The position numbers and the translations under genes were made by a program. The notes below the pieces were generated by a model. The model did no database searches and was not told the origin of the DNA. It was given only the letters and a program-made list of their open reading frames with translations. Positions 1 to 64,000 of a DNA stretch of 64,000 nt are shown piece after piece. Position 1 is the stretch's first letter; every line of letters starts with the position of its first letter. Origin of the DNA: Bacillota bacterium (lineage in GTDB: Bacteria; Bacillota; Clostridia; Peptostreptococcales; Acidaminobacteraceae); NCBI GenBank assembly GCA_020161295.1, contig JAIUOA010000001.1, positions 1 to 64,000 on the forward strand, written 5' to 3'.

Positions 1-149
1 TTGGCAGGATAATGGTTTGTGGTGAATCAATTATACTTCAAAAAAGGGGGGTCACTATATTTTTTTTGTGAAACCTCGAAAAACAAAGGTTGTAAGGCTA
101 AACTGAGTAAGTTTAGTTGACAATACGAAATACTTTAGGGGAGGACATT

Positions 150-1691
150 ATGAGTGTAAAGAACACGACGGCAAAGAATGGCATGTTTAACCGTTTTCTT
201 AACATGGTTGAACGTGGCGGTAATAAATTACCACACCCAGTAACCATCTTTGTCTTATTGTCATTATTGGTTATTATTATTTCTGAAATTGGTGCGCGTG
301 CTGGCATGACAGTATCATACTATGATGCAAGACAGCAAGCTGATACAACGGTCACTGCAGTTTCTTTAATGAATGCAGAGGGCATTCGCTACATGTTTAA
401 TTCTGCTACTAAAAACTTTACGGGTTTCGCGCCACTGGGAACAGTGCTTGTTGCCATGTTGGGTGTAGGTGTTGCAGAGGGAACTGGATTAATCGGTGCA
501 GCACTAAAGAAAATCGTTTTAGGCACGCCTAAAAAACTCATCACAGCAGTGGTTGTTTTAATGGGTGTTATGTCTAACGTTGCTTCAGATGCCGGTTATG
601 TTGTACTCGTACCATTAGGTGCAATCGTATTTTTAAGTTTCGGCCGTCACCCATTAGCAGGTTTGACTGCTGCTTTCGCCGGTGTTTCAGCTGGTTTCTC
701 TGCAAACCTTTTATTAGGAACGCTTGACCCACTACTTGCTGGTATTACGAATGAAGCCATTAAAGTAGGTGGATCAGATATTACGATTTTACCAACAGCA
801 AACTATTATTTCATGTTCGTTTCTACGTTCTTATTAACTTTCCTTGGTACTATCGTTACTGAGAAAATAGTTGAGCCGAGATTAGGCGAATACAAGGGTC
901 CAAAGCTTATTGAATCGATGGATGTGACGCCAGCTGAGAAAAAAGGTTTAAGAGCAGCAGGTTTATCGTTAATCGCTTTCTTTGGAATTATGTTATTCTT
1001 AACAGTACCTGATAATGCCATCCTCAGAACAGCAGTTGAAGGTTCAACAAAGGGTGATTTAAACGCTTATATCCACGACGGTCTCGTTCCAACGATCATG
1101 CTAGCATTTTTAGTGCCTGGTATCGCGTTTGGTATCTTCTCAGGTTCAATCAAAAACGATAAAGATGTGGTTCACAGCATGGGTAAAGCCATGGCTTCCA
1201 TGGGTGGATACCTCGTTCTTGCATTTACTGCAGCTCAGTTCGTAGCTTACTTTGGTTATACTAAGTTAGGTATCATCTTAGCAGTAAGTGGTGCAAACTT
1301 CCTTCAAACCGTTGGTTTAACAGGATTACCTTTGGTACTTGCTTTTATACTCGTTGCAGCGTTCATCAACCTCTTTATCGGTTCTGCATCTGCTAAATGG
1401 GCGATCATGGCACCTATCTTTATCCCGATGATGATGCAGCTTGGAATCTCACCAGAATTTACTCAACTTGCTTACAGAATCGGCGATTCATCGACTAACA
1501 TCATTTCGCCACTCATGTCATATTTCGCAGTAATCGTAACATTTGCTCAAAAATATGATGAAGATTCAGGTATCGGTACACTTATTTCTGCGATGTTACC
1601 ATACAGCATCGTGTTCTTAGTCGGCTGGTCAATATTAATGGTACTTTGGTACTTTACAGGATTGCCGATTGGACCGGGCGCATTTATGTAG
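150..1691 (+). CDS. AbgT-family transporter
   Basis: Integral membrane transporter of about 513 residues, close to the 508 of E. coli AbgT. The family imports p-aminobenzoyl-glutamate, and some members export sulfonamides. Visible features are an N-terminal segment LPHPVTIFVLLSLLVIII typical of the family, many hydrophobic helices, and the late sequence ASAKWAIMAPIFIPMMMQLG followed by GDSSTNIISPLMSYF, which match conserved AbgT core helices. I start at the ATG at 150, behind GGGGAGG at 138-144, rather than at an in-frame TTG further upstream. The next gene is an M20 peptidase in the same direction, which suggests uptake and hydrolysis of an amide-linked amino acid compound. The actual substrate cannot be read from the sequence. 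Confidence 0.9.
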   Translation: MSVKNTTAKNGMFNRFLNMVERGGNKLPHPVTIFVLLSLLVIIISEIGARAGMTVSYYDARQQADTTVTAVSLMNAEGIRYMFNSATKNFTGFAPLGTVLVAMLGVGVAEGTGLIGAALKKIVLGTPKKLITAVVVLMGVMSNVASDAGYVVLVPLGAIVFLSFGRHPLAGLTAAFAGVSAGFSANLLLGTLDPLLAGITNEAIKVGGSDITILPTANYYFMFVSTFLLTFLGTIVTEKIVEPRLGEYKGPKLIESMDVTPAEKKGLRAAGLSLIAFFGIMLFLTVPDNAILRTAVEGSTKGDLNAYIHDGLVPTIMLAFLVPGIAFGIFSGSIKNDKDVVHSMGKAMASMGGYLVLAFTAAQFVAYFGYTKLGIILAVSGANFLQTVGLTGLPLVLAFILVAAFINLFIGSASAKWAIMAPIFIPMMMQLGISPEFTQLAYRIGDSSTNIISPLMSYFAVIVTFAQKYDEDSGIGTLISAMLPYSIVFLVGWSILMVLWYFTGLPIGPGAFM

Positions 1692-1766
1692 TATAATTTA
1701 ATAGAGCTTTATATGAAAGGTGGCTATTTAGTCACCTTTCAATTTAATGATATTTTGGAGGACCTT

Positions 1767-2879
1767 ATGATTAATCAAGAGCGTTTAGTCAATGCATTTC
1801 TGGAATATGTGCAAATTTCTAGTCCAACAAAAAAAGAAGGGGAATTTGCTAGACATATCACTAAAATCCTCACGGAAATCGGCTTTGAAGTAACAGTGGA
1901 TGATGCTGGAGAAAAATTAGGCTGCGATACGGGTAATGTCATCGCTAAAATGAAAGGCAACACAGGTGGTGCGCCTATCTTGTTCAGCTGCCACATGGAC
2001 ACGGTTTCTCCAGGCGAAAATATAAAACCGATCATAAAGGATGGCGTTATTTACAGCGATGGCACGACGATATTAGGCGGTGATGATAAAGCTGGTATCG
2101 CTGCAATCGTGGAAGCAATCAAGGTCATCAAAGAAAATCAGATGCCACATGGCGATTTAGAAATAGTGTTCAGCATTTTTGAAGAGGGTGGCCTCCACGG
2201 CGCTAAAAATTTAAATTATGATGAAATCCACGCCAAACATGCCTTTGTTTTAGACAGCGGTGGGGACCCAGGACAAGTCATCGTTCAAGGACCAGCGCAA
2301 GATAAGCTCGACTTTAAAGTCATCGGACGTCCAGCACATGCAGGGGTAGCGCCAGAAGAGGGCATCAGCGCCATCATGGTCGCTTCAGAAGCGATCGCAA
2401 ATATGACCTTATTAAGAATCGATGCTGAAACCACTGCGAATATTGGCCGAATTGAAGGGGGCACTGTGACGAATATCGTCGCTCCTGAATGTGTGGTAAA
2501 AGCTGAGGCGAGAAGTTTAGATAATGATAAGTTAGCAAAGCAAAGTGCACATATGGTTGAATGCTTCGAGAAAGCAGCGGAGAAGTTCGGTGCAAAAGTC
2601 GAGTGTGAAGTAGCAAGAATGTATTCTGCCTTCAATGTAGCGACAGATGCTGCAATCGTAAAAAATGTATTTGCAGCTTGTGAAGCTGTGGGACTAAAAC
2701 CTTTCACCGCATCTTCAGGCGGCGGTAGCGACACAAATGTCTTTAACGCAAACGGCATTATGGCGGTCAACTTAGGAATCGGCGAAAGAAAACCACATAC
2801 TTTAGAAGAGCACTTGCATATCGTGGATTTGGTTAATGCATCAAAACTTGTTCTCGAAATCATAAAGCAATACGCATAA
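1767..2879 (+). CDS. M20-family metallopeptidase (PepT/YqjE-like)
   Basis: Cytosolic di-zinc peptidase of 370 residues, the length of Bacillus YqjE-type tripeptidases. The metal and catalytic residues are visible in order: SCHMDTVSPG (His and Asp), GGDDKAGIAA (bridging Asp), FEEGGLHGAKN (catalytic Glu pair), DSGG (Asp) and HTLEEHLHI (His). The central part is the lid and dimerisation domain. The ATG at 1767 is chosen because TTGGAGG lies just before it; an upstream in-frame start would run through a hairpin at 1715-1740. Its position behind an AbgT-type transporter suggests that it hydrolyses the imported peptide-like substrate, which is inference. Confidence 0.9.
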   Translation: MINQERLVNAFLEYVQISSPTKKEGEFARHITKILTEIGFEVTVDDAGEKLGCDTGNVIAKMKGNTGGAPILFSCHMDTVSPGENIKPIIKDGVIYSDGTTILGGDDKAGIAAIVEAIKVIKENQMPHGDLEIVFSIFEEGGLHGAKNLNYDEIHAKHAFVLDSGGDPGQVIVQGPAQDKLDFKVIGRPAHAGVAPEEGISAIMVASEAIANMTLLRIDAETTANIGRIEGGTVTNIVAPECVVKAEARSLDNDKLAKQSAHMVECFEKAAEKFGAKVECEVARMYSAFNVATDAAIVKNVFAACEAVGLKPFTASSGGGSDTNVFNANGIMAVNLGIGERKPHTLEEHLHIVDLVNASKLVLEIIKQYA

Positions 2880-2898
2880 TCATTTTTTAATGACGTTC

Positions 2899-2924
2899 AA
2901 GAGTGCCTCATGGCACTCTTTTAT
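2899..2924 (+). terminator. Rho-independent terminator after the M20 peptidase
   Basis: Inverted repeat AAGAGTGCC / GGCACTCTT with loop TCAT, followed by a T-rich run. It ends the transporter-peptidase unit. Confidence 0.85.
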
Positions 2925-3024
2925 GTTTCGAAGCCATTACATTCTCTTTACAGGTTGGCTAAGAATAAGATTTATTCAGGGTTTTGCGGTAAAATAGAAT
3001 TACTAATGAAACATAGGAGGTCAT

Positions 3025-5934
3025 ATGAAACGTTCGACATCAAAATATTTCATCATAGGTTTGTTGCTGATGGCCATGGTCTTTACCAGTAATTTCAGCT
3101 TTGCCGCTCCACTTACCCAAGATAGGCAAAATGCCATCAATAACGATTTTAGGGGACTATGGGTCGCGACCGTTTTAAATCTTGACTATCCCACTAAAGC
3201 TACCACCGATCGTGAAGTCTTAAAATCAGAAGCGCTTAAAATAATCAACAAGGCTGAAGCTATGGGCATGAATGCCATCGTACTTCAAGTACGCCCATCG
3301 GGGGATGCTCTTTATAAATCTGACATTTATCCTTGGTCAAAGTATTTGACTGGAAAGCAAGGGTTTGCTCCGACGAATGATTTTGATCCGTTAGCGTACT
3401 GGATCGATGAAGCACATAAACGGGGAATCGCCGTCCATGCATGGGTTAATCCCTATCGGATCACACGTAAAAATGCAGCGGATCCAGCACATGATTATAC
3501 ACAATTAGCGGCTAATCACCCAGCGAAGCTTCATCCTGAATGGGTCGTCGCCCATACGGATGGTAATCTCTACTTTAACCCAGGATTACCGGAGGTCAGA
3601 CAACATATCACCGATAGTATCATGGAAATCGTCAACAAGTACGATATCGACGGCATCCATTTTGACGATTATTTTTATCCAAGTACGACCTTTAATGATG
3701 CGACAGCGTTTGCGACTTATGGTAAATCATTCACGAATATCGCTGATTGGAGAAGAAATAATGTGGATGAACTGATCAAATCAGTTTACGCAGCCATTAA
3801 AGCAAAAAAACCGACCGTTCAATTCGGTATTAGTCCTTTCGGAATCTGGGCAAATGCAAAAAATAATCCTGCCGGAAGCGCTACGAATGGGTTTGAATCC
3901 TATTACAGCCAGTATGCGGACACCAAAAAATGGGTTGAGCAGAACATGATCGATTATATCGCGCCTCAGCTGTACTGGAACATCGGTTACAGTGTCGCAG
4001 ACTATTCGAAGCTGTTGACTTGGTGGAGTGATGTGGCAAAGGATTCTAAGGTTAATCTGTATATCGGTCATGCGGCTTATCGTGTCGGTAACACTGACAT
4101 TAGCTCACCATGGTATGGCGTAGATGAAATCTATCGTCAACTTGCCTTGAACAAAACAAAAAGCAACGTAAAGGGAAGTATCTTTTTTAGATATACTTTC
4201 TTTAATTCCAATAGTGCACTTTCAACGCTAGTCACTGATTACTATAAAGGTGGTAATCTAACACCTACACAGGAGCAGTTGGTTATCGGTCGACCATATC
4301 GCGATGTCCAGACCACCGCTAGCAATTACTTTATCGGAGGCGCATCGGATCCAAGAATGCCAGTCTATTTAAACGGTCAGGAAATCAAAATACGTACTGC
4401 ACAGGGGTATTTTGGTGTTTATGTGCCACTGATTACAGGTGAAAATGTTTTTACGTTAACGCAAAATGGTAAGACAACCACTCGAAAAATAACAAAGGTT
4501 GCGCCAGCACTGGCAGCTCCTATGGCTAAAATAGAGATTATTCCTTCCTCAACATGGCCACAAACGGCTACATCAAAATCACCAAATGAAGAAGTGACGC
4601 TATTTTGTAGAGCGCCGATAGGTGCAACCGTGACTGCGACCTTAAATGGAACGACCTATACTCTAACGCCTAGTTCGACTAATGTGACCACTAAACCGTA
4701 TGCGACGAGTTATAGCTTTAAAACGACACTGCCAAGTCCGACCGGGACCCCGAGAGTGGTTGATCTCGGGAAAGTCGTCTATAAAATGGTTTATAAAGGG
4801 ATTTCGTATAGTGCGGAATCGAAGGTGCCCGTTTCTGTGATCATGAATGGCGCGCCTTATATTGGCACCATTACGAAAAATAATGCAGATACCTTTGATG
4901 CCGCTTATTCTTCAAACGGGGCGATTCATATGCTGCATTTAGGCATGAAGGATTACGTCGTGGCAGAAAATGGCGATTATATCAAGTTTGCATCCGGTAT
5001 TTGGGTAACACGAAGCAATGTTGCGCTCACTAACGGGACCCTCAATCCAAACACCATCGAAAAAATCAATTATATCAATGCGACAAAATTCGATGTCGTG
5101 GCATTTTCCATGAAAGAGAAGGCGATCGCCACTGCGAATTATAGCGGGGGTAAGCTTTCTGTCACCTTTGAACAAACAGTCTATGGCGCACCTCTAAGCT
5201 TACCGATGCAGTCCATGATTAAAGAGGCCACCGTTAAAACCGTTGGAACTAAAACGACCTATGAGTTTACTTTAAATGAACCTTCAAAGCTTGGGGGTTA
5301 TTATCTTGAATCCTCCGATACTGGAATCACGCTGATCATCAAGAAAAAATTCGTGGCAACGAACGGAACTCAGTTGCCTCTCAAGGGTGCGACCATCGTC
5401 ATCGACCCAGGTCACGGCGGTTCTGACTCTGGTGCCATCGGACTTTTGGGGACGCTTAAGCCTGAGAAGGCCGTCGCCATGGAGCATGCGCTACTAGTTA
5501 AAGCGAATCTGGAGGCGCTTGGTGCAAACGTCGTCATGACGCGTACCAGCGACGTGTACTTGAGTTTAAGCGGACGACTTGTTACTTCGAAAGCGTACTC
5601 GCCTGATCTGTTCATTTCCATACATGCTGACAGCCTCGAAGATACGGCAGACCTAACCAAAGTTAGTGGGGCAACGGTTTACTATAAGGATCCACTGGCA
5701 AAAGGGTTCGCGGACACTATCAAAGCTGGCATAACGGCGCAAACCTCACGCTTGAATCGCGGTACAAAAGTTATGAACTTTTATGTGATTCGTGGGACTT
5801 GGACGCCTTCAGTGTTAATCGAAACGGGATTCATGCCGAATCCAAACGATTTCCAGGCACTCACAGATTCGTATGAACAAGCTAGATTCGCAACCATGCT
5901 CAGCCAGGCTGTTTTAAATTATTTTAAACAATAG
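3025..5934 (+). CDS. Secreted GHL10 glycosidase-like / N-acetylmuramoyl-L-alanine amidase fusion
   Basis: A 969-residue exported protein. Residues 1-28 form a signal peptide (basic start, hydrophobic core, ending SFAAP). Residues of about 40-400 match the glycosyl hydrolase-like 10 (DUF187, FenI) family: RGLWVATVLNLDYP, VLQVRPSGDALY, HAWVNPYR and DGIHFDDYFYP, the last probably holding the acidic catalytic residues. The middle (about 430-780) looks like beta-rich linker modules. Residues of about 788-969 are an Amidase_3 domain with zinc ligands His797 in DPGHGG and Glu814, the SIHAD histidine, and catalytic Glu933 in IETGFM. The likely role is cutting peptidoglycan at the glycan and at the stem peptide. 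Start ATG follows AGGAGG. No membrane anchor or SLH domains are seen. Confidence 0.9.
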   Translation: MKRSTSKYFIIGLLLMAMVFTSNFSFAAPLTQDRQNAINNDFRGLWVATVLNLDYPTKATTDREVLKSEALKIINKAEAMGMNAIVLQVRPSGDALYKSDIYPWSKYLTGKQGFAPTNDFDPLAYWIDEAHKRGIAVHAWVNPYRITRKNAADPAHDYTQLAANHPAKLHPEWVVAHTDGNLYFNPGLPEVRQHITDSIMEIVNKYDIDGIHFDDYFYPSTTFNDATAFATYGKSFTNIADWRRNNVDELIKSVYAAIKAKKPTVQFGISPFGIWANAKNNPAGSATNGFESYYSQYADTKKWVEQNMIDYIAPQLYWNIGYSVADYSKLLTWWSDVAKDSKVNLYIGHAAYRVGNTDISSPWYGVDEIYRQLALNKTKSNVKGSIFFRYTFFNSNSALSTLVTDYYKGGNLTPTQEQLVIGRPYRDVQTTASNYFIGGASDPRMPVYLNGQEIKIRTAQGYFGVYVPLITGENVFTLTQNGKTTTRKITKVAPALAAPMAKIEIIPSSTWPQTATSKSPNEEVTLFCRAPIGATVTATLNGTTYTLTPSSTNVTTKPYATSYSFKTTLPSPTGTPRVVDLGKVVYKMVYKGISYSAESKVPVSVIMNGAPYIGTITKNNADTFDAAYSSNGAIHMLHLGMKDYVVAENGDYIKFASGIWVTRSNVALTNGTLNPNTIEKINYINATKFDVVAFSMKEKAIATANYSGGKLSVTFEQTVYGAPLSLPMQSMIKEATVKTVGTKTTYEFTLNEPSKLGGYYLESSDTGITLIIKKKFVATNGTQLPLKGATIVIDPGHGGSDSGAIGLLGTLKPEKAVAMEHALLVKANLEALGANVVMTRTSDVYLSLSGRLVTSKAYSPDLFISIHADSLEDTADLTKVSGATVYYKDPLAKGFADTIKAGITAQTSRLNRGTKVMNFYVIRGTWTPSVLIETGFMPNPNDFQALTDSYEQARFATMLSQAVLNYFKQ

Positions 5935-5983
5935 GGATTAACATCGTTCACGAATTGTTTACGATTTATAACGTTGGTTATGC

Positions 5984-6012
5984 TTTACAAGACAAATCGA
6001 ATTCTATAAAAT
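5984..6012 (+). promoter_or_regulatory. Sigma-A type promoter of the marR-ABC operon
   Basis: TTTACA at 5984-5989 and TAAAAT at 6007-6012 with a 17-base spacer. Transcription would start near 6019, inside the palindromes described next. Confidence 0.5.
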
Positions 6013-6014
6013 AT

Positions 6015-6073
6015 ACTTCGTACACGAAACTTCGCACACGAAATAATTGCGAGTCGGTACGAAGTTTTTTTTT
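6015..6073 (+). terminator. Hairpin with U-run directly before marR (terminator or attenuator)
   Basis: ACTTCGTAC at 6015-6023 pairs with GTACGAAGT at 6057-6065, with a smaller inner stem (TCGCA/TGCGA), and is followed by nine T's that run straight into the marR ribosome binding site at 6074-6080. It can terminate transcription coming from the amidase gene. Because the predicted marR start site is near 6019, it may also act as a leader attenuator. Confidence 0.6.
6016..6043 (+). promoter_or_regulatory. Tandem palindromes, candidate MarR operator
   Basis: Two adjacent 14-base repeats, CTTCGTACACGAAA and CTTCGCACACGAAA, each palindromic as TTCG-N4-CGAA. They overlap the predicted transcription start of the marR operon, where an autoregulatory MarR protein would be expected to bind. 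Confidence 0.5.
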
Positions 6074-6085
6074 AAGGAGAATGAC

Positions 6086-6529
6086 ATGGAAGGTCTTGAA
6101 CGCAGTTACGAAGTCATTAAGCGGATAAAACGGTTAAAAGAAACGATGCATGTCCTTCTGCAAAGGTTATTCAAGGAGATGAATCTCACAGCGCCTCAAG
6201 GCATGGTGGTCGGTATTTTACTGAAACATAAAAAAATGAAGGTCTCCGAAGTGAGCGCGATTATGGATTTGTCCATGAGTACAGTTTCGGGGATCTTAGA
6301 CCGTTTAGAAAAACAGGGCATAATCACGCGTGAGAAGAGTGAAACAGATGGCCGCGTCATATTGGTCAGTCTCACCGATTCCTTTAAAAAATCTTCCCAT
6401 ATTCCCTTTAAAGAAATAGAAGAAAGCTGGACCCAGAAAATCAATCGTGCTAGTGAAGAGGAAATTGACACGATTCTAACGGCATTAGCCATCCTCGAAC
6501 GCTTAATCAACGAAGAATCAGAACAATAG
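6086..6529 (+). CDS. MarR-family transcriptional regulator
   Basis: A 147-residue winged-helix regulator of normal MarR length. The DNA-binding region reads LTAPQGMVVGILLKHKKMKV, then the recognition helix MDLSMSTVSGILDRLEKQG and the wing ITREKSETDGRVILVSLTD, where the DGR triplet is typical of the family. Start ATG at 6086 lies 5 bases after AAGGAGA; an upstream in-frame start would lie within the hairpin. It sits 13 bases before the first of two ABC exporter genes, so it most likely represses this operon and responds to a drug-like ligand. The tandem TTCG-N4-CGAA repeats upstream are its probable operator. Confidence 0.9.
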   Translation: MEGLERSYEVIKRIKRLKETMHVLLQRLFKEMNLTAPQGMVVGILLKHKKMKVSEVSAIMDLSMSTVSGILDRLEKQGIITREKSETDGRVILVSLTDSFKKSSHIPFKEIEESWTQKINRASEEEIDTILTALAILERLINEESEQ

Positions 6530-6542
6530 CGAGGAAAAAAGA

Positions 6543-8624
6543 ATGATAAAATTAATCAAATTTTTAAAACCCTTTACTTTATCCATTTTACTAGCGATTG
6601 CACTTCTCTACATGCAGGCAATGGCGGATCTTGATTTACCGGATTACATGTCAAACATCGTCAATAACGGCATTCAAAACAATGGATTTGACAAGTCAGC
6701 ACCTGAAATCATGCTTAAATCGGATTTTGATAGACTGCAAATGATGCTATCGGAAGACGAGAAGGATGTGGTTAATCAGAGCTATGTTCCAAAAGACAGT
6801 GATGAATACGACGCACTTTATACGAAGGTAAAAGATCAAGAAATCGTCGTTCTAAAGCAAGATGACGATGCTTTATTAACTGAAACCGAAAAAATCATGT
6901 CGCGGGCCTTGATTACAGTAGCCGCCTTACCAGGGATCGACCTCGAAAACATGGATGATTTCATGTTGCTTCAAATGGGCGCACAAGCCTCTTCCAAATA
7001 TGTGGAAACATTAGGCGCCGATTTGGAAACGATTCAACGCAATTATATCCTAATGGCGGGTTTAAAAATGCTCGGAGTCGCTTTTATAGGTGCAGTGGCA
7101 TCGATTTTAGTCGGACTTATCGCTGCTAGAGTGGCCGCAGGACTTGGTAAGAACCTTAGAAAAGCGATATTTACTAAGGTTCAGGGATTTTCTAACGCTG
7201 AATTTGATCAGTTTTCTACTGCATCACTCATTACGCGAAGCACGAATGATATCAACCAAATTCAGACACTCATGGTTCTGATGGTGCGCATGCTGTTTTA
7301 TGCACCGATTCTGGGATTTGGTGGTGTGCTCAAAGCAATCGAAAAGAGTAGCTCCATGTCGTGGATTATCGCGCTGGCTGTCGTGATTCTTATGGGCATT
7401 ATCTCATTGGTTTTCGCCATCGCGTATCCAAAATTTAAAATCGTTCAAAAGATGATCGATCGTCTTAATTTGGTAGTAAGAGAAAACTTAACAGGCATGA
7501 TGGTCGTTAGGGCGTTTAACACACAGGGCTTTGAAGAAAAGCGATTTGATCAAGCCAATATGGATTTGACACAAATTAACTTGTTCGTTAACCGCGTGAT
7601 GACATTTTTAATGCCGATCATGATGGTAATCATGAATGGCGTAACCCTTCTCATCGTGTGGGTTGGCGCACATCAAATCGCCGATTCACAAATGCAGGTG
7701 GGCGACATGATGGCCTTTATGCAGTACGCGATTCAAATTATCATGTCATTCCTCTTCTTATCTATGATGTTCATCATGATTCCTAGAGCGACTGTCAGTG
7801 CTAATAGGATTGCAGAGGTTTTAGAATCGAAGGAATCCATCCATGATCCTGTAAATCCAGTTAACCCTAATGCTACTGGAAAAGGCGAAGTCGAGTTTTC
7901 TAACGTTCACTTTAAATACCCAGGCGCTGAGGAAGAAATGATCAAAGGGATTTCGTTTAAAGCGAAAGCGGGAGAATTCACAGCGATTATCGGTTCCACA
8001 GGTTCTGGTAAAACCACTTTGATGAATCTTTTACCGAGATTTTATGATGTTACGGAAGGTAAAATTCTGATCGATGGCATCGACATAAAGCAAATGAAGC
8101 AAAAAGAGCTACGCAGTTTAATCGGTTATGTCCCTCAAAAGGCTTCTTTGTTTAGTGGGTCGATTTCATCCAACTTACTGATCGGCGATGCAAAAGCGTC
8201 CAGCGATGTGATTGAGCGTGCCATAGACATTGCGCAAGCGAGAGAGATTATCGACGAGAAACCGGAGGGGTTAGAGGCGCCTATTTCACAAAGTGGTGCT
8301 AACGTTTCTGGTGGTCAAAAACAACGGTTATCCATCGCAAGAGCGCTGGTTAAGCAACCCAAAATTTATATTTTTGACGATTCGTTTTCAGCGCTGGATT
8401 ACAAAACCGATTCTAAATTAAGACAGGCACTTCGCGAAAAAGCAGCGGGTGCAACGATCCTCGTCGTGGCACAACGCATCGCAACAATTAAGAATGCCGA
8501 TCAAATCCTCGTAATGGATGAAGGCCGTTTGGTAGGTAAAGGAACGCATCAGGAACTGATGGCGACCTGTACAACCTATCAAGAAATCGCGTACTCTCAG
8601 CTTAGCAAGGAGGAACTGTCATGA
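6543..8624 (+). CDS. ABC exporter subunit with degenerate catalytic residues
   Basis: Membrane-ATPase half-transporter of 693 residues, longer than the usual 580 because of an extracytoplasmic insertion at about residues 40-165 between the first two helices. The ATPase domain has Walker A GSTGSGKTT (from 484) and a normal signature VSGGQKQR (588-595). The residue after Walker B is Asp613 (IFDDSFSALD) instead of the catalytic Glu, and the switch histidine is Gln644 (VVAQRIAT). These changes are known from the inactive-site subunit of heterodimeric exporters such as TM287/288 and LmrCD. It overlaps the next gene by ATGA, so both subunits are probably made together. The substrate is unknown but is probably a hydrophobic drug or lipid. 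Confidence 0.9.
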   Translation: MIKLIKFLKPFTLSILLAIALLYMQAMADLDLPDYMSNIVNNGIQNNGFDKSAPEIMLKSDFDRLQMMLSEDEKDVVNQSYVPKDSDEYDALYTKVKDQEIVVLKQDDDALLTETEKIMSRALITVAALPGIDLENMDDFMLLQMGAQASSKYVETLGADLETIQRNYILMAGLKMLGVAFIGAVASILVGLIAARVAAGLGKNLRKAIFTKVQGFSNAEFDQFSTASLITRSTNDINQIQTLMVLMVRMLFYAPILGFGGVLKAIEKSSSMSWIIALAVVILMGIISLVFAIAYPKFKIVQKMIDRLNLVVRENLTGMMVVRAFNTQGFEEKRFDQANMDLTQINLFVNRVMTFLMPIMMVIMNGVTLLIVWVGAHQIADSQMQVGDMMAFMQYAIQIIMSFLFLSMMFIMIPRATVSANRIAEVLESKESIHDPVNPVNPNATGKGEVEFSNVHFKYPGAEEEMIKGISFKAKAGEFTAIIGSTGSGKTTLMNLLPRFYDVTEGKILIDGIDIKQMKQKELRSLIGYVPQKASLFSGSISSNLLIGDAKASSDVIERAIDIAQAREIIDEKPEGLEAPISQSGANVSGGQKQRLSIARALVKQPKIYIFDDSFSALDYKTDSKLRQALREKAAGATILVVAQRIATIKNADQILVMDEGRLVGKGTHQELMATCTTYQEIAYSQLSKEELS

Positions 8625-10474
8625 GTGAGAATAGACAACGTAGAAATTCAGGACCAGGAATGGGCCATGGCCCAATGGGCATGATGGGCGGCGCGAAGGC
8701 GAAGGATTTTAAAAGCACCATTAAACGACTCATCAACTATTTAGATGTCTATAAATGGACGATTCTCATGGTGATCCTATTGGCTGCAGCCAGTGCGGCA
8801 TTTGGCATCTATGGGCCAAAGCTCTTAGGAAAAGCAACCACAAAGGTGTTTGAAGGAATTTTCGGTAAAATTTCAGGCACTGGAACGGGTATCGACTTTG
8901 ACTATATCGGTGGCATTATGATCACTTTGATCATCTTATATGGGGTAAGTGCTTTATTAAGCTATATCCAAGGGTTCGTCATGACGGGCGTATCCATGAA
9001 GGTCACCTATAAGATGCGAAAGGATATCAGTGAAAAAATCAATCGTATCCCGCTTAAATACTTCGACGGTACCAACCACGGCGAAGTGCTTTCTAGAATT
9101 ACGAATGATGTGGACACGGTTAGCCAGACCTTAAACCAAAGCTTGACGCAGATGATCACCTCCATCACCACTGTTATCGGGGTCATGATCATGATGATTA
9201 GCATCAGTGGATTAATGACACTCGTTTCACTCTTAATTATTCCACTTTCCATGGTATTTGTGATGCTCATCGTTAAACGGTCTCAGAAGTATTTTAAAGA
9301 GCAGCAGAAACTCTTAGGCAATGTCAATGGCCATATCGAGGAGATGTACAGTGGTCATATGATCATCAAGGCCTTTAACGGCGAAGAGGAAAGCATCGCA
9401 ACCTTTTCGAAGATTAATGAAGAACTCTATGCCACTTCTTGGAAATCACAGTTTTTATCGTCCATCATGATGCCGATGATCAATATCGTCGGTAACATCG
9501 GCTATGTGGCCGTATGTGTTTTAGGGGGCTCCTTAGCGGCTAAAAAAGCGATTGAAGTAGGGGATATCCAAGCGTTCGTCCAGTATATCAGAAGCTTTAC
9601 CCAGCCTTTAGCGCAGCTTGCCAACATTTCAAACGTCTTACAACAAACCGCAGCAGCTGCTGAACGCGTCTTTGAGTTCCTAGATGAAGCAGAGGAAATA
9701 GCTGATGCACAAGAGCCGGTTGACGCATCACGTGTTCACGGAGAGGTATCCTTTAAAAACGTTCACTTTGGTTATAATGATGACCAAACCGTTATCAACG
9801 ACTTTTCAGTGGACATCAAGCAAGGACAGAAGGTGGCCATCGTCGGCCCCACTGGTGCCGGAAAAACCACGATGGTTAAGCTTTTAATGCGATTCTATGA
9901 TGTCGGATCTGGAAAAATAACACTTGATGGCCACGATATCAGAGAATACTCGCGTCATGACTTAAGAGACCAGTTTGGAATGGTGCTTCAGGATGCCTGG
10001 CTTTACAACGCTTCTATCAAAGACAACATCCGTTATGGCAATCTTGATGCCACAGATGAAGAAATTATCGCTGCCGCTAAATCAGCACACGTCGATAGCT
10101 TCGTTCACATGTTGCCTGGCGGTTATGACATGCAGCTAAATGAGGAAGCCACCAATGTGTCATTAGGTCAAAAGCAGCTGATCACCATCGCAAGGGCCTT
10201 TTTATCGAATCCAAAGCTTTTAATACTTGATGAAGCAACCAGCTCGGTTGACACACGCACAGAGGTTCAGATTCAAACGGCCATGAAGCGTTTGATGGAA
10301 AACCGCACCAGCTTTATCATCGCTCACCGATTATCGACCATAAGAGATGCAGATCTCATCCTCGTCATGAATCATGGCGACATCGTTGAGCAGGGGACTC
10401 ATGAAGCTTTACTGGCTAAAGGCGGTTTTTATGCCGATCTTTATAATAGTCAGTTTGAGTCCATGGCAAGTTAA
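8621..10474 (+). CDS. ABC exporter subunit with canonical catalytic residues
   Basis: Partner half-transporter of 617 residues. The N-terminus is rich in Gly and Met (GMGHGPMGMMGG), followed by six membrane helices and an ATPase domain: Walker A GPTGAGKTT, Walker B ILDEATSSVD with catalytic Glu538, and switch His569 (AHRLST). Its signature motif is altered to VSLGQKQ (Leu515 where Gly is expected). Paired with the upstream subunit, one ATP site is fully canonical (this Walker A/B/His with the partner SGGQ) and the other is degenerate, as in known asymmetric exporters. It is the last gene of the marR operon and is followed by a terminator. Confidence 0.92.
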   Translation: MSENRQRRNSGPGMGHGPMGMMGGAKAKDFKSTIKRLINYLDVYKWTILMVILLAAASAAFGIYGPKLLGKATTKVFEGIFGKISGTGTGIDFDYIGGIMITLIILYGVSALLSYIQGFVMTGVSMKVTYKMRKDISEKINRIPLKYFDGTNHGEVLSRITNDVDTVSQTLNQSLTQMITSITTVIGVMIMMISISGLMTLVSLLIIPLSMVFVMLIVKRSQKYFKEQQKLLGNVNGHIEEMYSGHMIIKAFNGEEESIATFSKINEELYATSWKSQFLSSIMMPMINIVGNIGYVAVCVLGGSLAAKKAIEVGDIQAFVQYIRSFTQPLAQLANISNVLQQTAAAAERVFEFLDEAEEIADAQEPVDASRVHGEVSFKNVHFGYNDDQTVINDFSVDIKQGQKVAIVGPTGAGKTTMVKLLMRFYDVGSGKITLDGHDIREYSRHDLRDQFGMVLQDAWLYNASIKDNIRYGNLDATDEEIIAAAKSAHVDSFVHMLPGGYDMQLNEEATNVSLGQKQLITIARAFLSNPKLLILDEATSSVDTRTEVQIQTAMKRLMENRTSFIIAHRLSTIRDADLILVMNHGDIVEQGTHEALLAKGGFYADLYNSQFESMAS

Positions 10475-10502
10475 GCCTTACAATTTTGAGAAAATTAATG
10501 AG

Positions 10503-10536
10503 CGCATGCCTTCATTTGGCATGCGTTTGTTTTTTT
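10503..10536 (+). terminator. Terminator after the ABC exporter operon
   Basis: CGCATGCC / GGCATGCG stem with a 7-base loop, followed by TTTGTTTTTTT. Confidence 0.85.
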
Positions 10537-10693
10537 ATGCGGGATATAATTTACCCACTTTATGCAACAAAAGCGATTACTTTATTAAGTAATGGGTACA
10601 ATAATGTTGATGGCGATTTTTCATTAGGAAAATAGTTGTGCTATCGGTTGCATAGATTTTTTAAATTTTTATTAGAAAAACGTTAACAAATGA

Positions 10694-10722
10694 TTGCAAA
10701 TGTAAAAATTAAGCGGTATAAT
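10694..10722 (+). promoter_or_regulatory. malE: Sigma-A promoter of the maltose-type ABC operon
   Basis: TTGCAA at 10694-10699 and a perfect TATAAT at 10717-10722, spaced 17 bases. The leader of about 155 bases before malE carries candidate LacI-type operators. Apart from the terminator and these sites I see no gene in 10475-10883. Confidence 0.8.
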
Positions 10723-10752
10723 GACCGTAAATGAGGTTATTTTTTACGAATG

Positions 10753-10769
10753 ATGCGCAAACGCATGCA
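10753..10769 (+). promoter_or_regulatory. Candidate LacI-type operator, site 1
   Basis: Palindrome ATGCG-CAAA-CGCAT at 10753-10766, containing AAACGCATGCA (10759-10769), which recurs with one change 77 bases downstream. CG-centred palindromes are typical for LacI/MalR regulators, and one is encoded at the end of this operon. It sits about 25-40 bases after the predicted start site. Confidence 0.45.
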
Positions 10770-10825
10770 CGAATTTTAGCAGCTAATGCACATCCATCTG
10801 TAAAATCGCCTCAAAAAACAGAGAG

Positions 10826-10847
10826 TTGCATGCAAAAACGTATGCAA
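10826..10847 (+). promoter_or_regulatory. Candidate LacI-type operator, site 2
   Basis: Inverted repeat TTGCAT (10826-10831) / ATGCAA (10842-10847) flanking AAACGTATGCA (10836-10846), the second copy of the shared motif AAACG[C/T]ATGCA. It lies between the promoter and the malE ribosome binding site. Confidence 0.4.
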
Positions 10848-10883
10848 ACTCCGTTCTAAATGGGAGATGTAGGAGGATTTAAA

Positions 10884-12221
10884 ATGAAAAAGTTAGTAAG
10901 TTTACTGCTGATCATGGTCATGATGTTCTCATTAGTGGCATGTGGTAGCAAAGAAGAAGTCGTAGAAGAAACGACTGCAGCAGCTACTGAAGCTTCAACA
11001 GAAGCACCAACACTTACAGGTTCAATCACTGTTCAAGCTGAAACAACTTGGTTAGAGTACTACCAAGCTGCTATCGACAGAGTTAAAGCAGCAAATCCTG
11101 ATGTAACCATCGACATTATCGAAGTGGGATCATTTGATCACATCGATACAATCGACAAAACTGACATCACTAACACAGATGTCGCTGACGTATTTGCACT
11201 TCCAGCTGACAGAATTTTCGGCTTAGCGCAAAACCAAGTTTTAGCTTCTTTAGATGCTCAAGCAATGGCAGCTAACGTTGGCGGTTTCGCTGATTATGAT
11301 GGCGGTTTAGGCGGCCTCTTCAATATCGATGGCGAATATTTAGCATTCCCAATGAACATCGAAACATTAGTTAACTTTGCTAACACTGCAAACGCTGCAG
11401 CTGCTGGCATCGATCTTACACAACCAATCGAATTCACAACTTTAGATCCAGAAGCGATGCTCGTTCCTGCATTTAACGCTTGGTTCGGCGTAGCACTTAC
11501 AAATGCTGCTGGTATCGAAATGTTAGGCATGAAAGATGATGGCACACTCTTCTCAGATTTAACTGAAGATTGGGCTAACCTTCCAGCTGAAAAGCAAGCA
11601 GTTTTCACTGCACTCTTCAACTACTGGAAAGCACACAACGACAAAGGCACTTCACTTTGGGATAGCAGCGCAGCATGGGGTTACATGGACACTGCTTTCA
11701 CATCAGGTGGTCAAACATCTGTAAGACTTGAAGGCCCATGGTCAACAGGCAGCTTATCAAACCTTGCTAACGCAGGTGCTGATTTAGCAATCCTTCCAAT
11801 CGGTCAGGTCACTTTAAATGGCGCACCACTTACTCACTGGCAAGGTGGCTGGGGCTTAGGTGTTAACGCTAGAAACGAAGGCGACGCTGAGAAAATGGCG
11901 CTTGCTCAAGCGGTTATCGAAGAAATCATGAATCCAGAATTTGCTATCGATTTCTTTAAAGCAACTGGCAAAATCATGGCTAATGTAGATCCATCTGTTT
12001 ACGCAAACTCTGACATGTCAGACACTGACAAAACTGTCGTAGCTGCTGTAATCGAATCATACAAGAATGCACCTGCTAGACCACTTTTCACTGAGTGGGG
12101 TCAAGTATGGGGCACTTGGGAAACAGGTTTGCTTTCTTGGGCTGCTGTGAAACCTGCAACTGTTGAAGCAGCTTACGCAGAAGTTCAAGCTTCATTTAAA
12201 GCAATGATGCTAAACTTCTAA
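10884..12221 (+). CDS. malE: Maltose-type ABC transporter substrate-binding lipoprotein
   Basis: A 445-residue solute-binding protein. Residues 1-20 form a lipoprotein signal ending in the lipobox LVAC (Cys20), followed by an acidic, Thr/Ala-rich linker (about 21-48) and a two-lobed binding domain. Late sequences (WQGGWGLGVNARNEGDAEKM, NPEFAIDFFKATGKIMANVD) resemble the maltodextrin-binding family. Start ATG at 10884 follows AGGAGG; an earlier in-frame ATG at 10860 has no ribosome binding site. Codon use looks strongly biased, suggesting high expression. The exact sugar is inferred from MalF/MalG similarity. Confidence 0.88.
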   Translation: MKKLVSLLLIMVMMFSLVACGSKEEVVEETTAAATEASTEAPTLTGSITVQAETTWLEYYQAAIDRVKAANPDVTIDIIEVGSFDHIDTIDKTDITNTDVADVFALPADRIFGLAQNQVLASLDAQAMAANVGGFADYDGGLGGLFNIDGEYLAFPMNIETLVNFANTANAAAAGIDLTQPIEFTTLDPEAMLVPAFNAWFGVALTNAAGIEMLGMKDDGTLFSDLTEDWANLPAEKQAVFTALFNYWKAHNDKGTSLWDSSAAWGYMDTAFTSGGQTSVRLEGPWSTGSLSNLANAGADLAILPIGQVTLNGAPLTHWQGGWGLGVNARNEGDAEKMALAQAVIEEIMNPEFAIDFFKATGKIMANVDPSVYANSDMSDTDKTVVAAVIESYKNAPARPLFTEWGQVWGTWETGLLSWAAVKPATVEAAYAEVQASFKAMMLNF

Positions 12222-12235
12222 GAACCTGAATCATT

Positions 12236-12274
12236 AGAGAAGAGGGGTTTAGCCTTTCTTCTCTTTCATTTTTT
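12236..12274 (+). terminator. Partial terminator between malE and downstream genes
   Basis: AGAGAAGA (12236-12243) pairs with TCTTCTCT (12257-12264), followed by TTCATTTTTT. A hairpin here would let more binding protein than permease be made, a common arrangement in ABC importer operons. Confidence 0.65.
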
Positions 12275-12287
12275 GAAAGGATATAAC

Positions 12288-12734
12288 ATGAACACAAATA
12301 CTAAGCTCCCATTAAAGAAATTCTATCTTATTTTAATCTCCTGTTCGGTTATAATCTTCGCCGCATCCTTAGACGTCATGTTTCGTGTGAAGGATATACA
12401 ATTATTCGATTCATGGCTCACTCAAAACGAAATCACCGGAAATCGTGCAGATTTATTCTCAAATTATGTCAGTTTAAATCTTAGCGTCTTCGTCTCAAAA
12501 ATAATCGTTCCAGTTTCATTTGCGATTTACACCTATTTTGCGTATGTGAAAATCAGAATTAACCAGCTATATGTCTTTATGTGGATGGTTCTGAACCTAG
12601 GCGGTCTCGCTTATACCATAATAGAATTTAATTTTGCGTCGCCAATGTACTACCTCATGATCCTTTCATATGCGGTTTGCATAATGACACTGGTGACGCT
12701 TGTGGACGACATCCGTGCCAATAAATCTAAGTAA
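12288..12734 (+). CDS. Unknown small membrane protein in the maltose operon
   Basis: A 148-residue protein with about four hydrophobic segments (residues of about 9-30, 60-82, 90-110 and 112-135) and charged ends. I do not recognise a family. ATG at 12288 is preceded by GAAAGG. It lies between the binding protein and the MalF-like permease and ends 13 bases before the permease start, so it is co-transcribed and may assist or modulate the transporter. That role is inference from position. Confidence 0.75.
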   Translation: MNTNTKLPLKKFYLILISCSVIIFAASLDVMFRVKDIQLFDSWLTQNEITGNRADLFSNYVSLNLSVFVSKIIVPVSFAIYTYFAYVKIRINQLYVFMWMVLNLGGLAYTIIEFNFASPMYYLMILSYAVCIMTLVTLVDDIRANKSK

Positions 12735-12747
12735 AGGTGGTAAAAAC

Positions 12748-14841
12748 TTGGGCAAATATAACGAGTTTCTATATGATGATATCGGCAATGAATACTCTAG
12801 AAAGCATTTATACCTTCAGGAGTTAGCCAGACATCAAAGCACATTGAAATCCGTCAGCGCCTCTGATAAAGAGAAGGTCATTAAATCGATCAATGTGCTG
12901 ACATCGAATCGTAAGAACCACCCCTATCACGTAGAACTGGAGGCCTTTAAAAAAGCGGAACGCAATTTTAAGGTCACTTTGAATGCAAAATTGAAGCTCC
13001 ATATGACGTCATTAGATCCTTCTCTAGACAGAAAACAACGTGCTTTTGAAAGTGAATTGTTTAAAGCAAAGGAGAAGGTGAACTTTTATCAGTCATATAC
13101 TGGACTTTGCTATGATGCAGAGCTCGAATATGAAAAGGGCAGACTCATCATCGAGCAGCTTCCTGAAATCATGCTTAAGTATAAAAACACTGTAGACGAA
13201 CTTGATCAGGCAAAAGCTCATTTAGAAAAAATTGATCCAAAGAAGGAAGAAGCGTTTAAATCGGAGTACAAAGCCTTTAAAGCGGATCAACAAAAGCGCT
13301 ATAGAGATGGGGTTCAAAAACTTAAAGATAAACGCGCAGCAAAAAACATTTCTGAAAAAGCGTTAAAGAACGGTAAAATTGAACTTAAGAAGAAAAATAA
13401 GGAATCACTGACACTAAAAAGCTATGAGTCAGATAAACGCGCCACTAAAGAACTCATCGGCAATAAAAAATATATCTTATCAAAAGGCATCAAACGCGAT
13501 GTGAATGTCATGAAATCAAATATTTCAGATGTTCGAAGACGCATGCCTATGGAAGTCCTTAAAACCAAGCCATTCTATGCTTGGTTAACCGCGCCACTAC
13601 CTGGATTAGGGCAACTCCTAAACAAGCAGTTTTTTAAAGCCATTTTATTTGCCATCGGTTCACTTTTTATCTATGGCATCGCTATTCCATATGCTCTGGG
13701 TTTTGGTAACTACCAAGGCGACGGCATCGCTGGTTTAGTTACCCTAGCTTCTGAAGGTAAGAAGATCGATAAATCTCTGATATTTATGATTGAAGGAATC
13801 GTGGCGATTTTTCTCGTCGCTTTTAGCATCGCCATTTACCTTATTTCTTACTTTGACGTTTTAAAAGTAGAAAAGGACATCATTAAAGGAATCAGACCTC
13901 GCAACTGGTTCGAATCGCTAACCAAAGTGGAGTCAGAAGGCTTTCCTTATCTGGTATCATTACCCGCGCTAATCGTTACGATTTTCATCGTCATCGTACC
14001 GATTACGACAGCCATTATGCTTTCTTTTACAGGAATGAATCCTAAAAATCAATCGAAATTTCCATGGGTAGGGTTTGATAATTATACATTGATCGCTACT
14101 GGTTCAGGTCTTGCAGGATCCGTATTCTGGTCGATTTTAGGTTGGACACTTGTATGGACGCTCGTCGCAACTTCTATGGCAATTCTCGTGGGCTTTATGC
14201 TCGCCATCATCGCACATAATGATCGCATTAAGGGGAAGACTTTTTTCAGAACGGTATTCCTATTACCATGGGCTGTTCCAGCGTTTATCACCATCATGTT
14301 TTTTAGTATCATGTTTTCACCAAACGGCGCCATAACGACGATATTGAACGACATTTTCAATGTACAGCTCACTGTTAAAACGGATCCGTTTTATTCTCGA
14401 GTCGTTTTAATCTTGCTACAGACTTGGCTAGGAAGTTCATACGTTTTCCTTTTATCAACGGGTGTTCTTCAGGCGATTCCAGGCGATTTATACGAAGCGG
14501 CACAAATTGATGGTGCTACGGAGTGGCAAAAGCTAAGAAAAATCACGATTCCAATCGTACTCTTCCAAACCGCACCACTATTAGTGGGTCAATATACTTT
14601 TAACTTTAATAACTTTTCGATTATTTATCTCTTTAATAGCGGTGGACCATTCAATCCTTCAAAATATGGAAACCTAGCAGGTAGTACTGATTTATTAATT
14701 TCCTATATTTATAAGCTCACCATGGAAAATCAGTACCAATCCATCGGTGCGGCGATTACCATCGTCATTTCCTTGGGGCTTATGCTATTCGCTTTTATCG
14801 GCTTTAAAAATTCTAAAGCATTCAGAGAGGAGAGATTATAA
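12748..14841 (+). CDS. malF: MalF-like permease with long N-terminal extension
   Basis: Inner-membrane permease of 697 residues against 514 for E. coli MalF. Residues of about 1-280 are a soluble, Lys/Glu-rich region that looks coiled-coil. Next come APLPGLGQLLNKQFFKA and two extra membrane helices, then the MalF core. The core holds the ATPase-coupling loop EAAQIDGATEWQKLRKITIP and the MalF-specific run QYTFNFNNFSIIYLFNSGGP. I chose the TTG start at 12748 because AAGGTGG lies 7 bases before it; the in-frame TTG at 12700 would overlap the previous gene without a ribosome binding site. It probably pairs with MalG and MalK. The function of the N-terminal extension is unknown. Confidence 0.85.
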   Translation: MGKYNEFLYDDIGNEYSRKHLYLQELARHQSTLKSVSASDKEKVIKSINVLTSNRKNHPYHVELEAFKKAERNFKVTLNAKLKLHMTSLDPSLDRKQRAFESELFKAKEKVNFYQSYTGLCYDAELEYEKGRLIIEQLPEIMLKYKNTVDELDQAKAHLEKIDPKKEEAFKSEYKAFKADQQKRYRDGVQKLKDKRAAKNISEKALKNGKIELKKKNKESLTLKSYESDKRATKELIGNKKYILSKGIKRDVNVMKSNISDVRRRMPMEVLKTKPFYAWLTAPLPGLGQLLNKQFFKAILFAIGSLFIYGIAIPYALGFGNYQGDGIAGLVTLASEGKKIDKSLIFMIEGIVAIFLVAFSIAIYLISYFDVLKVEKDIIKGIRPRNWFESLTKVESEGFPYLVSLPALIVTIFIVIVPITTAIMLSFTGMNPKNQSKFPWVGFDNYTLIATGSGLAGSVFWSILGWTLVWTLVATSMAILVGFMLAIIAHNDRIKGKTFFRTVFLLPWAVPAFITIMFFSIMFSPNGAITTILNDIFNVQLTVKTDPFYSRVVLILLQTWLGSSYVFLLSTGVLQAIPGDLYEAAQIDGATEWQKLRKITIPIVLFQTAPLLVGQYTFNFNNFSIIYLFNSGGPFNPSKYGNLAGSTDLLISYIYKLTMENQYQSIGAAITIVISLGLMLFAFIGFKNSKAFREERL

Positions 14842-15734
14842 TGAAGTTATTTAAGAAAAAAAATGAGTTGTATCTCTCTGATAAACAACCATTGAGCTCA
14901 GTAGGGATGGTAATGCTTATCATCTCCTATGTGGTACTCTTTGCTTGGTCTTTAGCAATTCTATGGCCACTTAGTGATATGATTATTTCTGCTTTCAACG
15001 GTAGACAAGAACAATACTTGATGATCAATACCAACTTTTCTTTCTCGTTAAAGCATTTCGATTATTTGTTCAATGAAACGCTGTATTTCACATGGGTTAA
15101 GAATACGATTTTCATCGCTGTGGTCACGGCAATTCTGACTTTAATCATCGTCAGTTTTACCGGTTTCGCTTATTCACGTTACCGGTTTAAGGGGCGCAAA
15201 GCATCATTGATGGCGATTATGTTGATCCAGACAATTCCTGCTTTTGCTGGAATAACGGCGTATTTTACAATGCATTCTATTATCTCTTCCATAATTCCAG
15301 TCTTTTCACGCCAAATGATGTTGATTTTGATTTATGCCGGAGGTGGAATTGCCGGTAACACCTTTATTCTAAAGGGTTACATCGACTCAATTTCAACTGA
15401 GCTGGACGATGCGGCGAGAATTGATGGCTGTTCGAGCATGCAGGTCTATCGATTGATTATCATGCCGATTGCTAAGCCTATGCTAGCCATCATTGCACTT
15501 TGGTCATTTATCGGACCATTCATGGATTACCTGCTTCCTAGGGTTCTGTTAACCAGTCCTGAATCGTACACGTTAGCAGCGGGTCTGTTTACGCTCATTA
15601 ACGACTTTAGAACGTTAAACCAGCCTGCGTTTGCTGCAGGAGGTCTTTTGACGGCAGTCCCAATCGTCGCGCTGTTTATTATCCTACAAAAGCAGCTGGT
15701 ATCAGGATTGTCATCAGGATCAGTTAAAGGTTAA
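14841..15734 (+). CDS. malG: MalG-like permease
   Basis: A 297-residue permease of normal MalG length (296 in E. coli) with six hydrophobic helices. The coupling loop ELDDAARIDGCSSMQVYRLI (about residues 190-209) binds the ATPase, and the C-terminus SGLSSGSVKG matches the MalG tail that reaches into the MalK dimer. Its ATG shares one base with the malF stop codon (TAATG), preceded by GAGGAG, so the two permeases are translationally coupled. Confidence 0.92.
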   Translation: MKLFKKKNELYLSDKQPLSSVGMVMLIISYVVLFAWSLAILWPLSDMIISAFNGRQEQYLMINTNFSFSLKHFDYLFNETLYFTWVKNTIFIAVVTAILTLIIVSFTGFAYSRYRFKGRKASLMAIMLIQTIPAFAGITAYFTMHSIISSIIPVFSRQMMLILIYAGGGIAGNTFILKGYIDSISTELDDAARIDGCSSMQVYRLIIMPIAKPMLAIIALWSFIGPFMDYLLPRVLLTSPESYTLAAGLFTLINDFRTLNQPAFAAGGLLTAVPIVALFIILQKQLVSGLSSGSVKG

Positions 15735-15760
15735 TCAACGATAATTAATGGAGGCTAAGC

Positions 15761-16846
15761 ATGAATGTTATTCTTAAAAATATAGGAAAAAAATACGAGG
15801 GTAGAGAAGAGTTTACGCTTAAAAATATCAATCTAGAAATTGAAGATAAAGACTTTTGCGTTATATTAGGACCATCAGGTTGTGGTAAAACGACATTACT
15901 CCGCATGATCGCAGGGCTTAACTCAATCACTGAGGGTGATCTGTTATTTAATAATAAGCGTATGAATAAAGTGCCTTCTAAGGACAGGGACATCGCTATG
16001 GTTTTCCAATCCTATGCCCTTTATCCGCACATGACGGTTTATGAAAATATGGCTTTTTCGCTTGCCATGAGAAAAGAACGTAAGAAGGTCATCGATGAAC
16101 GCGTCATGGAAGCGGCAGAATTACTCCAGATTAAGCAGTACCTTTATTCTAAGCCATCAGACATTTCTGGTGGTCAGAGACAAAGGGTAGCCCTAGGAAG
16201 AGCTATGGTAAGAAAGCCAAGTGTATTCTTAATGGATGAACCCCTTTCTAACTTAGATGCAAAGCTTCGTGAGCACATGCGTGTCGAGCTCGTCAGATTA
16301 CACAAGGCACTGGGGACCACTTCTATTTATGTCACACACGATCAAACAGAAGCCATGACCATGGCAACTAAAATCGTACTGATGAATGACGGGAAGATTC
16401 AACAAGCAGGGAAGCCAGATGAATTTTATAACCGCCCTGCAAATATTTTTGTTGCAAAATTTATAGGTTCACCTACAATGAATATTATCGAAGGAAAAAT
16501 GACAGGTGGCAAATTCGTTGCAAATCATGGTTTGATCGTCATCACTCCAAGTCCAACAGATGCAGAATTTTTAAAAGCATACGAAGGGAAACCTGTATCG
16601 GTAGGGATAAGACCTGAACGTTTTGAAAGCGGTGGTCAATTCGGTGATACCTTTACAGCGACCATCGATGTCGTGGAAATGCTCGGAAAAGAGAAAATTC
16701 TCTATACGAGACTTGAAAATGATTCTGAAATTATCATTTCGACTCCAGGACATTTTGCGTATGCAGTTGATGAAGTCCATTCGTTTGGTTTTGATGTGGG
16801 CGCGATTCATTTCTTCTGTACAGAAACAGGAATCAGAATCAATTAG
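15761..16846 (+). CDS. malK: MalK/MsmX-type ABC transporter ATPase
   Basis: A 361-residue cytosolic ATPase for carbohydrate import. Walker A is GPSGCGKTT, the signature ISGGQRQRVALGRA, Walker B FLMDEPLSNLDAKL and the switch histidine YVTHDQ. The last 120 or so residues form the TOBE/OB regulatory domain (VSVGIRPERF). It follows malG by 26 bases with a GGAGG site and completes the importer: MalE binds, MalF/MalG transport, MalK drives. Confidence 0.93.
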   Translation: MNVILKNIGKKYEGREEFTLKNINLEIEDKDFCVILGPSGCGKTTLLRMIAGLNSITEGDLLFNNKRMNKVPSKDRDIAMVFQSYALYPHMTVYENMAFSLAMRKERKKVIDERVMEAAELLQIKQYLYSKPSDISGGQRQRVALGRAMVRKPSVFLMDEPLSNLDAKLREHMRVELVRLHKALGTTSIYVTHDQTEAMTMATKIVLMNDGKIQQAGKPDEFYNRPANIFVAKFIGSPTMNIIEGKMTGGKFVANHGLIVITPSPTDAEFLKAYEGKPVSVGIRPERFESGGQFGDTFTATIDVVEMLGKEKILYTRLENDSEIIISTPGHFAYAVDEVHSFGFDVGAIHFFCTETGIRIN

Positions 16847-16881
16847 AGAGAAGACCTCTCATTTTAAGAAAGTGGTGTACT

Positions 16882-17880
16882 ATGGCGATTACAATAAAAG
16901 ACGTTGCCAAGCTGGCTAATGTATCACCTTCAACGGTTTCTCGGGTCATCTCTAAAAGTCCAAGAATCAGTGAAGCAACTAAGCAATTGGTTTATGCAGC
17001 CATGGACGAACTCAAGTACAAACCGAATGCGATTGCGCGTAATCTCGCAAATGCCTCCACGAAGACCTTGGGTTTGATTATCCCAAATCAAGACGAGAAC
17101 CTGTTTAAGAATCCATTTTTTATACAGGCCATGCGTGGCATTAGCATCTATGCTCAAAAGAAGAACTATAAAATCATGTTTAATTATGGCGCAAGTCCTG
17201 AAGATGAGCTCAATTTCGTTCATGAGTTTGTGAACTCCAAGTGGGTCGATGGTGTAATATTATTGACGGCATACGAGAACGACTTATGCATCGAATATTT
17301 GAATCATGAGAGCTTTCCGTTTGTGGTTGTCGGTAGACCTTATAATATCCACGACATCATGTGGGTGGATAACGATAACTTTCAGGCGACCTACAATCTC
17401 GTGAACACACTCATTCAAAAGAGTTGCCAAGAAATCGGATTCATCGGAGGACCACAGAAGTACATTTTTTCTAAAGATCGTCTAGAGGGATATAAACGCG
17501 CATTAGAGCTTCGGAATTTATCCGTTCATCCAGAGCTCGTGATCGAGGCCATGGATTTCACCGAGGATGAGGGCTACCGTGCCATGGCGGAAATCTGCAG
17601 TCGATCGATTCCACATGCGGTGGTTACTACCGATGATCTTTTAGGATTTGGTGTTCTAAAGTATATTAAAGAACATGGGATTAAAGTAAAGGTCACAGGT
17701 TTTAATAATATTCCTCTGTCAGAGTACCAGCAACCCGCCTTGACTTCAGTGGATATCAAGGCCGAGGATTTAGGCTATAATGCCGCTAAACTGCTTATAA
17801 GGGCACTGGAAGGCATGGAAAATCCAGTGAATCACTACATCGTCGGTACAGAGCTGGTTGAACGTGAATCCACCGCCTAA
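16882..17880 (+). CDS. LacI-family regulator (MalR-like)
   Basis: A 332-residue repressor. The N-terminal helix-turn-helix is TIKDVAKLANVSPSTVSRVI, followed by a hinge helix and a periplasmic-binding-protein-like sensor domain (TLGLIIPNQ, FIGGPQKYIFSKDRLEGY). It is the last gene of the maltose-type operon, so it most likely controls that operon through the CG-centred repeats upstream of malE, with a malto-oligosaccharide or derivative as inducer. Start ATG follows AAGTGGTG, a moderate site. Confidence 0.9.
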   Translation: MAITIKDVAKLANVSPSTVSRVISKSPRISEATKQLVYAAMDELKYKPNAIARNLANASTKTLGLIIPNQDENLFKNPFFIQAMRGISIYAQKKNYKIMFNYGASPEDELNFVHEFVNSKWVDGVILLTAYENDLCIEYLNHESFPFVVVGRPYNIHDIMWVDNDNFQATYNLVNTLIQKSCQEIGFIGGPQKYIFSKDRLEGYKRALELRNLSVHPELVIEAMDFTEDEGYRAMAEICSRSIPHAVVTTDDLLGFGVLKYIKEHGIKVKVTGFNNIPLSEYQQPALTSVDIKAEDLGYNAAKLLIRALEGMENPVNHYIVGTELVERESTA

Positions 17881-17885
17881 TAAAA

Positions 17886-17937
17886 AAAGAGTGAATCGGT
17901 ATCTCATTATAATTAGATGAGAATCGATTCACTCTTT
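17886..17937. terminator. Bidirectional terminator between lacI and csoR
   Basis: Long stem AAAGAGTGAATCG... / ...CGATTCACTCTTT with A-run and T-run on its two sides, between convergent genes. Confidence 0.85.
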
Positions 17938-17957
17938 ATTCATTTAATGACACATGG

Positions 17958-18263
17958 TTATTTTTTCATCATTTTTTCAACGGTGATTAAAAGCTCATCT
18001 ATGACGACAGCATCACCTTCTTGAATGCGTTCGATAAGACACGTTTTCATATGTCTTTCTAGAATCACACGGCTTAATGCATTAAGTGCGGATTGTGCAG
18101 CGGCAATCTGGTTTAATATATCGTCACAGTAGATGTCTTTATCGATCATGCCCTTGACGCCTCTGATCTGTCCTTCAATTCGGCTGCATCGATTAAGCAA
18201 TTGCTTCTTTTCTTTTTCAGAACGCACTGTATTACGGTCACAGTGAAAGCTATGGTCTTCCAT
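17958..18263 (-). CDS. csoR: CsoR-family copper-sensing repressor
   Basis: A 101-residue all-helical repressor. The Cu(I) ligand set Cys-His-Cys is present as Cys46 (IYCDD), His71 and Cys75 (RHMKTC), which separates CsoR from RcnR/FrmR relatives. Conserved family sequences RCSRIEGQIRGVKGMI are visible. ATG at 18263 follows AAGGAG on the minus strand. It lies 41 bases downstream of copA on the same strand and is probably co-transcribed with it, giving copper-responsive feedback at the two CsoR boxes upstream of copA. Confidence 0.93.
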   Translation of the reverse strand: MEDHSFHCDRNTVRSEKEKKQLLNRCSRIEGQIRGVKGMIDKDIYCDDILNQIAAAQSALNALSRVILERHMKTCLIERIQEGDAVVIDELLITVEKMMKK

Positions 18264-18304
18264 TTGAGTCTCCTTGTGTAATCCTTATTATTACTCTGTT
18301 TCTC

Positions 18305-20767
18305 TTATTTTACTCTAAAACGTTTCAGTCTTAAAGCATTTGTTAAAACGGACACTGAACTCATCGACATGGCTGCTGCGGCGATTACTGGATTTAAAAG
18401 TGGCCCACCGAAAAGGTAAAGGACACCAGCTGCGACGGGAATGCCCACGATGTTATAAATGAAAGCCCAGAATAAGTTTTGCTTGATGTTAGTGATGGTT
18501 GCTCGACTGAGCGCAATAGCGCTAACAACATCGAGAAGGTCACTTTTCATAAGAACGATGTCTGCCGATTCCATCGCAACATCTGTCCCAGATCCGATGG
18601 CGATACCGATATCTGCTTGAGCAAGTGCAGGTGCATCATTAATACCGTCTCCGACCATGGCCACTGTTTTGCCTTGGGATTGGAGGCTTCTGACGGACTC
18701 AGCTTTATCACCTGGCAGTACTTCAGCTAAAACATCATCTATACCGACAGTGGCTGCGATGGCTCTGGCTGTTTTTTCATGGTCACCTGTAATCATCAGT
18801 GTTTTAATGTTCATCTTATGCAGTCGCTTAATGGCTAGAACGCTATTTTCCTTAAGGACGTCAGCCGCACCGATGATTCCGAAAGGCTGACTATTGACCG
18901 CCATTAGCATCGGCGTTTTTCCTTGCTCTGCTAACTGATCAAAACGAGACATCCAAGGTGAAAAATCGACATTCTTTAGTTTCATTAGTTTAATGTTTCC
19001 GAGAAGTACTGTATGTTCAGCGGTTTTAGCTTCGAGACCATGCCCTGGTATTTCTTCGAAATGAATTAAGTCTTTTTTAACTGCTCCCAGCTCGACCGCT
19101 TTGTTTACGATGGCTTGAGCCAGTGGGTGTTCGCTACCATACTCTGCAGAATAAGCGAGAGAGAGTAGGAGTGCCTCGTTTTCTGGTTCAAATGCGATGA
19201 TGTCCGTAACCTCAGGTTTTCCTTTCGTAAGTGTACCTGTTTTATCGAAAATAATGGTGTCGATTTTATGCGCCGTCTCAAGTGCTTCACCACTTTTCAC
19301 GAGAACGCCGAGCTCTGCACCCTTACCGGTTCCCACCATGATGGCAGTTGGTGTAGCCAGACCTAGTGCACACGGACATGCGATTACGAGTATGGCGATA
19401 AAAACTTTTAAGACGAAGACGATGTCTTGTCCGGCGATAAACCATGCGAGCGCCGATAAGAATGCGATTACGAATACGATAGGAACAAAATAGCCTGAAA
19501 TAATGTCTGCCATTCTAGCGATCGGGGCTTTACTGCCTTGTGCTTCTTCTACAAGCTTGATGATTTGAGCAAGGGCGGTTTCATCTCCAACCTTCGTCGC
19601 TTTATACTTCATTAAGCCTGTCTTATTAATACTTGCACCATAAACAGAGTCGCCGATTTTTTTATCTACGGGCATGCTTTCTCCCGTTAGCATGGATTCG
19701 TCAACTGTTGAATAGCCTTCGATAACGACACCATCCACTGCAACTTTTCCACCTGGTTTAACGATGACGATATCGCCAATTTCGATTTCCTCAACAGAGA
19801 TTTCGATTTCTTGATCGCCATTTATGATGATGGCTGTTTTAGGTGTCAAGCCGATGAGCTTTTTAATCGCTTCTGATGTTTTTCCTTTTGAGATGGTTTC
19901 GAGTGTTTTGCCCAGTAAAATGAGGGTTATGATTACACCAGCTGTTTCGAAATACATGTGATCAACTGCCATATGATCGCCATTCAAAATCTGGAACACG
20001 GAGAATACACTATAAACTAAAGCGGCAGAGGTACCAATCGCTATAAGAGAGTCCATGTTCGGTGACCTGTGCCAAATCTGACGATAGCCAACCGTATAAA
20101 AATGTCTGCCTGCCCAGACGATGGGAATCACGAGAATTATTTGAGTAATGGCAAAATTTAGCGGAAAATTCATCGGTGAAATAATGGAAGGGATAGGGAG
20201 TGAAACAAATTTTAACATCGGTGCCATGGCGATATAGAATAATGGAATAGCAAATATCGCCGAAAGGGTTAGCTTAAATTTCATTTTTTTAATTTCGAGC
20301 TGTTTCTTTTCTCGGTCTTCGTCGATATTTCTCTTAACGACGACATCCTTTGGCGTGTAACCTAGCTTCGTTATTTGCTGCTTGATTTCAGATAGTCTAA
20401 CCTTATCCGGATTATAGTGGATCGTCGCCATTTCTGTGGCCAGATTTACCGTTATGTTTGACACGCCATCCTGTTTTGAAAGCTTTCTTTCGATGGCTTG
20501 ACTGCACGCAGCACAAGTCATTCCTTCAATGGGGATGATTACCTGTTTATCTGGCTGTTCAAGTGTTGCTTCATAACCAGCTTTTTTAACCGCCTCTGAT
20601 ATGGCTTCTTTTGATAATTTAGTTTCATCGTACGTAATCGTCAATTTTTCGGTCGACAGATTTACGTTTGAGATTTCTACGCCTTCGAGTTTGCGTGTGA
20701 CGCGCTCAACTGCGGCAGAACATGAGGCACATGTCATGCCGTCTACTTTATAACTTTCGGTTTTCAT
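18305..20767 (-). CDS. copA: Copper-exporting P1B-type ATPase
   Basis: An 820-residue Cu(I) efflux pump. Two N-terminal heavy-metal-binding domains carry GMTCASC (from residue 10) and GMTCAAC (from about 80). The transmembrane metal site is ACPCALGL, the phosphorylation site DKTGTLTKG, the nucleotide-domain motif SEHPLA, and the hinge GDGINDAPALAQADIGIAIG. Length and domain order match Bacillus CopA. AAGGAG precedes the ATG on the minus strand. No CopZ chaperone gene is adjacent; csoR follows instead. Confidence 0.96.
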   Translation of the reverse strand: MKTESYKVDGMTCASCSAAVERVTRKLEGVEISNVNLSTEKLTITYDETKLSKEAISEAVKKAGYEATLEQPDKQVIIPIEGMTCAACSQAIERKLSKQDGVSNITVNLATEMATIHYNPDKVRLSEIKQQITKLGYTPKDVVVKRNIDEDREKKQLEIKKMKFKLTLSAIFAIPLFYIAMAPMLKFVSLPIPSIISPMNFPLNFAITQIILVIPIVWAGRHFYTVGYRQIWHRSPNMDSLIAIGTSAALVYSVFSVFQILNGDHMAVDHMYFETAGVIITLILLGKTLETISKGKTSEAIKKLIGLTPKTAIIINGDQEIEISVEEIEIGDIVIVKPGGKVAVDGVVIEGYSTVDESMLTGESMPVDKKIGDSVYGASINKTGLMKYKATKVGDETALAQIIKLVEEAQGSKAPIARMADIISGYFVPIVFVIAFLSALAWFIAGQDIVFVLKVFIAILVIACPCALGLATPTAIMVGTGKGAELGVLVKSGEALETAHKIDTIIFDKTGTLTKGKPEVTDIIAFEPENEALLLSLAYSAEYGSEHPLAQAIVNKAVELGAVKKDLIHFEEIPGHGLEAKTAEHTVLLGNIKLMKLKNVDFSPWMSRFDQLAEQGKTPMLMAVNSQPFGIIGAADVLKENSVLAIKRLHKMNIKTLMITGDHEKTARAIAATVGIDDVLAEVLPGDKAESVRSLQSQGKTVAMVGDGINDAPALAQADIGIAIGSGTDVAMESADIVLMKSDLLDVVSAIALSRATITNIKQNLFWAFIYNIVGIPVAAGVLYLFGGPLLNPVIAAAAMSMSSVSVLTNALRLKRFRVK

Positions 20768-20799
20768 AAAAGCTCCTTAGTATCATCGTTATTATAGTT

Positions 20800-20816
20800 A
20801 TACCCCTAAGGGGTAT
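20800..20816 (-). promoter_or_regulatory. CsoR operator, downstream copy
   Basis: Palindrome ATACCCCTAAGGGGTAT, matching the known CsoR box pattern (TACCCC..GGGGTA). It sits around or just after the predicted copA start site. Confidence 0.8.
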
Positions 20817-20826
20817 TTATATTCTA

Positions 20827-20855
20827 ATGATACCCCTAGGGGGTATAAAAGTCAA
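20827..20855 (-). promoter_or_regulatory. copA: copA promoter with embedded CsoR operator
   Basis: On the minus strand, TTGACT (20850-20855) and TATCAT (20827-20832) have a 17-base spacer. The palindrome ATACCCCTAGGGGGTAT at 20830-20846 fills the spacer, so a bound CsoR would block RNA polymerase. The two boxes are 30 bases apart, about three helical turns. Confidence 0.8.
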
Positions 20856-20884
20856 TAGATAACTTGCACTCTAATTTGTAAAGA

Positions 20885-20913
20885 TTGTGTAAATGCCCGC
20901 TTTGTATTATGAT
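20885..20913 (+). promoter_or_regulatory. Predicted promoter of the XRE regulator gene
   Basis: TTGTGT at 20885-20890 and TATGAT at 20908-20913 with a 17-base spacer, divergent from the copA promoter. Confidence 0.45.
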
Positions 20914-20966
20914 AATAGGGGATACACAGCGTGTATTACGAACTAAATTTTTGACTTGAGGTGAAT

Positions 20967-21659
20967 ATGAATCGATTAGCGATCAAAATAAAAGAAGCTC
21001 GACTAAAGGCAAAAATGTCTGAAAAGGATCTCGCAAAAGCATGTGGTCAAAACATCAATTATATTCTGCAAATTGAATCTGGGAAAAAAGTAATCAACGA
21101 GCAAATCGCTGAGCAAATTTTAAAAATTCTCGGTGAAAAAATCGAAACCTTTCAAGATGCCGTTGAAACTGAAAAGCCAGCTCCAGCCCCAAACACTGCA
21201 CAAAAGCAGTTGAATAATCAGTCCGTTAAGAAAAGTCTGGATGCTCCAGTTACGCCTAACGATCAATGGATGGATGCTCTGTCAGGCGTCATCAGAAGCT
21301 TTCCAATAACCGATGAAATGAACGTGAAGGTATTGGCACAAAAGGAGCTCCCGCTAATTTCAAAAAAAATTGAGGGCATCTCGGTTGATAAGGTCAGTTT
21401 TATAAAGGTGACTTCTGAAGATATGCCTGAGCTAAGAATCATGAAAGGAGATGTCGTTTTGCTTCAGCAAATGACCGATTTCGCATCACCAGGCATCTAT
21501 TATTTCGAATACCAAGGGCGAAAGCAACTTCGCTTTTTATCGAAAATCCAGAATAATATCCTAGGAGCAGGGTCGACTGCTTTTGGATCTGATTTTTCTG
21601 ATGATCTTAAGAAGTTCAAGATTATGGGAAAAGCTATTAAAGTTGAATTTATGCTTTAG
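20967..21659 (+). CDS. XRE-type regulator with S24/LexA-like C-terminal domain
   Basis: A 230-residue protein. Residues of about 3-58 form a helix-turn-helix of the Cro/C1 type (MSEKDLAKACGQNINYILQIESGKK). A Pro/Ala/Gln-rich linker follows, then a domain of about 80 residues (MPELRIMKGDVVLLQQ, GIYYFEYQGRKQLRFLSK) with the layout of the S24 peptidase/LexA fold. A self-cleavage Ala-Gly site is not evident, so it is probably a regulator and not a protease. ATG at 20967 follows GAGGTG; GTG at 20961 is an alternative. Target genes are unknown. Confidence 0.75.
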   Translation: MNRLAIKIKEARLKAKMSEKDLAKACGQNINYILQIESGKKVINEQIAEQILKILGEKIETFQDAVETEKPAPAPNTAQKQLNNQSVKKSLDAPVTPNDQWMDALSGVIRSFPITDEMNVKVLAQKELPLISKKIEGISVDKVSFIKVTSEDMPELRIMKGDVVLLQQMTDFASPGIYYFEYQGRKQLRFLSKIQNNILGAGSTAFGSDFSDDLKKFKIMGKAIKVEFML

Positions 21660-21688
21660 TGATTAAATGCCATAGAGTCCAATTTTCG

Positions 21689-21717
21689 TTGAATTATCAG
21701 AGTTTTCATGTTACTAT
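21689..21717 (+). promoter_or_regulatory. hflX: Promoter of the hflX leader
   Basis: TTGAAT at 21689-21694 and TACTAT at 21712-21717, 17 bases apart. It predicts a leader of about 315 bases before hflX. Confidence 0.6.
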
Positions 21718-21747
21718 TTAATTAAATAAGTTAGGTTGAGGTGTGTT

Positions 21748-21786
21748 ATGTTCAAATTACGTGTTTGCGTGACAACTGAATATTAA
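21748..21786 (+). CDS. hflX leader peptide 1 (MFKLRVCVTTEY)
   Basis: A 12-codon ORF starting with ATG 4 bases after GAGGTG (21738-21743). Residues 3-5 are Lys-Leu-Arg, a (+)X(+) motif of the kind at which macrolide-bound ribosomes stall. It precedes a terminator by about 70 bases. Too short for similarity evidence; support comes from the ribosome binding site and position. Confidence 0.5.
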   Translation: MFKLRVCVTTEY

Positions 21787-21833
21787 TGGAGCGCTGTTTA
21801 GGTGTTTCTACTTTAAATCACTTGCAACCTTAA
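21786..21833 (+). CDS. Possible coupled leader ORF (MERCLGVSTLNHLQP)
   Basis: A 15-codon ORF whose ATG overlaps the stop of leader peptide 1 (TAATG). It runs through CTTGCA at 21821-21826, which is complementary to part of the terminator stem, so translation here could affect folding. It has no separate ribosome binding site. Confidence 0.3.
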   Translation: MERCLGVSTLNHLQP

Positions 21834-21855
21834 TTTAATAGGTTTATGTCGACGT

Positions 21856-21881
21856 GCTGCAAGTTTTTCTTGCAGCTTTTT
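21856..21881 (+). terminator. Terminator (attenuator) inside the hflX leader
   Basis: GCTGCAAG / CTTGCAGC with a T5 loop and a following T5 run. It lies between the predicted promoter and hflX. CTTGCA at 21821-21826 can pair with TGCAAG of the 5' arm to form an antiterminator. Confidence 0.75.
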
Positions 21882-21926
21882 ATTTGAAAATACTAAGGTA
21901 TTTTCTGTCCAATAGGAGGGTGAAAC

Positions 21927-21971
21927 ATGTTCACAGTAAAGTTCACACAAAACAACAGATTACGCGCTTAA
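21927..21971 (+). CDS. hflX leader peptide 2 (MFTVKFTQNNRLRA)
   Basis: A 14-codon ORF behind a strong AGGAGGGTG site (21914-21922). It ends in Arg-Leu-Arg-Ala; RLR is the stalling motif of the ErmD-type leader peptide. The stop is 4 bases before a 12-bp hairpin (21976-22004). Confidence 0.5.
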   Translation: MFTVKFTQNNRLRA

Positions 21972-21975
21972 ATGC

Positions 21976-22004
21976 CATCCTAAAAGGCACTTCCTTTTAG
22001 GGTG
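21976..22004 (+). promoter_or_regulatory. Hairpin between leader peptide 2 and hflX
   Basis: CATCCTAAAAGG pairs with CCTTTTAGGGTG over 12 positions around loop CACTT. There is no U-run, so it is not a terminator. The 3' arm (TCCTTT) is also complementary to the AAAGGA of the hflX ribosome binding site, so alternative pairing is possible. Confidence 0.5.
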
Positions 22005-22039
22005 TGAATGAAAGTTCCAACACTGAAAGGAGAACATTT

Positions 22040-23317
22040 ATGACTGAAAAATTTATAGTAGAACGCGGCATCGTCGTCGGTGCCAACATTAATAATCGAA
22101 GTGATTTCGAGTATTCCATGACCGAGCTCGAAAATCTGGCGCAGGCCTGTGGTATCGAAGTCGTCGGTCGTGTGGAGCAAAACCTAAAGAAACCCAATAA
22201 CAGTACTTATGTAGGATCCGGAAAGGTGGATGAAGTAAGGCTGGCTGTTGAGCTACAGGATGCGAACCTGGTGATTTTTAATCATGAGTTGACACCATCA
22301 CAGCTTAGAAACCTGGAGCGAACACTTAGTATTCGCGTGATCGATCGAACGAATCTTATACTGGAAATTTTTGAGCGCCGTGCTAAAACCAGAGAGGCGA
22401 AGCTTCAAGTGGAAGCTGCACATTTACAGTACTTGTTGCCACGATTAATCGGTTCGTATGAATCGTTAGGACGTCAAAGTGGTGGCGTAGGCACTAAAAA
22501 CAAGGGTGTGGGTGAAAAGAAGCTGGAGCTGGATCGCAGAAAGGTCGAACAGAAGATTCATGAACTCAACCGAGAAATCGAATTGATTTCGGTTGAACGA
22601 AAGACACAACGAAAAAGAAGAAGTGATATCGCCATGCCGTCAGTGGCGTTAGTGGGATATACCAATGCTGGAAAATCCACATTAATGAACTTGATGGTGA
22701 ATCGATTCAACCGACAAGACAATAAAACGGTTTTTGAGAAGGACATGCTTTTTGCGACGCTTGAAACCTCGGTAAGGCAAATTCGGCTTCCTGACCGAAA
22801 GAAGTTTACACTATCAGATACGGTAGGATTTGTTAGTGAGCTGCCACATGATCTGGTTAAAGCTTTTAGGGCGACACTTGAAGAGGTTAAAAGTGCAGAT
22901 TTGCTACTTCATGTGGTGGATTACTCAAATGAAAATTATGCACTTCAAATGGCGGTGACGCTAGAAACCTTAAATGAAATCGGCATCAAGGATATACCCA
23001 TCGTTACGGTTTATAACAAACTGGATTTGTGCTCCTCTGAAAGAAAATCACATGAAATGCTAGACAAGGATGTCGTCCGGTTATCAGCAAAAACAGGTGA
23101 GGGACTCGAGGCGTTACTTGAGCATATAACCGCTAAGCTGTTCAGCGATTATGTCGACTGCACTGTCGATGTCCCCATTAGCGATGGAAAACTCATCGCA
23201 TTTCTTAACGAGAACACTCATATTAAAGACTCGGCATATGGAGAAACGAATGTGACGTTTAACGTGGTTTGTAGTCCGTTAGACTATCAAAAACTTTTAC
23301 CCTATGTCGTGAATTAA
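22040..23317 (+). CDS. hflX: GTPase HflX (ribosome-splitting factor)
   Basis: A 425-residue GTPase. The N-terminal HflX domain (about 1-195) includes VGSGKVDEVRL and the helical region with RKVEQKIHELNREIELI. The G domain begins near residue 200 with GYTNAGKST (G1), DTVGFVSELPHDLVKAF (G3) and NKLD (G4). HflX binds 70S/50S ribosomes and rescues or splits stalled ribosomes during stress; HflXr relatives give macrolide and lincosamide resistance. ATG at 22040 follows AAAGGAG; an earlier in-frame ATG at 22004 lies at the foot of a hairpin. The long leader with short ORFs and an internal terminator suggests induction by translation stress. Confidence 0.93.
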   Translation: MTEKFIVERGIVVGANINNRSDFEYSMTELENLAQACGIEVVGRVEQNLKKPNNSTYVGSGKVDEVRLAVELQDANLVIFNHELTPSQLRNLERTLSIRVIDRTNLILEIFERRAKTREAKLQVEAAHLQYLLPRLIGSYESLGRQSGGVGTKNKGVGEKKLELDRRKVEQKIHELNREIELISVERKTQRKRRSDIAMPSVALVGYTNAGKSTLMNLMVNRFNRQDNKTVFEKDMLFATLETSVRQIRLPDRKKFTLSDTVGFVSELPHDLVKAFRATLEEVKSADLLLHVVDYSNENYALQMAVTLETLNEIGIKDIPIVTVYNKLDLCSSERKSHEMLDKDVVRLSAKTGEGLEALLEHITAKLFSDYVDCTVDVPISDGKLIAFLNENTHIKDSAYGETNVTFNVVCSPLDYQKLLPYVVN

Positions 23318-23322
23318 CAGCT

Positions 23323-23353
23323 AAGTGCCACTAATGTAGTGGCACTTTTTTTG
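23323..23353 (+). terminator. Terminator after hflX
   Basis: AAGTGCCACTA / TAGTGGCACTT with a 3-base loop and a run of seven T's. Confidence 0.92.
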
Positions 23354-23395
23354 TTCTAGCGAAACCGTTTTAGAAAGTTTCGTGGCCTGTGATGA

Positions 23396-23424
23396 TTGAG
23401 TTTTTAACGTAAATTGGATATAAT
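23396..23424 (+). promoter_or_regulatory. Sigma-A promoter of the GGDEF-EAL gene
   Basis: TTGAGT at 23396-23401 and TATAAT at 23419-23424 with a 17-base spacer. Confidence 0.75.
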
Positions 23425-23462
23425 GATGTAATAGTTACGAATCACAATTTTAAGAGGTTTAA

Positions 23463-25601
23463 ATGTTTACATCCGAACGTTCCTTAGGTAAAAAACTGAT
23501 ATTTTTTACGACTGTGCTACTGATTTTTGCGAGTCTTTCAATCGGTCTATCGAGTTACATGGTTGCCCGTGACGCTTTAATTGAAAAGGGAAAAATATCA
23601 TTAAAGAATGGTGTCAAGTCCGCACTTCAACTTATAGACGAGATGCAGATTCATGTTGCGGATGGGTGCATGACGACTGAGGAAGCGCAAAACCGTGCCA
23701 AACTACTGCTTATGGGGCCACTCGATAATGACGGAACGCGAAAAAATGAAAATGAACAGGATTTTGGCGAGCATGGCTATTACATCATATATAGTAGAGA
23801 AGGCGTCGAAATCATGCACCCAACCCTTGAAGGTCAAAATGTCATCAACTTTGTCGATAAAGGATTTGGAAAAAGTGATTTTTATCTGGTTAAGGATAAA
23901 ATTGAGAAGGCTGAAAATGGTGGTGGCTATACTGAGTACACTTGGGAGTATCCATATTCGCAAAAACTAGGGAAGAAAGTCGTCTACTCTGAACTGGATT
24001 CCGATTGGGGATGGGTGGTTACTGCCGGTTCTTATATCTCTGATTTCAATCGTGCCGCCTCAATTATCGTATATATCACATTTATGACGATTATCATTAT
24101 CGTCTTGATAGGATATTATTTAACAAAACTTTTCATGCTTAGAATAACACGCCCTATCACGGAAGTGGTAAAAGGATTAAAGGACGCTGAAAACGAAAAC
24201 TATCATCCTGTAGAAGAAGTCAATTCCAATGACGAATTAAAGAATCTGACACATGGGTTCAACAGCATGATTTTCGCCATGGAAGCGGCTCAGAAGAACC
24301 TGATAAAAAAGGATGACCAACTTTTACAATATGCCTATTATGATCAGCTAAGCGGTCTCCCAAATGCCTATTTCTTTAAAATCTCCGTCCAGCCTAGGCT
24401 GAAATCGATGAAGACGTCCTGCGCCTTGTTGCTGATTGATATCAAGGACTTTAACTTGATCAATTCTATTTATGGGAACGCTTTTGGTGATCGAGTGATA
24501 GAACAGATCGGTCAAATCGTCACGAGAGAAAAACCCTATAATACCATTATCGCTCGTGTAGGGGGTAATGAGTTCGCCATGTGGGTTGAAGATGTGGACG
24601 ATTCACAAATCGAGTATGAGTTAATCGGTTATCTATCTTATTTAAAGAAGGAACTTTCGTATCTAAACGTGATCCATCATTTCGATTTTTATATGAGTAT
24701 GGTCTCAGTTAAACCTCAACATAATAATGATGATTTTGATGAGGTTTATAAGCGCGCACACGCCGCGCTGGAGTATTCAAAGAAGTATAAAGTTATGCAT
24801 CTTAATCGTTATCACACCAGCATGACCGCCGCTTTGGAAAGAGAGTCTAAAATATTGCAGCATGCAGAACAAGCGATTAAGGAAAAAGCATTTAATGTCG
24901 TGTTCCAATCAAAAGTCGATTTAGAGTCGCAAAAAGTCGTCGGCGTAGAGGCATTGGCACGATGGGAAATTCCAGAGTTAGGTGTGATTCGTCCCGATGA
25001 GTTTGTTCCATTAATTGTTCATGCAAATCTCATGGCACCGTTTACGAAAATCATCATCGAAAAGTCTTTTGAATGCATTCCAAGGTTTAGACGATTATAT
25101 GGCGAAGATGTCACATTATCGATTAATTTACCACCCACACTGTTTTTTGATAATGATTTTATGGCAGATTTAAAATGCTATTTAGAAAAATGGGAAATTA
25201 AACCGGGCACAGTCTATCTTGAAATTACGGAAGATATTTTTGTAGGTGATTTTTCGATCATCGAAAGCCGCTTGGAATCCATTAGGCAAATGGGGATGTG
25301 CATTTCACTAGACGATTTTGGGACGGGGTATTCTTCACTAAACTACCTTGCGCATATGAAGTTTGATGAAATCAAAATTGATAAATCCTTTATCGATCCC
25401 ATCACGAATAGCGACACGGCACTTGCGCTGTTTAAATCGATCGTTGCCATATCAAAAGCGCTAAAATGCGAGGTTGTGGCAGAAGGTGTGGAAGACATGG
25501 CACAGGTTGATATTATTCGTTCTAACGGATGTCGGTTCGTACAGGGCTATGTTTATTCAAAGCCGCTCTCCATAGATGACCATGAAATGTCTAAGCATTA
25601 G
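23463..25601 (+). CDS. Cache-HAMP-GGDEF-EAL protein, probably a c-di-GMP phosphodiesterase
   Basis: A 712-residue membrane sensor. A first helix (about 12-32) is followed by an extracellular single Cache-type domain (GYYIIYSREGVEIMHP, DWGWVVTAGSY), a second helix (about 200-220), HAMP, then a GGDEF-like domain. In the latter the signature reads GGNEF (residues 367-371), so diguanylate cyclase activity is doubtful. The EAL domain looks intact: EALAR (Glu496), NLPP, EITED, DDFGTGYSS, KIDKSF, AEGVE and QGY. It therefore most likely breaks down c-di-GMP in response to a small extracellular ligand. Confidence 0.92.
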   Translation: MFTSERSLGKKLIFFTTVLLIFASLSIGLSSYMVARDALIEKGKISLKNGVKSALQLIDEMQIHVADGCMTTEEAQNRAKLLLMGPLDNDGTRKNENEQDFGEHGYYIIYSREGVEIMHPTLEGQNVINFVDKGFGKSDFYLVKDKIEKAENGGGYTEYTWEYPYSQKLGKKVVYSELDSDWGWVVTAGSYISDFNRAASIIVYITFMTIIIIVLIGYYLTKLFMLRITRPITEVVKGLKDAENENYHPVEEVNSNDELKNLTHGFNSMIFAMEAAQKNLIKKDDQLLQYAYYDQLSGLPNAYFFKISVQPRLKSMKTSCALLLIDIKDFNLINSIYGNAFGDRVIEQIGQIVTREKPYNTIIARVGGNEFAMWVEDVDDSQIEYELIGYLSYLKKELSYLNVIHHFDFYMSMVSVKPQHNNDDFDEVYKRAHAALEYSKKYKVMHLNRYHTSMTAALERESKILQHAEQAIKEKAFNVVFQSKVDLESQKVVGVEALARWEIPELGVIRPDEFVPLIVHANLMAPFTKIIIEKSFECIPRFRRLYGEDVTLSINLPPTLFFDNDFMADLKCYLEKWEIKPGTVYLEITEDIFVGDFSIIESRLESIRQMGMCISLDDFGTGYSSLNYLAHMKFDEIKIDKSFIDPITNSDTALALFKSIVAISKALKCEVVAEGVEDMAQVDIIRSNGCRFVQGYVYSKPLSIDDHEMSKH

Positions 25602-25637
25602 AAAAAGACGCTGTGTGAAAACACAAGCGTCTTTTTA
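25602..25637. terminator. Bidirectional terminator
   Basis: AAAAAGACGCT / AGCGTCTTTTT stem between the convergent EAL gene and the stalk-domain gene. Confidence 0.85.
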
Positions 25638-25675
25638 CATGGATGCAATCTTCAATTATAGTACTTAACGGTTAC

Positions 25676-26629
25676 TTATTTACCCATGAATGAGTCAACG
25701 TTGATGGAAATGGCTGAAGTTTGTGGTGGAATACTCTTCGTCATGGCCAGATTATGATAGATTTTCACATGGTTTCCTACGCGTAGATGTTCTATTGAAA
25801 CAGATGCGCCGTTGATATTTTTAATAGTGGTTGCGTCACTAATATGATAAATGATTTCCTCTTGATAATTTTTTACTGTGATGCTCTTATCACCGATTTC
25901 AGAAATCGTTCCTTCACGGTAGGCGACGGTATTGAGTCGTTCGATTTCAAAGGCATTCAGCTGAGCGGGGTAGATGAGAATCATAATTGAAGGGTGTTCA
26001 ACCTTGATGGTATCGCCTACCTTGAGGTCTTTTAATGAAATCGCTTGCGTTTTACCATAGTCTTTAAAAATCGTATCTGCGTTGATCATGACATGCGCTT
26101 CACCATCCCCTTGTTTTACGATGATCATATTTTCTTTGATTTCTGTAATGACAAGCTGACTAGAGATCGTACGGTCACCGATTGATGGCATGATTTCCAG
26201 ACCATTTTCACCAGCGAATGCGCCAGCATTTAAATAATTCTCGATAAAATCTACTGGAACATAAGTCTTTCCATCGATAATAGTCGCACCTTTAGTAAGG
26301 GCTTCTGGTGCTCTTCTCGCAAAGGTATAGGCGTTTGAACGTGTGTCGATGGTAATATAAACAGCGCCTTTTACAAGCTCGATTGACCTCGTACTCCCAT
26401 TCCAAATGACCTTATAGCCTAAACCTTCTGCCATTTCTCTAAGTGGCACCATTTTAGTTTGATCGTTTAATAGTTTAAGTGGTGTAGGGAGTTTAACGCC
26501 ATTCAGTACGACGTCTTGATTCGTGGATGAGATTGGATTTGCAGAAATCAGCATGATGTCTGGGTTTGCAAAACTGAATCCCGTTACTAACAGTAATAAA
26601 GAGAGTGTGAGTGTCATTATTTTTTTCAT
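25676..26629 (-). CDS. Secreted protein with copper-amine-oxidase-like N-terminal (stalk) domain
   Basis: A 317-residue exported protein. Residues 1-23 form a signal peptide. Residues of about 40-140 match the Cu_amine_oxidN1 stalk domain common in clostridial wall proteins (VPLREMAEGLGYKVIWNGSTRSIELV, GKTYVPVDFIENYL). The rest has two similar beta-rich modules of the form ITEIKENMIIVKQ.. and ISEIGDKSITVKN... ATG at 26629 follows AGGAGG; an upstream in-frame ATG at 26656 lies within the promoter's downstream region. An ECF-type promoter lies 30 bases upstream. The precise role is unknown; a surface or wall-stress function is inferred. Confidence 0.85.
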   Translation of the reverse strand: MKKIMTLTLSLLLLVTGFSFANPDIMLISANPISSTNQDVVLNGVKLPTPLKLLNDQTKMVPLREMAEGLGYKVIWNGSTRSIELVKGAVYITIDTRSNAYTFARRAPEALTKGATIIDGKTYVPVDFIENYLNAGAFAGENGLEIMPSIGDRTISSQLVITEIKENMIIVKQGDGEAHVMINADTIFKDYGKTQAISLKDLKVGDTIKVEHPSIMILIYPAQLNAFEIERLNTVAYREGTISEIGDKSITVKNYQEEIIYHISDATTIKNINGASVSIEHLRVGNHVKIYHNLAMTKSIPPQTSAISINVDSFMGK

Positions 26630-26659
26630 TTTCTTCCTCCTAAAAAGTGTTTTCATGTT

Positions 26660-26688
26660 TAAGACGACAGTGTAGGTTGAAAAGTTCC
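26660..26688 (-). promoter_or_regulatory. ECF sigma-type promoter of the stalk-domain gene
   Basis: On the minus strand, GGAACTT (26682-26688) and CGTCTTA (26660-26666), with 17 bases between GGAAC and CGTC. The same two boxes with a 16-base spacer lie upstream of the ECF sigma gene at 29151-29178. Confidence 0.7.
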
Positions 26689-26719
26689 CTCTTAGTACAG
26701 GTTTTTTTTGAATTGGATA

Positions 26720-26748
26720 TTGCCATCACGAAGACCTTATGGTAATAT
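26720..26748 (+). promoter_or_regulatory. Promoter of tRNA-Leu(CAA)
   Basis: TTGCCA at 26720-26725 and TAATAT at 26743-26748, 17 bases apart, ending 13 bases before the tRNA. Confidence 0.6.
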
Positions 26749-26761
26749 AAAATAGTTGCGA

Positions 26762-26848
26762 GCCGAAGTGGTGGAATTGGCAGACGCGCCGGACTCAAAA
26801 TCCGGAGAGGTAACACTCGTGCGGGTTCGACCCCCGCCTTCGGCACCA
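26762..26848 (+). tRNA. tRNA-Leu (anticodon CAA)
   Basis: Acceptor stem GCCGAAG / CTTCGGC, a class II variable arm, T-arm with GGTTCGACC and encoded CCA (26846-26848). Anticodon stem CCGGA / TCCGG encloses loop CTCAAAA, giving CAA, which reads UUG leucine codons. Confidence 0.97.
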
Positions 26849-26850
26849 TG

Positions 26851-26878
26851 AAAAGACCTGATATTTCAGGTCTTTTTT
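26851..26878 (+). terminator. Terminator after tRNA-Leu(CAA)
   Basis: AAAAGACCTGA / TCAGGTCTTTT with loop TATT and a T-run. Confidence 0.88.
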
Positions 26879-26942
26879 CTTTTGCTAAGATTCGTTATAA
26901 TGAGTATGGTATCCTAAATACGGTTTTATAAGGAGAGAGTCC

Positions 26943-28019
26943 ATGGTTCAAAATCGTTTAGAGCGCGTCAGAGCGCGTATGGCGCACTATAACATGTCTC
27001 ATTTATTAGTCTCTTCACCAGATGCAATTTTTTATCTTACAGGGGTAGAGATTCATCCAGGTGAACGCTTGCTGTGTTTATCAATCTCACAAACAGAATG
27101 TACTTTGGTTGTGAGTGCATTGTTTCCCTTATCCTCTTTTGAGTTCCCAGTGATTTATTTCAAGGATACTGAAAATGTCATAGAGGTATTATCGCAGACG
27201 ATTCATGAGGATCAAGTAATCGGCGTCGATAAATTCTGGGCGAGTCATTTTCTACTGAAGCTTATGGCCAAAAGGCCAAACAGCCAATACGTCGTTGGTT
27301 CGCCAGCTGTAGACGATGTAAGGCTTTGCAAGGATGAAATTGAAATTGAACATATGAGACGCGCTTCTCTCATCAACGATCAGGTCATGCGAGAGGTGAT
27401 CCATTACATCGAAACCGAAGGGGCTAGTGGTGAACTCACTGAACTGATGGTCCAAAAAAAGGTTATCGAAATCAACGCGTCATTAGATGTACACGAAATG
27501 TCGTTTACACCTACCGTCTGCTTCGGAAAAAATGGGGCTGAACCTCATCATGATGTGGACGATACCTTACTTGAGCCAAATAGTGCTGTCGTCATCGATA
27601 TTGGTGGTAGAGTGGATGGGTACTGCAGTGACATGACCCGTAGCTTTTTCTTCGGTACGCCTTCTGAAAAGTATAAAGAAGTCTATCAATTGGTACTGGA
27701 AGCAAATAAGAAGGCCATCGCTGCTGTTAAACCGGGTGTCAAGCTAAGTGACATCGACCAAATCGCCCGCGCTGTCATAGAAGAGGGTGGATACGGTCAA
27801 TTTTTCACTCACAGAACAGGTCATGGAATAGGAATCAATGTACATGAGTTTCCAGATGTCAGTGGGACCAGTGATTCAGTTTGTGAGCCTGGAATGATTT
27901 TTTCCATCGAGCCTGGCATCTATTTGCTAGGGGAGTTTGGCGTAAGAATTGAAGATCTCGTATGTGTCACCGAAAATGGTTGTGAAGTTTTAAACCATGT
28001 TAACAAAGAATTGCTTTAA
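26943..28019 (+). CDS. M24-family Xaa-Pro peptidase
   Basis: A 358-residue cytosolic metallopeptidase of the PepP/PepQ type. The N-terminal creatinase-like domain spans about residues 1-125. The catalytic pita-bread domain has the metal ligands in order: VVIDIGGRVDGYCSDMTRSF (two Asp), TGHGIGINVHEFP (His), IEPGIY (Glu) and GVRIEDL (Glu). It removes N-terminal residues preceding proline. It has its own region between a tRNA terminator and a following terminator, with AAGGAG before the ATG. Confidence 0.94.
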   Translation: MVQNRLERVRARMAHYNMSHLLVSSPDAIFYLTGVEIHPGERLLCLSISQTECTLVVSALFPLSSFEFPVIYFKDTENVIEVLSQTIHEDQVIGVDKFWASHFLLKLMAKRPNSQYVVGSPAVDDVRLCKDEIEIEHMRRASLINDQVMREVIHYIETEGASGELTELMVQKKVIEINASLDVHEMSFTPTVCFGKNGAEPHHDVDDTLLEPNSAVVIDIGGRVDGYCSDMTRSFFFGTPSEKYKEVYQLVLEANKKAIAAVKPGVKLSDIDQIARAVIEEGGYGQFFTHRTGHGIGINVHEFPDVSGTSDSVCEPGMIFSIEPGIYLLGEFGVRIEDLVCVTENGCEVLNHVNKELL

Positions 28020-28039
28020 TTTTCTGATTATGCTAAAAT

Positions 28040-28077
28040 AAACGGGATGGTTTACATAACATCCCGTTTTGTTTTTT
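28040..28077 (+). terminator. Terminator after the M24 peptidase
   Basis: AAACGGGATG / CATCCCGTTT stem followed by TGTTTTTT. Confidence 0.88.
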
Positions 28078-28103
28078 CAATCGTTGATTTTAAAGGAGTA
28101 TAA

Positions 28104-29063
28104 ATGGATCCATTAACCCATGGACTTATAGGCGCAGCTGTTTCCACTTTTTCTGGCACACCAGCTGCCATAGATAATCCACTGATGATCGGTGCGGCAC
28201 TGGGTGCCATGTCACCTGATTTGGATTTCGTGATACGCATCTTTAAGAATGATGCAGAGTACATGAAGCACCATCGTGGGCATTCGCATACGGTTCCTTT
28301 TTTAGCCGTCTTCAGTCTCGCGATTACTGCTGGTTTATCACTTTTTACATTTAATGCTTTTGATTTTTTAACCGTGTTTTTTTGGACCTTTTTAGGCGCC
28401 CTTTCACACACGTTGATGGACATCCTTAACTCCTATGGGGCTAAGCTCTTTTCAAAGAAACGAAAACTCAGTTTATTGACCCTATATGACCCATTTATTA
28501 GCCTGGTTGGATTATGGTTAATCCTGACGGGGGAGAAAAACACCTTCGAACTGGTAGGCGCCGCTATTACAGTACTTTTATATCTGACACTACGGCATAT
28601 CAACAAGACCAACGCAGCACATGAACTCCTGAACTACTTATCAAGGGAGCATCACTTGATAGAGGTGTCGGTCTATCCATCGCTAAGGTCATTTTATAAA
28701 TGGGATTTTGTCGCACATACAGAAACACATGATTATGTCGGTCAATATAATCCGTGGATGTCTTTAATGTCTAAAGATGCCATCCGCTTTATCCAGACCT
28801 TCAAACGTGAAGATCACGAAGTTATCTCGACTTTTAACGCGTCGAATGTGGGGGCGATTTTTGGTGAATTCTCACCTAACCTGCACATTAGAATCGAGAC
28901 GAATGATGAAGACGATTTAATCATACTCAGGGCGATTGATCTTAGGTATTTTATGAAGGACCGCTTTATGCATCATGCGACTCTGGTTTTGGATGCTCAG
29001 TTCAATATCGTCTCCAGTTATCTTCATCCTTATCGCTTAAAAAATGCGATTCCCGTGTATTAA
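28104..29063 (+). CDS. DUF457 (YdjM/LrgB-unrelated) membrane-bound metal-dependent hydrolase
   Basis: A 319-residue membrane protein. It starts MDPLTHGLIGA, and MSPDLDFVIR and HHRGHSHTVPF follow; this His/Asp pattern defines the DUF457 membrane-bound hydrolase family, whose substrate is unknown. About four hydrophobic helices lie in the first 165 residues, and the C-terminal half is soluble. AAGGAG precedes the ATG. It is a single-gene unit between two terminators. Confidence 0.85.
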   Translation: MDPLTHGLIGAAVSTFSGTPAAIDNPLMIGAALGAMSPDLDFVIRIFKNDAEYMKHHRGHSHTVPFLAVFSLAITAGLSLFTFNAFDFLTVFFWTFLGALSHTLMDILNSYGAKLFSKKRKLSLLTLYDPFISLVGLWLILTGEKNTFELVGAAITVLLYLTLRHINKTNAAHELLNYLSREHHLIEVSVYPSLRSFYKWDFVAHTETHDYVGQYNPWMSLMSKDAIRFIQTFKREDHEVISTFNASNVGAIFGEFSPNLHIRIETNDEDDLIILRAIDLRYFMKDRFMHHATLVLDAQFNIVSSYLHPYRLKNAIPVY

Positions 29064-29081
29064 TTTACCTGATTAGATTTG

Positions 29082-29130
29082 AGCTCACTTTATTTCTTAT
29101 AATAGAATAAAGTGGGCTTATTTTTATTTT
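29082..29130 (+). terminator. Terminator after the DUF457 gene
   Basis: AGCTCACTTTATT pairs with AATAAAGTGGGCT (one G-U pair), followed by TATTTTTATTTT. Confidence 0.82.
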
Positions 29131-29134
29131 CAAA

Positions 29135-29143
29135 TGGTATAAT
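29135..29143 (+). promoter_or_regulatory. Extended -10 promoter upstream of the ECF operon
   Basis: TGGTATAAT is an extended -10 with no good -35 box. It may give basal transcription of the sigma operon in addition to the ECF promoter just downstream. Confidence 0.4.
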
Positions 29144-29150
29144 GATTAAT

Positions 29151-29178
29151 GGAACTTTTTTTATTTAGTTACGTCTTA
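29151..29178 (+). promoter_or_regulatory. ECF-type autoregulatory promoter
   Basis: GGAACTT at 29151-29157 and CGTCTTA at 29172-29178, with 16 bases between GGAAC and CGTC. ECF sigma factors commonly transcribe their own operon from boxes of this type. Confidence 0.7.
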
Positions 29179-29209
29179 TGAGTATACCTTTCATGAAAGG
29201 AGTGGAAAA

Positions 29210-29773
29210 ATGGAATCAATGCTCATCGAAAAAAGCATCCAAGGAGACGTTGCAAGCTTCGAACAACTCATCGTGAAATATAATCGCTATGTTTACAACA
29301 TCGCATTTAGGATGATGGGCAACGAAGAAGATGCAAAGGACATGTCACAGGAGGCTTTGATTAAAGCTTTTAAAGCCATCGGACAGTTTAAGCGGGAGGC
29401 GAATTTTTCCACTTGGCTGTATCGAATCACCATCAATGTCTGTAAGGATGAAATGAGAAAACGCAAAGAACACGTCCTTTCGTATGATGTTGAAAATCAA
29501 GATGAAGGGTCCATGAAAGAAAACATAAAGGATGAATCGACCAATCCAATTCTAATCTATGAACAACTGGAACTGAAAGAAACCATCGAAACCGCACTAA
29601 ACAAACTATCAGAGGATTCAAAGGCAGTGGTGGTTCTAAAGGATTTACTTGGTTATTCATATGAGGAAATAGGGACAATACTCGATATACCTGTCGGAAC
29701 TGTCCGGTCTCGTTTAAATAGGAGCCGGTCAGCACTTAAAAGCATCTTACAAGTTCAACTGGCTGAACAGTAG
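29210..29773 (+). CDS. ECF sigma factor (SigW/RpoE-like)
   Basis: A 187-residue sigma factor with only regions 2 and 4. Region 2: YNRYVYNIAFRMMGNEEDAKDMSQEALIKAFKAI, with the -10-binding part FSTWLYRITINVCKDEMRKRK. Region 4: LSEDSKAVVVLKDLLGYSYEEIGTILDIPVGTVRSRLNRSR. AAAGGAG precedes the ATG. The next gene encodes a membrane protein with an N-terminal zinc anti-sigma domain. The GGAACTT/CGTCTTA promoter upstream fits autoregulation. Confidence 0.95.
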   Translation: MESMLIEKSIQGDVASFEQLIVKYNRYVYNIAFRMMGNEEDAKDMSQEALIKAFKAIGQFKREANFSTWLYRITINVCKDEMRKRKEHVLSYDVENQDEGSMKENIKDESTNPILIYEQLELKETIETALNKLSEDSKAVVVLKDLLGYSYEEIGTILDIPVGTVRSRLNRSRSALKSILQVQLAEQ

Positions 29774-29787
29774 AAAGGAGGGAGTTT

Positions 29788-31092
29788 ATGAAATGCGAAC
29801 AAGCACAAAGTTTGATGCACGCCTATGTGGATCAGGAAATCAATGATTTAGAACTTAAAAAGCTAAATGAGCATCTAGACTCCTGCGAGTCGTGTACAGT
29901 TGAATTTGAAGAACTGAAGTACATGATTCAAGTAATGGGGGAAATGGATTTGAAAGAATTGCCCATTGGATACGAAGAAGAGCTTCATCAAAAATTGATC
30001 GTGGCATCAAATGAAGCACAGTTTGATCAGGCGACGCATAAAAAACAATCGTTTTTCTCTTCAGTAGTTGAAAAACTTTCACACTTTAAAATGAAACGCC
30101 GCTATTATGCATACGCTGCTGTCCCCACCATGATGCTCGTCGTCTTTTTCGCATCTAAAGGCCTTTTGAATCTATCGAAAAATGAGATGGCTGTCTCAAG
30201 TGATATGAATTATCTGGTTGAAGAAACCACAGCCGCTGCCATGTTCGAAGAATCGCAGGCAAGGGATGGTGGCGAGTACGGCGTGAGCATTGGCACCGCA
30301 GCAAAGGGTACTGAAAACATGTTAACTTTAGCACCAAGCAGTACGCCAGAGTTTACGGATCAAAGCGACTATCGAGATGGCCGCATGATCATCCAGACGG
30401 CAAATATCAGTCTGGACGTTGAGAAATACGATTCTGTCTTAGAAAACATCAGAAATACAGTAATGGCAGCGGGCGGCTATGTGGAAAACGAGTCGACATC
30501 GTTTAAATGGTATTATTCTGATACGGATAATCTGAAGGTTGGCTATTTAACCATTAGAGTACCTGCTGAGGGATATGCAAGTTTCGTGACAGCTATCAAG
30601 GATTTAGGCCTCGTCACGATGGAATCGAGCAATGCCAGTGATATTACCAAAATTTATCGCGATACTGCTGCTGAAGTGGAGAACTTGAAAGTCACTGAGG
30701 AAAGGTTGCGCGAAATCATGCAACAGGCCACTGAAATCGCAGATATCTTAGCCATCGAAAACGAACTCACTCGAATTCGTGGCGACATCAGTATGTATAC
30801 GAAGCAAATTCAAGATTGGGAAGCTTTAGTGGACATGGCGTCCATCACCATCAACCTCAACGAAGTAAAAAGCTTAAAACCGACCGTTGAACCGATCGAT
30901 GACAGCTTATTCGGTAAAGCAAAAGAAGGCTTTATCGATACCATCAATGCACTCAAACGATTGATGGAACGAACCATCGTTTGGATCGTGGCAAAATCAC
31001 CAATTCTACTGATTATTACCATTTTGGGATTAATCGCACGATGGGTTTACTTTAAGAAATTTAATGTGAGGAGGAAATCAAATGAAAAATAA
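29788..31092 (+). CDS. Anti-sigma factor fused to DUF4349
   Basis: A 434-residue membrane protein. Residues 1-45 are a zinc anti-sigma domain with the HLDSCESC (His-x3-Cys-x2-Cys) motif that clamps ECF sigma factors. A membrane helix lies at about 110-128. An extracytoplasmic DUF4349 domain (about 190-380: RMIIQTANISLDVEKYDS, ASDITKIYRDTAAEVENLKVTEERL) includes a coiled-coil hairpin and ends in a second helix (about 393-415). The architecture suggests that the outer domain senses an envelope signal and the inner one releases the sigma factor; this is inference. It follows the sigma gene by 14 bases. Confidence 0.88.
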   Translation: MKCEQAQSLMHAYVDQEINDLELKKLNEHLDSCESCTVEFEELKYMIQVMGEMDLKELPIGYEEELHQKLIVASNEAQFDQATHKKQSFFSSVVEKLSHFKMKRRYYAYAAVPTMMLVVFFASKGLLNLSKNEMAVSSDMNYLVEETTAAAMFEESQARDGGEYGVSIGTAAKGTENMLTLAPSSTPEFTDQSDYRDGRMIIQTANISLDVEKYDSVLENIRNTVMAAGGYVENESTSFKWYYSDTDNLKVGYLTIRVPAEGYASFVTAIKDLGLVTMESSNASDITKIYRDTAAEVENLKVTEERLREIMQQATEIADILAIENELTRIRGDISMYTKQIQDWEALVDMASITINLNEVKSLKPTVEPIDDSLFGKAKEGFIDTINALKRLMERTIVWIVAKSPILLIITILGLIARWVYFKKFNVRRKSNEK

Positions 31093-31822
31093 GTTGATTG
31101 CAGGTTTAAGTATCATGTTAATCATTTCCATGGCATTCGGAATTATAGCACTTAACGCGCCAAACGAGCTAGCCATGGCAAATACTGAAGGCACCGATCC
31201 AAGACTCGTAACGGTGAGTGGGGAAGGCAAGATCGTGGTAACACCTGATCTAGCGTATATCGATATCGGTGTACAAACTAAAAACGCTGACGCAGCCATC
31301 GCACAGCAAGAAAATGCAAAGTTAATGACAGTGGTCATAAACGCCATTAAGGCCTCTGGTGTGAAAGCAGAAGATATTCAAACAACAGGCTATAGCTTAT
31401 ATCAAACCTATGATTATTATGCCGAAAAGCAGAGTGACCCATATTACATCGCTAACAACACAGTGAACGTAAAAGTTAAAGACATCACTAAAGTTGGACA
31501 GATTATCGATTCCGCTACTAAAGCTGGTGCAAATACCATCAATAGCATCCGATTCACCATCGAGGATGACAGTCAATATTACCAAGAGGCTTTAAAACTT
31601 GCCATGGCAGATGCAAAAGGTAAAGCACAAGCCGTTCTTGGAACCTTTGGAAAATCAGCAGGCTTGCCATACGCAGTATCTGAAGTGAGCAACGGCGGTG
31701 GCCTCTATTACGATTACTACCCAGGTAAGGGCGTTGCTGAAGCGACGATGGATGCCTCTACACCGATCGAATCAGGTGAAATTACCATCACAGCGAATGT
31801 TTCCGTTTCATATGATTACTAA
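31082..31822 (+). CDS. SIMPL-domain (DUF541) secreted protein
   Basis: A 246-residue protein with a signal peptide or N-terminal anchor (LIAGLSIMLIISMAFGII). The DUF541/SIMPL domain is marked by VTVSGEGKIVVTPDLAYIDIGV, ALKLAMADAKGKAQAVLGTFGK and the C-terminal ITITANVSVSYDY. Proteins of this family are exported and poorly understood. The ATG overlaps the end of the anti-sigma gene by 11 bases, so it belongs to the ECF operon and its product is probably part of the envelope response. Confidence 0.88.
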   Translation: MKNKLIAGLSIMLIISMAFGIIALNAPNELAMANTEGTDPRLVTVSGEGKIVVTPDLAYIDIGVQTKNADAAIAQQENAKLMTVVINAIKASGVKAEDIQTTGYSLYQTYDYYAEKQSDPYYIANNTVNVKVKDITKVGQIIDSATKAGANTINSIRFTIEDDSQYYQEALKLAMADAKGKAQAVLGTFGKSAGLPYAVSEVSNGGGLYYDYYPGKGVAEATMDASTPIESGEITITANVSVSYDY

Positions 31823-31826
31823 TTTT

Positions 31827-31850
31827 GAAGGCTTCGGCCTTCTTTTTTTT
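31827..31850 (+). terminator. Terminator after the ECF operon
   Basis: GAAGGC-TTCG-GCCTTC followed by eight T's. Confidence 0.92.
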
Positions 31851-31870
31851 ATGCCGCCTGATTTTGGGTA

Positions 31871-31879
31871 TGATATAAT
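31871..31879 (+). promoter_or_regulatory. polA: Extended -10 promoter of polA
   Basis: TGATATAAT; the -35 region (ATGCCG) is weak. Confidence 0.45.
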
Positions 31880-31919
31880 AAGTAAACAGTTTCAGGTTAT
31901 TATTTGAAAAGGAGTCCAT

Positions 31920-34571
31920 ATGAAGCAGAAATTAGTCATCGTCGATGGCAATAGTTTGATCAATAGAGCGTTTTTCGCTATGTCGGATTTAAAAAATTCT
32001 AAAGGGATATACACGGGCGGCGTCCATGGTCTTACCTCCATGGTTTTTTCATTGATTGATCAGTTCAAGCCGACCCATTTTTGTGTGGCCTTCGATATGA
32101 AGGGGCCAACTTTTAGGCACCTCACGTATGATGCCTATAAGGGGACACGCAAGGGCATGCCAGACGAGCTCGCCATGCAGATGCCCATCGTCAAGGAAAT
32201 CCTCGATGCTCTAAACATACCCCGGGTTGAGCTTCAAGGCTATGAAGCAGACGATCTGATCGGCACATTTGCCAGACGTGCGCTGGAGAGTCAAGTTGAA
32301 GTCCATGTGATCACAGGTGACAAGGATGCCCTTCAACTCGTTGCATTAGGCGCCTTCGTCCATATTACTAAAAAAGGAATTACCAATTTAAAGTGCTATG
32401 AGGATTCGGATGTTTACGAGGAATTGGGAGTCCACGCGGAACAGGTCATCGACTTTAAAGGGCTTTCAGGCGATTCTTCTGACAATATTCCTGGCATTCC
32501 ATCAATAGGACCTAAAACAGCTGCAAAACTACTAGAACAGTTCGGAACCGTGGAACAACTGATTTTATCCTCCGATCAAGTAGAAAATAAACGTATTCGG
32601 GGTTTAGTGGAAGAATTTGCGGAGCAAGCCCTTTTATCAAAGCGTCTGGCAACCATCCACACTGAAGTTCCTGTAGAGTTGTCGGTTGATGAACTGCACA
32701 TCCAAGATCCGGACTATGATAAAGCCATATTGGCGTTTAGAAAATATGAACTCAATAGTCTTTTAGGGAAGCTCAAGGTTCAGTCGTCAGAAGGTAATCC
32801 GCCGGAAAAGGAGACTGCACAAGAAACGGCATATGAAAGCTTACCAGCATCGGCCATTATCGCTAAAATTATGGCAGAGGGTGCTTTTACGTTTAAGTTT
32901 ATCAGTGACTATGATGGAATCAATCAACGCGATATCATCGCCGCTGCATTTTTAATCGGCGATTCTGCGAACCTTTTAGAAGATGTCTCTGAGATCATGC
33001 AGTTTAAGGCAGTGTTTGAATCGACTGAAATTAAAAAATCAGGATATGAGGTTAAGAACGAGTATTTAAGTTTGATGGCACTCGGAATCGACTTGAACGG
33101 TGTGATATTTGATGGTTTCATAGCCGCCTATTTGTTAGAGCCGTCTAGACGCAACTACGATCTGTCAGAGCTTGCCTTTGAACATCTGGCTTTAAAAATG
33201 ACCTCAGAGGATGACCTGCTGGGAAAAGGCGTGAAACGCATCTCCTACGGCGAATTAGACCGTTTAAAATGCCATTCTTTTTTACTTGAAGAGCTCGCAA
33301 GCATTTCCAGACTTAATGCGCTGTTTAGTGAACAGATGAAGGCGCAGCATTTAACCCCACTGTTTGAACAGGTGGAAGTCCCACTGGTGAAAATTCTGGC
33401 AGATATCGAGTTTACAGGCTTTAAAGTGGATGAGGAAGAAATCAATCACATCGACGCCCAGTTGATCGAAAAGATAGAAGAAATTGAAAAATCCATTTAT
33501 ACTTCAGCAGGAGAAACCTTTAATATCAATTCACCTAAACAACTCGGCGTCATTTTATTTGAAAAGCTTGGCTTACCAAGTGGAAAAAAGACAAAAACGG
33601 GTTATTCCACCGGTCATGATGTTCTGGAAAAGCTAGCGCATAAGCATCCCATCATCGACGAAATCATCGAATATCGCATGCTAACGAAGCTTAAATCTAC
33701 GTACATCGACGGCCTTAGAGCGGTTATTGATCCCGAGACGAAGCGCGTTCACACCTCCTTGAATCAAACCATCGCCGTTACAGGAAGATTGAGTTCAACT
33801 GAACCTAACCTGCAAAATATCCCGATCAGGCTGCCCTATGGGCGTAAAATCAGAAAGTTCTTCATTGCCGATGAAGGGTGCATCCTGCTGGATGCGGACT
33901 ATTCGCAGATTGAGCTACGCGTTTTAGCACATCTTTCAGAAGATCCGATGCTGATCAATGCGTTTAATAATGATATCGATATTCACACCTTAACCGCCTC
34001 ACAGGTCTTCCACATCTCTAAGGAAGAGGTGACAACCCTTCAAAGAAGCCGTGCCAAGGAGGTCAATTTTGGAATCGTCTACGGCATGGGCGATTTTGGT
34101 TTATCTGAAAGCTTAGATATTTCACGGAAAGATGCCAAACATTATATCGAGAGCTATTTCGAGAGCTATCCAAATGTCCGCGGCTTCATGGATGATATCA
34201 TCGAGAAGTGTAAAGTAGATGGGTATGTGACCACAGTTTTAGGCCGCAAACGCATGATTCCTGAAATTAATCATAGCAACTTCATGCTGCGCTCTGCGGC
34301 TGAACGAATCGCTAGAAATACGCCGATACAGGGGAGCGCTGCCGACATCATTAAGCTCGCCATGATTAAAGTATATGACGCTTTAAAGCATCATCAAATG
34401 AAGACCAAGCTAATCTTACAGGTACACGACGAACTGATTCTTAATGTGCCTTATGATGAACTTGAAACCGTTAAGACGCTACTTAAGACCAGCATGGAAG
34501 AAGCTTTTGAACTATCTGTACCGCTTAAAGTCGACATGAACACAGGGGGCAGTTGGTACGATGCTAAGTAA
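31920..34571 (+). CDS. polA: DNA polymerase I
   Basis: An 883-residue repair and lagging-strand polymerase. The N-terminal 5' nuclease (about 1-290) has GYEADDLIGT and GDSSDNIPG. The central domain has the 3'-5' exonuclease fold position but lacks the DxE metal motif at its start (FISDYDGINQRD), so proofreading is probably absent, as in Bacillus Pol I. The polymerase domain has motif A DADYSQIELRVLAH, motif B RAKEVNFGIVYGMGDFG and motif C VHDELI. AAAAGGAG precedes the ATG. The last codons overlap coaE, a frequent partner in firmicutes. Confidence 0.97.
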   Translation: MKQKLVIVDGNSLINRAFFAMSDLKNSKGIYTGGVHGLTSMVFSLIDQFKPTHFCVAFDMKGPTFRHLTYDAYKGTRKGMPDELAMQMPIVKEILDALNIPRVELQGYEADDLIGTFARRALESQVEVHVITGDKDALQLVALGAFVHITKKGITNLKCYEDSDVYEELGVHAEQVIDFKGLSGDSSDNIPGIPSIGPKTAAKLLEQFGTVEQLILSSDQVENKRIRGLVEEFAEQALLSKRLATIHTEVPVELSVDELHIQDPDYDKAILAFRKYELNSLLGKLKVQSSEGNPPEKETAQETAYESLPASAIIAKIMAEGAFTFKFISDYDGINQRDIIAAAFLIGDSANLLEDVSEIMQFKAVFESTEIKKSGYEVKNEYLSLMALGIDLNGVIFDGFIAAYLLEPSRRNYDLSELAFEHLALKMTSEDDLLGKGVKRISYGELDRLKCHSFLLEELASISRLNALFSEQMKAQHLTPLFEQVEVPLVKILADIEFTGFKVDEEEINHIDAQLIEKIEEIEKSIYTSAGETFNINSPKQLGVILFEKLGLPSGKKTKTGYSTGHDVLEKLAHKHPIIDEIIEYRMLTKLKSTYIDGLRAVIDPETKRVHTSLNQTIAVTGRLSSTEPNLQNIPIRLPYGRKIRKFFIADEGCILLDADYSQIELRVLAHLSEDPMLINAFNNDIDIHTLTASQVFHISKEEVTTLQRSRAKEVNFGIVYGMGDFGLSESLDISRKDAKHYIESYFESYPNVRGFMDDIIEKCKVDGYVTTVLGRKRMIPEINHSNFMLRSAAERIARNTPIQGSAADIIKLAMIKVYDALKHHQMKTKLILQVHDELILNVPYDELETVKTLLKTSMEEAFELSVPLKVDMNTGGSWYDAK

Positions 34572-35166
34572 GCCATATAAAATAGGCATTACAGGATGTA
34601 TAGGTTCTGGAAAAAGCGAGGTCAGCCGTTATTTGACTTCGCTGGATTATCCATTGATTGATGCAGATGCCATCTCTAAGGAAGTGGTGATGCCTGGTGA
34701 AATCGGTTTGATCAAATTGGTTGAAACCTTTGGGGAGAGCATCTTAAATCATGATCACACTCTCAATCGAAAAAAGCTAGGGGAGTTGGTTTTTAACAAT
34801 CAGTTCTTATTAGAACAGCTTAATAGCGTTTTACACACAATCATTAGGCGTGAAATTGCAAATCGTTTGGCAACTTATTCTACTGAACCCTTTGTCTTTA
34901 TCGATGTCCCATTATTGTTTGAAACCGACTCACGATCAAATTATGATGAGATTGTTCTCGTTTATGCAAAACCAGAAATTTGTCTCGAACGGATTGTTAA
35001 GAGGGACGGCATCAGTTCACAGCTTGCTAAGCAGAAAATTGATGCGCAAATGGATATCGAATGGAAGCGCTCCCTTTCTGACACTATTTTTTCAAACGAG
35101 GGGAGTATCGAACAGTTACACCATCAAATTGAAGCTTATCTGGTTGATTTGAAAAAGCGTATATAA
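34561..35166 (+). CDS. coaE: Dephospho-CoA kinase
   Basis: A 201-residue kinase for the last step of coenzyme A synthesis. The P-loop is GITGCIGSGKSEVSRYL, followed by DADAISKEV (substrate Asp) and VFIDVPLLFET, characteristic of CoaE. Its ATG lies inside polA, overlapping it by 11 bases without a clear ribosome binding site, so translation is probably coupled to polA. Confidence 0.95.
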   Translation: MLSKPYKIGITGCIGSGKSEVSRYLTSLDYPLIDADAISKEVVMPGEIGLIKLVETFGESILNHDHTLNRKKLGELVFNNQFLLEQLNSVLHTIIRREIANRLATYSTEPFVFIDVPLLFETDSRSNYDEIVLVYAKPEICLERIVKRDGISSQLAKQKIDAQMDIEWKRSLSDTIFSNEGSIEQLHHQIEAYLVDLKKRI

Positions 35167-35168
35167 CA

Positions 35169-35198
35169 AAAAGCGCCATTCGATTGAATGGCGCTTTT
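35169..35198 (+). terminator. Terminator after coaE
   Basis: AAAAGCGCCATTC / GAATGGCGCTTTT with loop GATT. Confidence 0.88.
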
Positions 35199-35204
35199 AA
35201 TGCA

Positions 35205-35240
35205 TAAAAATAAAAAAGACCTGAATAATCAGATCTTTTT
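35205..35240 (-). terminator. Terminator of tRNA-Leu(GAG)
   Basis: On the minus strand AAAAAGATCTGA pairs with TCAGGTCTTTTT. The one irregular pair is a U-G wobble on the minus strand but a C-A mismatch on the plus strand, which fits use in the tRNA direction. Confidence 0.75.
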
Positions 35241-35245
35241 ATGTT

Positions 35246-35331
35246 TGGTGCGGATGGCGGGACTCGAACCCGCATGAGCTATGCTCGCTACCCCCTCAAG
35301 ATAGTGTGTATGCCAGTTTCACCACATCCGC
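35246..35331 (-). tRNA. tRNA-Leu (anticodon GAG)
   Basis: Acceptor stem GCGGATG / CATCCGC, class II variable arm, T-arm GGTTCGAGTCC and encoded CCA. Anticodon stem CTATC / GGTAG encloses loop TTGAGGG, giving GAG, which reads CUC/CUU codons. Confidence 0.96.
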
Positions 35332-35433
35332 ATATCGTGTTGCGACTTTTTTATTATAGTTTTTGTGGCCTGAATAGTCAAGCGTTTTTTATAACTTTTT
35401 TTATATTTTTAGTGATTATTTTAATACAACAAA

Positions 35434-35442
35434 TGCTATAAT
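35434..35442 (+). promoter_or_regulatory. Extended -10 promoter of the TSUP permease gene
   Basis: TGCTATAAT without a recognisable -35 box, 29 bases before the ATG. Confidence 0.45.
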
Positions 35443-35470
35443 GTAAGAAGATTTAAATGATGGAGGAATA

Positions 35471-36181
35471 ATGGCTTATATTTTAGGTGGAATCATTATT
35501 TTGATTGCCGCATTTGTACAAGGTGCTACTAGTTTTGGATTTTCTTTGATTGCTTTACCACTGCTTGGCTTGATTTTTGAACTTAAAGTGATTGTACCAG
35601 CTTTAGTTGCTTATAGTATTTTGCTTAATCTGATTATTTTGATAAGGCTAAAAGTGTACCCCAATTTGAAGGAACTTGCCATATTAGGCTTTTTTGCAGT
35701 CTTATTTATACCCTTGGGTGTCAATCTACTCATCTTCGTCGATGAGAAAATACTCAAGCTTTCAGTCAGTGTATTATTGATCTTGATTGCCTTGCTCATG
35801 CTTTCGGGTAAGACCTTTAATATTAAAAACCGCACTTTCGCATATGCTGTCGCAGGAATTTTAAGCGGTCTATTAAATGGTGCGGTGTCGTTATCCGGGC
35901 CACCTGTAGTCGTTTTATTAGCAAATGAAAATCGAAATAAAAACGACTTTCGGGCAAGCTTGACACTTCTTTTCTTCTTGCTTAACATCGTAACCATTTT
36001 TCTTTATGTTAAAAAAGGACTATTTTTAGAACCTGATTTGATTAATATGATGTTCCTAACACCCTTGATGATTATCGGAACATTTTTAGGCATACATTTT
36101 GGCAATCGTATCGATGAAGTCAAATTCAAAAGATTAGTTTTGATTTTGCTAATCGTTATGGGGATTGCAAATTTAATTTAG
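35471..36181 (+). CDS. TauE/SafE (TSUP)-family permease
   Basis: A 236-residue protein with about eight hydrophobic helices. The start IAAFVQGATSFGFSLIALPLLGL and the second half ILSGLLNGAVSLSGPPVVVLLAN carry the two conserved half-repeats of the family, which export sulfite or sulfur-containing organic anions. The substrate cannot be assigned. GGAGG precedes the ATG. A CheY-like gene follows 9 bases later. Confidence 0.88.
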   Translation: MAYILGGIIILIAAFVQGATSFGFSLIALPLLGLIFELKVIVPALVAYSILLNLIILIRLKVYPNLKELAILGFFAVLFIPLGVNLLIFVDEKILKLSVSVLLILIALLMLSGKTFNIKNRTFAYAVAGILSGLLNGAVSLSGPPVVVLLANENRNKNDFRASLTLLFFLLNIVTIFLYVKKGLFLEPDLINMMFLTPLMIIGTFLGIHFGNRIDEVKFKRLVLILLIVMGIANLI

Positions 36182-36190
36182 GAGGCTTTT

Positions 36191-36553
36191 ATGGCAAAGA
36201 AAATCTTGGTGGTTGATGATGCGATGTTTATGAGAAAGCTATTATGTGACATCGTCGTTAAAGCGGGCTATGAAGTTATCGCAGAAGCCGGTAATGGAGA
36301 AGAGGCTTATCATAAATATAAAGAGTTTTTACCTGATCTCGTAACCATGGACATTACGATGCCTGAAGTGACAGGAATCGAAGGAGCCGCTAAAATTATG
36401 CAGGAATTTCCAAATGCGAAGATTTTAATGGTTAGCGCCATGGGTCAGGAGAGCATGGTTATCGACTCTGTTAAAGCTGGCGCAAAGGGCTTCATCGTCA
36501 AGCCATTTGTGGCGGATAAAGTCATCTTCGAAATTCAAAAGTTGATAGGGTAA
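36191..36553 (+). CDS. CheY-like single-domain response regulator
   Basis: A 120-residue receiver domain without an output domain. The acidic pocket is VVDDAMFMRK, the phosphorylation site VTMDITMPE, the conserved switch Ser is in MVSAMGQE, and the Lys in FIVKPF. Sequence is close to the CheY type used in chemotaxis of firmicutes. GGAGG precedes the ATG. There are no chemotaxis genes around it; it follows a permease gene closely, so the two may share a transcript. Confidence 0.93.
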   Translation: MAKKILVVDDAMFMRKLLCDIVVKAGYEVIAEAGNGEEAYHKYKEFLPDLVTMDITMPEVTGIEGAAKIMQEFPNAKILMVSAMGQESMVIDSVKAGAKGFIVKPFVADKVIFEIQKLIG

Positions 36554-36561
36554 TTTTTTAT

Positions 36562-36588
36562 AGCCGACTGATTTAGTCGGCTTTTTTC
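36562..36588 (+). terminator. Terminator after the CheY-like gene
   Basis: AGCCGACT / AGTCGGCT with loop GATTT and six T's. Confidence 0.9.
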
Positions 36589-36655
36589 AATGCTTATAAC
36601 ATTTTAAAATTTTATAGTACGATTAAAAAAAAATAATAAAAAAACTGAAATTTGC

Positions 36656-36671
36656 TGTTAGCGAATTAACA
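36656..36671 (+). promoter_or_regulatory. Candidate Rex (NADH-sensing repressor) site upstream of rnfC
   Basis: TGTTAGCGAATTAACA differs at one specified position from the clostridial Rex pattern TGTTAA-N4-TTAACA. It lies 156 bases upstream of the predicted rnf -35 box, so the effect on that promoter is uncertain. Confidence 0.4.
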
Positions 36672-36720
36672 TACTAATGTGATGAAGGCGTCATTTAATG
36701 TTACATTAGCGAAATATTTG

Positions 36721-36800
36721 TTGAAATTTCAATTGATTGAGAGGCGGGACGCTTTGGGAAATTTTTAACCAACAATGTCCTGAAAGTATTGAAATTTCAA
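36721..36800 (+). repeat. Two copies of palindrome TTGAAATTTCAA
   Basis: Perfect 12-base palindromes at 36721-36732 and 36789-36800, 68 bases apart. The second ends 11 bases before the rnf -35 box. Candidate regulator-binding sites. The rest of 36589-36811 is AT-rich, with a further palindrome TAATGTTACATTA, and has no gene that I can support. Confidence 0.5.
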
Positions 36801-36811
36801 TATGTATTGCA

Positions 36812-36840
36812 TTGACCTGTTTGTTGATTTATAGTATTAT
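36812..36840 (+). promoter_or_regulatory. rnfC: Sigma-A promoter of the rnf operon
   Basis: TTGACC at 36812-36817 and TATTAT at 36835-36840 with a 17-base spacer, about 80 bases before rnfC. Confidence 0.75.
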
Positions 36841-36922
36841 TGTTAGTGGTGAGGATAGAATTGTATACAGTATAATTCTAAACATAAAGCATTTATAAAT
36901 TTTACTAAAGGGGTGAGTATAA

Positions 36923-38236
36923 ATGGGGCTTTTAACTTTTAAAGGAGGGATTCATCCTCCACATGCTAAAGAATCGACTGAGCATTTACCCATCATCGAT
37001 TTTTTAGGCCCTAAGGTTGTTGAAATTCCACTTAGACAACATATCGGCGCACCATGTGAACCTACTGTAAAAAAAGGCGATACGGTAAAAGTAGGGCAGT
37101 TAATCGGTGCCGCTGGTGGTTTTGTTTCTGCAAACGTTCACAGTTCTGTATCCGGAACAGTTCTAGATGTAAGAAAACAAAACACTGCATATGGCTTCGA
37201 CACTTGTGTGGTCATCGAAAATGATGATTTATACGAAGTATGTGAAACCGTAAAACCAAAACCTGATTATAAAACACTTTCAGGAAAAGAAATCGTCGAT
37301 ATGATTAAAGAAGCAGGCATCGTTGGTATGGGGGGTGCTGGCTTCCCAACACATGTAAAATTATCGCCGCCACCAGAAAAGCCGATTGATACCATCGTAT
37401 TAAACGGCGCTGAGTGTGAGCCTTATTTAACATGTGATCACCGCTTGATGCTTGAAGAGTCTGAGAAGATCATTAAAGGTCTTCAAATTCTCATGCACGC
37501 ACTTAATGTAAAAAATGGCGTTATCGGTATCGAAAACAATAAGCCCGATGCAATCGCTAAGATGACTGAGGCAGCAAAAGGCACTGAGATCCGCGTCGTC
37601 GGTCTTAAGACCAAATATCCGCAAGGTGCAGAGAAACAATTGATTTACGCTTGCACAAACCGATCAATTCCTTCTGGAGGATTACCGATGGATATCGGCG
37701 TCGTGGTGAACAATGTCGCTACAGTTGCAACCATCGGAAATCTGTTCGAAACAGGAATGCCACTTGTTGAACGCGTTTGTACGGTTACAGGTAAAGGCAT
37801 AAAATCACCGAAGAATATTCGTTTTAAAGTTGGTACGCCATTAAAGGCTCTTATCGATTTCTGTGACGGTTATAATGGCACACCTGGTAAAATTTTACTC
37901 GGTGGACCGATGATGGGCGTTGCGCAGTTTTCAGATGAGCTGCCAGCGATGAAAAACACTTCTGGCATATTAGTGTTTACTCCAGAAGAAGCCAAACTTC
38001 CTGATGCGTCTGCATGTATCAAATGCGGAAAATGCGTCACCACTTGTCCAATTAATTTAGAACCGCTTCAGATCAGTGCATATGCATTAATGCACGACTA
38101 TGATAAAGCGGCTAAATTTAATGCATTAGATTGTATAGAATGTGGCTCTTGTTCGTTCATTTGTCCTGCAAAACGACCACTCTTACAAACCATTCGCGTT
38201 GCAAAACGTGAAATATTAGCTAGAAGAAAGAAGTAG
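36923..38236 (+). CDS. rnfC: Rnf complex subunit C
   Basis: A 437-residue NADH-binding, peripheral subunit of the Rnf ferredoxin:NAD oxidoreductase. An N-terminal barrel-sandwich region (FKGGIHPP, SSVSGTVLDV) is followed by the Rossmann-like nucleotide domain with GMGGAGFPTHVKLSPP and NGAECEPYLTCDH, then a SLBB-like part. Two 4Fe-4S motifs follow near the C-terminus: CIKCGKCVTTCP and CIECGSCSFICP. Length fits the short clostridial form without the proteobacterial C-terminal tail. First gene of rnfCDGEAB. Confidence 0.96.
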   Translation: MGLLTFKGGIHPPHAKESTEHLPIIDFLGPKVVEIPLRQHIGAPCEPTVKKGDTVKVGQLIGAAGGFVSANVHSSVSGTVLDVRKQNTAYGFDTCVVIENDDLYEVCETVKPKPDYKTLSGKEIVDMIKEAGIVGMGGAGFPTHVKLSPPPEKPIDTIVLNGAECEPYLTCDHRLMLEESEKIIKGLQILMHALNVKNGVIGIENNKPDAIAKMTEAAKGTEIRVVGLKTKYPQGAEKQLIYACTNRSIPSGGLPMDIGVVVNNVATVATIGNLFETGMPLVERVCTVTGKGIKSPKNIRFKVGTPLKALIDFCDGYNGTPGKILLGGPMMGVAQFSDELPAMKNTSGILVFTPEEAKLPDASACIKCGKCVTTCPINLEPLQISAYALMHDYDKAAKFNALDCIECGSCSFICPAKRPLLQTIRVAKREILARRKK

Positions 38237-38249
38237 GGGGAGGACATTC

Positions 38250-39185
38250 ATGGAAAATAGATTATTTGTCTCTTCATCGCCTCATATTCGCTCTTCAGAA
38301 ACGACTCAGCGTATTATGAGAGATGTTACCATTGCACTTTTGCCTGCTGCAGCATACGGCGTCTATAATTTCGGGTTACGTGCACTCGTTGTTTTAGTGT
38401 TATCTGTGGTTTCAGCCATTGCAGCTGAAGCGATGTGCCAAAAAATCAGAAAACAAGCGTTGACCATTAATGATTATAGTGCCATCGTTACCGGTCTTTT
38501 ATTAGGAATGAACTTACCATCTGAAGTCCCTTATTGGATTCCAGTTGTAGGTAGCTTTTTCGCCATCGCTATCGTCAAGCAAGCTTTTGGTGGACTTGGA
38601 CATAACTTTATTAACCCAGCACTTGCTGCAAGAGCGATGCTCGTTGCATCATGGCCAGTACAGATGACCACTTGGACACCTGTAACGCCAGATGCCGTTT
38701 CAAGTGCAACTGCATTAGGGATCATTAAAGAAGGTTTAGACGTTCCATTGCCATCATTGTTTGATTTGTTTATCGGCAAAATGGGTGGCTGTATCGGCGA
38801 AACATCGGCTCTTTTATTACTTCTTGGCGCTGCATACCTTTTATATCGCGGTGTTATTTCCATCAAAATCCCAGGCATTTATATCGGTACCTTCACTTTA
38901 CTCACACTACTAATAACAGGATTTGACGTTCAACTGACTTTAGTCCACATTTTATCGGGTGGTCTTATCTTAGGCGCATTCTTTATGGCAACTGATTATG
39001 CGTCATCTCCGATTACACCAAAAGGACAAATTATTTACGCGGTTGGTATGGGCTTATTAACTGTGGTCATCCGCTTTTATGGTGGATACCCAGAAGGCGT
39101 ATCGTACTCAATTCTTTTGATGAACGTTGCAGCGCCATTAATTGATAAGTATACTAAACCTCGTGTATTTGGAGGTGCTAAGTAA
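38250..39185 (+). CDS. rnfD: Rnf complex subunit D
   Basis: A 311-residue membrane subunit with about nine helices that carries covalently bound FMN. The likely attachment sequence is DAVSSATAL, the position of the S-G/S-A-T motif in RnfD/NqrB. YGGYPEGVSYSILLMN near the end is typical. GGGGAGG precedes the ATG. Its stop overlaps the rnfG start by one base. Confidence 0.95.
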   Translation: MENRLFVSSSPHIRSSETTQRIMRDVTIALLPAAAYGVYNFGLRALVVLVLSVVSAIAAEAMCQKIRKQALTINDYSAIVTGLLLGMNLPSEVPYWIPVVGSFFAIAIVKQAFGGLGHNFINPALAARAMLVASWPVQMTTWTPVTPDAVSSATALGIIKEGLDVPLPSLFDLFIGKMGGCIGETSALLLLLGAAYLLYRGVISIKIPGIYIGTFTLLTLLITGFDVQLTLVHILSGGLILGAFFMATDYASSPITPKGQIIYAVGMGLLTVVIRFYGGYPEGVSYSILLMNVAAPLIDKYTKPRVFGGAK

Positions 39186-39778
39186 TGAAAGATATCTTAA
39201 AGACGGGTATTATCCTTTTAATAATCGCTGCAGTTGCTGCAGTTGCACTTGGCCTTACTAACGAGGTTACAAAAGATAAAATTGCTGAACAGCGATTTTT
39301 AGCGAATGAGCAGGCAAAAAAAGCGGTTTTAGCGACAGCCGCCACTTTTGAAGACATTACAGGCGAAGATTTAGAAGCCATCACTTCCACATTTGCGCCA
39401 GTAACAGAAGCCTATGTCGGTTTAGATGCATCAGGTGCAGTTGTTGGTTATGTATTCAAATCTACGCCAAACGGCTTTAGCGGTGCAGTTGAGGTTGTAA
39501 CTGGTATCGATGGTAACGGTACAGTAACTGGATTGCGAGTCGGTAGTCATAACGAAACACCAGGATTAGGTGCAAAAGCAAAAGATGCCGCTTTCTTTGA
39601 TCAATATAATGGCAAGCTCACAGATGGTCCAATCGGTGTGTCTAAAACGGCTGCCAGTGGTAATGATATCCAAGCGATTACTGGTGCAACGATAACAAGT
39701 GTCGCTGTAACTAGTGGTGCAAATGCTTCTATTGATGCCTACAAGTGGATCATGGAGAATGGAGGTATCGGAAAATGA
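39185..39778 (+). CDS. rnfG: Rnf complex subunit G
   Basis: A 197-residue membrane-anchored flavoprotein. An N-terminal helix (about 5-25) is followed by an extracytoplasmic FMN-binding domain with GHNETPGLG-like SHNETPGLGAKAKD and the FMN-linking Thr in ITGATITS. It passes electrons between RnfD and the other subunits. The stop overlaps the rnfE start (ATGA). Confidence 0.95.
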   Translation: MKDILKTGIILLIIAAVAAVALGLTNEVTKDKIAEQRFLANEQAKKAVLATAATFEDITGEDLEAITSTFAPVTEAYVGLDASGAVVGYVFKSTPNGFSGAVEVVTGIDGNGTVTGLRVGSHNETPGLGAKAKDAAFFDQYNGKLTDGPIGVSKTAASGNDIQAITGATITSVAVTSGANASIDAYKWIMENGGIGK

Positions 39779-40368
39779 AATTAAGTAATTTAACCAATGG
39801 TATCATTAAAGAAAATCCGATATTCGTTCAATTATTAGGGATGTGTCCAACATTGGCCGTTACCACATCAGCCATCAATGGAATCGGTATGGGGCTAGCG
39901 ACGACTGCCGTTTTAGCAAGCTCTAACGTCGCAATCGCATTATTAAGAAAATTTATACCGGCACAAGTGCGTATTCCTGCATTCGTCGTCGTAATTTCTA
40001 CCTTTGTAACAGTTGTCGGAATGCTTATGGAAGCATTTTTGCCAGCACTGTTCAGTTCACTTGGTCTATTTATTCCACTGATCGTCGTTAACTGTATTAT
40101 CCTCGCCCGTGCTGAAGCGTTTGCTTCAAAAAATGGCGTTGGTGATTCATTATTGGATGGTATCGGCATGGGATTGGGCTTTACACTCGCACTGGTTATT
40201 TTAGGTAGCGTTCGCGAGCTGATCGGAAACGGTTCATTATTTGGCGCTGCTTTGTTAGGTGCAAATTATCAACCTGCTTTAATCATGATTTTACCTCCAG
40301 GCGGCTTTTTAGCGTTAGGTTTATTACTTGCGCTATATAACAGTTATCAAATTAAGAAAGCGAAATAG
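39775..40368 (+). CDS. rnfE: Rnf complex subunit E
   Basis: A 197-residue membrane subunit with six helices, homologous to RnfA and NqrD. It begins MKLSNLTNGIIKENPIFVQLLGMCPTL; LGMCPTLAVT and VVNCIILARAEAFASKN hold the conserved Cys residues that share the Fe-S centre with RnfA. ATG at 39775 follows GGAGG; an upstream in-frame TTG is within rnfG and less likely. Confidence 0.95.
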   Translation: MKLSNLTNGIIKENPIFVQLLGMCPTLAVTTSAINGIGMGLATTAVLASSNVAIALLRKFIPAQVRIPAFVVVISTFVTVVGMLMEAFLPALFSSLGLFIPLIVVNCIILARAEAFASKNGVGDSLLDGIGMGLGFTLALVILGSVRELIGNGSLFGAALLGANYQPALIMILPPGGFLALGLLLALYNSYQIKKAK

Positions 40369-40380
40369 GGGGGACTGTCA

Positions 40381-40962
40381 ATGGAAAATGCAAGTATTTT
40401 TGTCATCATGGTCAGTGCCATACTCGTTAACAACTTCGTACTCTCTAGATTTTTAGGCATCTGTCCATTTTTAGGCGTATCCAAGCAAGTTGAAACTGCT
40501 TTTGGTATGGGAATGGCGGTTACCTTTGTTATCACGTTAGCGGGGACACTCACTTATTTTGTTCACTATTATCTATTGGTACCATTTGGTCTTGAATACC
40601 TTCAAACGGCTGCATTTATCTTAGTAATTGCCTCTTTGGTGCAGTTTGTTGAGATCGTCCTTCAAAAAATGAGTCCGACGCTTTATCAAGCTTTAGGCGT
40701 GTTCTTACCACTTATAACGACGAACTGTGCGGTACTTGGACTTGCTTTACTCAACATCCAATATAAGTTTGGTTTAGTTCAGACCATCTTCCATTCATTC
40801 TTTGCCGCGATTGGTTTTTCGCTGGCGATCGTATTGTTTGCAGGTATCCGTGAGAAGCTTGAGACTTCTGATGTGCCAGCGCCATTTAAAGGTTTTCCAA
40901 TAGCCTTAGTCACCGCCAGCCTTATGTCGATTGCCTTCTTAGGCTTCACAGGCTTAGTATAG
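40381..40962 (+). CDS. rnfA: Rnf complex subunit A
   Basis: A 193-residue membrane subunit with six helices. [19 protein letters not shown] and [15 protein letters not shown] carry the two conserved Cys positions, mirroring RnfE in opposite membrane orientation. GGGGG lies before the ATG. Confidence 0.95.
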
Positions 40963-40972
40963 GAGGTCGCAT

Positions 40973-41791
40973 ATGGATACAAATTCAATTATTCTCGCTG
41001 GAACCAGCCTAGGAATCATGGGTCTAGCATTCGGTGCAGCACTGGCTTTTGCTTCAAAAAAGTTTGCGGTTGAAGTCGATCCGCGTGTGGTTGAAGTAAG
41101 AGAAGCCGTACCTGGAGCTAACTGTGGTGCGTGTGGTTATCCTGGCTGTGATGGTTTTGCAAATGCTGTCGTTAAAGGCATTGCACCTGTAAACGGTTGT
41201 CCAGTCGGTGGGGCTGCTGTCGCGACTAAGGTCGCACAAATCATGGGTGTTGAAGCAGGTTCTAGCATAAAAAAAATCGCACGTGTCAAATGCGAAGGTC
41301 ATGATGAAAACTGTGGCAATCGCTATGAGTATGATGGTTTTGATAGCTGTGTCGCTGCTAACATGCTGAACGGTGGTCCTAAGAAGTGTTTATATGGTTG
41401 TATGGGATTAGGCTCGTGCGTTCAAGTCTGTCCGTTCGACGCCATTCATATCAACGATAAGGGCCTTGCAGAAGTCGATCCAGAAAAATGTACGGCATGT
41501 AATAAATGCATCGAAATCTGTCCAAAAATGGTTATTAGCTTAGTACCCTATGAGCAGTTGACCATCGTACAGTGTAATAACAAGGATAAAGGCCCGATGG
41601 TTAAGAAGAACTGTAATGTGGCTTGTATCGCATGTGGTATATGTGAAAAGAATTGTCCTTTCGATGCCATCCATGTGATTAACAACTTGGCTGAAATCGA
41701 TTATGATAAGTGTACAAATTGTATGATTTGTGTTGAGAAATGTCCGACTAAAGCAATTCAAGGCGATTTGACTAAACGTACTGCTATATAG
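40973..41791 (+). CDS. rnfB: Rnf complex subunit B
   Basis: A 272-residue ferredoxin-accepting subunit. One N-terminal helix (about 6-24) is followed by the Fe-S domain CGACGYPGCDGFANAVVKG and then Cys-rich ferredoxin repeats (CMGLGSCVQVCP, CTACNKCIEICP, CIACGICEKNCP, CTNCMICVEKCP), enough for several 4Fe-4S clusters. It completes the ion-pumping Rnf complex, and a terminator follows. Confidence 0.96.
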   Translation: MDTNSIILAGTSLGIMGLAFGAALAFASKKFAVEVDPRVVEVREAVPGANCGACGYPGCDGFANAVVKGIAPVNGCPVGGAAVATKVAQIMGVEAGSSIKKIARVKCEGHDENCGNRYEYDGFDSCVAANMLNGGPKKCLYGCMGLGSCVQVCPFDAIHINDKGLAEVDPEKCTACNKCIEICPKMVISLVPYEQLTIVQCNNKDKGPMVKKNCNVACIACGICEKNCPFDAIHVINNLAEIDYDKCTNCMICVEKCPTKAIQGDLTKRTAI

Positions 41792-41797
41792 CATTAA

Positions 41798-41840
41798 GAA
41801 GACCCTAACGGTTTTACCTAATGGGTCTTCTTTTTATTTT
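41798..41840 (+). terminator. Terminator after the rnf operon
   Basis: GAAGACCC / GGGTCTTC stem followed by TTTTTATTTT. Confidence 0.88.
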
Positions 41841-42029
41841 AACGGTTTACAGAATCACCCTTGAATAGGGAATATGTAATTTAATTCATGATTGCATCTG
41901 CTCGTTTCCCTTGTAATTAATGGCACTGAATGTTAAACTATAATTTAGATTGGGGCTTCATGTCTATCATTCAGCAAATGGTAAAATATGGAATTCCGAT
42001 ATAAATTATGATATAATATAGAGGTCGTC

Positions 42030-42278
42030 ATGAGAGTTAAAAGTAATGATAGTTTGGTGCTATTGGTATTACTCCTAGTAGGCGCTATTTTTGGAAGCTT
42101 AATTGGCTCTGCACTGAGTGGTGTTTTCCCTATACTCGATTATGGTAAAAGCATAGGCGTTGATCCATTTGTCGTTGACCTTAACGTCATCGTTCTTACA
42201 TTTGGATTTAAGCTTTCTTTGAATATCGCCGGTATTATAGGGATCGTCACAGCTTTTATCATCTATAGAAAACTATGA
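42030..42278 (+). CDS. DUF4321 membrane protein
   Basis: An 82-residue protein with two hydrophobic segments (about 8-30 and 55-78), matching the DUF4321 family found in front of maf in many Clostridia. AGAGG precedes the ATG and its stop overlaps the maf start (ATGA). TATAAT at 42012-42017 is a likely -10. Function unknown. Confidence 0.8.
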   Translation: MRVKSNDSLVLLVLLLVGAIFGSLIGSALSGVFPILDYGKSIGVDPFVVDLNVIVLTFGFKLSLNIAGIIGIVTAFIIYRKL

Positions 42279-42850
42279 AGATCATATTAGCCTCGGCATC
42301 ACCGAGAAGGGTAGAATTATTAAAGTCATTTCATTTGCCATTTGATGTAATTCCAAGTGCGATTGAGGAAGTAACCATGCCTCATGAAACGCCAACTCAA
42401 ATCGTCATGAGCCTCGCACTCGAAAAAGCCATAAATATCTCTCAAATTTATCCTGAGGCTTTAGTCATTGCCAGTGATACCATCGTCTTTAAAGATGAGG
42501 TTCTTGGTAAGCCTAAAGACAGAGAAGATGCAAAGCGTATGCTGGTGAAATTAAGCGGACAAACCCACGAGGTTTATACCGGTATTGCATTGGTCCACTT
42601 TGCAAGTAACCAGTCCATCATTGATTACGAATGTACTTTAGTGACGTTCAATACACTAGATGAAATAGAAATTGATGATTATTTAAACACCGGTGAAGCT
42701 TTTGATAAGGCAGGAGCGTATGGCATACAAGGTTATGGGGCATTACTGGTAAAGAAAATCGACGGTGACTATTTCAACGTCATGGGCTTACCACTCTCTA
42801 AACTCAACAATTTACTGAAAAAACATTTTCAGTTGAATTTGCTGAAATAA
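42275..42850 (+). CDS. maf: Maf nucleotide pyrophosphatase
   Basis: A 191-residue house-cleaning pyrophosphatase for dTTP/UTP and modified nucleotides. Motifs: LASASPRRVELLKS at the N-terminus, the catalytic region VIASDTIVFKDEVLGKPKDREDA, and KAGAYGIQGYGALLVKKIDGDYFNVMGLPLSKL. It is located in front of radC-mreB as in many firmicutes. Confidence 0.95.
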   Translation: MKIILASASPRRVELLKSFHLPFDVIPSAIEEVTMPHETPTQIVMSLALEKAINISQIYPEALVIASDTIVFKDEVLGKPKDREDAKRMLVKLSGQTHEVYTGIALVHFASNQSIIDYECTLVTFNTLDEIEIDDYLNTGEAFDKAGAYGIQGYGALLVKKIDGDYFNVMGLPLSKLNNLLKKHFQLNLLK

Positions 42851-42860
42851 GGAGAATTCA

Positions 42861-43535
42861 ATGCTTAAAGACATGCCAATGATGGAACAACCCAGAGAAA
42901 AGCTGATTCAAAAGGGTGTAACACATTTAACCAATTCCGATTTGTTAGCCATTATACTAAAGACAGGGAATCCTAATCAAAGTGCCGTAGAATTAGGTCA
43001 GTCTATCATCAACAGTTGTAACGATGATCTTGCTGAACTAAATCAATACACGATAGAAGAACTCACAGCATTTAATGGAATTGGTGAAACAAAAGCATGT
43101 CAAATACTCGCATCCCTCGAGCTTGGTAAACGCGTCATGCAGGCGACTGGGCTAAAACGTCACAAAATTGCATGCCCTGACGATGTCATCTCCTATTTTA
43201 CAGCTGAGTTATCCGATGCAAAAGTAGAGAAGTTCATCACCATTTTACTCAACACGAAAAACGAAATCATTAATTGGGAAATCATTTCTATCGGATCATT
43301 AAATGCATCCATCGTACACCCGAGAGAAGTATTCAATCGTGCCATTAAGCGTAGTGCGGCTTCTATCTTGGTTGTTCATAACCACCCCTCAGGTCACGTA
43401 GCACCTAGCAATGAAGATATCAACATTACAAAGCGGCTATTCGAAGCGGGACAACTCATCGGCATCCCATTAATCGATCATATAATAATTGGTAAAGGTC
43501 ACTATTACAGTTTTAAAGAGCAGAATCAACTTTAA
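42861..43535 (+). CDS. radC: RadC-family JAB/MPN protein
   Basis: A 224-residue protein. A helix-hairpin-helix region (ELTAFNGIGETKACQILASLELGKRV) is followed by the JAB metalloprotease-like domain with HNHPSGHVAPSNED, which keeps the His-x-His...Asp metal ligands. Its role is not settled despite the name; it is conserved next to mreB in Clostridia. AAGGAG precedes the ATG. Confidence 0.94.
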   Translation: MLKDMPMMEQPREKLIQKGVTHLTNSDLLAIILKTGNPNQSAVELGQSIINSCNDDLAELNQYTIEELTAFNGIGETKACQILASLELGKRVMQATGLKRHKIACPDDVISYFTAELSDAKVEKFITILLNTKNEIINWEIISIGSLNASIVHPREVFNRAIKRSAASILVVHNHPSGHVAPSNEDINITKRLFEAGQLIGIPLIDHIIIGKGHYYSFKEQNQL

Positions 43536-43552
43536 TTTGAAAGGATAAAAAC

Positions 43553-44578
43553 ATGAGATTTGGATTATTTTATAAGCAACTCGGTATCGATTTAGGAACA
43601 TCAAACACATTGGTTTGTGTAAAAGGTAAAGGCATCGTCGTACGTGAATCTTCAGTAGTTGCCATCAACGATAAAGGTCAAGTACTTGCTGTAGGAAGAG
43701 AGGCAAAGGAAATGATCGGAAAAACACCTGGTCAAATCAGAGCTATTCGTCCACTTAAAGACGGCGTTATCGCTGACTTCGATATCACTCAAAAGATGAT
43801 TCGCTATTTTATTCATAAAGCGGTTCCAAACATCAACATGTTTACAGGCGCTAAAGTTGTGGTAGGAATCCCATCGCAAATTACTGAGGTTGAAAAGAGA
43901 GCGGTCTATGAAGCTTCATTATCAGCAGGCGCAAAGGATGCATTCTTAATCGAGGAACCGATGGCGGCAGCAATCGGTGCTGACCTTCCTATTACTGAGC
44001 CAACAGGTAGCATGATCGTCGATATCGGTGGGGGAACAACTGAAATTGCAGTAATCTCATTAGGCGGAATTGTTACTAGCCGTTCGATTCGAATTGCTGG
44101 TGATGAACTCGATGATTCCATCGTTAATTATGTTCGAAAGAAATACAGTTTAATGATCGGAGAGCGCTCTGCAGAAAATATTAAAATGAGCATCGCCTGT
44201 GCGATGATTCCGTCGCAAGAAAGACACATCGAAGTAACAGGTCGAAATCTCGTAACAGGGCTTCCTAACACACTTTTACTTCAATCCAGCGAAATTTATG
44301 AAGCGATTAAAGAACCTGTTCAATCTATAATCGAGGGCATTAAATCGACGCTTGAAAAAACACCACCAGAACTCGCTTCTGACATCTATCAGTCAGGAAT
44401 CGTATTAGCTGGTGGCGGTGCGATGCTTACTGATTTAGACAAATTAATAAAAAAAGAAACGGGAATGCCCGTTAGAATTGCGGAAAATCCACTGGATTGC
44501 GTGGCGATTGGCACCAGCAAAGCTGTTGAGAGCATCAATGAATTACGTGATGTTTTTATTAGCTCGCGTGGTTTTTAG
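43553..44578 (+). CDS. mreB: Rod shape-determining protein MreB
   Basis: A 341-residue actin-like ATPase that guides lateral wall synthesis. Phosphate-1 motif [11 protein letters not shown], phosphate-2 [15 protein letters not shown] and the adenosine motif VLAGGGAML are intact. Length is typical. AAAGG precedes the ATG; mreC and mreD follow closely. Confidence 0.97.
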
Positions 44579-44597
44579 TAGAGGTTTGGTGTAAATT

Positions 44598-45428
44598 ATG
44601 AATAACCGTTACCAAAAGTTTCTATTGTTTGCTATAGGGATTGTGCTGGTTGTATTGATGGCATTGTCGTTTGGTGGGCGGGATCGCGTTACATTCATCG
44701 AGTCTAAACTGGGCGCAGTGTTGATGCCTGTTCAAAAGTTTTTTACGTCGATTGGTAATTTTATCGACGAAAAGACGGAACCGATCATCAACGTTTTGAA
44801 CTATAAGGATTTGAACGAGAATTTGTCTCGCGAAAACGAAGCCTTAAAGGAACAGATTGTCACATTGACCATGTCTCAGAAAGAGTTAACTGAACTTAAG
44901 GATTTAAGAGCCGCTCTCAAATACGTCTCAGAAGACGAGGAGAGTGGCTATATTTCGTGTAATGTTATTTCCAAAGATATGGGGAACTGGTTCAATATGT
45001 TTACTGTGGATGCTGGTAGTAATCAAGGCATCACGAAAAACAGTACCGTTATCAATGGAAAAGGTCTCGTCGGAATCGTCTATGAGGTTGGAGAATCATG
45101 GAGTAAAGTCATTTCCATCATCGATCAAAAATCATCTGTCGGGTTTGAAATGCTGCGGGTGACGGATGACTTTGATGGTGTTTTAAGCGGTACGACCAAT
45201 TACGAGCTAATCGGTGAGCTCTTCGATCCTAAAGCCACCGTTAAGGAGGGCGATTACATCGTCACTTCTGGCCTTGGCATGTACCCAAAAGGCATCTTAA
45301 TCGGAAAGATTTACGAGGTCGTTTCAGATAAGGACCTCGTACTAAACCGTATTAAAGTGACGCCTGTCGTGGATTTTAGAAAAATAGACAAGGTCATGAT
45401 CATCCCTTATCAGGAGGCAAACGAATGA
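44598..45428 (+). CDS. mreC: Rod shape-determining protein MreC
   Basis: A 276-residue bitopic protein. Membrane helix at about 7-24, coiled coil at about 68-105 (NENLSRENEALKEQIVTL), then the beta-barrel domain (NWFNMFTVDAGSNQGI, GLVGIVYEVG, VTSGLGMYPKGILIG). It links MreB to PBP2 and RodA. The stop overlaps the mreD start (ATGA). Confidence 0.95.
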   Translation: MNNRYQKFLLFAIGIVLVVLMALSFGGRDRVTFIESKLGAVLMPVQKFFTSIGNFIDEKTEPIINVLNYKDLNENLSRENEALKEQIVTLTMSQKELTELKDLRAALKYVSEDEESGYISCNVISKDMGNWFNMFTVDAGSNQGITKNSTVINGKGLVGIVYEVGESWSKVISIIDQKSSVGFEMLRVTDDFDGVLSGTTNYELIGELFDPKATVKEGDYIVTSGLGMYPKGILIGKIYEVVSDKDLVLNRIKVTPVVDFRKIDKVMIIPYQEANE

Positions 45429-45922
45429 AGATTCGTACAGTAGTCGTCATCGCTTTTGTCAATTTCATATTGTCCAGTACAATTTTACAGCTTTTTCGCA
45501 TAAATGATGCAGTTCCTAATTTTTGCATCATTTTGTCTATAGTCATCGCCACACTTTCGACACCAAAGAATGCCTTTGTGTTTGCATTTACCTCTGGTCT
45601 ATTGCAGGATGTGTTTTTAGGTAGGATGTTAGGTGTGAATTTTTTGATTTATGGTCTACTTGTCTTCGGTGCTATTAAGATAATAGATATCATGTTTAAA
45701 GGTAATTTTATAACACCGATTGTATTGATGGGGATGGGGACATTGTTTTATCACATTGTTTTTTATGTCATCATGTTCTTTTTTCAGTCGACGATACCGC
45801 TTAATTTAATGCTTTCTAAGATTATTATGGAGACGTTGATGAATAGCCTTATCGGTTATTTTATTTACGCCATCATTTTTAATCGCGTCAATGGATATAA
45901 ACTGGGAGACTTTAATGCTTAA
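45425..45922 (+). CDS. mreD: Rod shape-determining protein MreD
   Basis: A 165-residue membrane protein with about five helices and no catalytic motif; GLLQDVFLGRMLGVNFLIYG is the recognisable MreD segment. It overlaps the PBP2 gene by 8 bases. Confidence 0.9.
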   Translation: MKIRTVVVIAFVNFILSSTILQLFRINDAVPNFCIILSIVIATLSTPKNAFVFAFTSGLLQDVFLGRMLGVNFLIYGLLVFGAIKIIDIMFKGNFITPIVLMGMGTLFYHIVFYVIMFFFQSTIPLNLMLSKIIMETLMNSLIGYFIYAIIFNRVNGYKLGDFNA

Positions 45923-48788
45923 TTGGTTACGAGATAGAAAAAATCATGTTTCGATTGCTTTTATCATCATTTTTGTATTACTAGGGGTCAGCCTTTATGA
46001 CCTCACCATCGTACATGGTGATGAGTATTACGAAAAATCCATTAGCAATCGCATAAAAAAAATAGAATTGGAAGCGCCACGAGGGGAAATTCTCGACAGA
46101 AATGGTAAGCTTTTAGCCACCAATAAAATCGGTTTTACGGTAGAGCTCAATAGCGGCCTCATTCCTGCAGAGCAATTCTCGGAAATCGCCATAAAAATGA
46201 TCGATTTCCTTAACGAGCAAGGTGAGAGTCACATCGAGTTTCCAATCTTCATAGAAAATGGCGTTTATAAGTACCGATTTGATGAAAACATCAAAGACTG
46301 GTTATTGTCAAACGGTTATGATGAAACCTGGACAGCTAAAGAAGTATTCGAGGATATCCGCTCCGCAAACTACATCGATGAAGCACTTAGCGATTATGAA
46401 GCCTATCGTATCTTGTTCAACCAAGGAAAGTATATGCCCATTTCAACTGCGAAAATGCTGTTTCTCGATGAAATCTATAAGACGACATTTTTAAAAATGT
46501 ATGGACTGGAAGCCGACATTTCCGCCAGTGACGCTTTTAAGAAAATCCGTTCACGCAGTGAATTTAGAATTGATGAAAAATACTCTGACGAGGATGCCTA
46601 TAAAATCTTGATTTTTAGACACACCATTAAGGAACAAGGCTACCTTAAATATGAACCCATCGTCGTTTCACCTTCTGTTTCTAAAGAAACGGCTGTCTTA
46701 GTACAAGAAAAAGGATTTGACTTTCCTGGACTTTCCATCGTTTACGATACGATTAGAACCTATCCAAACACCACTTCAGCAGCCCACATCCTCGGGTATA
46801 TGGGAAAAATCGCCACTGAAGCTGAAATTGAAACTTACGTCAAGCAGTTAGGGTATAAGCAAAATCAAATTATCGGAAAAACGGGAATTGAAGGCGTTTA
46901 TGAAGAGGCCCTCCGTGGCATTAATGGCTATAAGTACATCGAGGTTGACGTCTACGGAAAATATGTAACCGATGTTGACGAGAATGCTTATGGCTTAGAT
47001 GAACAAAGCTCAGTGGCGGGGAAAGACATTACACTCACCATCGATCTTGACTTGCAACGCGTCCTTGAAACGAGCCTAGAAAAAGCTTTGTTCTGCTTGC
47101 AGACAGGGACCACTTATGAAAGTCCATGGGGAAATTATCAGTATTCGAAGTATGCGAACGCAGAAACCGCTGCTGGTGTCGTCATCGATGTTAAAACGGG
47201 CGAAGTTCTCGCCTCAGCAAGTTATCCATCCTATGACCTTAACCTTTTTTCTACAGGAATCAGTCAAGAAGATTGGAATGCCCTTAACCCGGTGAACAAA
47301 CGAAATCCTTTAGCCGCTAGACCTCTTTATAATTCCGCTATGATGATGTCTGTACAACCTGGATCGATTTATAAGATGATGACTGGGTATGCCGCGCTCC
47401 GCGAAGGCCTTAATCCTTATCAAAAACTATACTCTGACGGCTATGTAGAAATCGGCAAGCAACGCTTTGGTTGCTGGTATTGGAACGATTATGGCGGTAA
47501 GCATGGCCCTACGGATTTCTTTAAAGCCATCGAAGTCTCCTGTAACTATTACTTCTTTAATATCGCTAATGGTAAGGACTATTATAGAAACATGCCACTT
47601 AACTTCAAAATGAACCCAACCATCATGACCGAGTATTCTAAATTGTTCGGTTTAGACGAAAAGACGGGGGTTGAAATCAGCGAGGTTTCCATGGGCTTAC
47701 CACAGCCAGAAAAAAAGAAGAAGACGATTGAAGCCTTATTGACCAACCAACTCTATGCCATCGCGAAAAACTATTTCCCAGAAGAAATTGTGGCTGATGA
47801 AGAAAAGTTAAAAGCAGTCGTGGATGAAATCGTCAGCTGGTCTGATGAAAATCCTGGACGTGGCGCAATCATTACGAGATTATTAGAGCTCGGTTCAAAT
47901 CCGGACTATTTTATAACTGAACAACTGGCAGATATCATCAAGTACGATTATTTCAACCTGATGAAATGGTATGAAAGTGATACCCTAAACCTTTCCATCG
48001 GTCAGGGGGATCATACCTATACGCCGATCCAAATTGCAAGATATATCGCAACGATAGCCAATGACGGGTATCTAAACGAGTTGACCCTAATTAAAAAAAT
48101 AGGGGATACAGAAATCAAAAAGAATGCTGGTACTGTCGAAAGCTTTGATACCGATAATAGCTTGGATGTGGTCAGACAAGCCATGCGTCAAGTAATCAGT
48201 GGTACCCAGAGCTCCGTCAGCAGTATATTTAAGAATTTTCCGATACCTGTTGCAGCTAAAACGGGTACTGCTCAAAAGGAAGGCTTGATTCCACCGCTTG
48301 ATGAAGTCGCTTATCTCACTGAATATTTAAGTGAAATCGCCCCTAATCTAAACATTGAAGAGGTTGAAGCGAAAACGATAGAAATCATCAAGTTAAGAAG
48401 TGAAGAGATGGCGCAGCTCGAAAAAGAGCGCGATGAAGCGACTACAGAAGAAGAGAAAGCAGCGAAAGCGGCTAAGCTGGAAGATTTGATTCAAAGGGAT
48501 TACCTAAATAAAGGGACTGCCATGCGATCAGCCATTAAGGCCTTAAGCAACGATACGCTTACCGATGACCAAATCAATCAATTCAGATTGCCCTACGACA
48601 ACTACTCATGGTTCGTTTCATTTGCTCCTTATGAAAACCCTGAAATCGCTGTGGTCATATTTATTCCACAGGGTGGCCAAGGCTATTATTCTGCACCAGT
48701 GGCACGCGATGTCTATGCTGAGTACTTTAAACTGACACCTCCTGTGGTTGAAGTTGAAACCATTCAACAACCCAAGATTGGCGAGTGA
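45915..48788 (+). CDS. mrdA: Penicillin-binding protein 2 (elongasome transpeptidase)
   Basis: A 957-residue class B PBP, well above the usual 600-700. An N-terminal helix (about 11-32) and pedestal (APRGEILDRNGKLLATN) are followed by the transpeptidase with Ser484-Ile-Tyr-Lys, Ser542-Cys-Asn and Lys782-Thr-Gly. Extra material lies between SCN and KTG, and a charged helical insertion of about 100 residues follows KTG (MAQLEKERDEATTEEEKAAK). ATG at 45915 follows GGGAG within the mreD end. It cross-links side-wall peptidoglycan with RodA, encoded at 50779. Confidence 0.94.
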   Translation: MLNWLRDRKNHVSIAFIIIFVLLGVSLYDLTIVHGDEYYEKSISNRIKKIELEAPRGEILDRNGKLLATNKIGFTVELNSGLIPAEQFSEIAIKMIDFLNEQGESHIEFPIFIENGVYKYRFDENIKDWLLSNGYDETWTAKEVFEDIRSANYIDEALSDYEAYRILFNQGKYMPISTAKMLFLDEIYKTTFLKMYGLEADISASDAFKKIRSRSEFRIDEKYSDEDAYKILIFRHTIKEQGYLKYEPIVVSPSVSKETAVLVQEKGFDFPGLSIVYDTIRTYPNTTSAAHILGYMGKIATEAEIETYVKQLGYKQNQIIGKTGIEGVYEEALRGINGYKYIEVDVYGKYVTDVDENAYGLDEQSSVAGKDITLTIDLDLQRVLETSLEKALFCLQTGTTYESPWGNYQYSKYANAETAAGVVIDVKTGEVLASASYPSYDLNLFSTGISQEDWNALNPVNKRNPLAARPLYNSAMMMSVQPGSIYKMMTGYAALREGLNPYQKLYSDGYVEIGKQRFGCWYWNDYGGKHGPTDFFKAIEVSCNYYFFNIANGKDYYRNMPLNFKMNPTIMTEYSKLFGLDEKTGVEISEVSMGLPQPEKKKKTIEALLTNQLYAIAKNYFPEEIVADEEKLKAVVDEIVSWSDENPGRGAIITRLLELGSNPDYFITEQLADIIKYDYFNLMKWYESDTLNLSIGQGDHTYTPIQIARYIATIANDGYLNELTLIKKIGDTEIKKNAGTVESFDTDNSLDVVRQAMRQVISGTQSSVSSIFKNFPIPVAAKTGTAQKEGLIPPLDEVAYLTEYLSEIAPNLNIEEVEAKTIEIIKLRSEEMAQLEKERDEATTEEEKAAKAAKLEDLIQRDYLNKGTAMRSAIKALSNDTLTDDQINQFRLPYDNYSWFVSFAPYENPEIAVVIFIPQGGQGYYSAPVARDVYAEYFKLTPPVVEVETIQQPKIGE

Positions 48789-48797
48789 CACTTTAAG

Positions 48798-48826
48798 TTG
48801 AGAAATGTTGCGATATACGGTAAAAT
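48798..48826 (+). promoter_or_regulatory. minC: Promoter of minC
   Basis: TTGAGA at 48798-48803 and TAAAAT at 48821-48826, spaced 17 bases. Confidence 0.6.
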
Positions 48827-48867
48827 GAATGTAATGCAATTAATAATCCTATTTTGGTGGTGATGGA

Positions 48868-49560
48868 ATGGCCGTAAAAGGTCCTGTTGAATTTAAAGGA
48901 AAGCTCAATGGACTGTTTTTAAACTTGGATCAAAACGCGACGTTTGATCGTATAATGGCACATTTGGATGTTCTATTGTCAGAACGAGGGGAGTTTTATA
49001 AAGGCTCAAAAATCGTCGGGCTAAAAGGACAAACACTTAACTACAGACAGCTTGGCGCGATAGAAGCTTTGATTACTGAAAACTATGGCATCGAGGTTGA
49101 GAGTCTGGAGGATCCCGACAAACGCGACATGATCGTGGAAAAAATCGTAGAAAAAGTGGTTGAAAAAGTCGTAGAAGTTGAAAAACCTGTCGTGGAAAAA
49201 GTCGTTATCCCATCGGCACCACAAAAGATGAGCGATACACATTTCGTTTTCGGAACACTTCGATCAGGTAAGTCGGTACATTATCCCGGACACGTGGTCG
49301 TGATCGGTGATGTCAACCCTGGTGCTGAAATCGTCGCAGAAGGGAATATAATCGTCATGGGGCGTGTGCTTGGCTTCATTCATGCCGGTTCCGCTGGAAA
49401 CGATCAGGCTGTGATTATCGCCAGCTTACTAAAACCGACGCAAATTCGTATTTCTACTTATATCAGTGTCCCACCTAGCGATGACGAGTCGATTCATACC
49501 ACAGTTCCAGAAAAAGCCACAGTTCATAATGGCGTCATTAAAATTGAAAAGTGCCATTAA
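48868..49560 (+). CDS. minC: Septum site-determining protein MinC
   Basis: A 230-residue inhibitor of FtsZ assembly. The N-terminal domain (about 1-85) is followed by a Val/Glu/Lys repeat linker at about 88-112 and the C-terminal beta-helix that binds MinD (GTLRSGKSVHYPGHVVVIGDVNPGAEIVAEGNI split over residues 125-160). Start ATG lies after GGTGGTG. It begins a min gene group with its own promoter. Confidence 0.94.
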   Translation: MAVKGPVEFKGKLNGLFLNLDQNATFDRIMAHLDVLLSERGEFYKGSKIVGLKGQTLNYRQLGAIEALITENYGIEVESLEDPDKRDMIVEKIVEKVVEKVVEVEKPVVEKVVIPSAPQKMSDTHFVFGTLRSGKSVHYPGHVVVIGDVNPGAEIVAEGNIIVMGRVLGFIHAGSAGNDQAVIIASLLKPTQIRISTYISVPPSDDESIHTTVPEKATVHNGVIKIEKCH

Positions 49561-49661
49561 TTTTGAAATAGGCAGAAATGAGCCTCTGGGCGGATTGTTG
49601 TCCGCATGCCTAGGTGGCATAATAAATCAAATAGAAAAGTTTTAGTTGGAGGGGTAATATA

Positions 49662-50459
49662 ATGGGTGAAGCAATCGTAGTAACATCCGGAAAGGGCGGC
49701 GTTGGAAAAACCACCACGACTGCGAACATTGGTGCAGCCTTAGCGTTGCTTGGCAAAAAAGTATGTGTAATCGATGCGGATATCGGTCTTCGTAATCTAG
49801 ACATCGTTATGGGATTAGAAAATAGAATCGTTTATGACATCGTCGATGTCGTGACGGGGGTATGTAAAGTTAAACAAGCGTTAATCAAAGACAAGCGCTT
49901 TGATAATTTATCACTATTACCAGCAGCACAAACCAAGGATAAAAATGCTGTAAATCCTGAGCAAATGAAGGAACTCATCAATGATCTCAAGAAAACGCAT
50001 GACTATGTTTTGGTTGATTGTCCCGCGGGTATTGAGCAAGGCTTTAAAAATGCAATCGCTGGTGCTGATCGTGCGGTGGTCGTCACGACTCCTGAAGTTT
50101 CAGCTGTTAGAGATGCGGATCGCATCATTGGTCTATTAGAAGCTGCAGAGATTACAGAACCGAGATTAATCGTTAATCGTCTACGCGTCGACATGGTAAA
50201 AAAAGGTGAGATGATGAACGTGGAGGATATTACGGATATTTTAGCCATCGATCTAATCGGCGTCGTGCCTGATGATGAAGAAGTGGTTATGAGTACCAAC
50301 AGAGGCGAGCCTGCTGTATTAAAGGATCAATCCCTTTCTGGCATGGCTTTTAGAAACATAGCAAGACGTATCATGGGAGAAGACGTCGCTTTCCTTGAAT
50401 TCGATGTTCAAGAGAGCTTCCTGACAAAAATTAAAAGAGCTTTGTCGTTTGGCAAATAG
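49662..50459 (+). CDS. minD: Septum site-determining ATPase MinD
   Basis: A 265-residue membrane-associated ParA-type ATPase. The deviant Walker A is SGKGGVGKTTTTANIG, with DADIGLRNLD and VLVDCPAGIE. The C-terminal amphipathic helix is SFLTKIKRALSFGK. GGAGGGG precedes the ATG. It recruits MinC and is regulated by MinE, encoded next. Confidence 0.97.
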   Translation: MGEAIVVTSGKGGVGKTTTTANIGAALALLGKKVCVIDADIGLRNLDIVMGLENRIVYDIVDVVTGVCKVKQALIKDKRFDNLSLLPAAQTKDKNAVNPEQMKELINDLKKTHDYVLVDCPAGIEQGFKNAIAGADRAVVVTTPEVSAVRDADRIIGLLEAAEITEPRLIVNRLRVDMVKKGEMMNVEDITDILAIDLIGVVPDDEEVVMSTNRGEPAVLKDQSLSGMAFRNIARRIMGEDVAFLEFDVQESFLTKIKRALSFGK

Positions 50460-50468
50460 GAGGGTATT

Positions 50469-50735
50469 ATGTTTGACTTATTTGGATTTTTGAGCAGCAA
50501 GCCTGCGAGTAAAAACATTGCCAAAGACAGATTAAAACTTGTTCTTGTTCACGATCGTTCAAATTGCTCGCCTGAACTTTTAGAATTGCTAAAGAAGGAT
50601 ATCTTATCTTCCATTTCTGAGCACGTGGATTATGACCCTTCTGATTTGGACATCAAAATTACACGTACAAAAGATAGCGCTTCTGGTAAGCCGGTTTTAG
50701 TTGCAAGTATACCTATCAAGAATCTTAAACGGTAA
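50469..50735 (+). CDS. minE: Cell division topological specificity factor MinE
   Basis: An 88-residue MinE of normal length. The N-terminal membrane-targeting part MFDLFGFLSSKPASKNIAKDRLKL is followed by the MinD-binding helix and topological domain (DILSSISEHVDYDPSDLDIKI, written across the core). It stimulates MinD ATPase. Presence of MinE in a firmicute is typical of Clostridia. Confidence 0.95.
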   Translation: MFDLFGFLSSKPASKNIAKDRLKLVLVHDRSNCSPELLELLKKDILSSISEHVDYDPSDLDIKITRTKDSASGKPVLVASIPIKNLKR

Positions 50736-50737
50736 TG

Positions 50738-50761
50738 AAAGGTCCTTTGGGACCTTTTTTT
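50738..50761 (+). terminator. Terminator between minE and rodA
   Basis: AAAGGTCC / GGACCTTT with loop TTTG and T-run, only about 5 bases before the rodA ribosome binding site; probably partial read-through. Confidence 0.75.
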
Positions 50762-50778
50762 AAATCGAGGTGTAAATT

Positions 50779-51888
50779 TTGAATATTAAACGCATATTAT
50801 CAAGCTTTGATTATGTCTTATTAGGCATTATCATCGTCATTTTCTCACTGGGAATTATCGCCATCGCCAGTGCCACAGGCGTTACGACTTACGGGATTAC
50901 CCGACAAGTGCAAATGCAGGCATTCTCGTTTATTTTCGGATTATTTCTCATCGGCCTGCTACAATTCATTAATTATGAAATCGTAGGCGAGTTTTACTGG
51001 TGGCTTTACGGAATCGCCATACTCCTACTTCTGGTTATTTTTATCCCCGGCGTAGGCGTCATCAGAAATGGTTCAAGGAGCTGGATTGACCTTGGACCCA
51101 TCGATTTCCAAACCAGTGAAGTCGCAAAAATTGCCTATATTATCTTTCTAGCAAAATTCGTGGAGAAAATGGGTGGCATCAACAGTATTAAAGATACACT
51201 TAAAGCTAGTGTGACGTTACTGCCGATTTTAGCGCTTATTTTAAAGCAACCTGACCTAGGAAGTGCGCTTGTTTTCGTGTCGGCGACATTCGGTATTTTG
51301 CTGGTAAATGGGCTAAAATACTGGCAGATCGGCGCAGGATTAGGTGCTGTAATCGCAGCTGTACCTTTACTATACCCACGTCTAGAGCCCCATCAGCGCG
51401 AGCGGATCGATGCCTTTTTAAATCCAAACGACATCACCTTACCAGGCAATTATCATGTTATGCAATCAAAAATCACCATTGGTTCAGGCCAAATGTATGG
51501 TCGTGGATTATTTAAAGGGGATTATCACAGCCTTAACTATCTACCTGTTCAAGAGTCCGACTTTATCTATGCCGTTTTTGTGGAAGAAACAGGCTTTGTA
51601 GGGGGACTTCTGGTCATATTCTTATACATGATTTTCCTATTAAGGCTAATCACTTTAAGCAACCGGGTTAAGGATGACTTTGGTTCCAATATAATCACCG
51701 GTTTTGCATTCATGTTCGGGTTTCAAATTATCGAGAATATTGCCATGACACTGGGCAAAATGCCAGTTACCGGTATCACGCTACCATTTTTCAGTTATGG
51801 ATCAACCTCCATCGTTTCCAGTATGCTAGCGATCGGAATTGCTGAATCCATATATATTAGGAGAAAAAAAGGGACATTTTTCAACTAG
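50779..51888 (+). CDS. rodA: RodA/FtsW-type SEDS glycosyltransferase
   Basis: A 369-residue membrane protein with about ten helices that polymerises glycan strands. Family motifs: NGSRSWIDLGPIDFQTSEVAKI, ILKQPDLGSALVF, GSGQMYGRGLFKG, ESDFIYAVFVEETGFVGG and GITLPFFSYGSTSIVSSM. RodA instead of FtsW is inferred from the mre/PBP2 neighbours. The start is TTG at 50779, 6 bases after GAGGTG; no ATG is available nearby. Confidence 0.93.
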   Translation: MNIKRILSSFDYVLLGIIIVIFSLGIIAIASATGVTTYGITRQVQMQAFSFIFGLFLIGLLQFINYEIVGEFYWWLYGIAILLLLVIFIPGVGVIRNGSRSWIDLGPIDFQTSEVAKIAYIIFLAKFVEKMGGINSIKDTLKASVTLLPILALILKQPDLGSALVFVSATFGILLVNGLKYWQIGAGLGAVIAAVPLLYPRLEPHQRERIDAFLNPNDITLPGNYHVMQSKITIGSGQMYGRGLFKGDYHSLNYLPVQESDFIYAVFVEETGFVGGLLVIFLYMIFLLRLITLSNRVKDDFGSNIITGFAFMFGFQIIENIAMTLGKMPVTGITLPFFSYGSTSIVSSMLAIGIAESIYIRRKKGTFFN

Positions 51889-51937
51889 GCCTTTCGTCTA
51901 TTTTTGAGAAGCCCACAATTATATTTTAGGAGGCACC

Positions 51938-53764
51938 ATGAATTTAGAAGCACTGCTTCACCAAGTTGAGAAGCCATCACGCTATATCGGTGGGGAAATC
52001 AACACTTTTAGTAAGGAAATTGGTGATGACACCATCCGTTTTTGCTTTGCCTTTCCAGATGTCTATGAAGTTGGCATGAGCCATCTTGGCATGCAGATCA
52101 TCTATAGTCTGCTAAACCAACAAAAGGACGTCTTCTGTGAGCGTACGTTTTCTCCGTGGCCAGATATGGAAGCCTTAATGCGTGAGAATCATTATAAACT
52201 CTTCAGCTTAGAGACGAAGTCATCCATCGGTGATATGGATATTTTAGGGTTTACATTACAGTATGAGTTAAGCTATACCAACATTTTAAATATGCTAAAT
52301 TTATCGGGAATATCGCTTTACTCAAAAGACCGTCATGACCGGGAACCACTTATCATCGCGGGTGGCCCTTGCGCTTATAATCCTGAGCCGATAGCCGATT
52401 TCGTAGATATTTTCTTCATCGGTGAAGCAGAAGAAGTGCTTTTAGAGTTTCTAGAGGTTTATCGTCCTTATAAATCAGGACAGATCTCAAAAAATGAAAT
52501 GCTACTGAAAGCGGCAAATATTCCAGGACTATATGTACCGAAGTTCTATCAACCTACTTATGATGAAAGTGGGATTTTGTTAGGCTATCAACGCACCGAA
52601 GCGGTACCTGAAAAAATTTCGAAGCGATTCATCAGAAACTTCGATGAGGGCTTCACACTGGAGACGATGATTGTTCCCTTTGCTGATATCGTACACGATC
52701 GTGCCATGATCGAGCTGTTCAGAGGGTGTACGAAGGGGTGTCGATTCTGTCAAGCGGGCATGCTCTATCGTCCTATTAGAGAAAGAAAACCTGAAACCGT
52801 CATAAACACCATCGATAAAATACTGTCCAGCACAGGTTTTGAAGAGATTTCTCTCACTTCACTCAGTACCATGGATTATTCAAAAATCGGTCCATTGGTC
52901 ACTGACTTAGTGGAAAAATATGAGAAGGAAAATATTTCTTTGTCATTGCCATCACTAAGACTTGATAGTTTTTCCATTGATGTGGTGAAAGAAATCCAAA
53001 AGGTAAAGAAAACCGGCTTAACCTTTGCACCAGAAGCGGGTACTCAGCGCCTTAGAGACGTCATAAACAAAGGCGTTACCGAAGCGAATATTCTAGACAC
53101 CTATAAAAACATCTTTTCGCTTGGCTGGCACCGCGTGAAATTATACTTTATGATCGGTCTACCGACTGAAACCACTGAAGATTTAGATGGCATCAGCGAA
53201 ATCGCAAATTTAGGAACGTTTACCTTTAAACAAGTAAAGCCTGAATACATGAAGAAAAGTGTCCAAGTGACAGTTAGTACCTCATGTTTCGTGCCGAAGC
53301 CATTTACGCCGTTCCAATGGATGGCACAAGAAACCGTTGATGGATTTTATTCAAAAATTAACCACCTGAAAACGAAGCTTCTTAACAAAAAAGTGGTCTA
53401 TAATTACCATGATCCTGTAACCAGCGTCCTTGAAGGCGTATTTGCAAGAGGGGATAGACGCCTTTCAAAAGTTATCGAAACCGCCTATTTTAAAGGGTGT
53501 AAATTCGATGGCTGGGCCGAATTCTTTAAACCGAAGTTATGGGATGAAGCGCTCAAAGAGTGTGGCATCGATCCAGATTTTTATACGTCGCGTGAGCGTT
53601 CATTTGATGAATTCTTACCTTGGGATATAATCGATGCAGGCATCAACAAACAGTACCTCATAAGTGAATATCAAAAGGCGCTGAACGCTGACAGTACTGC
53701 TGACTGCAGAGACGGCTGCACAGGCTGTGGTCTCAATGTCAACTTGATTGGAGGACCTTGCTAA
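51938..53764 (+). CDS. B12-binding-type radical SAM protein (TIGR03960 family)
   Basis: A 608-residue protein. The N-terminal third resembles a B12-binding-type domain (YEVGMSHLGMQIIYSLL, GGPCAYNPEPIADFVD). The radical SAM domain has the cluster motif RGCTKGCRFCQAGM (Cys-x3-Cys-x2-Cys). The C-terminal tail carries a further Cys cluster DCRDGCTGCGLN. GGAGG precedes the ATG. It is always paired with the next gene in Clostridia; together they probably modify a substrate linked to translation, which is not established. Confidence 0.9.
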   Translation: MNLEALLHQVEKPSRYIGGEINTFSKEIGDDTIRFCFAFPDVYEVGMSHLGMQIIYSLLNQQKDVFCERTFSPWPDMEALMRENHYKLFSLETKSSIGDMDILGFTLQYELSYTNILNMLNLSGISLYSKDRHDREPLIIAGGPCAYNPEPIADFVDIFFIGEAEEVLLEFLEVYRPYKSGQISKNEMLLKAANIPGLYVPKFYQPTYDESGILLGYQRTEAVPEKISKRFIRNFDEGFTLETMIVPFADIVHDRAMIELFRGCTKGCRFCQAGMLYRPIRERKPETVINTIDKILSSTGFEEISLTSLSTMDYSKIGPLVTDLVEKYEKENISLSLPSLRLDSFSIDVVKEIQKVKKTGLTFAPEAGTQRLRDVINKGVTEANILDTYKNIFSLGWHRVKLYFMIGLPTETTEDLDGISEIANLGTFTFKQVKPEYMKKSVQVTVSTSCFVPKPFTPFQWMAQETVDGFYSKINHLKTKLLNKKVVYNYHDPVTSVLEGVFARGDRRLSKVIETAYFKGCKFDGWAEFFKPKLWDEALKECGIDPDFYTSRERSFDEFLPWDIIDAGINKQYLISEYQKALNADSTADCRDGCTGCGLNVNLIGGPC

Positions 53765-54468
53765 TGCTTACACTTCGTCTCGTCTACACAAAAGAAAACT
53801 ACATGAAATTTCTCAGTCATCTGGAGCTGATGAAGTTATTTGAACGCATATTCCGTTTTCATCAGTTACCACTTAAGTATTCAGAAGGATTTAATCCCAT
53901 CCCGAAAATGACCTTCGCTGCGCCATTGTCTGTTGGGTATTCAAGTCTGAGAGAAGTTATGGAGGTTCAATTATCAGAACAGCTGCCACTGGAGCGCGTT
54001 TTGGCCATCCAGTTTCCATCAGGCATCAAAATTATCGATGCTTCCTATGTGAACACCAAAAAGTCGTTGATGGCGCATCTAAGCCATGCTGAATATTTGA
54101 TTAAAGTCGATATGAAAAAGAACATCGAGCAGTTGCCTTTAAAAGAATGGATTGAAAAGTTTTTAAATGCAGAAACCGTCACCATCGAAAAAAAGGGTAA
54201 AAACGGCAAAATGCGCTCTTTAGAAATCCTTCCTTTAATCAATCGTTATGAAATCGTCTATCAAGGGGAAACAGAAACTATTTTTAGAGCAGTACTCCAA
54301 TCGGGAAGTCAAGGCTCTCTAAATCCCGAGGCGTTAATCGAGGCCTTCTTTGGTTTCTACCAAATGGCACATGAAATCCAAACCATCCAAGTGGAAAGAC
54401 GTTTACTTCTTTTCACCGATTCAGATGGACAACTAAAGGATATTTTTTCGTTAAAGGATGATGTATGA
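53764..54468 (+). CDS. Radical SAM-associated DUF2344 protein (TIGR03936 family)
   Basis: A 234-residue partner of the upstream radical SAM protein. It starts LRLVYTKENYMKFLSHLELMKLFERIFR and continues PLKYSEGFNPIPKMTFAAPLSVG, the hallmark of DUF2344. ATG at 53764 overlaps the previous stop (TAATG) and follows GGAGG. The stop overlaps rng (ATGA). Molecular function unknown. Confidence 0.9.
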   Translation: MLTLRLVYTKENYMKFLSHLELMKLFERIFRFHQLPLKYSEGFNPIPKMTFAAPLSVGYSSLREVMEVQLSEQLPLERVLAIQFPSGIKIIDASYVNTKKSLMAHLSHAEYLIKVDMKKNIEQLPLKEWIEKFLNAETVTIEKKGKNGKMRSLEILPLINRYEIVYQGETETIFRAVLQSGSQGSLNPEALIEAFFGFYQMAHEIQTIQVERRLLLFTDSDGQLKDIFSLKDDV

Positions 54469-55877
54469 TTAAATTCTGTCTAGACCAAACGCCGTTTTTA
54501 AAAATCGCTTTGGTTTATGAGCATCAATCAAAACAAATAATGGATATCGCTGTTGAAAATAGGTTCAAACCGAGCTTAAACGGTACCATTTTTAGTGGCA
54601 AGGTCGTTCAGATTGCCGATGGGTTTGGCGGCGCGTTTGTAGACATCGGTCTAAAAGAAAATGCTTTTATTAAACGAACACAGCTACTTCGGGGACTTGG
54701 ACTCTCGCCCTCAAAGCATGAGAACACGCCCTTATCAAAGCTCGTAAAAAATGGCCAAATGGTGATCGCACAGGTTGATAAAGAACCTTATCAGACGAAG
54801 GGTGCCCAGCTCACCACCGATATTTCACTACCTGGCAAAACGATTATCCTAATGCCGAACATGCGTGGGGTTAGAATTTCTAAGAAAGCCATTAAAACGC
54901 CGCATATAATCGCCATCGAAACACAGCTTAAGTCGCTCCTAGGAAATGATTATGGCGCAATCATCCGCAGTGCCGTTACCACTGGCGAAATTTCAGTGGA
55001 AGAGGTCTTGAGTGATGCCCAGTCGTTGATTAATTTATGGGAGCAGTTAAAAAGTAGAGCGATACTGGGGAGTAGCATCATGAAGCTTCATGAGACCGCC
55101 TCCTTTGAATCGGTGGTTGAAGAAATGCTCTTAAGACATACGATCGACCAGTTCCATGTCAGTTCTAAAGAAGAAATGCGTTTTTTAACGGATTTAGGGA
55201 TTGAAAAGCGACACATTAGCGCTAAAGCGCCTGTTACAGCCCATTTTATCGAGCAGGGCGTCCCACTGGACAAGTGGCTATTTGAAGCTCAGAAGACCAC
55301 ACCCGAAGGGGTGAAGGTGACCATCGATGAACTCGAGGCCTTTACCATCTGTGATGTGAATTCAGGGACCTACGACATGTCATCAGATGCCCGAAACGCC
55401 ATTTTTTATGTCAATGCCTCAGCCGCACAAGCGATTCTTAGCCATATTAGGCTGCATCGCTTATCAGGCATTCTTCTCATCGATTTCATCGACATGACGG
55501 CAGAAGAACAGCTGTCATTTATCCAGCACCTACTGCTAAATGGGTACGATAAAGGAAATGGCTTCACGATTGAAGGCTTTACTAAGCTTGGAATCCTGGA
55601 ACTGTCCAGAAAAAGGGATGGCGGCTCATTGCGTGATCTGCTTAGCCTAGAATACGCTAAAAAGGACTATGCCTTCTGGATATTAAATGATTTGTGGTTT
55701 GATTTAAAAAGACTGTGTGAGCATACGAACGCCACACAAGTAGAGGTGGAAGTCGATGAAAGACTGTATGGCTTCCTACGACAAACGAACCCCTTTGCTC
55801 AGTTACCAATCAAAATTAAGTTTAGCTTATTAAAAAGACACGAAAAAAATTATCGCTTAATCACCTCAAAGCATTGA
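54465..55877 (+). CDS. rng: Ribonuclease G/E family endoribonuclease
   Basis: A 470-residue endoribonuclease of RNase G size. The S1-like RNA-binding domain lies at about 35-125 (IFSGKVVQIADGFGGAFVDIG). The DNase I-like catalytic centre has FTICDVNSG and ILLIDFIDM, the positions of the two metal-binding Asp residues. The usual zinc-link cysteines (CPxC) after LGILELSRKR are missing: the segment reads SLRDLLSLEYAKKDY. The C-terminal domain is present. It probably processes rRNA or mRNA. The promoter of rplU overlaps its last codons. Confidence 0.92.
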   Translation: MIKFCLDQTPFLKIALVYEHQSKQIMDIAVENRFKPSLNGTIFSGKVVQIADGFGGAFVDIGLKENAFIKRTQLLRGLGLSPSKHENTPLSKLVKNGQMVIAQVDKEPYQTKGAQLTTDISLPGKTIILMPNMRGVRISKKAIKTPHIIAIETQLKSLLGNDYGAIIRSAVTTGEISVEEVLSDAQSLINLWEQLKSRAILGSSIMKLHETASFESVVEEMLLRHTIDQFHVSSKEEMRFLTDLGIEKRHISAKAPVTAHFIEQGVPLDKWLFEAQKTTPEGVKVTIDELEAFTICDVNSGTYDMSSDARNAIFYVNASAAQAILSHIRLHRLSGILLIDFIDMTAEEQLSFIQHLLLNGYDKGNGFTIEGFTKLGILELSRKRDGGSLRDLLSLEYAKKDYAFWILNDLWFDLKRLCEHTNATQVEVEVDERLYGFLRQTNPFAQLPIKIKFSLLKRHEKNYRLITSKH

Positions 55878-55902
55878 CAACAGATAGTGATTGTGATAGT
55901 AT
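55874..55902 (+). promoter_or_regulatory. rplU: Sigma-A promoter of the L21/L27 operon
   Basis: Perfect TTGACA at 55874-55879 and TAGTAT at 55897-55902 with a 17-base spacer, overlapping the rng stop codon. Confidence 0.85.
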
Positions 55903-55907
55903 TTATC

Positions 55908-55979
55908 GGGTAGCCGCACGATTGTGGGTTTTTAAACATGGCTTCATGTACCTACGTTGGCGAGAATGGATAGAGGAGG
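55908..55979 (+). promoter_or_regulatory. Ribosomal protein L21 leader RNA
   Basis: Predicted 5' UTR folding as a small junction: CCGCA / TGTGG hairpin, ACATG-GCTT-CATGT hairpin, and outer pairing GTAG / CTAC. Position and sequence resemble the L21 leader of firmicutes, thought to bind L21 or otherwise control the operon. It ends at the rplU ribosome binding site. Confidence 0.75.
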
Positions 55980-55985
55980 TGCGAT

Positions 55986-56294
55986 ATGTACGCAATAATT
56001 CAAACTGGTGGAAAACAATACACAGTTCAACAAGGAGATGAAATTTTCATCGAAAAGTTGAATGTAAATGAAGGCGATAAAGTCGATTTTACATCTGTAT
56101 TAGCTGTTTCAACTGAAGATGGTCTTCAACTTGGCGAAGCAGTAGCTAACGCTAAAGTTACAGCTTCTGTTGTTAAAAACGGCAAAGCCCCAAAAGTGAT
56201 TATCTTTAAGTACAAGTCTAAAAAAGACTATAGAAAAAAGCAAGGTCACAGACAACCCTATACAAAAGTTAGAATCGAATCTATCAGCTTATAA
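55986..56294 (+). CDS. rplU: 50S ribosomal protein L21
   Basis: 102 residues, the standard length. [20 protein letters not shown] and [22 protein letters not shown] are diagnostic. GAGGAGGTG precedes the ATG. First gene of rplU-prp-rpmA behind its own leader. Confidence 0.98.
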
Positions 56295-56300
56295 TCGATT

Positions 56301-56642
56301 ATGATTAAAGTTGAGTTCGAGTGTACAAATGGCCATTATCGTGGTGCCAAAATAACCGGACACGCCTATAGCGACGAACCTGGAAAGGATCTCGTATGTG
56401 CAGCGGTTTCTACGTTAGCCCAAACTTTGGTCAATGCTGTTGAAAGCATTGGAGGCATACACGAAAAGTCGATGCAATTGGTTATCGATTCAGGACATTT
56501 GGAAATTAAATTACAAAATGACGATTTAAGTGATGAAATTGATCTCATATTCAGAACGATAAGAGTCGGCATAGAAGGCATTGAAAGTACTTATCCAAAG
56601 TACGTGAAACTTAAGATCAAGGAGGTGCAGGGGAAATGTTAA
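56301..56642 (+). CDS. prp: Ribosomal-processing cysteine protease Prp
   Basis: A 113-residue protease (YsxB family) located between L21 and L27. The catalytic dyad is His21 in ITGHAYS and Cys33 in DLVCAAVS, the spacing of the characterised Staphylococcus enzyme. It cuts the N-terminal extension from L27. The next gene indeed encodes an L27 with an extension of this kind. It overlaps rpmA by 7 bases. Confidence 0.95.
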
Positions 56643-56917
56643 GAACTTTTAACTTACAATTATTTGCAAGTAAAAAAGGAGTCGGTTCTTCTAAGAACGG
56701 TCGTGATTCAGCCGCTAAAAGACTTGGCGTTAAAAGAGCAGATGGTCAAGCAGTGAGCGCTGGTAGCATCTTAGTTAGACAAAGAGGCACAAAGATTCAC
56801 CCTGGAATTAACGTCGGTATAGGTGGAGATGACACCTTATTCGCTAAAGTAGATGGCGTCGTTAAATTCGAGCGTAAAGGTAGAGATAAAAAACAAGTAA
56901 GCGTTTATGAAGCTTAA
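56636..56917 (+). CDS. rpmA: 50S ribosomal protein L27 with cleavable N-terminus
   Basis: 93 residues. The start [19 protein letters not shown] has the Prp recognition pattern (NLQLF before ASKKG), so mature L27 should begin at Ala11. The remainder ([21 protein letters not shown]) is standard L27. AAGGAGGTG inside prp serves as its ribosome binding site. Confidence 0.98.
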
Positions 56918-56921
56918 TCTT

Positions 56922-56954
56922 AATGTCCATCATCTATGATGGACATTTTTATTT
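56922..56954 (+). terminator. Terminator after rpmA
   Basis: AATGTCCATCAT / ATGATGGACATT with a 2-base loop and following T's. Confidence 0.85.
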
Positions 56955-56993
56955 AAAAGTTTTATGATGGTAGAGAGAGTAAAGAGGTGAATT

Positions 56994-58271
56994 ATGTTTG
57001 TAGATATAGCGAAAATAATGGTCAAAGCTGGCAACGGCGGTAATGGCCGTGTGAGTTTTCGAAGAGAAAAATACGCACCAGATGGCGGTCCAGATGGTGG
57101 TGATGGTGGACGCGGCGCTAGCGTAATTGCTGAAGTCGATGCGGGTATGCGTACACTCATGGATTTTAGATATAAAACGAAATACGTCGCTGAGCCCGGT
57201 GAAGACGGCGGTAAAAAGAAAATGAGCGGTAAGTCTGCTGACGATCTCATCATCAAGGTGCCACAAGGAACCATTATACGCGATCTACAAACAGGTAAAG
57301 TCATTGCCGACATGAAAGATTTAGGACAGCGTGTCATATTGGCTCAGGGTGGTAAAGGTGGAAGAGGTAACCAACATTTCGCAACACCGACGCGACAAGC
57401 GCCTACTTTTGCAGAGAAAGGTACTACAGGTGGTGAAAGAACCATTTCGTTAGAACTTAAAATGCTTGCTGACGTCGGGCTTTTAGGTTATCCAAACGTC
57501 GGTAAGTCTACATTTTTAGCAGCTACCACACAAGCAAAACCGAAAATTGCGAACTATCACTTTACGACATTACAGCCAAATCTTGGAGTGGTAGAAGCGA
57601 TTAAAGGAAAAAGCTTCGTCATCGCCGATATCCCTGGATTGATTGAGGGTGCTAAAGATGGCGTTGGCTTAGGACTTGATTTTTTAAGACACGTGGAAAG
57701 AACGCGGGTATTGATTCATGTGGTCGATATTTCAGGAATTGAAGGTCGCGATCCGTATGAAGACTTTACGAAAATCAACGCGGAAGTCTTTGGTTATAAT
57801 GCCAAGCTAGCGAATCGTAAGCAAGTGGTCGCTGCTAATAAAATGGATCTTTTATTTGACGAAGAGGTATTCAACTCGTTTAAGGCCAGATTAAATGCAG
57901 AAGGTTATGATGTGTTCCCAATTTCTGCAGCAACAGGTGAAGGCATCGATGCGTTGCTGAGTAAAGTGACGACACTGTTAGACACACTTGAAATCGAACC
58001 GCTTATCGATGAAGAAGATTACTTGGTAGAAGTCGTTGAACGTGCGGGCGAGAAAGATATTGTCTACTTTATGGATGGTGATGTTTATTGTGTTGAGGGC
58101 GATTACATCGATCGTTTACTCTATTCAACAAATCTTGAAGACATCGAGTCATTAAGAAGATTCCAAAATGCTTTAAAAATGAACGGTGTATTTGATCACC
58201 TTAGAGAAATGGGCATCACTGATGGCGATACTGTTAGAATATTCGAATTAGAGTTCGAGTTCTACGATTGA
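56994..58271 (+). CDS. obgE: GTPase ObgE/CgtA
   Basis: A 425-residue ribosome-assembly GTPase. The Gly-rich OBG fold (GNGGNGRVSFRREKYAPDGGPDGGDGG, split around residues 14-40) precedes the G domain with GYPNVGKST, DIPGLIEGA and NKMDLL. The C-terminal OCT domain (about 345-425) is typical of firmicute Obg. GAGGTG precedes the ATG. Confidence 0.97.
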   Translation: MFVDIAKIMVKAGNGGNGRVSFRREKYAPDGGPDGGDGGRGASVIAEVDAGMRTLMDFRYKTKYVAEPGEDGGKKKMSGKSADDLIIKVPQGTIIRDLQTGKVIADMKDLGQRVILAQGGKGGRGNQHFATPTRQAPTFAEKGTTGGERTISLELKMLADVGLLGYPNVGKSTFLAATTQAKPKIANYHFTTLQPNLGVVEAIKGKSFVIADIPGLIEGAKDGVGLGLDFLRHVERTRVLIHVVDISGIEGRDPYEDFTKINAEVFGYNAKLANRKQVVAANKMDLLFDEEVFNSFKARLNAEGYDVFPISAATGEGIDALLSKVTTLLDTLEIEPLIDEEDYLVEVVERAGEKDIVYFMDGDVYCVEGDYIDRLLYSTNLEDIESLRRFQNALKMNGVFDHLREMGITDGDTVRIFELEFEFYD

Positions 58272-58293
58272 TTTAAACCTACTAGGAGCACAT

Positions 58294-58806
58294 ATGTTAA
58301 CAGGAAAACAAAGAAGCTTTTTAAAAAGTAAGGCACACACATTAAAGCCGATGACCCAAATCGGTAAAGAGGGCATTTCTGATGCTTTCTTAGATCAAAT
58401 CAGCCATTTACTTGATCAACATGAGTTAATTAAAATCAACGTGCTCGACAATAGCTCAGAAACAGCTGAGCATGCAGCCGTTCAAATTTGCGAAGCACTT
58501 GATGCCGAATTCGTTCAAGCCATCGGAAACAAATTGACGATCTATCGTCAGTCTAGAACAAATCCTATGCTTGAGATTCCAGGTGCAGATAATACGCGCG
58601 TTAAGATTAACATGCAACGCAAGGCAGCAGCCGGAAAAAAAGTTGAGCCGCTTACTAAAAAAGGTGGAAAAAAGTCGAAGCCTTTACAAGGAAAACGATC
58701 AGCTGTAAAGGCAAAAAAAGCTGAAGAAGAAGCAGTGGCAAAGGCAAACGCAAAGTTCACACGAAAATTCTTTACGAAGACCACGAAGGTAACTAAAAAT
58801 GATTAA
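58294..58806 (+). CDS. yhbY: YhbY-type CRM-domain RNA-binding protein with basic tail
   Basis: A 170-residue protein. The first 97 or so residues form a CRM domain (LTGKQRSFLKSKAHTLKPMTQIGKEGIS, with the conserved GKEG loop) that binds the pre-50S particle. The remaining 70 or so residues are Lys-rich and low in complexity (KKGGKKSKPLQGKRSAVKAK), an extension absent in the 97-residue E. coli protein. It overlaps nadD by 8 bases. Confidence 0.92.
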   Translation: MLTGKQRSFLKSKAHTLKPMTQIGKEGISDAFLDQISHLLDQHELIKINVLDNSSETAEHAAVQICEALDAEFVQAIGNKLTIYRQSRTNPMLEIPGADNTRVKINMQRKAAAGKKVEPLTKKGGKKSKPLQGKRSAVKAKKAEEEAVAKANAKFTRKFFTKTTKVTKND

Positions 58807-60007
58807 CAAAACCGTTGGTAAACGGATTGGCCTAATGGGTGGGAGCTTTAATCCCATCCATTTTGGGCATCTGATGTTAGCCGAGCAAATCCGAACCACG
58901 ATTGGTTTGGACGAGGTCATCTTTGTTCCAGTCGGAAATCCACCACATAAAGCGTTGCAAACAGATGTCACTTCTGAGCAACGCTATGAGATGGTTAAAC
59001 TTGCAATCGCAGATAACCCCTTCTTTTCAGTTTCGGATATTGAAATTAAGAGAGAGGGCATTTCCTATACCATCGATACGATTAAAGAACTGAAATCAAC
59101 CTTATCATCTATAGATCAGCTCTATTTTATAACAGGTGCGGATGCCATCCTGCTACTCGAAACTTGGAAAGATTATAAAGAACTGACCCAATTGGTTAAA
59201 TTTATCGGTGCAACACGTCCTGGAATTGATTCTGATGCGCTCTTAAAGAAAATCACACAGTTAAAATCTGAATGCCATGCGGAAATCGAACTGGTTTACA
59301 TACCTGCATTAGCCATCAGTTCGACCGATATAAGGAGTCGCATTTCTGATGAAAAGAGCATTCGTTATCTGATGCCCGAAAGTGTAACCGATTATATCTA
59401 TCAGCATTTTTTATATCGTGAACACCATGAACTATTTGCACCATTCTTTCAGATGCTCTCTCAAACGCTCTCTAAAAAGAGGTTTAGGCATTCTGTCGAA
59501 ACCGCGCATACAGCACGCCTGTTGGCTATTCGATACGGCGAAGACCCCGTCAAGGCTGAACTCGCTGGTTTACTTCATGACCTTGCTAAAGAATATAAAA
59601 ATGAGAAGATGCGCGATCTGATTGATGAATTTGGCATCGATAAAGACCCAGCGATCGTTCATCTACCTAATCTTGCACATGGCGAGGTGGCTGCTGGCAT
59701 TCTTAAAAGGGACTACCATTTCGATGATGAATTGATCCTAGAAGCGATAAAATGGCACACTTACGGTCACCCTCAGATATCCAGTTTTTCTAAGCTCATC
59801 TATGTCGCCGATATTATTGAACCTTCAAGGGATTTCGAAGGGGTTCATTATTTCAGGAGACTGGCATATCAAAACATCGATGAAACGATTATAGCATTCT
59901 GCGAGCAATGTGATCACCATTTGGCAGAAAAACAGATGGCCATTCATGGAAACTCAAAAAAAATGGTGATGACCCTATTAAATCAAAGGAAAAATGATAA
60001 TGAATGA
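58799..60007 (+). CDS. nadD: NadD-YqeK fusion (nicotinate mononucleotide adenylyltransferase and HD hydrolase)
   Basis: A 402-residue two-domain protein. Residues of about 8-200 are NadD (GLMGGSFNPIHFGHLMLAEQ; late motif ISSTDIRSRI), which makes deamido-NAD. Residues of about 210-400 are a YqeK-type HD domain with RHSVETAHTARLLA, LLHDLAKE, HGEVAAGIL, WHTYGH and YVADIIEPSRDF; YqeK proteins hydrolyse Ap4A symmetrically. In Bacillus these are separate neighbouring genes. There is no internal stop or frameshift in this reading. Confidence 0.94.
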   Translation: MINKTVGKRIGLMGGSFNPIHFGHLMLAEQIRTTIGLDEVIFVPVGNPPHKALQTDVTSEQRYEMVKLAIADNPFFSVSDIEIKREGISYTIDTIKELKSTLSSIDQLYFITGADAILLLETWKDYKELTQLVKFIGATRPGIDSDALLKKITQLKSECHAEIELVYIPALAISSTDIRSRISDEKSIRYLMPESVTDYIYQHFLYREHHELFAPFFQMLSQTLSKKRFRHSVETAHTARLLAIRYGEDPVKAELAGLLHDLAKEYKNEKMRDLIDEFGIDKDPAIVHLPNLAHGEVAAGILKRDYHFDDELILEAIKWHTYGHPQISSFSKLIYVADIIEPSRDFEGVHYFRRLAYQNIDETIIAFCEQCDHHLAEKQMAIHGNSKKMVMTLLNQRKNDNE

Positions 60008-60380
60008 CATCATTTATGACATTGTAAAGAAAATTTATGAAGTGCTCGATGACAAAAAAGGCCAATCGATCACCGTACTTTCCGTTAAAGGCATCAGTCC
60101 GATCTCTGATTATTTCGTCATCGCGACAGCCACCTCATCGACGCATATGAACGCACTTGTTAATCACGTCGAGAAAGAAATGTCAAACCTCGGCATTTAT
60201 CCGAGACATAAAGAAGGCAAAGACCATGGCGGCTGGTTGCTGATTGATTATCGAGATGTGGTTATTCATATATTTAATGCGGAAACGCGTCAATATTATG
60301 CGCTGGAACGCATATGGAGTGATGCAACCCCAATAGATTTTTCTTTAAAACACGTTAAAAATGTTGAGTTTTCGTCATAA
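60000..60380 (+). CDS. rsfS: Ribosomal silencing factor RsfS
   Basis: A 126-residue factor that binds L14 and blocks subunit joining. VLSVKGISPISDYFVIATATSSTHMNALV and KEGKDHGGWLLIDYRDVVIHIFN are typical. ATG at 60000 lies 9 bases after AAAGGA; ATG at 59994 is an alternative with tight spacing. It overlaps the NadD-YqeK end by 8 bases. Confidence 0.95.
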   Translation: MNDIIYDIVKKIYEVLDDKKGQSITVLSVKGISPISDYFVIATATSSTHMNALVNHVEKEMSNLGIYPRHKEGKDHGGWLLIDYRDVVIHIFNAETRQYYALERIWSDATPIDFSLKHVKNVEFSS

Positions 60381-60424
60381 CTAATATAAAATATTCAACA
60401 TAACCTGTATGAGAGGAGAACTTT

Positions 60425-61066
60425 ATGGAAAAACCAATACACCCAATGCTTTTAGCGGTGGTGCCCATCGCGAAAGGCGTCGCAGAAACCTTCGGTTCAA
60501 ATTGTGAAGTGGTCATCCACGATTTTCAAAATTTAGATAACTCGATCGTCGCGATTTTTAATGGCCATGTCACTGGAAGAACGATTGAAACGAAAATGAC
60601 GGATTCAATTCTAAAGAAAATCAATAAACATCAGGAAGGTCATGATGTTTATAACTATACAGGGAAGAGCACACTCGGAAGAGAGCTTAAATCTACGACG
60701 ACTTTTATAAAGGATGAACAAGGCGAAATTATCGGTTGCATGTGTATCAACTTTGATATTACCGACATGTTGAGCGCTCGAAATATCATGAATGAACTTT
60801 GTAAAGTAGACGAGAAGGAAATTGAAGTAATCGGCGAAATCAATAAAGTTAACGATGTGCTTTACGATATCGTAGAAGGTACGATTCACAAATTTGGTAG
60901 ACCTGTCATTTACCTTACTAAAGATGAGAAGGTTAACATCGTTAAGGACCTTGAAGAAAAAGGGGTCTTCTTGATTAAAGGTGCCATCGATTATGTGGCT
61001 AACTCGCTTCAGGTTTCGCGATACACCATTTATAACTACTTGGATGGTATTAGAGAAGGAAAGTAA
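60425..61066 (+). CDS. YheO/DauR-type transcriptional regulator
   Basis: A 213-residue regulator. The N-terminal YheO-like PAS domain (VPIAKGVAETFGSNCEVVIHDFQNLDNS, residues of about 10-37; GRTIETKMTD, STLGRELKSTTTFI) is followed by a C-terminal helix-turn-helix (GAIDYVANSLQVSRYTIYNYL). Relatives such as DauR control D-amino acid use. A ridA gene follows 34 bases later, so it probably regulates imine-forming amino acid metabolism or ridA itself. Confidence 0.88.
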   Translation: MEKPIHPMLLAVVPIAKGVAETFGSNCEVVIHDFQNLDNSIVAIFNGHVTGRTIETKMTDSILKKINKHQEGHDVYNYTGKSTLGRELKSTTTFIKDEQGEIIGCMCINFDITDMLSARNIMNELCKVDEKEIEVIGEINKVNDVLYDIVEGTIHKFGRPVIYLTKDEKVNIVKDLEEKGVFLIKGAIDYVANSLQVSRYTIYNYLDGIREGK

Positions 61067-61100
61067 TAAAAATTAAATATCAATCATTTAGGAGGTTTTC

Positions 61101-61481
61101 ATGTTAAAAGTAATCGCAACAGAAAAAGCACCCGCAGCAGTAGGACCTTACTCACAGGCAATTCAAGCTGGTAATTTTATCTATGTTTCTGGACAACTCC
61201 CTTTAATTCCCGGTAAAGGTGAATTGGTCAAGGATGACATTAAAGCGGCAACACGCCAAGCTTTAGAAAATGCGAAAGCTATTTTGGAAGCTGCTGGCTA
61301 TAGCTTCAATGATGTGGTAAAAACCACGGTACTACTCAACGACATCAAACAATTCGCAGAGATGAACAGTGTTTATGCAGAGTACTTTACGGAACATAAA
61401 CCCGCTAGGGCAGCATTTGAAGTTGCAAATCTTCCGTTACTTGCCGATGTTGAAATCGAAATGATTGCTTATAAAGAATAA
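61101..61481 (+). CDS. ridA: 2-iminobutanoate/2-iminopropanoate deaminase RidA
   Basis: A 126-residue trimeric enzyme that hydrolyses reactive enamines/imines from PLP enzymes. [23 protein letters not shown] at the N-terminus and [24 protein letters not shown] at the C-terminus, including the catalytic Arg and Glu, are fully conserved. TAGGAGG precedes the ATG. Confidence 0.97.
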
Positions 61482-61490
61482 AAGCATGAA

Positions 61491-61540
61491 AAAAGAACAG
61501 TTGTCCTTCTGATCGTTCAGAAGTCACTGTTCTTTTATTT
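61491..61540. terminator. Bidirectional terminator between ridA and dacF
   Basis: AAAAGAACAGT / ACTGTTCTTTT outer stem with an inner CTTCTGA / TCAGAAG stem, between convergent genes. Confidence 0.88.
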
Positions 61541-61555
61541 TTATATCCATAGGAT

Positions 61556-62899
61556 TTATACACGCTGCGTTCTTTTCTTTTGACGCTTTTTCAGCTGCTT
61601 TAGGCGTATGGCTGTCATAATGGTGCGCCAGAGGAGTATCGCTATAAGTAACCTTGCAAAGGTATTTAGGAACCAAGCGGGTGAGAAGAGAGGTCTCTTT
61701 TCACTTCCAAAGAACTGTGTTAGATTGTTCACGAGGTCTTCACCGGCAAAATCATCCTGCGAAACCAGAGGAACACTTGTTAATAAGGTATCTCCATAAT
61801 AATAGGATAACGAACCTAAAGCTTCAGATTTTTTTACGGGTAACTCAATGTTGGGGAGAATGTTTATCTTTTTCTCCAGTTGATCTGGCATTACACCCTC
61901 AGGTAAATCAACGACCACACGAGCGGTTGTTATGGCAGGAATGAGTGTTTTTCTAGTATTATTCATGCTAATGGTTTCGATGACCGAATTTGCTTCATGT
62001 AGGGTATGGGTGACAAGTCCAAACAATCCAAGATCAATTAACTGCCTGGTATCGCTATACATTCCGACCGGTGTTGACCTTAGTACCACGGCGACATAAC
62101 GTTTATCGCCATTTTCAGCTGAAGTAACTAAGCAATATTGCGCTTCATCTGTGTATCCGCGTTTGATTCCCGTTACATACTCATAAGCAATCGGAACACG
62201 ATTGCCACGAATATCGATCAAGGTATTTGAGCCTTGCATTCCTTGATAAAAACTATTTGTACTGTTTAAATAACGCGTCTCGCCTTTAAGATTGGTCGGT
62301 GGAATTTCATAGCGTACCGTTTTGACGATTTTACGAAAGGTCTCGTTATTCATGGCATATCTGCCAATCATGGCGAGATCATACGCTGTGGTTAAATGAT
62401 CCGGATTAGGAAGACCATGTGGGTTTACGAAGTTAGAATTAATGGCACCCATTTCAGCGGCCTTTTCATTCATCACCTGTGCAAAGGCTTCGATTGAACC
62501 AGAATGAAAAACCGCTAAAGCCTCAGCCGCATCGTTTGCACTGGTAATCATAAGGGCATAAAGCAGCTGTTCGACAGTCAGCTGTTCACCAATTTCCAGC
62601 GCGATATGGCTTCCACCTGCATAGGGTGATTTCGGATCTATGGTCACGATTTCATTTAGGTCATGTGATTCTAGAATAATGATGGCAGTGAGCACTTTCG
62701 TCGTACTGGCTGGATACATGGGTTCATTCATATTTTTATCAAAAATGACTTGCCCAGAATCCTGGTTGATGAGGACAGCCGATTCAGCAATTATATTTGA
62801 AGGTGTAAGGTCATATTCTGAAGCATATGCAAAATTACTCATAAATGATATGAGGAAGGTAATCATCAAAGGAATCGTCCGTTTTGTTAATAAATTCAT
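61556..62899 (-). CDS. dacF: D-alanyl-D-alanine carboxypeptidase (DacF-type PBP)
   Basis: A 447-residue class C penicillin-binding protein. It has a signal peptide (1-26, ending AYA), the transpeptidase-like domain with Ser65-Thr-Thr-Lys68 and Ser120-Ala-Asn122, a beta domain and a C-terminal membrane helix (about 405-430) with a basic tail. The third motif is Lys246-Arg247-Gly248 where KTG is normal, which may alter catalysis. AGGAGG lies 7 bases before the ATG. It trims the terminal D-Ala from wall stem peptides. Confidence 0.92.
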   Translation of the reverse strand: MNLLTKRTIPLMITFLISFMSNFAYASEYDLTPSNIIAESAVLINQDSGQVIFDKNMNEPMYPASTTKVLTAIIILESHDLNEIVTIDPKSPYAGGSHIALEIGEQLTVEQLLYALMITSANDAAEALAVFHSGSIEAFAQVMNEKAAEMGAINSNFVNPHGLPNPDHLTTAYDLAMIGRYAMNNETFRKIVKTVRYEIPPTNLKGETRYLNSTNSFYQGMQGSNTLIDIRGNRVPIAYEYVTGIKRGYTDEAQYCLVTSAENGDKRYVAVVLRSTPVGMYSDTRQLIDLGLFGLVTHTLHEANSVIETISMNNTRKTLIPAITTARVVVDLPEGVMPDQLEKKINILPNIELPVKKSEALGSLSYYYGDTLLTSVPLVSQDDFAGEDLVNNLTQFFGSEKRPLFSPAWFLNTFARLLIAILLWRTIMTAIRLKQLKKRQKKRTQRV

Positions 62900-62928
62900 T
62901 CATGTGCCTCCTGTTAGGTACTTCTCTT

Positions 62929-62957
62929 ATTATAATGGATTCCAGGTCTTTTTTAAA
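62929..62957 (-). promoter_or_regulatory. dacF: Promoter of dacF
   Basis: On the minus strand TTTAAA (62952-62957) and TATAAT (62929-62934) with a 17-base spacer. Confidence 0.55.
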
Positions 62958-62968
62958 CGATTTGTTTA

Positions 62969-62977
62969 TGGTATAAT
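62969..62977 (+). promoter_or_regulatory. comEA: Extended -10 promoter of comEA
   Basis: TGGTATAAT, divergent from the dacF promoter; the -35 region is a plain T-run. Confidence 0.5.
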
Positions 62978-63029
62978 TTGGTATATTTGTTTTATAAAAC
63001 CATGGTTAAACCGTAATCAAGGAGCTTTT

Positions 63030-63497
63030 ATGAATCGTAGAACAATCACCATAACACTCGTTATCATCACTTTAATAACCTTAAGAATCCTCATAAATTT
63101 TAAGGATCAAACGACCCTACTATCACTGGAGCAATCTACGGTCGTTACTGAATCTCTCAAGGAACATTCTAGTGAATCGATTTCAAATGAGGCTCTCACA
63201 GTGGCTTTAAGTATCGCGACTGAAGGCCATTCTGAGAACGATTTACCAACAGAACCTGTTCAAGTAGGCGAAATTCGTGCTTATAGCCCAGAGACAGACA
63301 CGTATTATTCACTTGATGCTTTTAATCAGCTGGATAAAGAAGCCCTCATGACATTTAGGGGAGTGGGCGAAGTCACGGCGGATGCCATCTTAAAGTATCG
63401 AGAAGAACATGGTCCGTTTAAATCGTTTTCAGAGCTGATGGAAATTAAAGGCATCGGGGAGAAGAAGCTCGCAAAAATAATAAGTGAAAACCCGTGA
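63030..63497 (+). CDS. comEA: ComEA-like helix-hairpin-helix protein
   Basis: A 155-residue protein with one N-terminal helix (about 6-22), a linker and a C-terminal helix-hairpin-helix DNA-binding domain (SLDAFNQLDKEALMTFRGVGEVTADAILKYREEHGPFKSFSELMEIKGIGEKKLAKI, residues of about 98-152, read in parts). It lacks a clear SLBB domain and is shorter than Bacillus ComEA (205). ATG at 63030 follows AAGGAG; the open frame extends far upstream across the dacF promoter, but nothing supports an earlier start. A role in DNA uptake is possible; no other com genes are in the window. Confidence 0.88.
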   Translation: MNRRTITITLVIITLITLRILINFKDQTTLLSLEQSTVVTESLKEHSSESISNEALTVALSIATEGHSENDLPTEPVQVGEIRAYSPETDTYYSLDAFNQLDKEALMTFRGVGEVTADAILKYREEHGPFKSFSELMEIKGIGEKKLAKIISENP

Positions 63498-63549
63498 AGT
63501 TAACTGAAAGTATTGTTATAATAGAATCAAATGAAAAAGGAGGTGTGCC

Positions 63550-64000
63550 ATGGTTAAGTTGACTGCTTATTCAAAAAGCGCTGGCTGAGGCGCCAAAATC
63601 GGTCCAGAGACCTTAGCACAAGTTTTGTGCGATTTACCTAAGTTTGAAAGTGCTCAACTTCTCGTTGGATTTGACACTTCCGATGATGCCGCCGTCTATC
63701 AAATCAATGAAACCCAGGCCATCATCCAAACGTTAGACTTTTTTACACCTATTGTGGATGACCCTTACCATTTCGGCGCGATCGCAGCAGCCAATGCATT
63801 GAGCGATGTCTATGCCATGGGGGGAAAACCCGTTTTAGCACTTAATATCGTTGGATTTCCCAACTGTCTCTCTCCAAGCATATTAAAAGAAATCCTCCGT
63901 GGTGGCGCGGATAAAGTCAAAGAATCAGGCGCTATATTGGTGGGCGGTCATAGTATCGAAGATAATGAGCCTAAGTTTGGTTTATCCGTTATGGGCATGG
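63550..64000 (+). CDS. selD: Selenophosphate synthetase, selenocysteine-containing (partial, runs off the end)
   Basis: The frame from ATG at 63550 (after AAAGGAGG) reads [12 protein letters not shown], then TGA at 63586-63588, then [13 protein letters not shown] and continues open to the window end with [34 protein letters not shown] and [15 protein letters not shown], all diagnostic of SelD. The TGA is at the position of the catalytic Cys17 of E. coli SelD (HGAGCGCK), so it most likely encodes selenocysteine. The enzyme makes selenophosphate from selenide and ATP. The 3' part lies outside the window. Confidence 0.93.
63616..63630 (+). promoter_or_regulatory. Candidate bacterial SECIS hairpin in selD
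   Basis: GCACAA-GTT-TTGTGC forms a 6-bp stem whose loop begins with G, 33 bases after the TGA. Bacterial SECIS elements need a small hairpin with a G at the start of the loop at about this distance. A weaker GGTC/GACC stem lies just before it. Confidence 0.5.

Follow-up and report, generated by a model that had tools for sequence, protein, structure and literature searches.

The hflX gene of the window, by which we mean the whole 64 kb stretch of DNA analysed here, is preceded by a leader with two short upstream ORFs (uORFs), each carrying a Lys/Arg-Leu-Arg motif, and an intrinsic terminator between them. It is likely that this leader attenuates an hflXr-type gene in two ribosome-sensed stages, in which ORF1 would control transcription and ORF2 translation. 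Its elements are as follows.

21689..21717, + strand: candidate sigma-A promoter TTGAAT-17-TACTAT with TG before the -10 element, read from the sequence; same form and place in 5 relatives
21728..21743, + strand: predicted anti-antiterminator strand, including the ORF1 Shine-Dalgarno sequence (SD1) GAGGTG (21738-21743); pairs with 21819-21836 in nascent RNA ending at the terminator loop
21748..21786, + strand: ORF1, MFKLRVCVTTEY and stop codon, candidate transcription-level sensor; Lys-Leu-Arg codons 21754-21762, start-proximal
21819..21836, + strand: predicted antiterminator strand CACTTGCAACCTTAATTT; its CTTGCA is able to pair with TGCAAG (21858-21863) in the terminator 5' arm
21856..21884, + strand: intrinsic terminator between ORF1 and ORF2, found by terminator scan; 8-bp stem GCTGCAAG/CTTGCAGC (21856-21876), then a T-run
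21886..21905, + strand: small AT-rich hairpin GAAAATAC-TAAG-GTATTTTC, 5' of the ORF2 SD, from sequence and folding
21927..21971, + strand: ORF2, MFTVKFTQNNRLRA and stop codon, candidate translation-level sensor; SD AGGAGG 21914-21919, Arg-Leu-Arg codons 21957-21965, stop-proximal
21976..22004, + strand: 12-bp hairpin CATCCTAAAAGG-CACTT-CCTTTTAGGGTG after ORF2, a strong fold; its 3' arm is predicted to pair alternatively with the hflX SD
22027..22032, + strand: hflX SD AAGGAG, read from the sequence
22040..23317, + strand: hflX of the HflXr clade, 425 aa, start at 22040, identified by TIGR03156, PDB match and tree

The leader and identity of the window hflX gene

An earlier note on this DNA had described two short SD-led ORFs upstream of hflX, one with a KLR and the other with an RLR motif. 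Both ORFs lie exactly where it placed them, and both motifs are present in the window sequence. It had also predicted a promoter upstream of the ORFs; a generic promoter scan of the window leader returned none at the scan threshold, but in the comparative check the form TTGAAn-17-TAnnnT was present 23-31 nt 5' of ORF1 in all six ORF1-bearing genes. That description did not include the terminator between the ORFs (sequence GCTGCAAGTTTTTCTTGCAGC-TTTTTATTT), the hairpin downstream of ORF2 or the second hflX gene of the genome.

Comparison of the window protein with NCBIfam TIGR03156 gave 445.8 bits (cut-off 216.75), as expected of an HflX GTPase, and its best PDB match was 8a57, GTPase HflX (426.6 bits). 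In a maximum-likelihood tree of 45 HflX proteins, the window gene and six further family genes form one clade (100/99), which falls within a larger HflXr clade (100/98) together with Listeria HflXr (L130), Paenibacillus genes and genes from the same order. The HflXr clade excludes both the other Listeria HflX (L163) and the genus's second copies. L130 is 100% identical to the 8a57 chain, and because an rli80-like peptide is encoded upstream of L130, we take both to be HflXr, the title of 8a57 giving merely GTPase HflX. As a positive control, the scan used for the window recovered MRYIRLRFPKNLCN, a 14-aa RLR peptide, upstream of L130, which agrees with the published 14-aa RLR ORF of rli80 (PMC6310831). 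The window gene shares several features of hflXr, namely an HflX GTPase product, grouping with Listeria HflXr, an RLR-type leader uORF and, in silico, a terminator with an alternative antiterminator pairing. The second hflX elsewhere in the genome is a paralogue with 51% identity and lacks the two-uORF leader.

A gene for a small helix-turn-helix protein (20961-21659) lies immediately upstream of the window hflX; in L057, L061, L062 and L063, hflX likewise follows a gene with a C terminus of similar sequence (K-V-E-F), whereas L055 and L056 have none there. Further upstream, two ATACCCCTA(A/G)GGGGTAT-like palindromes (20795-20850), resembling CsoR-type operator sites, stand upstream of a copper-type P-ATPase gene (18305-20767, minus strand).

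Conservation of the two motif-bearing ORFs

To be counted as a motif uORF, a sequence had to have an ATG start, an SD, 5-20 codons and [KR]L[KR]. Dinucleotide shuffling of the 316-nt leader yielded two such uORFs in 0/20,000 shuffles and one in 71/20,000; of the 2,548 segments of 316 nt taken from the two strands of the 64 kb, the leader alone contained two such uORFs. Short ORFs are common, and a single motif uORF does arise in shuffled sequence; a chance origin of basic-motif short ORFs in AT-rich intergenic DNA is nevertheless ruled out for practical purposes by the shuffles, together with the conservation of both ORFs in diverged relatives.

Genus and family searches yielded seven hflXr orthologues, including the window gene (L001), of which L001, L055, L056 and L057 belong to the genus, and L062 and L063 to a sister genus. 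Both ORFs are present in six of these seven genes, and five have the strict [KR]-L-[KR] motif in both ORFs together with the promoter and the intervening terminator, the last detected by scan in L001, L055, L056, L062 and L063. The peptides are MMKLRGNYDN and MLIKKTVNYIKLRA (ORF1 and ORF2, respectively) in L055, MRLRQNSQVKFNSIKA (MRLR) and MLSFIKLRRSTSL in L056, MMKLRLS and MFKLCRLRRVMIIH in L062, and MKLRDYSMIKVNKRNYR (MKLR) and MNKFMRLKNSTLK in L063. L061 has the ORF1 peptide MMKLRLS and a GTG-start ORF2, MLKLCKLCRVIIIH, without a strict +X+ motif. L057 has ORF2 only (MLMIYFVKLRD), directly after the promoter, and ORF1 and the terminator are absent. The hairpin after ORF2 is present in all four genus members, with 2 of the 12 consensus pairs changed on both sides.

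The motif is kept in 6/6 genes having ORF1, always at codons 2-5, and in ORF2 of 6/7 genes, where it lies farther from the stop codon in L056, L062 and L063. Beyond the motifs, the peptides have little in common among relatives. The earlier note had offered conservation of KLR/RLR in close relatives, against a variable background, as a test on which its proposal could fail; the motifs persist in peptides that have otherwise diverged and are written in other codons. Those of ORF1 are AAA TTA CGT, AAA TTA AGA, AGA TTA CGT and AAA TTG AGA, and those of ORF2 are AGA TTA CGC, AAA TTA CGA, AAA TTA CGC, AAA TTA AGA, AGA TTA CGT and AGA TTA AAA. These synonymous changes (TTA/TTG, CGN/AGA) and the Lys/Arg exchange indicate selection on the peptide rather than on the RNA letters. 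The sequence comparison thus points to peptide-level selection on the motif in ORF1 and ORF2, and both are short, SD-led ORFs with Lys/Arg-X-Lys/Arg, as expected of +X+ arrest peptides.

The same codons bear on a rival reading, in which the ORFs would respond not to a drug but to a lack of Arg, Lys or Leu (classical amino-acid attenuation) or to translation stress in general. Since HflX rescues stalled ribosomes, a general stall sensor would be sensible, and the motif leucine is invariant. Each ORF, however, has one copy of the motif and no run, Lys and Arg exchange, and the Arg codons alternate between CGN and AGA, which are read by different tRNAs; the pattern fits the drug arrest motif +X+ (PMC8298421), and we consider shortage or stress sensing quite improbable.

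The window leader might instead have a single sensor ORF, as in Listeria hflXr, the other ORF being a remnant or a tuner of initiation. Single RLR uORFs are the usual state in the HflXr clade, ORF2 stands alone in L057, and L061 has lost the strict ORF2 motif. We regard this as unlikely, given that the motifs are kept in both ORFs while the remaining peptide diverges, and that each ORF has a separate RNA device.

No such ORF pair was found at the second hflX copies of the genus or at other hflX copies of the family. The tandem layout with two strict motifs was likewise absent from the hflXr genes sampled from the order, the class and Lactobacillales outside the family clade; among the hflXr genes sampled it is confined to that clade, which bears out the suspicion that a double-sensor layout would be unusual. 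A search of Rfam found no family in the window leader or 12 related loci, and a plasmid search with the window leader gave no match.

Predicted control of transcription and translation

The presence of the terminator and the hairpin, together with RNA folding, suggests that each ORF probably has a layer of its own, ORF1 acting on transcription and ORF2 on translation. When the nascent window RNA was folded as far as the terminator loop, the SD1 region (AAGUUAGGUUGAGGUG) paired with CACUUGCAACCUUAAUUU, a strand lying 5' of the terminator; CUUGCA on the CACUUGCAACCUUAAUUU side is complementary to UGCAAG in the terminator 5' arm. The same pairing topology, with other sequences, is predicted in L055, L056 and L063. 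The strand between was shuffled 1000 times and both pairings (SD1:antiterminator and antiterminator:terminator) were scored jointly. The joint pairing was matched in 1, 9, 16, 92 and 40 of 1000 shuffles for L001, L055, L056, L062 and L063, respectively, the transcription switch being weak in L062. Full-length terminator RNA favours the terminator in every folded state, and the switch would therefore have to be kinetic and co-transcriptional.

Without drug, the SD1 region would pair with the antiterminator strand, the terminator (21856-21876) would form and few transcripts would reach hflX. A drug-bound ribosome would stall at the Lys-Leu-Arg of ORF1, with Leu in the P site and Arg in the A site; because the motif lies at codons 2-5, a ribosome stalled there sits on SD1. 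With SD1 covered, the antiterminator would be free to bind the 5' arm of the terminator, and RNA polymerase would read through, as in the model for vmlR (PMC9226507).

An alternative is that ORF1 and the terminator form a separate small transcription unit, with ORF2 and hflX under a promoter of their own. In its favour, the T-run and the ORF2 SD are about 30 nt apart in the window; the corresponding distance is ~10-20 nt in L055, L062 and L063, too short for a promoter, which makes this arrangement very unlikely.

For the second stage, in which ORF2 would act on translation of the read-through RNA, folding was carried out with masked ribosome footprints, a crude model. The predicted probability of an unpaired hflX SD was 0.04, 0.42, 0.19 and 0.20 in L001, L055, L056 and L057, respectively, when the ribosome stood at the stop codon of ORF2, and 0.42, 0.76, 0.66 and 0.34 when it stood at the motif Leu codon. 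In L001, L055 and L056, the SD is more open in the stalled state because the hairpin closes. With the default footprint, SD access was higher when stalled than at the stop codon in 6/6 leaders; for the window gene, the effect holds for a footprint front edge of +14 to +18 and reverses at +13. Shuffling of the segment between ORF2 and the SD reached the observed difference in 0, 3, 1 and 5 of 150 cases in L001, L055, L056 and L057, but in 28/150 (L062) and 58/150 (L063), which is not significant; owing to shared ancestry, the shuffle tests across relatives are not independent. Within this model, support for the predicted second stage is good in the four genus members and no more than a hint in the sister genus.

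Once RNA polymerase has read through, a ribosome that completes ORF2 would mask the 5' arm of the hairpin, leaving the 3' arm to pair with the hflX SD and hide it. A ribosome stalled two codons earlier, at Arg-Leu-Arg, would allow the hairpin to close on itself, and the hflX SD would become more accessible. HflX would then be produced and split stalled ribosomes.

More tentatively, the two stages may constitute an AND-type sensor with two checkpoints, in which HflX, the ribosome splitter, is made only after stalling on both arrest peptides, one start-proximal and one stop-proximal, which would differ in their selectivity for drug or context. If so, a leaky signal at one layer would be filtered by the other. 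Even apart from this, a two-stage leader would be a natural case of two serial nascent-peptide sensors guarding one gene at two levels.

Comparison with known systems and other hflX leaders

Arrest at +X+ motifs with Leu in the P site, which we propose for the window motifs, is established for ErmDL and also known for Mef(E)L (PMC8298421, PMC4335068). Short MRLR peptides arrest with macrolides (PMC8298421) and are close to ORF1, which has MRLR in L056 and MKLR in L063. ErmDL and Mef(E)L are single leader peptides, controlling a methylase gene or an efflux operon.

A close counterpart is the hflXr/rli80 leader of Listeria monocytogenes (PMC6310831), which likewise has an HflXr-clade gene, an RLR uORF, an intrinsic terminator, antiterminator/anti-antiterminator logic and a second hflX copy outside that control. 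It has one uORF and uses transcription attenuation only, whereas the window adds a post-terminator RLR uORF and a hairpin that are probably translational. A conserved Arg-Leu-Arg uORF is also predicted upstream of hflX in Bacillales (motif uORFC-6-1; PMC8632094); it is described as one uORF with an RNA structure particular to it, and the leaders analysed here match no Rfam family. The B. subtilis leaders of tlrB (yxjB) and vmlR (PMC6851288, PMC9226507) each combine attenuation of transcription with sequestration of the SD, as proposed here, but one uORF drives both layers (a nonapeptide ending in RYR and the tripeptide MIN, respectively), in contrast with the proposed uORF per layer in the window. 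In the ermB system (PMC8274638), the resistance gene is preceded by two leader peptides; the system is described as translational attenuation, with a stall at an Asp codon of ermBL, and lacks two +X+ ORFs flanking a terminator.

Among the open-access papers searched, none described two distinct +X+ uORFs with an intervening terminator. As single RLR uORFs, dual attenuation by one uORF and two-uORF erm leaders are known, the novelty would lie in two +X+ uORFs with layers of their own, which look like a doubled, new form of a known resistance switch. If this is correct, HflXr-type inducible ribosome rescue extends to environmental Clostridia, and the compact pair of conserved +X+ peptides, one of the minimal MRLR/MKLR type, offers a test of chain position against drug selectivity.

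In the closest relatives at order level, a single uORF ends in IRLRG or IRLRK before the stop codon and precedes a long stem, 5 of whose 14 pairs are changed on both sides. The simplest reading is that the ORF2-type leader is older, and that ORF1 and the terminator were gained in the family and lost in L057. The leaders would form a clear evolutionary series, from leaderless through one uORF to two.

Several other layouts were observed. L087 (-331 to -259 and -162 to -117 relative to hflX) and L090 (-305 to -242 and -143 to -98) belong to a related group and have another two-ORF leader, with an ORF1 of MKNLFKVFDKLHIYCSRIKY type (RIK/KYK near its end), a terminator TACCCTGGAGCAC..GTGTTTCAGGGTATTTTT and an ORF2 ending in RLRG, possibly an independent double sensor. 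Comparison of their upstream ORF and terminator with plasmids, as a check for foreign origin, gave short weak matches only. L164 has a single uORF, MRIRSEIFSVRLRS (-225 to -180 relative to hflX), with a start-proximal and a stop-proximal +X+ motif. A Paenibacillus-type hflXr leader occurs in L005, L006, L097, L165 and L166, with a uORF like MINIKFRFFTLCR or MRIKFRFYTLCD, then the conserved RNA AATAGTG..AAAGGCTCTG..GGGATTGG and a terminator near hflX; it may be the uORFC-6-1 motif, and a search of Rfam with the L005 and L097 leaders gave no match. Genome G188 contains two hflXr copies with equal match scores (C1:507332-508573 and C1:2420694-2421935; L093 and L115), both preceded by the same RLRG leader.
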